Origin: a virus
Strand: one strand, 5' to 3'
Length of the DNA stretch: 22,564 nucleotides
IMG/VR virus record: IMGVR_UViG_3300008107_000425
Span: 1 to 22,564 of that record
Shown one piece after another: positions 1 through 22,564 of the stretch; position 1 is the first letter of the stretch, and each line of letters opens with the position of its first letter. The notes beneath the pieces are model-generated. The model searched no databases. It was given only the letters and a program-made list of their open reading frames with translations, and was not told the origin of the DNA. Both the position numbers and the translations under genes were made by a program.

Positions 1-2
1 TC

Positions 3-1904
3 AGCTTGCGCTTTATACCATGTAGTTCCATCGAATCTAACAATATCACCAACAATGAATCCATGACTAGCTTGAGTGAATTCATCAATCAAAGCTGTTC
101 CATTTCCAGTATCTGTCTGTTTTTTAACAATATTATTCTCAATTACTAATTTATATAAATTTTCAGAAGTTGTGGTTGTTGGAAGTTCTGTAAATACTAA
201 ATTATTAGAACCGCTATAATATAAAGTTCCTGTAGTTAACGTATCAGAATCAGAAAATTTAGGTATATAGTTTGCAGCACCCGAACCATCAATTACTTTT
301 TTACCACTTAATTGACTAAAATTTATTGCTTGATTTATATATCCAGAACTAATAAACAAAACATCTGAAAATTCAGAAACTACTTCTTGAGAATTAATTG
401 CGCGTACTTTTACAAAATAATCTGTATCCTCTTTTACGGGAAAAATAAAAGACGGATCTATTGTAGAATAAACAAAATCAGCAAAACCAGTTATTCTTTT
501 TGCTATCTGTATTCCTGTAACAAAATCCCCCAAATCATCAACACCTGTTGTAGAAGGCGTAAAATTATTTAAATATCTTTCAGATGAATACGTTCCAGTA
601 TAAACAGTTCCACTGTAAAAACCCCCAGAAGGCAAAAAAGAAAAAGAATTACCGCCTGTATAATTATAGCATAAAAATATTTCAGAAGAATCAAGGTATC
701 CAGAAGGTATTCGTATTTCCGTTATATAATTAAAACCTGTAGTTGTTGAAAAAAGTCCTGTTGGATAAGATCCAAAATTATCTACATATATTGTATGATC
801 AGTCCATTGAACTCCAGACAGCCCATAAGCATTAAATATATTGGAAGTTCCACTTACGCCTGTACCAGTTCCATAATAAACAGATTCAATATTTTCGCAT
901 ATTCTATTATTAATAAAATAATCGTATTTATTTTTATTTACTCCGCTTTCTTCAACTAGTATATGAAAATTACAATCTTGAGATTGTTCAACATGGTCCC
1001 ATTTAACAAAAGCTTCTAAATTTAAATTTTTATCTGTTTTATTTAAGTTGGAACTTACATAACCAGTTAAATTAGACAATTTGAAAGGCAAATTTAATAA
1101 AGAATAAGAATTAGGCTTTATTCCTGAAGAGATTATTTTTTGTCCACTATAAAAATAATTATATGGCACAAAATGCAAATAATAAGGTTGTCTAATGAAA
1201 TTATCAGTTTGATCATTTTGATTTATATTAACTAAATCAGGTATAGAAACCGTATTTAAATTTGGATTTCTTATTTCAACAGTATATAAGTAATTATCCG
1301 AATCTGGATCAAACACCGTTCCAGTAGTAGCAAAAATCGAAACTTTATTTATTATAGAACTATCTGAATAAGACAATCCAATATCAACAAAATTATCTAT
1401 TGAATAACTATCTACATTTACACTAGGAATTCCAAAATCAATTAAAGCTATACCTGTGCTTTTTCTACCTTGATTATCTACGCTTACAGCATCTATAAAA
1501 AACTTATTTAAACCTGAAATATTTTGAACCCCAGTTACTCCAACAAAAGCTTGTAATATATCTAACGAATCCACTGAAATAGCAGATTGTTTAAGAGAAA
1601 CTGGAAGAGAATATATTAGTTGTCTATCTATATTATAGTAATTTATCTCAAAACCCGAAAAACCTACATCTCTTATGGTACCGCTTAAAATTTGATTTGT
1701 TACTGGCTTTTCAACTGTCCAATTTAAATTTATTGTATTTTCCGCCAAATATCCAGAAACGAATGGAATATTTACGTCTAAACCATATATAGATGGCGAA
1801 AGCGCTGTATTTTTATATGAAAATTGACCATTTAAAGTCAAATCTATACTTTTAACCGTAAAAGCGCTATCATAATCAATTCCTGTTGTTGGAATAAAAG
1901 CCAT
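3..1904 (-). CDS. Tail fibre protein downstream of gpJ, C-terminus cut by window edge
   Basis: An open frame of 634 codons runs from the ATG at 1902-1904 to the left window edge without a stop, so the C-terminus lies outside the window. It starts 8 bases after the gpJ stop, and there is no clear Shine-Dalgarno sequence. The first ~430 residues are beta-rich and unrecognised, with many Gly-Thr and Gly-Ser turns. A fibronectin-III-like segment at about residues 440-515 contains DTDYFVKVRAIN followed by SEFSD. Next come the fibre phrase GAANYIPKFSDSDTL and, at the very edge, SHGFIVGDIVRFDGTTWYKA, a module common in phage tail fibres. The position after gpJ and these motifs point to a side or tip fibre that contacts the host surface. 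The fibre class is well supported; the receptor cannot be guessed. It could also be the first part of a longer fibre with a C-terminal chaperone domain. Confidence 0.8.
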   Translation of the reverse strand, partial: MAFIPTTGIDYDSAFTVKSIDLTLNGQFSYKNTALSPSIYGLDVNIPFVSGYLAENTINLNWTVEKPVTNQILSGTIRDVGFSGFEINYYNIDRQLIYSLPVSLKQSAISVDSLDILQAFVGVTGVQNISGLNKFFIDAVSVDNQGRKSTGIALIDFGIPSVNVDSYSIDNFVDIGLSYSDSSIINKVSIFATTGTVFDPDSDNYLYTVEIRNPNLNTVSIPDLVNINQNDQTDNFIRQPYYLHFVPYNYFYSGQKIISSGIKPNSYSLLNLPFKLSNLTGYVSSNLNKTDKNLNLEAFVKWDHVEQSQDCNFHILVEESGVNKNKYDYFINNRICENIESVYYGTGTGVSGTSNIFNAYGLSGVQWTDHTIYVDNFGSYPTGLFSTTTGFNYITEIRIPSGYLDSSEIFLCYNYTGGNSFSFLPSGGFYSGTVYTGTYSSERYLNNFTPSTTGVDDLGDFVTGIQIAKRITGFADFVYSTIDPSFIFPVKEDTDYFVKVRAINSQEVVSEFSDVLFISSGYINQAINFSQLSGKKVIDGSGAANYIPKFSDSDTLTTGTLYYSGSNNLVFTELPTTTTSENLYKLVIENNIVKKQTDTGNGTALIDEFTQASHGFIVGDIVRFDGTTWYKAQA

Positions 1905-1912
1905 ATATTAAA

Positions 1913-4900
1913 TTACACATTAATTAATTTCAAATTTTCATCAAAAGCATAAAAATCTATTGAATAAGGAGGGCTAAAACTAGTTTTGTTTAAAGGAGTT
2001 TCACCTAAAAACAAATTAATAAATTTAGCTTCTGATCTTAAAGTTTTAAATTTTAAAGTTTTTCCATCTTTCGTTACTATGCAATATAATCCATAAACTT
2101 TTTTATTAGTTGAAACTGAGAAGGAGCCAAATATTTTAACAAAATCTATTTTTAATTGTTTAAATTTATTCTCAGCGAAACCAGAGTCTAAAGTTTCATT
2201 ATCAATACTGAACGAGTAATCATACGTTGAATTTATAGAAGTTAAATAATTTATGTCCTGATTAAACAAAACACCATCAGTAAAAAACGTTTGAATTTGT
2301 GAATCTATAAAAGCAGGAGATATATAAGAATCAGTAGAAAAAACAATCTCTTTTTTATCGTTTTGAGTTTCGTCTATATATTCATCTTTTTCTACAAAAT
2401 CAAATTTTTCATAAGAATACTTCATTGCTGCTAGCGAATACTCGTTACCAGAATTTTCTCCAATATTAGTTATTCTATACAGATCGCCATCTTCTGTATA
2501 ATTATTTAAATATATTGTGAAAGAAGCATCGCTTCTTAAAGTTGAAAAACTACCATAGTTTAAATCAGGAAATAAAGAAAAATTAACATTATTTATTCTT
2601 GCGTAAGGAGTATTAAATGCAACCACCCCGTACAATGGATTCCCTTTTGCTCTGCCGATATCTCTAAGCTTTATATTATTTAAATAATAAATTACAAACT
2701 CCCCATCATAGACAATGTTTAAAATATCCACTTCTGTCACTGTTTTTCCAGGAAAAGACACTACATTTCCATTTTCTATATACGATAAAGATCCAGCAGA
2801 TATATAAAATCCATAATTTATATCATTTTGATCTACAGAAGTGTTATTTATCTCGCTTAGCCCACAAACTAAATATGTTCCAGAATACGTTACTTTAAAA
2901 GATATTTGACAGTTATCTATATAACTTTGTTTTGTAAAAGCTTTTCTTGTCCAAGCAGATGGGCCTACATTATCACCATAAACCGTTTTCCCATCATCAG
3001 AAGTTAACACTTTACTTACTATATTCCAAGAAATATAAGCTGAATTAATTAATTTTAATCTTAGATTTTTATTATCTACTTCGCTTATATAATAAGGCAG
3101 TTCAATTAACTCATTATCAACCAATGAAAATATTTTTATAATACTACCCAAAGCATTTTCTGAAACCTCTCTATCAATACTTATATAATTATTTTTATAA
3201 TCCAAAGAAGTAATTCTTCCAAAATTTATGTTACTATTTTTTAGTGAATCGCTTACCCTTATAATGTCTCCAACTTTTAATAATGAGACTTCAACACCAC
3301 CATTAAAATTGACAATTTGAGATTCTAATTTTCCTGTTGCTAAAAACCATTTACCAACTCTCTGGGCCTGATATTTAGAAGTTATCCCGAATCCAAGAAT
3401 TTCTTTTTCTATTATTCCAAATTTTTGTATTAAAGCTGCATCTTCTACATAAACGATTTTATCTTTAAAATTGTCCAGCTTGTCAAGATAAGAAACTTTA
3501 ACTACAGAAAAAGCTGTATTTAAATTGCCAGAAGAATAACTAAACAACCCATCTTTTACATTTGAATTATTAAAAACATAAGAAACTGGTTTTTTTACGT
3601 CGCTTGTTAAATTTAAATATCCATTTCTAAAATAAAAAACACCTCTAAAAATAGAAGCTAAATCAGATAAAACTCTCAAACCCTCTGTTTCGCTATTTAT
3701 CAAAATATTTGCAGAAAATCTTGACTCTAAAAAGTCTGAAAAACCTTCTTGCCTTGCCACGCATTTTCCAGTAGCAACATTCAGATATGTATCGAAAATC
3801 TTAGACGAAGCGTATTTTTTAGAAACAATTTCATCAGGAGAATTAAAATTAGTTACTGTATTTTTGTATCCAGAAATATAAGAAACTGCAAAAGATTTTA
3901 TTTTATCCTGAGTGTTCAATAGAGAAGGATCTTTCAGAATATATTCTTTTAAAGCTATAAAGAAATTTCCGCTTAAATCAGATTCTATAAATTTTCTAGG
4001 ACCAAAATCATTATATAATTTTATAGTTGCAATTGATCCATTTGTAGTTATAGGACCAATAATTTTCTTTACATTAAGATTTAAATCTTCTCCTACTTGA
4101 TTCTTTATATCATATAAAAATAAAATTTCCCCAAACGGATATTTATTTTGCAAAGTAAAAATATCATCTGTCGTATTTATTTGAATAGTATTAAAACCCT
4201 CTTCTCCAAAAATAAAAGAATTATTAAAATAAAAATCCTGATATTTATATTTCGTTGAACAATTGGTTTTTACTAATTCATCACAATATTTTGATATTTT
4301 ATATAACTCCCATTTATTAATATCATTTTCCGTCAATATAGATTTTGCCAATCCATATCTTCCATTGACGCACAAATCATTAAATATCCAAGCTGGATTA
4401 TCTGTCCATCTTAACGATTTACTAAAATTTCCAGACCAATCTCCAGAATATTCTTTCGCTTCCGAATCGTAATTATCTGGAACAGCTATCTTTAACAATT
4501 TACAATCAAAACTTCTTACAGGAATTGACGAAAAATGCTTAGAACTAACTTTATTTCTACAAATAGCTGAAAATGGATATAAAAAGTTATAATTAACAAT
4601 TTCAATTATACTATTAACTGAAAAAGATCTCGCTAAAACCCCTTTTCTCGGACCATTTGCTGGAAGTCTTTTTTGAACGCTATAAACATTAATAATAAAT
4701 TCAGAATTAATGTTATCTAATTTATCATATTTATCTATTTCTATTTCAAAAGTCAATAAAACTGGATTTTGTTTTGCAATTATATATCCCTGAAATAACA
4801 AATATTCTGTTTTTTGTTTGAAAGAATTTGTTATACTAATGACAAAGCGAACTGTATTATTATAATTGTTTCCAGATGCATCTATATAATACAACTCGTC

Positions 4901-5473
4901 CAAACTAATAATAACTTTTATAAAGTTTGCGTATTTATTTTTTAAATAATGAGAAAACACTTTTGCTGTATTTTTCAAATCAATAATTGATTTTTTAAAA
5001 GCATCTTTTTCTTTTTCAGTTTCGCTTTCATTAAAAGACGTTAAAATATAATTTGGTGATATCTTATCGTCATCAACCTTTGAAAATTCTTCTATACTAG
5101 AAGTTAAATCATAGATTTTAGTTTTATATTCATAAGTAGAACTAGCTATAACTGGTATATTAGAAGTTTCTGAACCCAAAGATAATGAAAAATCAGAAGA
5201 GCTTATATTAAACAAATTACTTTTCTTATCTTTTATTGAAACATCATTAAAATATACTCCATAAGCTAAAGACCCATTTGTTTGAGTTGAAACGCTAGAA
5301 CTTAAATCTATATAATTTAAAGCGTTTCCAAAATTATCAGTCAACCCTTCTATTGGACCTTCTGATATAAGATCCACCGCTTCATAAAAACTTTCAGAAT
5401 TAACAGTAAAACCCTGAGAATTTGCAGAGTTTTGAAACATCGTCACATCTGATTTTGATAAATTGATTTTCAT
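1913..5473 (-). CDS. J: Tip attachment protein J (host-specificity protein, gpJ-like)
   Basis: This 1186-residue protein (lambda gpJ is about 1130) is the central tip protein that closes the tail tube and binds the receptor. Diagnostic stretches are YEAVDLISEGPIEGL (residues 30-44) near the N-terminus, NPAWIFNDLCVNGRYGLA (359-376) and GFSDFLESRFSANILI (577-592), followed by a Gly/Thr-rich baseplate-hub-like region and GDIIRVSD (735-742). About residues 825-970 look like a concanavalin-A/SPRY-type insert (GFYISAGSLSYIENGN, then VYDGEFVIYYLNNIKLR) that lambda J does not carry. The C-terminal ~200 residues are unrecognised and are the likeliest receptor-binding part. Its ATG overlaps the gpI stop as ATGA, so translation is probably coupled to gpI. 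The family assignment is secure from sequence and gene order; the insert call is a fold-level guess. Confidence 0.92.
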   Translation of the reverse strand: MKINLSKSDVTMFQNSANSQGFTVNSESFYEAVDLISEGPIEGLTDNFGNALNYIDLSSSVSTQTNGSLAYGVYFNDVSIKDKKSNLFNISSSDFSLSLGSETSNIPVIASSTYEYKTKIYDLTSSIEEFSKVDDDKISPNYILTSFNESETEKEKDAFKKSIIDLKNTAKVFSHYLKNKYANFIKVIISLDELYYIDASGNNYNNTVRFVISITNSFKQKTEYLLFQGYIIAKQNPVLLTFEIEIDKYDKLDNINSEFIINVYSVQKRLPANGPRKGVLARSFSVNSIIEIVNYNFLYPFSAICRNKVSSKHFSSIPVRSFDCKLLKIAVPDNYDSEAKEYSGDWSGNFSKSLRWTDNPAWIFNDLCVNGRYGLAKSILTENDINKWELYKISKYCDELVKTNCSTKYKYQDFYFNNSFIFGEEGFNTIQINTTDDIFTLQNKYPFGEILFLYDIKNQVGEDLNLNVKKIIGPITTNGSIATIKLYNDFGPRKFIESDLSGNFFIALKEYILKDPSLLNTQDKIKSFAVSYISGYKNTVTNFNSPDEIVSKKYASSKIFDTYLNVATGKCVARQEGFSDFLESRFSANILINSETEGLRVLSDLASIFRGVFYFRNGYLNLTSDVKKPVSYVFNNSNVKDGLFSYSSGNLNTAFSVVKVSYLDKLDNFKDKIVYVEDAALIQKFGIIEKEILGFGITSKYQAQRVGKWFLATGKLESQIVNFNGGVEVSLLKVGDIIRVSDSLKNSNINFGRITSLDYKNNYISIDREVSENALGSIIKIFSLVDNELIELPYYISEVDNKNLRLKLINSAYISWNIVSKVLTSDDGKTVYGDNVGPSAWTRKAFTKQSYIDNCQISFKVTYSGTYLVCGLSEINNTSVDQNDINYGFYISAGSLSYIENGNVVSFPGKTVTEVDILNIVYDGEFVIYYLNNIKLRDIGRAKGNPLYGVVAFNTPYARINNVNFSLFPDLNYGSFSTLRSDASFTIYLNNYTEDGDLYRITNIGENSGNEYSLAAMKYSYEKFDFVEKDEYIDETQNDKKEIVFSTDSYISPAFIDSQIQTFFTDGVLFNQDINYLTSINSTYDYSFSIDNETLDSGFAENKFKQLKIDFVKIFGSFSVSTNKKVYGLYCIVTKDGKTLKFKTLRSEAKFINLFLGETPLNKTSFSPPYSIDFYAFDENLKLINV

Positions 5474-5964
5474 TCTGCAATTTCATTTATGTTAGTGACA
5501 TCATTAGATATAACAACAGATCCTATTTTTAAACGACCATAACCTATTGGTATGGGAACATTTCTTTTAGTAACATTCTCATAAGAAGAAAATATTTTTG
5601 AAGTAGTTTTTATATCAATCGGTGATTTAGGTGTCAATAACTTTGTAATCAAAAATTGAATACCTATAGAAATAGCCAAAATTAACAAGCTTATTCCGAA
5701 ATCACTCCCCATAATTAATGGAACAACTTCAATCTTAGAGTTATTTTTTAAAATAGGTGAATTTATATATTCGGGAGGCATAATTTTTCCATCAACATAC
5801 ACTATGAAATTTGAAATATATTCTTCTAATAAACCTAAAGTTTTTATTAAACAATTTGTATTAGCTTCTATAGCCTCGAAAGCTTCAGCAACAGTTGAAA
5901 TATTAAAATTCCAATCTAGTTTCATATAGTTTTCAAAAATTCCATGTAATTTTACATTCACCAT
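5470..5964 (-). CDS. I: Tail tip assembly protein I (gpI-like)
   Basis: This 164-residue protein has the layout of lambda gpI. The N-terminal half is ubiquitin-like (VKLHGIF at 4-10, FIVYVDGKIMPPEYI at 53-67). A hydrophobic segment follows at about 88-110 (GISLLILAISIGIQFLI). The conserved C-terminal signature NVPIPIGYGRLKIGSVVISN falls at 135-154. In lambda, gpI acts with gpK and gpL in building the tip around gpJ and is not clearly present in the finished virion. It sits 7 bases after the gpK-like gene and overlaps gpJ by 4 bases (ATGA). The chosen start is the first ATG after the preceding stop and is the only sensible one upstream of the ubiquitin-like domain. The hydrophobic stretch is typical of this family and need not mean a membrane protein in the cell. 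Confidence 0.88.
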   Translation of the reverse strand: MVNVKLHGIFENYMKLDWNFNISTVAEAFEAIEANTNCLIKTLGLLEEYISNFIVYVDGKIMPPEYINSPILKNNSKIEVVPLIMGSDFGISLLILAISIGIQFLITKLLTPKSPIDIKTTSKIFSSYENVTKRNVPIPIGYGRLKIGSVVISNDVTNINEIAE

Positions 5965-5971
5965 AATAGTA

Positions 5972-6298
5972 TTATTTACACTTCATTTCAGACCAATTAT
6001 CAGATGATATATTATAAATTAACATATTTAATTTATGAAATTTCTGATAATGAATGTCTGTTTCAGAAAATCTATCTGAATTATTATGACTATGAAATAA
6101 ATATTTTATACTAAATTTATTTTTTATTTTTAAATAGTCAATAGGTGAAATTAAAAAAAAATCTTCAGATTGTGGATGTTTATTCTCTAATTCTATAAAA
6201 AAATCTTCATTTTTATCTGACACAATAAAACCACAAACTTCGGTTTTTTTGCTTAAACATATAGATTTTATATATTGTTTTAAATTATTATTTATCAT
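5972..6298 (-). CDS. K: JAB/JAMM metallopeptidase-like tail assembly protein (gpK N-domain-like)
   Basis: With the start at ATG 6296-6298 this is a 108-residue JAB1/MPN+ domain. It shows the upstream glutamate in KTEVCGFIV (E20) and a metal site FHSHNNSDRFSETD (H69, H71, S78, D81). Lambda gpK has such a domain fused to an NlpC/P60 peptidase; here only the JAMM part is present. Only six residues separate the second histidine from the serine, whereas the usual JAMM spacing is seven. The frame is open further upstream to an ATG at 6367, which would add 23 residues (MKIIYLIMELYL...). That stretch does not resemble the family and would overlap gpL by 80 bases. The inner start overlaps gpL by 11 bases and begins directly before the domain, so it is preferred. 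Expected role: maturation or assembly of the tail tip. The family call is strong; enzymatic activity is not established. Confidence 0.85.
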   Translation of the reverse strand: MINNNLKQYIKSICLSKKTEVCGFIVSDKNEDFFIELENKHPQSEDFFLISPIDYLKIKNKFSIKYLFHSHNNSDRFSETDIHYQKFHKLNMLIYNISSDNWSEMKCK

Positions 6299-7349
6299 TG
6301 TTAAATGAAAAAGTAGCTGAAAAAGCTCCAAAAGGTAAAGCTCCATTATCAGATAAATAATCTTCAAATCTCAATAAACAACCTCTTAAAGTTTTAGAGC
6401 ATCTATCTTGTTTCCAAACATTAGTATTTTTATCTGGAAATTTTCCTAAAATATTGTTGGATACGCAAACGTAAAACGTTTTAGGTTTATTTAAAAAATT
6501 TACGTTTCCAACGTCTTGTTGAGCATCTAGACTTGAAATCGTATCCACATAAACAAAATCTCCACTATTATATGTAGTGGCGGGAGACCATTCGCCTTTA
6601 TAAGTTATCGTAGATAAATTATATGAATTATTTGCTAAATCTGGTTTATAAGATGATAAAAATGTTTTATCATTTTCATCCGCTACTGGTAAACCTGGAT
6701 CTGGAGAACTTGCGTTTCCTCCCCAACCAGATTCTTTAAAATATAAATAACTTGACTGTAACTTATTTAAAGGAGTAGAATTTATTTGAGGCCCTTTAAA
6801 AGCAGGAGTATTTCCATAATTACATCCATAGCATCTATAATTCCAAGAACAAGTATCGTTAGTAATTTTTCTTGTTGGTAAAGATAAATTCTCTATATCA
6901 ACTTTAGTAACTAATTCTAACTCAACGTTTTCTTTGTTTTCTGATTTTTTTAAATTTATAATAAATTTATCATAAGCAACATAAGTATTAAAAGCAGAAA
7001 CGCCAAAAGGATTAATACCATCAGTAAAATTAACAGTATCCAGATCTTTTCCTAATATTTTTTTTCTAAAAACTTTTTTACCTATCAAATCAGCGCGATC
7101 TTTCAATATCTTAGAAAAATAATTATTTATATTGGCAATTTTTAAAATTGGCCTACTTTGCTTTCCATCTGATGAAGTTTCGAAAGATGAAAATTCACAA
7201 GGTATAAAAATATATTGATTTCCTTGAAATATTAAATTAGATGAAAAATTCTTAGAACCATGAAAACGAAGATAGCCTTCATTTGATTCAAGTTCAATTT
7301 CAAATAAATCTAAAATGAGATAATTATTTAATTTAAATAAAGTTTTCAT
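6288..7349 (-). CDS. L: Minor tail protein L (gpL-like, probable Fe-S cluster) with an inserted sugar-binding-like module
   Basis: This 353-residue protein (lambda gpL is about 230) matches gpL at both ends. The N-domain has LFEIELESNEGYLRFHGSKN and later SRPILKIANINNYF. The C-terminus ends with the hallmark DRCSKTLRGCLLRFED followed by NGALPFGAFSA. Lambda gpL binds an iron-sulfur cluster through cysteines of its C-terminal domain. Candidate ligands here are C167, C173, C176, C317 and C324; which four are used cannot be told from sequence. Between the two cysteine groups lie about 140 residues instead of a short loop. Part of this insert (about 251-316: GEWSPATTYNSGDFVYVD, then FYVCVSNN and NTNVWKQD) resembles CBM5/12 chitin-binding modules. 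The gene overlaps the upstream 906-residue protein as ATGA and the gpK-like gene by 11 bases. Role: tail tip component next to gpJ. Confidence 0.9.
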   Translation of the reverse strand: MKTLFKLNNYLILDLFEIELESNEGYLRFHGSKNFSSNLIFQGNQYIFIPCEFSSFETSSDGKQSRPILKIANINNYFSKILKDRADLIGKKVFRKKILGKDLDTVNFTDGINPFGVSAFNTYVAYDKFIINLKKSENKENVELELVTKVDIENLSLPTRKITNDTCSWNYRCYGCNYGNTPAFKGPQINSTPLNKLQSSYLYFKESGWGGNASSPDPGLPVADENDKTFLSSYKPDLANNSYNLSTITYKGEWSPATTYNSGDFVYVDTISSLDAQQDVGNVNFLNKPKTFYVCVSNNILGKFPDKNTNVWKQDRCSKTLRGCLLRFEDYLSDNGALPFGAFSATFSFNNDK

Positions 7350-10066
7350 AGAGCTTTGCCAGCTAAATTAAAAATATTTGGCAATCTTATTTGATTGGCT
7401 TTTAAATTTAAAACCGAAGAAGAACCACCAGTAAAAAGTTTAAAATATGAATTTAACAAATAATTATTCAATTGTTGATTTTCTGTTGTATTTAATAATC
7501 TATTATAAAAGACAATATCAAAATAGCTCATATTTTCACCAACAGTCGTGCAATTACTTATTAATTTCAAAGTCGTATTTTCTATTAGTGAAGTAATATA
7601 AGCATCCGCAAATTCAACGAAAGACCCCATGTTATAAGTTACTATTAAATCTCCATTCACATAAACTGAATAAATTGTATTTGTTCTTTTTATATTTATT
7701 AACATAGGATAATAATCTTGAGCATTTAATAAACTTTTAGATAATTGAAAATAATTGTTATTTGCTATTCCAGTTACATTCCACCACAAAGCTTCTCCCA
7801 GTCCCTCATTATTGTAGGATTTGCTAAATAACGGACTAACAAAAAATTCAAAAACATTTTTCTCTTTTTTGTAAAGCAGCGCTTCATTATCAGAAGGAAA
7901 TGGTTTAATTAATATTTGATTATTTATTGTATTAACTGTTGGATTTAATGACCAATCCAATAACTTAAATTTAGAAGTTACATATGTAGATGTAGAACCT
8001 GTTATTTTTGTAATCGGTTTATACGCCACAACCATATACAAATCAAATTGATTGCAATTTTTCTTTATCATCTCAACATTAGAACTAGAGAATTGATATT
8101 GAACATATTGAGAACCATTTAATGTAACTGATTTTAACCCAGTTCCAAAATAGTTATTATTAAAAACTCCTCCAGCAACCGTACCAGCTAAAGTCGCGGT
8201 AGTTGTAGTATCTTTCCAGTTAGAAGCTCCAGAATCTATAGCTGCATTTTCAAATCTAAAAACATAATCAGAAGCTATATTTCCAGAAGCAATAGTAAAA
8301 TTTGTTTTTATATTAGAAAACCCATTTAAAATTTTACCAGCAGAAGATAGATTTTCATTAATTGGATTAAAAAATAATGCAGACTGAGATTGGCCAGCAG
8401 GTTTGACAGTTTTTGCATTACTTTTTTCTCCTCTAGTAACTCCAAAAAAATTTGGATCATATAGCAAAAGTGGAGCTTTTGATGTAATTTTTAAAATAGG
8501 GTATAATTCACCTTCTTCACCATAAACATGAGGCCAAGAAGATAAAGTGCCAAAACTAGACCCACCCACAATTGCGGCAAATATTTTTTTCCCATCAACA
8601 ATATTAATTGTGCCTCCCAAAGTTGTTTCATAAATGGTATAATTTGTAGTTCCTTTATTATTCGAAGATCCAAAAATAGGAAAAACTGTTAAAAAAGAAT
8701 TTTTATTTTTGTCTATTCCTCCAGCGTTTGCTCTTCCATTGCCATATATCCAAGCGACTAAAGCTTTAGAACCACCACCACCAGCAGTAATCGAAGAGTT
8801 AGTTTTTGAAATAATATTATAATTTAGATCTTTATACTCTTTGTCTAGACTAGAAATTATTTGAAAATTAAAAATTGATCCTCCGTTTTTTGAATCTAAG
8901 ATATTAGAATCTACTTGAGAATATGCAGCTTGAGTTTGAGAAAAAAGATTTTCAAATGAATACTGATTATTTGAAAATTCAATACTGCCTTTCAAATCTC
9001 CACCTTCACCAGCATAACCCAACAATTTTGTAGTTTCAGATAAATATATATTTATATTTGTGCCATAAGTAGAATCTCCAGTAAAATTTTCTAATTCTCC
9101 ATTTAAATTCAAGCAATATTGGTTTTCATCATCAGCGGTAAAAGTCGTTAACTCAGGCAAATAAATATTTATTCCCGATATATATTTAAAATTCTTACTT
9201 CCTTTGTTTTGTGAAACAACTTGATCATACAAATTATAATTTGTATAAATCGATTTTGGAGATACATATACATCAAGAGCATTTTTAGTAAAAATTAAAT
9301 TTATTTTATTACTGACATTTCCAGTCAAAACTTCGTTTGATACTTGAGTATCTAACTTATTTATTCCTGTAGCATAAACAGCTTCTCCTGTAACTCCATC
9401 TACCCAAGTATACATTCTTGCGTAGTAAGGCTGATCTAAAACAAACGGAGAGCCATCATCATAAGATTGTACTTTTTGAAAAATATCTTCATCAGTAAAT
9501 CCATAGTAACTAGAAAATCTCGGAATTGTGTTGTTTTGTGGAACATTATAAATTTTTGACACCACTGTGCTAGAAAAATTTATATCTGTAGATATATCTA
9601 AACCCCATCCAGTTATAAAATAATTATTCAAATAGCCACTTCCAGTTGGAGGTCTCCAATAAAAAGTATAACTTAAACCGTTAGTTGTATCATAATTTTT
9701 TAAAGCTCGAAAATTTCTAACATGACCACCCGTTGTATCCACTACTCTATGACCAGTCGCGTATATAGTTATATTTCCACTAGGATCTATAGAACCATCT
9801 TCTGTAGATTCTGATGATATAGTTATAGAAGCTGTTTCATAACCAGATACACCATTTATTGAGGCATTAAATAAAATATCAAAATGATCAGAACTTCCAT
9901 TAGGTATAACTAATTGAGAATTAGACAAAAGAAAATTAGTATCATTACTAGTTATCGTGTAAAGAACCTCTGAATTACCACTATTATAAATATAAACAGG
10001 ATAGTTGATTCCAAAACCTGTCATGCATTCACCAATAAATTTACCAGTAGAATTTGTATACGTCAT
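7346..10066 (-). CDS. Large tail-tip structural protein with Ig-like, FN3-like and LamG-like regions
   Basis: There is no counterpart in lambda between M and L. The 906 residues read as a string of beta domains. Residues ~8-108 look like an ASH/Ig-type sandwich (PVYIYNSGNSEVLYTITSND, VIPNGSSDHFDILF). Residues ~114-235 are FN3-like (HVRNFRALKNYDTTNG ... PYYARMYTWVDG). Residues ~260-530 are unrecognised and glycine-rich, with INIYLSETTKLLGYAGEGGD resembling glycine-rich fibre tips. Residues ~600-880 look like a LamG/concanavalin-A lectin domain: SVTLNGSQYVQY, YSVYVNGDLIV, then FDIVFYNRLLNTTENQQLNN. Overlaps of 4 bases (ATGA) link it to the gpM-like gene before it and gpL after it. It is probably a decoration or fibre of the tail tip with a sugar-binding role. 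The domain calls are by eye; the exact function is unknown. Confidence 0.65.
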   Translation of the reverse strand: MTYTNSTGKFIGECMTGFGINYPVYIYNSGNSEVLYTITSNDTNFLLSNSQLVIPNGSSDHFDILFNASINGVSGYETASITISSESTEDGSIDPSGNITIYATGHRVVDTTGGHVRNFRALKNYDTTNGLSYTFYWRPPTGSGYLNNYFITGWGLDISTDINFSSTVVSKIYNVPQNNTIPRFSSYYGFTDEDIFQKVQSYDDGSPFVLDQPYYARMYTWVDGVTGEAVYATGINKLDTQVSNEVLTGNVSNKINLIFTKNALDVYVSPKSIYTNYNLYDQVVSQNKGSKNFKYISGINIYLPELTTFTADDENQYCLNLNGELENFTGDSTYGTNINIYLSETTKLLGYAGEGGDLKGSIEFSNNQYSFENLFSQTQAAYSQVDSNILDSKNGGSIFNFQIISSLDKEYKDLNYNIISKTNSSITAGGGGSKALVAWIYGNGRANAGGIDKNKNSFLTVFPIFGSSNNKGTTNYTIYETTLGGTINIVDGKKIFAAIVGGSSFGTLSSWPHVYGEEGELYPILKITSKAPLLLYDPNFFGVTRGEKSNAKTVKPAGQSQSALFFNPINENLSSAGKILNGFSNIKTNFTIASGNIASDYVFRFENAAIDSGASNWKDTTTTATLAGTVAGGVFNNNYFGTGLKSVTLNGSQYVQYQFSSSNVEMIKKNCNQFDLYMVVAYKPITKITGSTSTYVTSKFKLLDWSLNPTVNTINNQILIKPFPSDNEALLYKKEKNVFEFFVSPLFSKSYNNEGLGEALWWNVTGIANNNYFQLSKSLLNAQDYYPMLINIKRTNTIYSVYVNGDLIVTYNMGSFVEFADAYITSLIENTTLKLISNCTTVGENMSYFDIVFYNRLLNTTENQQLNNYLLNSYFKLFTGGSSSVLNLKANQIRLPNIFNLAGKAL

Positions 10067-12060
10067 AATTGTAATAATGTATTAAAAAAGATATCAGAAT
10101 CTGTTTTCCCCTTAAATTCTAAAAATTTAGCTGATACATCATGATTGTTATAAAATTTATATGTATGGTTCCACTCTGGACAATAAGCATTGATTGTTTT
10201 ATTATAAGGAGCCGGTAAATCTATTTCAAAAATTTTAAAACCAGCTTTATCATCTAAAAATTTTAATATAGCTATAGCTTCTTTATCAGAACGATTATTA
10301 AAAGCAAAATCAAAAGTTAATACAGTTTTATTTATACCATCATTTTCAAAAGCTGGAGCAGATGACTCATACTCATTTTTTAAGAATCTTGGAGAAACTG
10401 GAATGCTAAAGTCTATATCTGGTTTAAAATAGAATTTTCTAGTAAACACAGAATTAGATCCAGTTGGACTTGTAGAATTATTTAAAATTGCGTTATTAAT
10501 TCCAGTATACCAATAATAACCCTCAAGATTATTATCTATATTTTTTAAGAAAACTACATCGTCTTTTACATAGGTTTTTGCTTGATCATATTCTCTTGTT
10601 ACCTCTGATCCAGTAATTAAAAACCCTCTATAATCCAGACTCGAATCGTAAGCAGAAACACAATTTATACTAACAGTATTTAAATTAGATTCTTTTGAAG
10701 CGTAACTCAAATCTTCAAAATAAATTTTAGCATTATTTTTGTATGGATAAAATAAATCTATACTTACATTTTGATAAGGTTCTTCGATATTTAATGAAAT
10801 ATACTCAAAAGTATTTTGAAAAAATCCTATCAAAGATTTTGACTGTATATCTGATAATCCATCATACACTAATGTAAAATTACTATTTAAATTATTTATA
10901 TTAGGAGTAACGTTCGTATAATAACCATCACCATATTGCATTCTTAATGTTTTTGTAGAAAAATTAGCAGAACAGCCATATGTTTTTTTAAATAACGAAT
11001 CTACATCTCTAGTTAAAAATTGAGATCCAGTAATATTTATCGGCGAATATCTATAATCCGAAGCGGTAAAATTTTGAGAAGCTATGTATAAGTTATCATT
11101 ATTAGTAAAATGTTTCTTAAATAAATATTTTTCAATCTCTAAGATCTGATCATCTGTTGGAACTTTAGAATATCCCAATATTTCATAATAAGAAATGTTA
11201 CTTGCATCATAATTATATAATGCACTTGTTGCTGAATTCCCATGACCATTACCAGCAGTTCCTAATCTTAAATTATCAGAACTGGCATGAAAATAGTTTG
11301 AGCTATTAGTATTTAAAATTTCATATCCATTATTTCTTATGCGTAAACTATTAGTAGTATTATCTTTTATTATAGATACTATGTTTTTATTATTTAGTAG
11401 TTTAGCTGCTGAAAAAGCTGAATTTATTATGGATGGAGATGGATATACCGCTTCTGTTGGTCCTCCAATAAATTCTTCAGAACCATTTGGAACATTTGGA
11501 TTCAAAATTCCATCAGAATTATTTCCATAAACACCTAAATAACCACTTGATTTTACTACATTAGAATCGTCTGTGTTTAATATTGTTGAGAAATTAGAAT
11601 AATATCCATTAACGGTTTGATATCCATATCTTAAAGAATCAAACTCATAAACTATAAACCAGCATCTATCATCTGATAAAAAACCAGAAAAATCAGTTGA
11701 TGTGTACAATTGATTATATTCTTGATTTTCATTAAAAGCTTTAAACGATAAACAATTTTTTAAATCATTAAAAACTGGACGAGTTTCTTTTTCAACTGTT
11801 GAATCTATATTTACTAAATACTGCAAAGAATGACCAGGAGCAGAATTATACCAAGCGTTAACTCTACCAGATCCATCAAATTCTATATTATTTAAATTAT
11901 CTAAATTAAACCAAGCAAAAAGACCTGACAAATTAGTTGGATAACTAGAATTACCGGTGTAATACTGAAAATCAACTAAATCATATTGATCATATGAAGT
12001 TGCTAAAGAAAAATTCTTTATTCCTGAAATTGAAAATTGCGTATCTATAAATTTACTCAT
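10063..12060 (-). CDS. M: gpM-like minor tail protein, internally duplicated, with a LamG-like insertion
   Basis: In lambda, M follows the tape measure gene and helps form the tip; family members are about 110 residues, this one 665. Two gpM-like segments are visible. The first is at about 370-470 (TLRMQYGDGYYTNVTPNINN, then NFTLVYDGLSD). The second is at about 555-650 (FENDGINKTVLTFDFAFNNR, then PEWNHTYKFYNNH). Each is preceded by a CBM5/12-like stretch, TSYDQYDLVDFQYY (21-34) and REYDQAKTYVKDDVVFL (489-505). The first of these stretches is interrupted by a LamG-like domain at about 43-318 (GLFAWFNLD, VNAWYNSAPGHSLQY, IVSIIKDNTTNSLRI, YYEILGYSKVPTDDQI). ATGA overlaps join it to both neighbours. 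The bases before the ATG include TTAAGAAATACATT, a weak A-rich ribosome site. The gpM assignment relies on motif pattern plus position and is less certain than those of J, L and I. Confidence 0.68.
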   Translation of the reverse strand: MSKFIDTQFSISGIKNFSLATSYDQYDLVDFQYYTGNSSYPTNLSGLFAWFNLDNLNNIEFDGSGRVNAWYNSAPGHSLQYLVNIDSTVEKETRPVFNDLKNCLSFKAFNENQEYNQLYTSTDFSGFLSDDRCWFIVYEFDSLRYGYQTVNGYYSNFSTILNTDDSNVVKSSGYLGVYGNNSDGILNPNVPNGSEEFIGGPTEAVYPSPSIINSAFSAAKLLNNKNIVSIIKDNTTNSLRIRNNGYEILNTNSSNYFHASSDNLRLGTAGNGHGNSATSALYNYDASNISYYEILGYSKVPTDDQILEIEKYLFKKHFTNNDNLYIASQNFTASDYRYSPINITGSQFLTRDVDSLFKKTYGCSANFSTKTLRMQYGDGYYTNVTPNINNLNSNFTLVYDGLSDIQSKSLIGFFQNTFEYISLNIEEPYQNVSIDLFYPYKNNAKIYFEDLSYASKESNLNTVSINCVSAYDSSLDYRGFLITGSEVTREYDQAKTYVKDDVVFLKNIDNNLEGYYWYTGINNAILNNSTSPTGSNSVFTRKFYFKPDIDFSIPVSPRFLKNEYESSAPAFENDGINKTVLTFDFAFNNRSDKEAIAILKFLDDKAGFKIFEIDLPAPYNKTINAYCPEWNHTYKFYNNHDVSAKFLEFKGKTDSDIFFNTLLQL
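10111..12015 (-). repeat. Protein-level internal duplication in the gpM-like gene
   Basis: Residues 16-470 and 488-650 of the gpM-like protein follow the same order: a Y-D-Q start with an aromatic and valine-rich 'x-D-x-V' strand, a second half with a Y-x-x-T/S-G-x-N-like element, a gpM-like beta core (NINNLNSNFTLVYDGLSD against GINKTVLTFDFAFNNRSD), and a tail aligning PYQNVSIDLFYPYKNN with PYNKTINAYCPEWNHT. The first copy is expanded by the LamG-like insertion. DNA-level identity is not obvious, so the duplication is old or was inherited as such. Confidence 0.5.
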
Positions 12061-12863
12061 AATGTATTTCTTAATGGTGCTACACGTTGAGTTATTGCTA
12101 AATTACTTTGAACTATACCATCAGAAGAAACATCTATTGATCTAGATTGTAATTTTCCAGAGATGGTAAATATATTTAATAATGAATTAGAATAATTTTT
12201 TAAATATAATTCACAATAAGAATCTTTTCCTTCTATAGGTGCGACATCATTTTGTTTAACGACATTTCCTTCAACAGACACGTTTTTTAATCTATTGGTT
12301 TTTGCGACTCTAAAAGGAATAATATTTCCGAGTTCAAAAAAAGGTATTCTATCACATTGTTCTGAATAGGTATATCTAAATATTTCATCAAATCCAAAAA
12401 CTTTATTTGAATCCATAATATAACTATGATTTGCATGAGCTAAATTAGTTAACGGAGAATTTCTAGAACTTATAAATTCTTTAATATTAATACTGCTATT
12501 AGTGGAATTTATTTTTCCAAACCAATCGAAATTAACATCCATGACAACAGTAGAAAAATCTGAAACAGAAAAGGACATTGATTTTAAATAACAATTTTCT
12601 ATAGAAATACCTGCAAAAGAACAATTTATTGGAGATTCAGTATCACTAATAGCAAATAAGTAAGACGGAATTGTTCCAGTTAAATAAAATTTTGAAGATA
12701 AAGATCCAATAACTGTATTATCTGGAGCGTATCTCAATAAACTACCATCAGATAAAATAACAGGAGAAATGTTGCTCTGCAAAGAAATGGATACAGAATC
12801 AGAATAATAAACAGCGTCATCAATTCTGAAATCTATATTCTCATATTTTATGAATTTGCTCAT
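12057..12863 (-). CDS. Tail structural protein of unknown function, apparently related to the 314-residue protein upstream
   Basis: This 268-residue, beta-rich protein is not assignable to a named family by eye. It shares a plan with the product of 14655-15599: an N-terminal YEN motif, then Y-A-P...IG (residues 45-53 here, 33-40 there), PINCSFAGI (78-86) against TAIGFKGSL, a Leu/Ser-rich stretch YLKSMSFSVSD (92-102), and VNFDWFGKI (110-118) against IIVYGDVG. In the C-terminal half, YSEQCDRIPFFELG parallels YSINCTKRPIYVLN. Being two-domain, Cys-poor and placed between tape measure and tip, it may be a tube-like or distal-tail ring protein, but this is inference. The ATG shares one base with the stop of the fibre-like gene (TAATG). 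Its own stop lies in an ATGA overlap with the gpM-like gene. No helical ruler, enzyme or lectin motif is visible. Confidence 0.6.
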   Translation of the reverse strand: MSKFIKYENIDFRIDDAVYYSDSVSISLQSNISPVILSDGSLLRYAPDNTVIGSLSSKFYLTGTIPSYLFAISDTESPINCSFAGISIENCYLKSMSFSVSDFSTVVMDVNFDWFGKINSTNSSINIKEFISSRNSPLTNLAHANHSYIMDSNKVFGFDEIFRYTYSEQCDRIPFFELGNIIPFRVAKTNRLKNVSVEGNVVKQNDVAPIEGKDSYCELYLKNYSNSLLNIFTISGKLQSRSIDVSSDGIVQSNLAITQRVAPLRNTL

Positions 12864-14653
12864 TAAACTATTGTATATGCAATTGTTGAAACAACTGAAA
12901 AAGTTACCGGTAATGTTTTTGTACCACTAGTACTACATAATCTATATTGCAATAATTGACCAGAAGTAAATGCCGTTGATCCTTGAAAATTAGCTTTAGT
13001 TTTTATTGCTACTTGATTTTTCGTAGTTGTTAAAGTAGTAGCTCCAATTATTCCACTTACTGGATAAGAAATAGGATTACTTGAAGGACTAACATAAAAA
13101 CCTGAGACATATCCATCTGGAGTAAATTCATTATAAACTTGTGAAATAGCTGATATTTCAAATCTGAAACCCACGCCATCACCATTATCATCAGATGTCA
13201 TGACCATGACTCTTTCAACTGTTCCATTAAAATTTGCAATTCCAAATGGAGATTCTGTTGAATTGTGGCCAGAAGGGTTATTACTTGAATTTGGATATAA
13301 TGGATTAAAATATATATCAGTACCTGTAACTTTTGTTTGATATGTTTGAACAAATTTTCCTTTACAGTAATCATCATTAGAAGTATAACTTCCATCTATA
13401 TCTAAACTTCCTGCCGTACTTAGTTTTGCAACAACATCTGGAGAAGCTCCAGCATATCCATTTTTTACGAATACAAAATAGTCATTTAAACCAGCAAAAA
13501 TAGTATCATTATATAAATTTCCAATAGACCATTTATCAGTGCTTGGTGAAGCGTCATAACGAGAAAAAGTTATAAAACTATTTCTAGGACCAGTATCTCC
13601 TCCTCCGAAAGCTTTATTTGCCGCTACTACAATTTGAGCGTACCCTTGAGTATTTGTATTTTGAAAATAAGCTGGAGTATATTGCGCTGTACCAGTTGCT
13701 CTAATATCTAATCTATATGACGGACCAGTTGTTCCAGCACCTATAAAACCATTGCTTCCAACAACTAAATTATCTTCATTTAGTGTCGAAACTGGACCAA
13801 GAAATGCGTGATTAGATTCCGATCCAAAATAATAAGTTGCGGTAGAATTTTTATAACTACTAACGCATCTACTTACATTAGTTTGAAATCTACTCACCTC
13901 TCCAGCACTTCCACTAACATGAAGAGTATAAGCTGGTATTGCATGGCCAACACCAATTTTAGGAGCAGTCAAACTATTATCAACATAAACTCCATTATAT
14001 CCGATATTAATATCAGCAATATTATTATAATTTAGAAATAAAGTTTCATCTGTTGCGCTTGTCTTAATTTCTGTATTGTATGGATCAAATAATAAAGCAT
14101 TTCCAGAATTTTGAAATTGAATAGAATTACCGCTAACTAATAATTTGTCATTTAAAGTTCCAGTAAAATCCGTTAACCCAAAATTACCACTTTGATCAAC
14201 CACAAATAAATTACTAAAAGTTGAACCATTATTAACTGATGATTCTAAATATAATTTAGTATCGTTTGATTTTTTACTAAATTGATAATAAGTATTTGGA
14301 TCGCTTAATGAAAAAGCTATTTTTCTGCCAGAATTTGTAGTGCTTAATCTAATTTGGCCAGAACCATTTGTAGCTGTTAAATTATCTACAACATCTAATG
14401 AAACAAATGGAGTTCTATCATTTACACCTACAAAACCATAGTCTCCACTTACTGTTAATCCATAAATACCATTATTTTCAAAAATAGTAAAACCTTGTAA
14501 ATTTTGAGCATAAAAACCTGTAAACGCTTTACTAAATTCATCTCTTGTTATTTTATTATCTTGCGTTGAATCAGTATTAGATACCAAAAATATATCAGTA
14601 GCCGCAACATTTACTCCTAATTTATCAGATAATGATGATAGTGGTATTCCCAT
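12863..14653 (-). CDS. Fibre-like structural protein with repeated beta motifs
   Basis: The 596 residues begin with IPLSSLSDKLGVNVAATDIF followed by a DNKITRDEF segment, an N-terminal arrangement frequent in phage fibre or baseplate-attached proteins. Three copies of a fibre repeat follow: VGVNDRTPFVSLDV (75-88), IGVGHAIPAYTLHV (233-246) and IGAGTTGPSYRLDI (304-317). These fit the general I-G-x-G-x-x-x-P-x-Y-x-L-x-V pattern of trimeric shafts. The last ~170 residues form a distinct domain (ERVMVMTSDDNGDGVGFRFE, then SGFYVSPSSNPISYP) with no S74-type chaperone catalytic motif recognised. It lies one base after the 314-residue protein and overlaps the next gene by one base. Unusually for a fibre, it sits directly downstream of the tape measure region rather than after gpJ. 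It is likely a tail decoration or short fibre; the receptor is unknown. Confidence 0.68.
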   Translation of the reverse strand: MGIPLSSLSDKLGVNVAATDIFLVSNTDSTQDNKITRDEFSKAFTGFYAQNLQGFTIFENNGIYGLTVSGDYGFVGVNDRTPFVSLDVVDNLTATNGSGQIRLSTTNSGRKIAFSLSDPNTYYQFSKKSNDTKLYLESSVNNGSTFSNLFVVDQSGNFGLTDFTGTLNDKLLVSGNSIQFQNSGNALLFDPYNTEIKTSATDETLFLNYNNIADINIGYNGVYVDNSLTAPKIGVGHAIPAYTLHVSGSAGEVSRFQTNVSRCVSSYKNSTATYYFGSESNHAFLGPVSTLNEDNLVVGSNGFIGAGTTGPSYRLDIRATGTAQYTPAYFQNTNTQGYAQIVVAANKAFGGGDTGPRNSFITFSRYDASPSTDKWSIGNLYNDTIFAGLNDYFVFVKNGYAGASPDVVAKLSTAGSLDIDGSYTSNDDYCKGKFVQTYQTKVTGTDIYFNPLYPNSSNNPSGHNSTESPFGIANFNGTVERVMVMTSDDNGDGVGFRFEISAISQVYNEFTPDGYVSGFYVSPSSNPISYPVSGIIGATTLTTTKNQVAIKTKANFQGSTAFTSGQLLQYRLCSTSGTKTLPVTFSVVSTIAYTIV

Positions 14654-14654
14654 A

Positions 14655-15599
14655 TTAATTGTTTAAATAACCTTTATAATTAAGTTTTACACTTAAAACG
14701 TCATCCGCATTTGAATTAAATTCTTGAGATATCAATTTTACATTACTAAAAGATTGGTTGAACATGCTTATTCCTATCGCTTTTCTATACATTAATAAAT
14801 CTGTTCCACCATTAATAGTTAGATTTTGATTAGACACTTGAAGAACTTGATCTTCAAACACCGTACCATTTATAGATATTGAAAAACTAGAATCAGTATC
14901 ATTATCTAATTGAGAATATAATAATCTAGAAGTATAATCATCAACTTCTAAAGTAAATGATGCATTTATTTCTATTGGTAAATCTAATAAAACTTCATAA
15001 GGCACATAATTAGGACCAGGAGCAGTTGGTCCTGTTGGTCCAGAATATGAATAACCACTTTGATTTAAAACATAAATAGGTCTTTTTGTACAATTTATAC
15101 TATAATCAAAATTAGTTATTCTATTTGTGCTAGATCCGCTACATGTCAATATTATATCTTTTACTTGCGGAACAGAAATATAAGGAGCTTTTAAACTTCC
15201 TGAAGCGTCATAATTTGGACCAACATCTCCATAAACTATTATATCAGATGTTGTTGTAGGTATTTCTCCAACTGAACAGGATAAACCAAAACTATTAAGA
15301 TAACCAGATAAAAATCCAAATTTCTTATTATTATAATTCAAACTGCCCTTAAAACCTATAGCTGTTTTATTGTTATTTTCACCAGTAAAAGCTAAAAATG
15401 GTTCATTATACAGTAAATATTTATTAATCGAAAAATTTGCAACAGGCACTTCAGCAATAACTTGTTTATTATATCCAACACCTATTGTTTTAATTGGCGC
15501 ATAATTAATACTATATCCACCATCAACTGAAATAATTCCAGAAATAGTGCTGTTATTTAAGAAAAAATAATTTTCGTAATTTAGTGTTGCGCCTTTCAT
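14655..15599 (-). CDS. Tail structural protein of unknown function, possible tube-like protein
   Basis: This 314-residue protein is coded immediately after the tape measure gene (4-base gap). It is beta-rich and without catalytic motifs. Notable stretches are YAPIKTIGVGYNKQVIAEVP (33-52), FGFLSGYLNSFGLSCSVGEI (94-113), YSINCTKRPIYVLN (166-179) and a final ADDVLSVKLNYKGYLN. It appears paralogous to the 268-residue protein two genes further on. A short collagen-like run, GPTGPTAPGP (187-196), separates two halves that each look like a beta domain. Possible roles are a distal tail or tube-like ring component or a second tube protein; sequence alone does not decide, and the true major tail tube gene is expected upstream of the tape measure gene, outside the window. 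The ATG at 15597-15599 is the first in frame and is preceded by the A-rich TAAGAAATTAATAAT. Confidence 0.6.
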   Translation of the reverse strand: MKGATLNYENYFFLNNSTISGIISVDGGYSINYAPIKTIGVGYNKQVIAEVPVANFSINKYLLYNEPFLAFTGENNNKTAIGFKGSLNYNNKKFGFLSGYLNSFGLSCSVGEIPTTTSDIIVYGDVGPNYDASGSLKAPYISVPQVKDIILTCSGSSTNRITNFDYSINCTKRPIYVLNQSGYSYSGPTGPTAPGPNYVPYEVLLDLPIEINASFTLEVDDYTSRLLYSQLDNDTDSSFSISINGTVFEDQVLQVSNQNLTINGGTDLLMYRKAIGISMFNQSFSNVKLISQEFNSNADDVLSVKLNYKGYLNN

Positions 15600-15603
15600 A
15601 TTA

Positions 15604-18600
15604 TTAATTTCTTATTCCTGCTAATGAACCACCAAAACGTTTTTCTTTTCTAATCGTATCTAAAACAACATCATAAACTTTGCTATTCAAGCTTTGTGAC
15701 AATTCAACATCTTGTTGTGCATAACTTGTGCTATTAGCTCCAATTTCAATCTTACCATCTCTTTGTACGGTAGTATTGAAATTAAATGAATTACTAGCAT
15801 TAGTATTATTATTAATTGTGCTATTATTTCCAATTGCGCCACCATAACCAACTCCAGATGAAGCGCCACCTATTGCATAACGTTTAACTATTGGATTATC
15901 AACCAATCCACCAGTAGCATAAGCTGGAACAGTATCTGATAAACGTGAACCAATTAAACCACCAGATTGTTTTCCAAAAGGCGATCCACTAAAATCTGTT
16001 CTTAATGCTAGTTGTCCATATTCATCTCCTATTTTTTGAGGAGTACTTGGTTTATTACCAAATTTATTTACTCCAGCAGATATGCCTAAACTTACAGCAG
16101 CACCAGCTAACGATCCGATTATTCCAGCCATTTGTTGTTTTTTGGCTCTTCTCTTTTGTCTATCAGCTTCTATTTCTGCTCTTCTTTGATCTCTCAATTC
16201 ATTATATAGTTTACTTTCTTCTAAACCAAAACTAGTCATATTAGACTCCATAGAAGAAATATCATCAAAATTATTTGTAAAAGTTCCTCCCGCAGCAAAA
16301 CGAGGAGCCATAGAAAAATTCAATTTATCAAGTGAAGCTGGACCACCCATTGCCATTACCGCATTTCTATTCAATACATATTCACCATTCTCAAGTAATG
16401 CTGGATATTTATCTCCAGAACCTACTCCAGAAATATACATACCAGATTGAGCGCGAATTACTCCTCCTCTTTGTTTAGCGGCAACTGGTAAATTAGAAAC
16501 TCCAAGATTTCCTAATATTCCATAAACCGCAGATTGCATTAATGTTGTGCTTATGCTATCCAAGAAACTTGAAGCTATACCCATTAAAGCGCTTCCTAAA
16601 TTATCAGATTCTCTGATAGCGGCTTTTATTCCATTAACCAATCCATCAGCAAACATTTTTGGAAGATCTTCGCCTAAACGACCAATCATCAACTCTGATT
16701 CAGTTCTCAAGTTATCAAATCCTTTAACAACTCCATATTTAAAAGAAGTAGAGCGTTCTGCCATAATAAGCTCTTGTTTATTTAATCTATCATTCAATTC
16801 TATTTGTGTTATTTTACCTTCATTTATTTCAGTTTGAACTGTTTTAAGTTTTTCTAATGTTTTTACTCTTTGTTCTTCTTGTTTTGGATCAGCAAATTTT
16901 GTTGATTCTAAACTCGTAATGGCCTGATTCAATGAAGTTAAATCTTTGATTTCAATACCTGTATTACGTCTAGCTTTAGATCTTAGACTATCAGCTAAAA
17001 TAACATTTCCTTGACTCTGAAGTCTATCTGCATCCTTTAAAGCATTTTCATTTTGCATTTTTATTACTTCGCTATAATCTGCTTGTGTAGATTTAGAACG
17101 AGTAATTTCAGTATCTATAAGTTTTTTTTGTAAAATTTGATTTCTAAAATCAGCTTTACCTTGAGCTTTTCCTGCTACACTCATTCCAAAATAATTAGCC
17201 TCATCAGATTGTCTACGCTCTATAGCGTCTATCTCTAAATCTAATGTATTTTTTCTTTGTATTTCTAAGCGTTCTCTTTGAGCGGTTAAAGATATTTCAT
17301 CTTTAATTATATTTGATTGAAGTAAAAGAGTTGTACTTTTTAAATTTTGCAAAAGAATATCTTGATCAATTAATTTTTTTTGATCTCCATTATTTGATTT
17401 TCTTTCCGCTTCGGTGGCTTTATAAATTGCATAAGCTTCTTTTAATTGCTGTGATTCTTTAGGCTGTAGAGCGGATGGCCCACCCAAAGCAGATGATTCT
17501 GCAAAAGCTCCAACAGATTGCGATCCACTTAACAATCTTTCAAAAGGAGCAAAATTTCCTTTCAACATCTCTGCTATTGCTGGTTTTATACTTTGTTCAA
17601 TGTATGTAGGATTTTGCGAACTTTCTAATAAAGTTTTATAATTTTGTTTTACAAAATCTATATTAACTTTTCTTTGTTCATCTTCAGTTTCTCTTGCGAA
17701 TTTAGATGTTTGAGATTGCGCTTTTCTAGCTGCAATCTCTAAAGGATTTGCAACCCCTTCCATCATAGAAACTTGAAAATCATTTAAAGCATCAAGAAGT
17801 TTTTGAGAAAATTCAGATTGTTTTATCAATTGATTACCAGAAGAAATATCTTTTATAATTTGCGCTTCTAACTTATTTCTTGTAGAATATAATGAGGCAA
17901 GAGCTTTTGCTTGTTGAACAGCTTGTTTAGTTGCATTATCACTGCTACTAATTGTATTTATTATGTCAGGCAAAGTTCCTTCTAATAAAGCTTTAGTTAA
18001 AGATTCTTGAACAGTCTCTATTTCAGCAGCTGTAGCCTTACCTCCTAATTGTTTTTCTGCAATTTGTTTGGCTATACTTTTAGCTTGGTCAACTGACGCT
18101 TGCGAAACAACATCTATTTCTTGCATAAAAACACCACCAACTCCCGCAGATCTTGGAACTTTAACTCTTTCAGTTCCTTTTTTATAGCTTTGTAATTGTT
18201 TAAGCTGCTCTTGATTTAATCCTAAATTAGCTAAAGCTTTTCCAGCAACAGCTTTTTGTAGTCCGCTTTCTATTTTACCACCTTTAATCAAAGTTGCAAA
18301 TTCTAAACCAGATGTTAGTTTTTTCTGCTCTTGTTCAAAATTTCCCAAAACAGAATTTAAAGCTTCAACTCCGCCTTTTGTTTTAGATAGTTCTTCTGCT
18401 AATTTAACATCTTTTATGTCGTTAAAAGAATTAGTTAAATTTCTACTAGCGTTTTCCAATTGAGTTGATGAAGCTCCAGAAGCCAAAAGTTTAGCGTATT
18501 CTTCTTGAGCTTGAATGTATTTTTGACCAGCACTCAAATTTTCTTGAGTTTTACTCTTTTGTTCATCTGTTAATTGAGTTAATTCTTCAACGCTTAGAGA

Positions 18601-21600
18601 AGAAGCTTGAACAGCAGAAGTTAATCCTATTAAACTTCCAATTAAACCTCCTACTACTGCACCGGGAATTCCCGCTACTGCACCTCCTATTCCCGCGCCT
18701 GTTGAAACTGAACTTAAACCAGTACTTAATCCACTTTGCAAACTTCTTTCCGTAGAAGTCATTTCAGTTCGTTTTTTATTTCCAAAGTAAGCTTGCTCTA
18801 TAAAACCAGCCAACAATGGGCCTCCAATCGATATGGCAGTACCTGCTCCTTGCAATGTTCGGGAAAGCGCTGTAAGTCTAGAAGTTCCTCCTCCAGATCC
18901 TCCTTGCGTTTGATTAGCAACTGTTTGATTAAAATTGTTAGCCGATGCTTGAACTTTCGATATTCCAGAATTTAATGCTATTTTAGCTTTTTGAGACCCT
19001 TGCTCTACAACATCTGCAAAAGAAGCAGCAAAAACACTAACATAATCATAAGCATATTTTATTTTATTAACAATATCTTGACCAATTTTTTCTGTTTCAG
19101 CTTGTAATTGATTAGGATCAAAACCTGATTGAGTATTTTGAGATTGATTTCCAGCTTTATTTTTCGCAATTTTATTTTTTGTAGATTTAAGATTTCCAAA
19201 ATTAGGAATAAATCCTTTACTCATCAATCCAGCAGCTTTTTGCCCTCTCATTGAATCGCTCAATGCATTACCTAAACCACCATGATCAGCAATCGCGGAA
19301 CTAAATGTTGGTTGACTGCTATTTCTAATATGAGGGAAAGGCTTTGTATCGAAAATGGCCTTGTTGCCGCTCATGCTTTCTTCTAAACCCATTACTGCTT
19401 GTTTATATGCAAAGTTAGGAATAAAACCTTTTGCAGCAGCCATTGACAAAAATGCAGGATTTTTTACATAACTGTTTAATAAATTATTTGTTTCTGCGGA
19501 TAATCCTTTTACAAGATCAGGACTACTTTTAGCCATTTGAGAATAGCTTGTTCCTGCAAGTTGAGAAAAAGTTTTTCCAAATGCGGAAGGCAATTGATTC
19601 TCATGTCCTAATTCATTAAATGTAATTATTGATTCTTTTATTTTAGCTGCACCAGCAGGATTAGCTTTGGCAAATCGTTCGTATTTGTCATTTAAATTTC
19701 CCGAAATAGAACCAGTTAAATTTGCTTTTGGAAAACCTTTGTATTCAAGAGCTATGTCTCCTAAAAACGCATCAAATGCTGATTGTTTTTGATCTGTTCC
19801 AGGTTGCAAGGCATAACCCCTAATCAACTGATCTTTAATTTTTGATTGGGAAACTAATTGCATCGCTTTAAATACAAAATCCTCATACAATGGAGCGAAA
19901 ATATTATTATCTCCAACCTTATCTGCACCTTTAGCACTACTTCTAAAATTAACTTGTCTAAAAGTATCTACGTCACTTGCTTTAGATATTCCCAAAGCAG
20001 GTTGAATAGCATCAAAAGCAGGATTGCCAAATTTTTTAAACCAAGGAACTCTTATTGCACTAGTAGGAGGAGCAAAATTAGGAATAAAGCCAGAACCATA
20101 TACTTTATCTTGAGCAAATTGCATTGTTATTTTTCTTTTCAAAATATTTTTTTTCTCTGAATCTGGTAAACCATTTAATAAATTATTTTTAGCTGTAGTT
20201 TTTAAACTAGAAATTAATGAAGTTTGCGTAACTCTAGAAGAATCAGAACCATCACCTATTATTTCTGTATAATAAGGTCTTATAAATAAATCGCCAAGAA
20301 GCCCTTCATTTGAAATTAAAGATGATTTATCATTTAATTTTATTCTTCTTGATGATGATCCTTGTTTTGGCAAATAACCATAATAATTTTCCCCTAAATG
20401 ATTAATTATTTTACTTATATTTTGAGAAGCTGTATGACCATAACCAGCATGAGCATCAGCAAATGAATTTGATTTATAAAGCCTTGGATTAAAACCTTTA
20501 TTAATGGGCTTAAATCTAACTTCATTAAAATCTATTGCTGCATTATAAGCAGGAGAAACTCCAATATCATTTCCGACACTAGCTTCAAAACCTCTACCAA
20601 TAGCAAATTGATCTATTTTTTTGATAGCAAAATTCGGAATAAATCCATTAAACATATATGGATCAACACCTGTTCTGCTTATAGCATTTTGTCTATGAGC
20701 GCGACCAGCTTTTGATGCAGCAGGAGGATTAATAAAAGGTTGAGCAAAACCGGGAATATATTTTACATCTTCCGCAGTATTCATTACCCCACCAACAGGA
20801 GACGAAACAACTCTGCCGGGAGTATATCCACCAGCTTGTGCGCCAACAACTTCCGCCATTCTTGTCGCATTTGGAATATATCCTCCTGCGCGAGTAACTT
20901 GCAATCCACCAGATCCTTTTACTCTTACTCCTTGATTAGCTAATTGAGAAGCAAGTTGTTTAGCAAGAGTTGACTGCATTTGATATTCTGCTGTCTGCTG
21001 TCTAGCTATTTGAAGCAATAATTGCGCCTGTGCAGCTTGATTACCCATTAGCCCAGCAAGAGCTTGTGATGCTGGCCCTTGTTGTTGCATAATTTGCAAA
21101 ATAGATTGTTCAATATTTTTTCTATTTTGCGTTTCTGTAGTAATACCAGCAATCTGAGGCAAAGCCTGACTAAGATAAGTAAAAGAATTTTGTATTAATT
21201 TAAAAAGCGTAAAAAAAGCTGCGATAGCACCGGGACCAGCTATTACATTACGAATACCTTTTAATAAACCATTTGCAAAACTAGAACCAACCCCTTCTCC
21301 CTCAAGAACTTCATTCATGCTTTCAACGAATGACTTTAACTGTTCTGTACCATATTTAGCTAATGGTTCAAATGTTACTTTACCAATATTATTTGCTAGT
21401 TGCTGAGTTGAAGTGGCTGTTTGCTTTAATAAAGCATCTAAAGTTTGATTTAATTTTGCAGTAGCGATTTCAGCTTCATTTGTAGCCGCCGCTCCTCTTT
21501 GTAAAGCTCCAGCATATGTGCCTTGCGTCTTATTTAAATCGTTAACAATAGCTTTTAAAATGTTAACTTGATAAACACCTGCAACTTGCTCTGATAATTG

Positions 21601-22524
21601 CGCTCTTTGAGCGTCTGCTAGACCTTTATAAGCACCAGCGAAATTTTGTAATATTTGAACTGCTGGTAAAATATTTCCTTCAACATCTCTAACAGCAATA
21701 TTAAAAGCTTCTAATTGATCTAGAGTCTCAGTACGTTGCAAACGAGTGAAAATTGTTTTTAATGCGTTACCAATTACCGCTCCACCTCTTGCAGTGCTTT
21801 GTTGTGCAGAAGTAACTAATGCGTTTAACTGATCAAGGCTAACACCTGCTTCTTGCGCTGCTTGTCCAGTACGAGACAAAGCTTCAGCCAAATCGCCAGC
21901 ACCTACAGCGTAATCTTGTTCAACTGCAACTAGCTTATTTAATATTTGAGTTGTAGTTACTCCAGTTATAGCAAATCCATTTACAGTAGAAGTCAATGCA
22001 TCAACAGCATTTGCAGTACTAATTCCCGCTAATCTTGTTAATGTTAAAGCGTCTTTTGTTCTTTGTAGAGTTTCTTCAGCTTTTAAACCTTGACGAGAAA
22101 ATTCTAAAGCCGCTTTAGAAGCATCATCAAAAGAAGAAGCTGTTTGTTTGCTTACGCTAAATAATTCTGTACTAAATTTTTGCAACTGACTTGTGGTTAA
22201 TCCGAATACACGATTAATATCTGCAAGATTTTTTTCTACATCAATAGTTACATTAGCTAACTCTTTAAAACTACGAATAACACCACCAAGAACAGCAGTA
22301 GAAGCTCCGAATGCAATAACGCGAGCATTAGAAGCTGCGAGTGCTGCTTCGAAGTCTTTAACATCGCCCGTCATTCTGCCAAGAGGCTGAGAGAAAGCTC
22401 GTTGATTAACAGTTAGATTAAGTTGATTATTCTGAGCGAATCTTTGATTATACGCTTGAACACCAGCTTGAATAGAAGCGGTTAATGCTGCTTGATTGGC
22501 TGCGACATTAATTTGAACTGCCAT
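15604..22524 (-). CDS. Tail tape measure protein (TP901/PhageMin_Tail-type N-domain), 2306 aa
   Basis: This protein fixes tail length and probably assists DNA passage. Residues ~75-330 form a TP901-type tape measure domain (VEKNLADINRVFGLTTSQLQ, LEFSRQGLKAEETLQRTKDA, RGGAVIGNALKTIFTRLQ). Hydrophobic stretches follow at about 424-447 and 1228-1250, and a glycine-zipper-like one at about 1269-1302 (GIGGAVAGIPGAVVGGLIGS). Residues ~1300-1950 are largely helical or coiled-coil. The C-terminus carries GVGSGDKYPALLENGEYVLN (about 2020-2045), a common tape measure element, and ends KEKRFGGSLAGIRN. The middle (about 547-1110) is odd: four GFIPNF(A/G) heptapeptides at 627, 812, 1033 and 1104 bound non-helical inserts, two of them nuclease-like. 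No lysozyme or peptidase motif was recognised. At 1.5 angstrom per residue the full length would span about 346 nm. The start ATG at 22522-22524 follows AAATAAGAAAT. Confidence 0.93.
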   Translation of the reverse strand: MAVQINVAANQAALTASIQAGVQAYNQRFAQNNQLNLTVNQRAFSQPLGRMTGDVKDFEAALAASNARVIAFGASTAVLGGVIRSFKELANVTIDVEKNLADINRVFGLTTSQLQKFSTELFSVSKQTASSFDDASKAALEFSRQGLKAEETLQRTKDALTLTRLAGISTANAVDALTSTVNGFAITGVTTTQILNKLVAVEQDYAVGAGDLAEALSRTGQAAQEAGVSLDQLNALVTSAQQSTARGGAVIGNALKTIFTRLQRTETLDQLEAFNIAVRDVEGNILPAVQILQNFAGAYKGLADAQRAQLSEQVAGVYQVNILKAIVNDLNKTQGTYAGALQRGAAATNEAEIATAKLNQTLDALLKQTATSTQQLANNIGKVTFEPLAKYGTEQLKSFVESMNEVLEGEGVGSSFANGLLKGIRNVIAGPGAIAAFFTLFKLIQNSFTYLSQALPQIAGITTETQNRKNIEQSILQIMQQQGPASQALAGLMGNQAAQAQLLLQIARQQTAEYQMQSTLAKQLASQLANQGVRVKGSGGLQVTRAGGYIPNATRMAEVVGAQAGGYTPGRVVSSPVGGVMNTAEDVKYIPGFAQPFINPPAASKAGRAHRQNAISRTGVDPYMFNGFIPNFAIKKIDQFAIGRGFEASVGNDIGVSPAYNAAIDFNEVRFKPINKGFNPRLYKSNSFADAHAGYGHTASQNISKIINHLGENYYGYLPKQGSSSRRIKLNDKSSLISNEGLLGDLFIRPYYTEIIGDGSDSSRVTQTSLISSLKTTAKNNLLNGLPDSEKKNILKRKITMQFAQDKVYGSGFIPNFAPPTSAIRVPWFKKFGNPAFDAIQPALGISKASDVDTFRQVNFRSSAKGADKVGDNNIFAPLYEDFVFKAMQLVSQSKIKDQLIRGYALQPGTDQKQSAFDAFLGDIALEYKGFPKANLTGSISGNLNDKYERFAKANPAGAAKIKESIITFNELGHENQLPSAFGKTFSQLAGTSYSQMAKSSPDLVKGLSAETNNLLNSYVKNPAFLSMAAAKGFIPNFAYKQAVMGLEESMSGNKAIFDTKPFPHIRNSSQPTFSSAIADHGGLGNALSDSMRGQKAAGLMSKGFIPNFGNLKSTKNKIAKNKAGNQSQNTQSGFDPNQLQAETEKIGQDIVNKIKYAYDYVSVFAASFADVVEQGSQKAKIALNSGISKVQASANNFNQTVANQTQGGSGGGTSRLTALSRTLQGAGTAISIGGPLLAGFIEQAYFGNKKRTEMTSTERSLQSGLSTGLSSVSTGAGIGGAVAGIPGAVVGGLIGSLIGLTSAVQASSLSVEELTQLTDEQKSKTQENLSAGQKYIQAQEEYAKLLASGASSTQLENASRNLTNSFNDIKDVKLAEELSKTKGGVEALNSVLGNFEQEQKKLTSGLEFATLIKGGKIESGLQKAVAGKALANLGLNQEQLKQLQSYKKGTERVKVPRSAGVGGVFMQEIDVVSQASVDQAKSIAKQIAEKQLGGKATAAEIETVQESLTKALLEGTLPDIINTISSSDNATKQAVQQAKALASLYSTRNKLEAQIIKDISSGNQLIKQSEFSQKLLDALNDFQVSMMEGVANPLEIAARKAQSQTSKFARETEDEQRKVNIDFVKQNYKTLLESSQNPTYIEQSIKPAIAEMLKGNFAPFERLLSGSQSVGAFAESSALGGPSALQPKESQQLKEAYAIYKATEAERKSNNGDQKKLIDQDILLQNLKSTTLLLQSNIIKDEISLTAQRERLEIQRKNTLDLEIDAIERRQSDEANYFGMSVAGKAQGKADFRNQILQKKLIDTEITRSKSTQADYSEVIKMQNENALKDADRLQSQGNVILADSLRSKARRNTGIEIKDLTSLNQAITSLESTKFADPKQEEQRVKTLEKLKTVQTEINEGKITQIELNDRLNKQELIMAERSTSFKYGVVKGFDNLRTESELMIGRLGEDLPKMFADGLVNGIKAAIRESDNLGSALMGIASSFLDSISTTLMQSAVYGILGNLGVSNLPVAAKQRGGVIRAQSGMYISGVGSGDKYPALLENGEYVLNRNAVMAMGGPASLDKLNFSMAPRFAAGGTFTNNFDDISSMESNMTSFGLEESKLYNELRDQRRAEIEADRQKRRAKKQQMAGIIGSLAGAAVSLGISAGVNKFGNKPSTPQKIGDEYGQLALRTDFSGSPFGKQSGGLIGSRLSDTVPAYATGGLVDNPIVKRYAIGGASSGVGYGGAIGNNSTINNNTNASNSFNFNTTVQRDGKIEIGANSTSYAQQDVELSQSLNSKVYDVVLDTIRKEKRFGGSLAGIRN
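19600..19893 (-). other. PD-(D/E)XK nuclease-like insert inside the tape measure protein
   Basis: Residues about 878-975, inside the spacer between the second and third GFIPNFA motifs, read LYEDFVFKAMQLVSQ (E881 in a predicted first helix), then QSAFDAFLGDIALEYKGF with D918, D923, E927 and K929. A helix glutamate, a following acidic residue, and an E-x-K on the next predicted strand, then a helix-rich tail, are the order expected for the restriction-endonuclease-like fold. This is a fold-level reading by eye. Chance occurrence of E-x-K is easy, so the call depends on structure prediction. Confidence 0.45.
20092..20625 (-). other. Second globular insert in the tape measure protein, possibly a decayed nuclease-like domain
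   Basis: This covers residues 634-811, between the first and second GFIPNFA motifs. It begins GRGFEASVGNDIG (E647), then AYNAAIDFNEVRFK (D665), then NSFADAHAGYGHTASQNISK with D690-A-H692 where a D-x-K would be expected. The spacing resembles that in the neighbouring insert, suggesting a related fold with the lysine replaced by histidine. About 110 further residues, including IRPYYTEIIGDG and LPDSEKKNILKRKI, are unrecognised. Confidence 0.35.
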
Positions 22525-22564
22525 ATTTCTTATTTACACGTTAAATTATGGATTATCCGAATAA
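22525..22564. other. Region upstream of the tape measure gene, cut by window edge
   Basis: Forty bases with no complete gene. On the minus strand all three frames contain a stop before the tape measure ATG. The frame open longest ends in TAA at 22530-22532, which would leave a 5-base gap to the tape measure gene, matching the tight spacing elsewhere. An upstream tail gene, such as a tail assembly chaperone, may end here, but too little is visible to call it. No promoter was recognised. Confidence 0.3.

Follow-up and report, generated by a model that had tools for sequence, protein, structure and literature searches.

Exchangeable modules set between conserved GFIPNFA-type peptides in a phage tape measure protein

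Introduction

Why does a phage tape measure protein (TMP), the ruler of tail length, interrupt its ruler-like helical sequence with a long stretch in which one short peptide, GFIPNFA, keeps returning? The question is raised by a 22.5-kb record representing a fragment of a virus genome (IMG/VR virus record IMGVR_UViG_3300008107_000425, positions 1 to 22,564); this whole stretch of 22,564 nucleotides is referred to below as the window. An original prediction, made from the letters of the window, suggested that about 565 residues between the TP901 domain and the helical C-terminal half may consist of independent globular modules slotted between fixed peptide borders. The peptide itself could, it proposed, be a linker docking each module to the tube, a recombination-tolerant boundary or a maturation cleavage site. 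We followed up these proposals by comparing the TMP with its relatives in viral contigs.

Results

The window encodes a TP901-type tape measure protein

The TMP of the window is an ORF of 2306 aa on the minus strand, matched by Pfam PhageMin_Tail (1e-27, aa 124-316) and by the tape measure families of PHROG (best match 9e-48). The genes downstream of it resemble the lambda-like J, I and K/L (K-like) genes and minor tail families and, since lambda-like tail tip and minor tail genes follow the TMP, the source phage is probably a siphovirus. By its N-terminal domain as well as its position among tail genes, the protein belongs, as read from its sequence, to the TP901/PhageMin_Tail-type TMPs. Its features are as follows, in window coordinates.

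15604..22524, minus strand: TMP ORF, 2306 aa (Pfam and PHROG matches)
21085..22392, minus strand: TP901/PhageMin_Tail domain region, aa 45-480 (Pfam at aa 124-316 and alignment to relatives)
20863..20883, minus strand: GYIPNAT, degenerate motif, aa 548-554, start of the N-border (a GFIPNFA-type copy stands here in many relatives)
20647..20862, minus strand: N-border segment, aa 555-626, including YIPGFA at aa 589 (close relatives whose passengers differ keep 84-96% aa identity)
20626..20646, minus strand: GFIPNFA border motif, aa 627-633 (motif scan, DNA identity switch)
20092..20625, minus strand: passenger 1 (type 3), aa 634-811, weakly PD-(D/E)XK-like (13-member cluster and alignment; putative fold)
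20071..20091, minus strand: GFIPNFA border motif, aa 812-818 (motif scan, DNA identity switch)
19429..20070, minus strand: passenger 2 (type 0), aa 819-1032, PD-(D/E)XK-like (158-member single-linkage cluster; dN/dS 0.23-0.33)
19408..19428, minus strand: GFIPNFA border motif, aa 1033-1039 (motif scan, DNA comparison)
19216..19407, minus strand: C-border segment, aa 1040-1103 (close relatives retain 91-98% aa identity, even those with extra passengers in front of it)
19195..19215, minus strand: GFIPNFG border motif that closes the array, aa 1104-1110 (motif scan, DNA comparison)
15607..19194, minus strand: C-terminal ruler half, aa 1111-2306 (mostly unrelated to the ruler of relatives with 95% identical TP901)

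Elsewhere in the window, the K-like JAB-type tail gene (5972-6367, minus strand) has a TTG start and shares 80 bases with the minor tail gene before it (6288-7349, minus strand). In a close relative (L475) the TMP is apparently split into two ORFs by a frameshift inside TP901.

A border peptide recurs in the window and across viral tape measures

GFIPNFA is found in the window TMP at aa 627, 812 and 1033 and GFIPNFG at aa 1104, with a degenerate copy at aa 548 (GYIPNAT) and YIPGFA at aa 589. The motif positions of the original prediction were right, its GGYIPNAT starting at 547 being the GYIPNAT of 548, and the spacers are, as it had claimed, unrelated in both length and content. Five matches of the G[FY][IVT]PN[FAT] type were observed against 0.0005 expected from composition shuffles. 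The predicted region of about 565 residues must be narrowed, with aa 634-811 and 819-1032 being true passengers but aa 555-626 and 1040-1103 conserved borders.

Back-translated GFIPNFA was detected in at least 119 stretches of viral contigs, often with two to four copies per giant ORF, and scans with GFVPNFA and GYIPNFA were likewise plentiful (counts among the matches listed). The reversed peptide AFNPIFG, scanned against viral contigs as a control, gave 22 matches in total and was repeated in no ORF. Among the matches listed, two or more copies were present in 241 of 274 motif ORFs of at least 250 aa, and the TP901 TMP domain in 128 of 136 5'-complete motif ORFs of at least 600 aa. To remove the bias of a motif search, ORFs were also gathered by TP901 profile search; this motif-blind sample comprised 81 ORFs, of which 74 carried at least two copies, and of the seven with fewer, three or more end at a contig edge right after TP901. 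Together, the 128 of 136 and the 74 of 81 bear out the expectation that the motif is enriched in other tape measures. The same motif-blind sample provided 72 TMPs with one to six passengers, representing 38 known types and 17 new ones.

Over 916 motif copies the logo extends to A-[AS]-x-G-[FY]-[IV]-P-N-[FY]-A. All codons were alike in 2 of 194 identical-peptide pairs of motif copies within one ORF, and such pairs had 4.2 of 7 codons in common against 3.7 expected from codon usage. Since synonymous codons vary at the motif, selection acts on the peptide and not on the DNA. The same codon variation speaks against the motif being a recombination site that works at the DNA level, and this reading was rejected. 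The notion of a recombination-tolerant boundary holds as a description of where swaps are located, but the conserved thing there is a peptide rather than a DNA site.

Tblastn searches of 50,697 cultured-phage records gave no match for either window passenger, the arrays of two relatives had matches confined to the TP901 region, and the C-border had no match among these records. In Microcystis phage MaeS the TP901 domain is present and the motif absent; here (L328, 7001-9309) TP901 is divided between two ORFs that flank a third, possibly through an intron, a frameshift or an insertion. A motif scan of 257 Gb of bacterial and archaeal genomes returned chance-level matches among those listed, where the only genuine prokaryotic-genome array was on a 3960-bp MAG contig (L344). 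The clade is apparently uncultured and not seen as a prophage among the matches listed, and a literature search turned up no paper describing the motif. The N-borders of L008 (aa 590-650), L043 and L226 contain IPNFxFGxGxRGTMVAN-SEFxVPNFAG, in which PNFA-type peptides overlap an element resembling (P)GE(Y/F)VVN, a motif frequent in tape measures, and the border peptide may have originated from such an element.

Passengers are arranged in an ordered array

The array begins at a fixed point, about 74 or 154 aa past TP901, and runs in the order N-border, one to six passengers, C-border, last motif and ruler half. The N-border (about 75-83 aa) is flanked by two motif copies in most lineages, the C-border measures ~56-72 aa, and each of the one to six passengers per TMP is 100-800 aa long. 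Among the motif ORFs in the matches listed, 390 passengers of 95-600 aa formed 87 single-linkage clusters. Total passenger length in complete ORFs varied from 50 to 1511 aa, with ruler lengths of 1146-1391 aa for the middle half of complete ORFs, and the two lengths were uncorrelated (rho 0.18, p 0.21, n=52). In L187, aa 552-2533 hold about six large modules, including by eye a metallopeptidase-like (HExxH) and a kinase-like one, for which neither Pfam nor PDB gave confirmation.

Whole passengers are swapped at the motif

Eleven TMPs with 93-97% identical TP901 carried seven unrelated slot-1 types (3, 5, 8, 15, 24, 73 and 86). At the entry border of 50 pairs of these 11 TMPs, DNA identity was 0.83-0.99 before the motif and 0.91 within it, and 0.27-0.38 from 30 nt past it; the exit border of slot-1 swaps mirrors this switch. 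Between the window TMP and its relatives, the shift in identity at the 21-nt motif takes place within a few codons. The window and five of these relatives (L015, L007, L084, L105 and L176) have 93-97% identical TP901, 84-96% identical N-borders and, where the sequence reaches the array end, 91-98% identical C-borders, and slot 1 differs among them, its modules being unrelated; in L015, L084 and L176 the nuclease-like module is followed by an extra type 9 module ahead of the C-border. With non-homologous modules in one slot and DNA homology that stops at the motif, the predicted independent modules between fixed peptide borders are upheld. The position of the swap points would mean either that joins elsewhere are not tolerated or that short homology is used.

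The ruler half of the window (15604-19194, minus strand) shares only 23-41% aa identity with the rulers of phages whose TP901 is about 95% identical. DNA homology of the window ruler to close relatives ends at the last motif, and from these alignments the ruler itself seems to have been exchanged there.

Type 2 passengers are 75% identical between TMPs whose TP901 is only 37% identical, and type 10 passengers 80% identical between TMPs with 44% TP901 identity. Judged by such alignments, passengers move between distant lineages and array positions.

Selection was compared as dN/dS at matched synonymous divergence (pS about 0.4). Values were 0.04-0.07 for TP901 and mostly 0.23-0.42 for passengers. 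Between the window and close relatives type 0 gave 0.23-0.33; type 9 gave 0.31 and type 3 gave 0.42-0.69. By this measure the passengers are constrained and evolve several times faster than TP901, as expected for functional proteins that are either engaged in conflict or subject to relaxed constraint.

Many passengers resemble nucleases

Type 0 is the largest cluster, with 158 members including window aa 819-1032, and occurs in 52 of the 72 arrays of the motif-blind sample; clustering was by single linkage, and the window-like subfamily is joined through intermediates at 26-28% identity. Across 51 sequences of 21% mean identity, the G, F, E and D of GxxFE...D...(D/E)xK were invariant and the K conserved in at least 90%. 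The GxxFE, D and (D/E)xK residues were also the invariant ones in an alignment of 28 arrays. A strict E-D-(D/E)xK order was present in 102 of the 158 members but, after shuffling, in 3 of 390 modules from all clusters, and passenger 2 of the window carries the signature as YEDF, FDAF and LEYK. From this ordered E, D and (D/E)xK the type 0 passenger is read as a putative PD-(D/E)XK nuclease. The type 0 profile found no relative of the nuclease fold in PDB, so that it is the conserved residues on which this reading is based. Type 5 also has the E-D-(D/E)xK signature and aligns to type 0 by hhalign with 96.8% probability (E 2e-10); against type 3 its probability was 24%. In passenger 1 of the window (type 3) the corresponding residues are GRGFE, AIDF and FADAH, the catalytic Lys being replaced by His, and this passenger weakly resembles PD-(D/E)XK, with a putative fold.

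Both passengers of the window itself look nuclease-like; in relatives, disparate domains (SNase, P-loop, PD-(D/E)XK-like) are found within the one TMP family. Type 8 is staphylococcal-nuclease-like (SNase Pfam 1.9e-9, with thermonuclease as its PDB match) and type 2 is a P-loop NTPase with an invariant Walker A (P-loop match 8e-7). Single modules gave weak matches to HATPase and GNAT models, and the type 17 module of about 570 aa (L118, L023 and L038) resembles a GHKL-type ATPase (HATPase) with weak Pfam support. Most of the 87 clusters had no Pfam match or known relative, and PADLOC reported no noteworthy defence family. PDB searches with type 0, type 5, kinase-like and ADP-ribosyltransferase-like modules returned no meaningful match, and the kinase, ADP-ribosyltransferase, HAD and zincin labels given by eye to single modules are accordingly leads only.

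Structure prediction for a relative places the motif on probable linkers

The array of a relative (L004) was modelled by AlphaFold from 28 sequences and displayed folded domains, in blocks mostly of 70-94 pLDDT. The only internal segments below 50 pLDDT, residues 87-94 and 356-362, are motif copies, which supports a flexible linker and disfavours a continuous coiled coil; the suggestion that the motif is a linker gains ground from this predicted structure. When the L004 model was compared by Foldseek with PDB and BFVD structures, there was no significant match, and hence none to the alpha-beta-beta-beta-alpha-beta core of PD-(D/E)XK nucleases. The continuous coiled coil that would speak against modules is not what was predicted for L004, and the model of window aa 541-1130 (590 residues, 12 sequences only) reached a pLDDT of only 40.

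Discussion

The array architecture, its conservation in the clade, the swaps of whole passengers, the purifying selection on them and the conservation of the peptide were all established here by sequence comparison. We consider it probable that they reflect a cassette array in the TMP, whose cargo of putative enzymes would be delivered with the genome and whose motif would serve as an inter-module linker. Independently folding, mostly nuclease-like passengers would stand in series between N-border and C-border, joined by the peptide, and would ride on the TMP, which leaves the tail ahead of the DNA and would take them to the periplasm or cytoplasm at injection. Once there, they could act at the start of infection, attacking host or competing nucleic acid or countering entry-site defences. 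The peptide would be a functional linker for threading, docking or release, and would permit the exchange of any module without harm to the ruler. Several folded domains of 20 kDa are hard to fit in a tail tube, and the passengers may be unfolded there. During injection the lambda TMP adjoins inner-membrane proteins and the defence nuclease SNIPE (PMC13190303). Because TMPs exit during injection, entry of the passengers along with the DNA is plausible.

Next in plausibility comes a polyprotein, in which GFIPNFA would be a protease site and the modules would be separated in maturation or after entry. The motif is indeed short, highly conserved and located in disordered linkers after small residues (A-[AS]-x), and other injected multidomain proteins have been inferred to be processed by their own metallopeptidases (Iyer et al., PMC5512222). 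Cleavage at all copies, however, would also cut TP901 off the ruler, which makes full cleavage in the virion less likely; moreover, peptidase-looking modules are few and the conservation flanking the scissile bond would be unusually long. We therefore regard a polyprotein as unlikely.

Still less probable is that the modules are structural or DNA-binding parts inside the virion, for instance a nuclease fold holding the DNA end, and never delivered as enzymes. The TMP and the genome end adjoin in the tail, and the presence of type 0 in 52 of 72 arrays would fit such a part. The invariant residues, however, are the catalytic E, D and K, the slot takes unrelated folds (SNase, P-loop), and passengers evolve several-fold faster than TP901.

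Selfish insertions that parasitise the TMP gene, such as homing endonucleases or inteins, might likewise account for sharply bordered, nuclease-like cassettes at fixed sites. We hold this to be very improbable, as Pfam gave no Hint or homing-endonuclease (LAGLIDADG, HNH) match, either for the TMP or for 109 module representatives, many modules are something other than nucleases, fixed borders form an array instead of an interrupted domain, synonymous sites of the border DNA vary and nearly all members of the clade have arrays. A module-free ruler, of ordinary variable sequence with a low-complexity repeat, can practically be dismissed: TMPs do diverge fast with frequent repeats, and the window model is of low confidence, but for the relatives this is refuted by conserved catalytic residues, Pfam enzyme domains and swapping at the motif.

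A delivered cassette array has partial parallels. The TMPs of mycobacteriophage TM4 and phage T5 (pb2) carry a peptidoglycan hydrolase or peptidase domain and are alike in having an enzyme domain, here putative, within a TMP and acting at infection. In those TMPs, however, one conserved cell-wall enzyme lies inside the ruler, whereas the passengers here are serial, swappable, mainly nuclease-like and placed before it. The closest concept is that of the polyvalent proteins of phages and conjugative elements, in which diverse enzymatic domains are strung together and which are read as injected with DNA (Iyer et al., 2017, PMC5512222). Like the TMP array with its putative enzymes they unite diverse domains in one large protein, but their carriers are not TMPs (the text of that paper makes no mention of the tape measure) and no fixed border peptide is described for them, while the carrier here is the tail ruler.

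Effectors of the Sle1 type in contractile injection systems (CIS) have a TMP-related carrier with highly variable functional domains, one variant being a presumed nucleic-acid enzyme, and are loaded and ejected by a tail-like machine (PMC13277306). They share with the array, as read here from sequence, a TMP-like carrier with exchangeable domains, but the variable domain of these actinobacterial CIS is C-terminal, after a coiled coil, and there is no internal array or border peptide. Phages are known to shuffle protein fragments, and TMPs have been flagged as mosaic by sequence, although coiled coils and split ORFs prevented the confirmation of any genuine recent TMP mosaicism (Smug et al., 2023, PMC10684548). 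In contrast, recent TMP swaps with sharp borders are seen here, so that recent and precise cassette exchange inside TMPs, suspected and left unconfirmed in that large survey of phage mosaicism, now has an example.

Swaps probably change which putative enzymes enter the host cell alongside the viral DNA, and the passengers would constitute an effector class that may enter the cell ahead of any phage gene expression. About 87 module families, most of them unannotated, are now catalogued as candidates for nuclease or counter-defence activity, and the coupler peptide might serve for loading proteins onto phage tails. More tentatively, the TMP may be a general delivery rail, onto which a peptide coupler would load dozens of enzymes serially and from which the virion would inject chosen effectors, mainly nucleases, before its genome; phages of the same species would then differ mainly in their payload.

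Follow-up and report, generated by a model that had tools for sequence, protein, structure and literature searches.

Introduction

Tape measure proteins of phage tails are usually regarded as rulers and membrane conduits. They are also cargo that the tail tube ejects (PMC13277306), and they make contact with the site of entry at the inner membrane while the genome is being injected (PMC13190303). Tape-measure-like proteins of contractile injection systems, Tme and Sle1, serve as ejected effectors (PMC11126660, PMC13277306). Glycine zippers, without which the T6SS DNase Tde1 is not translocated, also occur in tape measures (PMC10240207). The polyvalent proteins of phages and conjugative elements (Iyer et al. 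2017, PMC5512222) are thought to be delivered with DNA and have been proposed to be cut apart on deployment. Among delivered nucleases, PoNe is described as a T6SS effector with PD-(D/E)XK DNase activity (PMC6688995). PD-(D/E)XK nucleases, polyvalent proteins and tape-measure-derived effectors are each already known (PMC5512222, PMC11126660, PMC13277306). Lastly, a 2023 survey of protein shuffling in phages was unable to establish genuine recent mosaicism for tape measures (PMC10684548).

The window analysed here comes from an uncultured virus and is a fragment of 22,564 bases. The original prediction placed a nuclease-like PD-(D/E)XK signature inside a tail tape measure protein encoded in this fragment, and raised the possibility of a delivered effector within a structural gene.

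Results

The tape measure gene and its cassette

The gene product is a tail tape measure, as had been predicted: scans of the 2306-aa protein matched PF10145 at aa 124-316 (E 1e-27) and PHROG 4211 (tape measure; E 9e-48). Downstream of the gene lies a lambda-like tail set of tube-like, gpM-, gpL-, gpK/JAB-, gpI- and gpJ-like proteins, and the Pfam families found among the neighbours are Phage_tail_L, JAB, ThiS, Phage_min_tail and Phage-tail_3. The window has both the tape-measure N-terminal domain and a lambda-like tail gene cluster, and the carrier phage is an uncultured lambda-like siphovirus.

A recurring heptapeptide, GFIPNFA, partitions aa 550-1110 of the tape measure into modules (Table 1). 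In 558 motif contexts from related proteins, where G, P, N and F are fixed by the search definition, F alternates with Y and I with V, A comes next in 407, and A or S precede. The borders of the motif are sharp in these contexts, with nothing conserved further out. Its codons vary freely, all synonymous codons being used, and because codon choice is free the constraint on GFIPNFA is placed on protein and not on DNA. A processing or docking site is one possible role.

Two pattern scans of viral contigs recovered at least 119 and at least 120 stretches with motifs of this type, most of them in tape-measure-like frames. The pieces bounded by motifs comprise at least 462 distinct modules, grouped under at least 153 representatives. 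Relatives that are 88-97% identical to the window's protein over aa 1-540 diverge abruptly inside the cassette. For example, the identity of one relative (L003) drops to 24% in M1, against 89% and 98% in the parts on either side, and another (L267) is 97% identical over the N-terminus and only 30% in M2; where modules are replaced, the flanks are in general 90-99% identical. The number of modules after M2 varies, with cassettes of 477 to 1063 aa, and the M2 slot is nearly always filled within the window's lineage. GFIPNFA motifs thus delimit a hypervariable cassette of exchangeable modules in the tape measures of many viral contigs.

Table 1. Features of the tape measure gene in the window (core elements and module folds are predictions)
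Feature	Coordinates	Strand	Basis
Tail tape measure protein gene (2306 aa, without cysteine)	15604..22524	-	PF10145, PHROG 4211, Cys count
Degenerate GYIPNAT motif (aa 548-554)	20863..20883	-	translation
GFIPNFA motif (aa 627-633)	20626..20646	-	translation
Module M1 (aa 627-811), restriction-endonuclease-like	20092..20646	-	family alignment; slot replaced in relatives
GFIPNFA motif (aa 812-818)	20071..20091	-	translation
Module M2 (aa 812-1032), predicted PD-(D/E)XK-fold domain	19429..20091	-	AF2 model and family alignment
Core helix 1 (aa 873-892), carries E881	19849..19908	-	DSSP on AF2 model
E881 codon, invariant 28/28	19882..19884	-	translation, alignment
Core strand 1 (aa 900-902)	19819..19827	-	DSSP on AF2 model
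D918 codon, invariant 28/28	19771..19773	-	translation, alignment
Core strand 2 (aa 919-921)	19762..19770	-	DSSP on AF2 model
Core strand 3 (aa 924-929), carries E927-x-K929	19738..19755	-	DSSP on AF2 model
E927 codon; E, D or Q in relatives	19744..19746	-	alignment
K929 codon, invariant 28/28	19738..19740	-	alignment
Core helix 2 (aa 940-954)	19663..19707	-	DSSP on AF2 model
Core strand 4 (aa 964-969)	19618..19635	-	DSSP on AF2 model
GFIPNFA motif (aa 1033-1039)	19408..19428	-	translation
Module M3 (aa 1033-1103), conserved 71-aa last module	19216..19428	-	90-100% identity in relatives
GFIPNFG motif (aa 1104-1110)	19195..19215	-	translation
Glycine-zipper hydrophobic segment (aa 1279-1299), predicted membrane segment	18628..18690	-	hydropathy

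Conservation of the PD-(D/E)XK signature in M2

The segment singled out by the original prediction, 19600-19893, is the core of M2, the second full module of the cassette. The residues are exactly those that had been named: E881 in YEDFVF, D918 in FDAF, and E927 and K929 in ALEYKGF, with codons starting at 19884, 19773, 19746 and 19740. A bare PD-(D/E)XK pattern occurs at about the rate expected by chance; a loose signature is found in about 27% of control segments (250 aa each, taken from non-cassette tape-measure sequence), and elsewhere in this tape measure a spacing regex has further hits, beginning at residues 1806, 2045 and 2048. With matches in 27% of controls, the loose regex was uninformative as evidence for a nuclease and was set aside.

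Conservation is a different kind of evidence, since E881, D918, E927 and K929 had been picked before any alignment existed. M2 is encoded by 21 viral loci at 65-98% identity, and remote members searched back recover the window's M2 family with tblastn E values, relative to the candidate stretches only, that reach 1e-15 and lower. All 25 true family members keep E881, D918 and K929 unchanged, and position 927 is E or D and once Q (in relative L276). The spacing between D918 and E927 differs across the family through indels, yet position 927 stays E, D or Q. Addition of three remote modules (L219, L047 and L134; 20-22% identity) gives a 28-row alignment with identity down to about 20%, in which five of 222 columns are invariant, three of them E881, D918 and K929 (hypergeometric P about 6e-6 for named residues among invariant columns). 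The three added rows may owe their register to the aligner, and the 25-row result holds without them. The top non-family module by hhalign was L219, with motifs in register and a probability of only 37%, in a comparison run after removal of GFIPNFA, a shared anchor.

Because residues named before the alignment turn out to be conserved, the signature stands above chance, and we conclude that the PD-(D/E)XK signature in M2 is real. The original prediction had turned in part on conservation in homologues, and this was borne out: D918 and K929 are present in 28 of 28 rows, with E, D or Q at position 927. Among closer relatives M2 is under purifying selection (dN/dS 0.05-0.32).

Predicted fold and structural matches

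AlphaFold2 run on the 28 diverse rows gave a best model with pLDDT 89.8 and pTM 0.89, and all five models had pLDDT of 86.8-89.8. The alpha-beta-beta-beta-alpha-beta core expected of a restriction-endonuclease-like domain is present in the best model, with elements H62-81, E89-91, E108-110, E113-118, H129-143 and E153-158 in model numbering. In the same numbering E881, D918, E927 and K929 are positions 70, 107, 116 and 118; the model places E881 on helix 1, D918 at the start of strand 2 and E927-x-K929 on strand 3. A model built from 19 close relatives only was helical, with pLDDT 45, and was disregarded.

Structure searches with the M2 model gave a mixed answer. Foldseek returned nothing significant. 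VIA-align returned matches with Z of at most 4.8, each weak individually. About 46 of its 50 best PDB entries are what we take to be domains of the PD-(D/E)XK fold. They represent some 17 different families and include R2 endonuclease, cap-snatching endonucleases, Card1, EcoT38I, AvaII, Hjc, VRR-NUC, TnsA, HincII and XisH. When a low-confidence model of the same domain was used, none of 17 VIA-align matches was PD-(D/E)XK. The anticipated resemblance to known PD-(D/E)XK structures was therefore seen by VIA-align, with Z below 5, but not by Foldseek. Comparison of M2 and M1 with Pfam, PHROGs and PDB sequence profiles matched no relative and no known nuclease. The PD-(D/E)XK interpretation is upheld as far as the order of core elements in the AlphaFold2 model and the conservation of E881, D918, E927 and K929 carry it, and M2 is best read, from this model, as an independently folding domain of PD-(D/E)XK nuclease type.

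In about 15 distinct relatives, the neighbouring module M1 has FE ... DF features, and D-x-H or D-x-E with a conserved G-x-G-H where D-x-K would be expected. This pattern suggests a variant or altered active site.

Modules in related tape measures

A strict PD-(D/E)XK signature was found in 15 of 129 module families other than M2, among the matches listed; 0.4 were expected, no more than 2 were seen in any of 200 shuffles, and the rate in control segments was 0.5%. Among the matches listed, cassette modules matched staphylococcal nuclease (SNase; 2e-9) and GNAT (7e-5). A further GNAT match (2e-5) is above the curated cut-off; in Pfam, module L139:9914-10342 matched GNAT and L080:5309-7726 matched GHKL ATPase (HATPase; 5e-5). 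This class of tape measures thus carries several unrelated enzyme folds (SNase, GNAT, GHKL ATPase and PD-(D/E)XK), and the window itself has M2 and the restriction-endonuclease-like M1.

Several other modules drew attention by eye only: one nuclease-like (L045:3278-3910), one kinase-like (L086:2604-3200), one with an HExxH string (L044:3242-3850) and one ADP-ribosyltransferase-like (L079:7921-8568). For some relatives' modules, identities seen by eye as protein kinase, ADP-ribosyltransferase, HAD or metallopeptidase were not confirmed by Pfam and carry no weight in the interpretation. HExxH-like strings occur in some relatives' modules with no Pfam peptidase match, and none was recognised in the window.

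At the sensitivity of tblastn, M2, the L219 core and two other module families had no match in cultured phages, and a tblastn search of plasmids with L153, a module homologous to M2, found no match. A scan of bacterial genomes with M2 gave one match, on a 4-kb MAG contig.

Membrane segment and cysteine content

Each of the 13 tape measures checked in the family has the glycine-zipper segment shortly after the cassette, on its C-terminal side; this glycine-rich hydrophobic stretch lies about 160-220 aa beyond the last motif. Cysteine is absent from the 2306 aa of the window's tape measure and occurs 42 times in the 5217 residues of the window's other tail proteins. Lambda, SPbeta, phiL47 and vB_BcoS-136 likewise have tape measures that lack cysteine, and the PokyPuppy tape measure contains a single one. 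Among the matches listed, the 153 module representatives have 2 cysteines in 41,483 residues. Because the modules follow the same cysteine-free composition rule as their carriers, we suspect that they are long-standing parts of tape measures and travel with them.

Discussion

We think it fairly probable that the tape measure carries M2 as a nuclease effector, one cassette among the exchangeable modules that GFIPNFA motifs separate. The combination of exchangeable enzyme modules, a glycine zipper and cysteine-free modules makes delivery more plausible. M2 may well be catalytically competent. It would pass through the tail tube as part of the tape measure, free of cysteine and probably unfolded or loosely folded. 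Upon infection, the tape measure would put its glycine-zipper segment into the inner membrane, and the modules N-terminal of it would enter the cytoplasm, perhaps after cleavage at GFIPNFA had released them. The nuclease could then cut nucleic acid of the host, of plasmids or of rival phages as infection begins. An arms race with factors of the host or of competitors might underlie the diversity of modules, much as in polyvalent and polymorphic toxin proteins. We extend this only tentatively to the whole group: the GFIPNFA tape measures of a large class of uncultured siphoviruses could be polymorphic effector carriers, with the motifs as recognition or processing sites and with interchangeable payloads of nucleases, acetyltransferases and ATPases that leave the virion along with the genome and are set free in the host.

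It is also conceivable, although unlikely, that M2 keeps the PD-(D/E)XK fold as a structural or nucleic-acid-binding element, for example one that guides the genome end, and does not cut. M2 does sit in a structural protein, its neighbour M1 has lost the lysine, and one relative (L276) has Q in place of E927. However, the catalytic residues are the most conserved positions across sequences of about 20-30% identity, and [DE]-x-K recurs in many other module families. Moreover, the SNase, GNAT and GHKL ATPase modules in other slots have no structural rationale.

We give little credence to the idea that the nuclease acts in the producing cell, where a tape measure made late would cut host or competitor DNA or process phage DNA during assembly. 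An infected cell makes many copies of the tape measure, and the present results do not separate action in the producer from action in the recipient. Nevertheless, fusion to an assembly-bound protein that fills the tube is a poor route to activity in the producer, and the many different modules at equivalent positions also argue against it.

Slightly more improbable still is a selfish or homing-type nuclease that spreads between tape-measure genes, with the DNA that encodes GFIPNFA as its insertion or recombination site. The clean exchange of modules between near-identical flanks would fit such an element, and homing and VSR-type endonucleases were among the weak Foldseek matches. However, many modules in the same slots are not nucleases, and the M2 slot is nearly always filled in the lineage rather than present in some members and absent from others. 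Preservation of GFIPNFA as protein, with every synonymous codon in use, argues against a DNA target.

Lastly, a chance motif within an ordinary helical tape-measure segment, which the frequency of loose signatures in control segments and the helical model from close relatives might favour, is very improbable and strongly disfavoured by the conservation, the high-confidence alpha/beta model and the structural neighbours.

If M2 is indeed a delivered nuclease, the presence of this fold in an exchangeable cassette would turn the tape measure into a vehicle that brings in effectors at entry. One polypeptide would then serve both tail structure and effector delivery, and such phages may inject a menu of enzymes with their DNA. 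The cassettes could offer a route to new anti-host, anti-plasmid and anti-phage enzymes, and they bear on how folded enzyme domains pass through a narrow tail tube. Cassette exchange also provides clean cases of tape-measure mosaicism, to be compared with the survey cited above (PMC10684548). In the open-access journal literature searched we found no description of a motif-delimited hypervariable enzyme cassette in phage tape measures and no paper on the peptide GFIPNFA.

Each of the described systems shares some properties with this locus and differs in others. M2 resembles the PD-(D/E)XK superfamily in its predicted alpha-beta-beta-beta-alpha-beta core, with E on helix 1 and D followed by (D/E)xK. 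In contrast to members of that superfamily, it has no detectable sequence relation to any Pfam family and sits inside a tail structural protein. Enzyme domains within tape measures have a precedent in YomI of SPbeta, whose homologues are annotated as transglycosylases; enzymes of the YomI type have cell-wall targets, whereas here there is a predicted nuclease fold in a hypervariable cassette. Tme and Sle1 have helical or membrane domains, unlike the enzyme modules of this phage tape measure. Polymorphic toxins and T6SS PD-(D/E)XK DNases such as PoNe are delivered effectors with swappable toxin modules, to which the exchangeable modules and the predicted PD-(D/E)XK fold of M2 correspond, but the cassette does not follow a layout in which the toxin is C-terminal only. 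Similarly, polyvalent proteins combine several unrelated enzyme domains on one long polypeptide (PMC5512222), and the cassette does the same. The carrier here, however, is a tape measure, none of which is mentioned in that work, and a fixed GFIPNFA motif stands between the modules.
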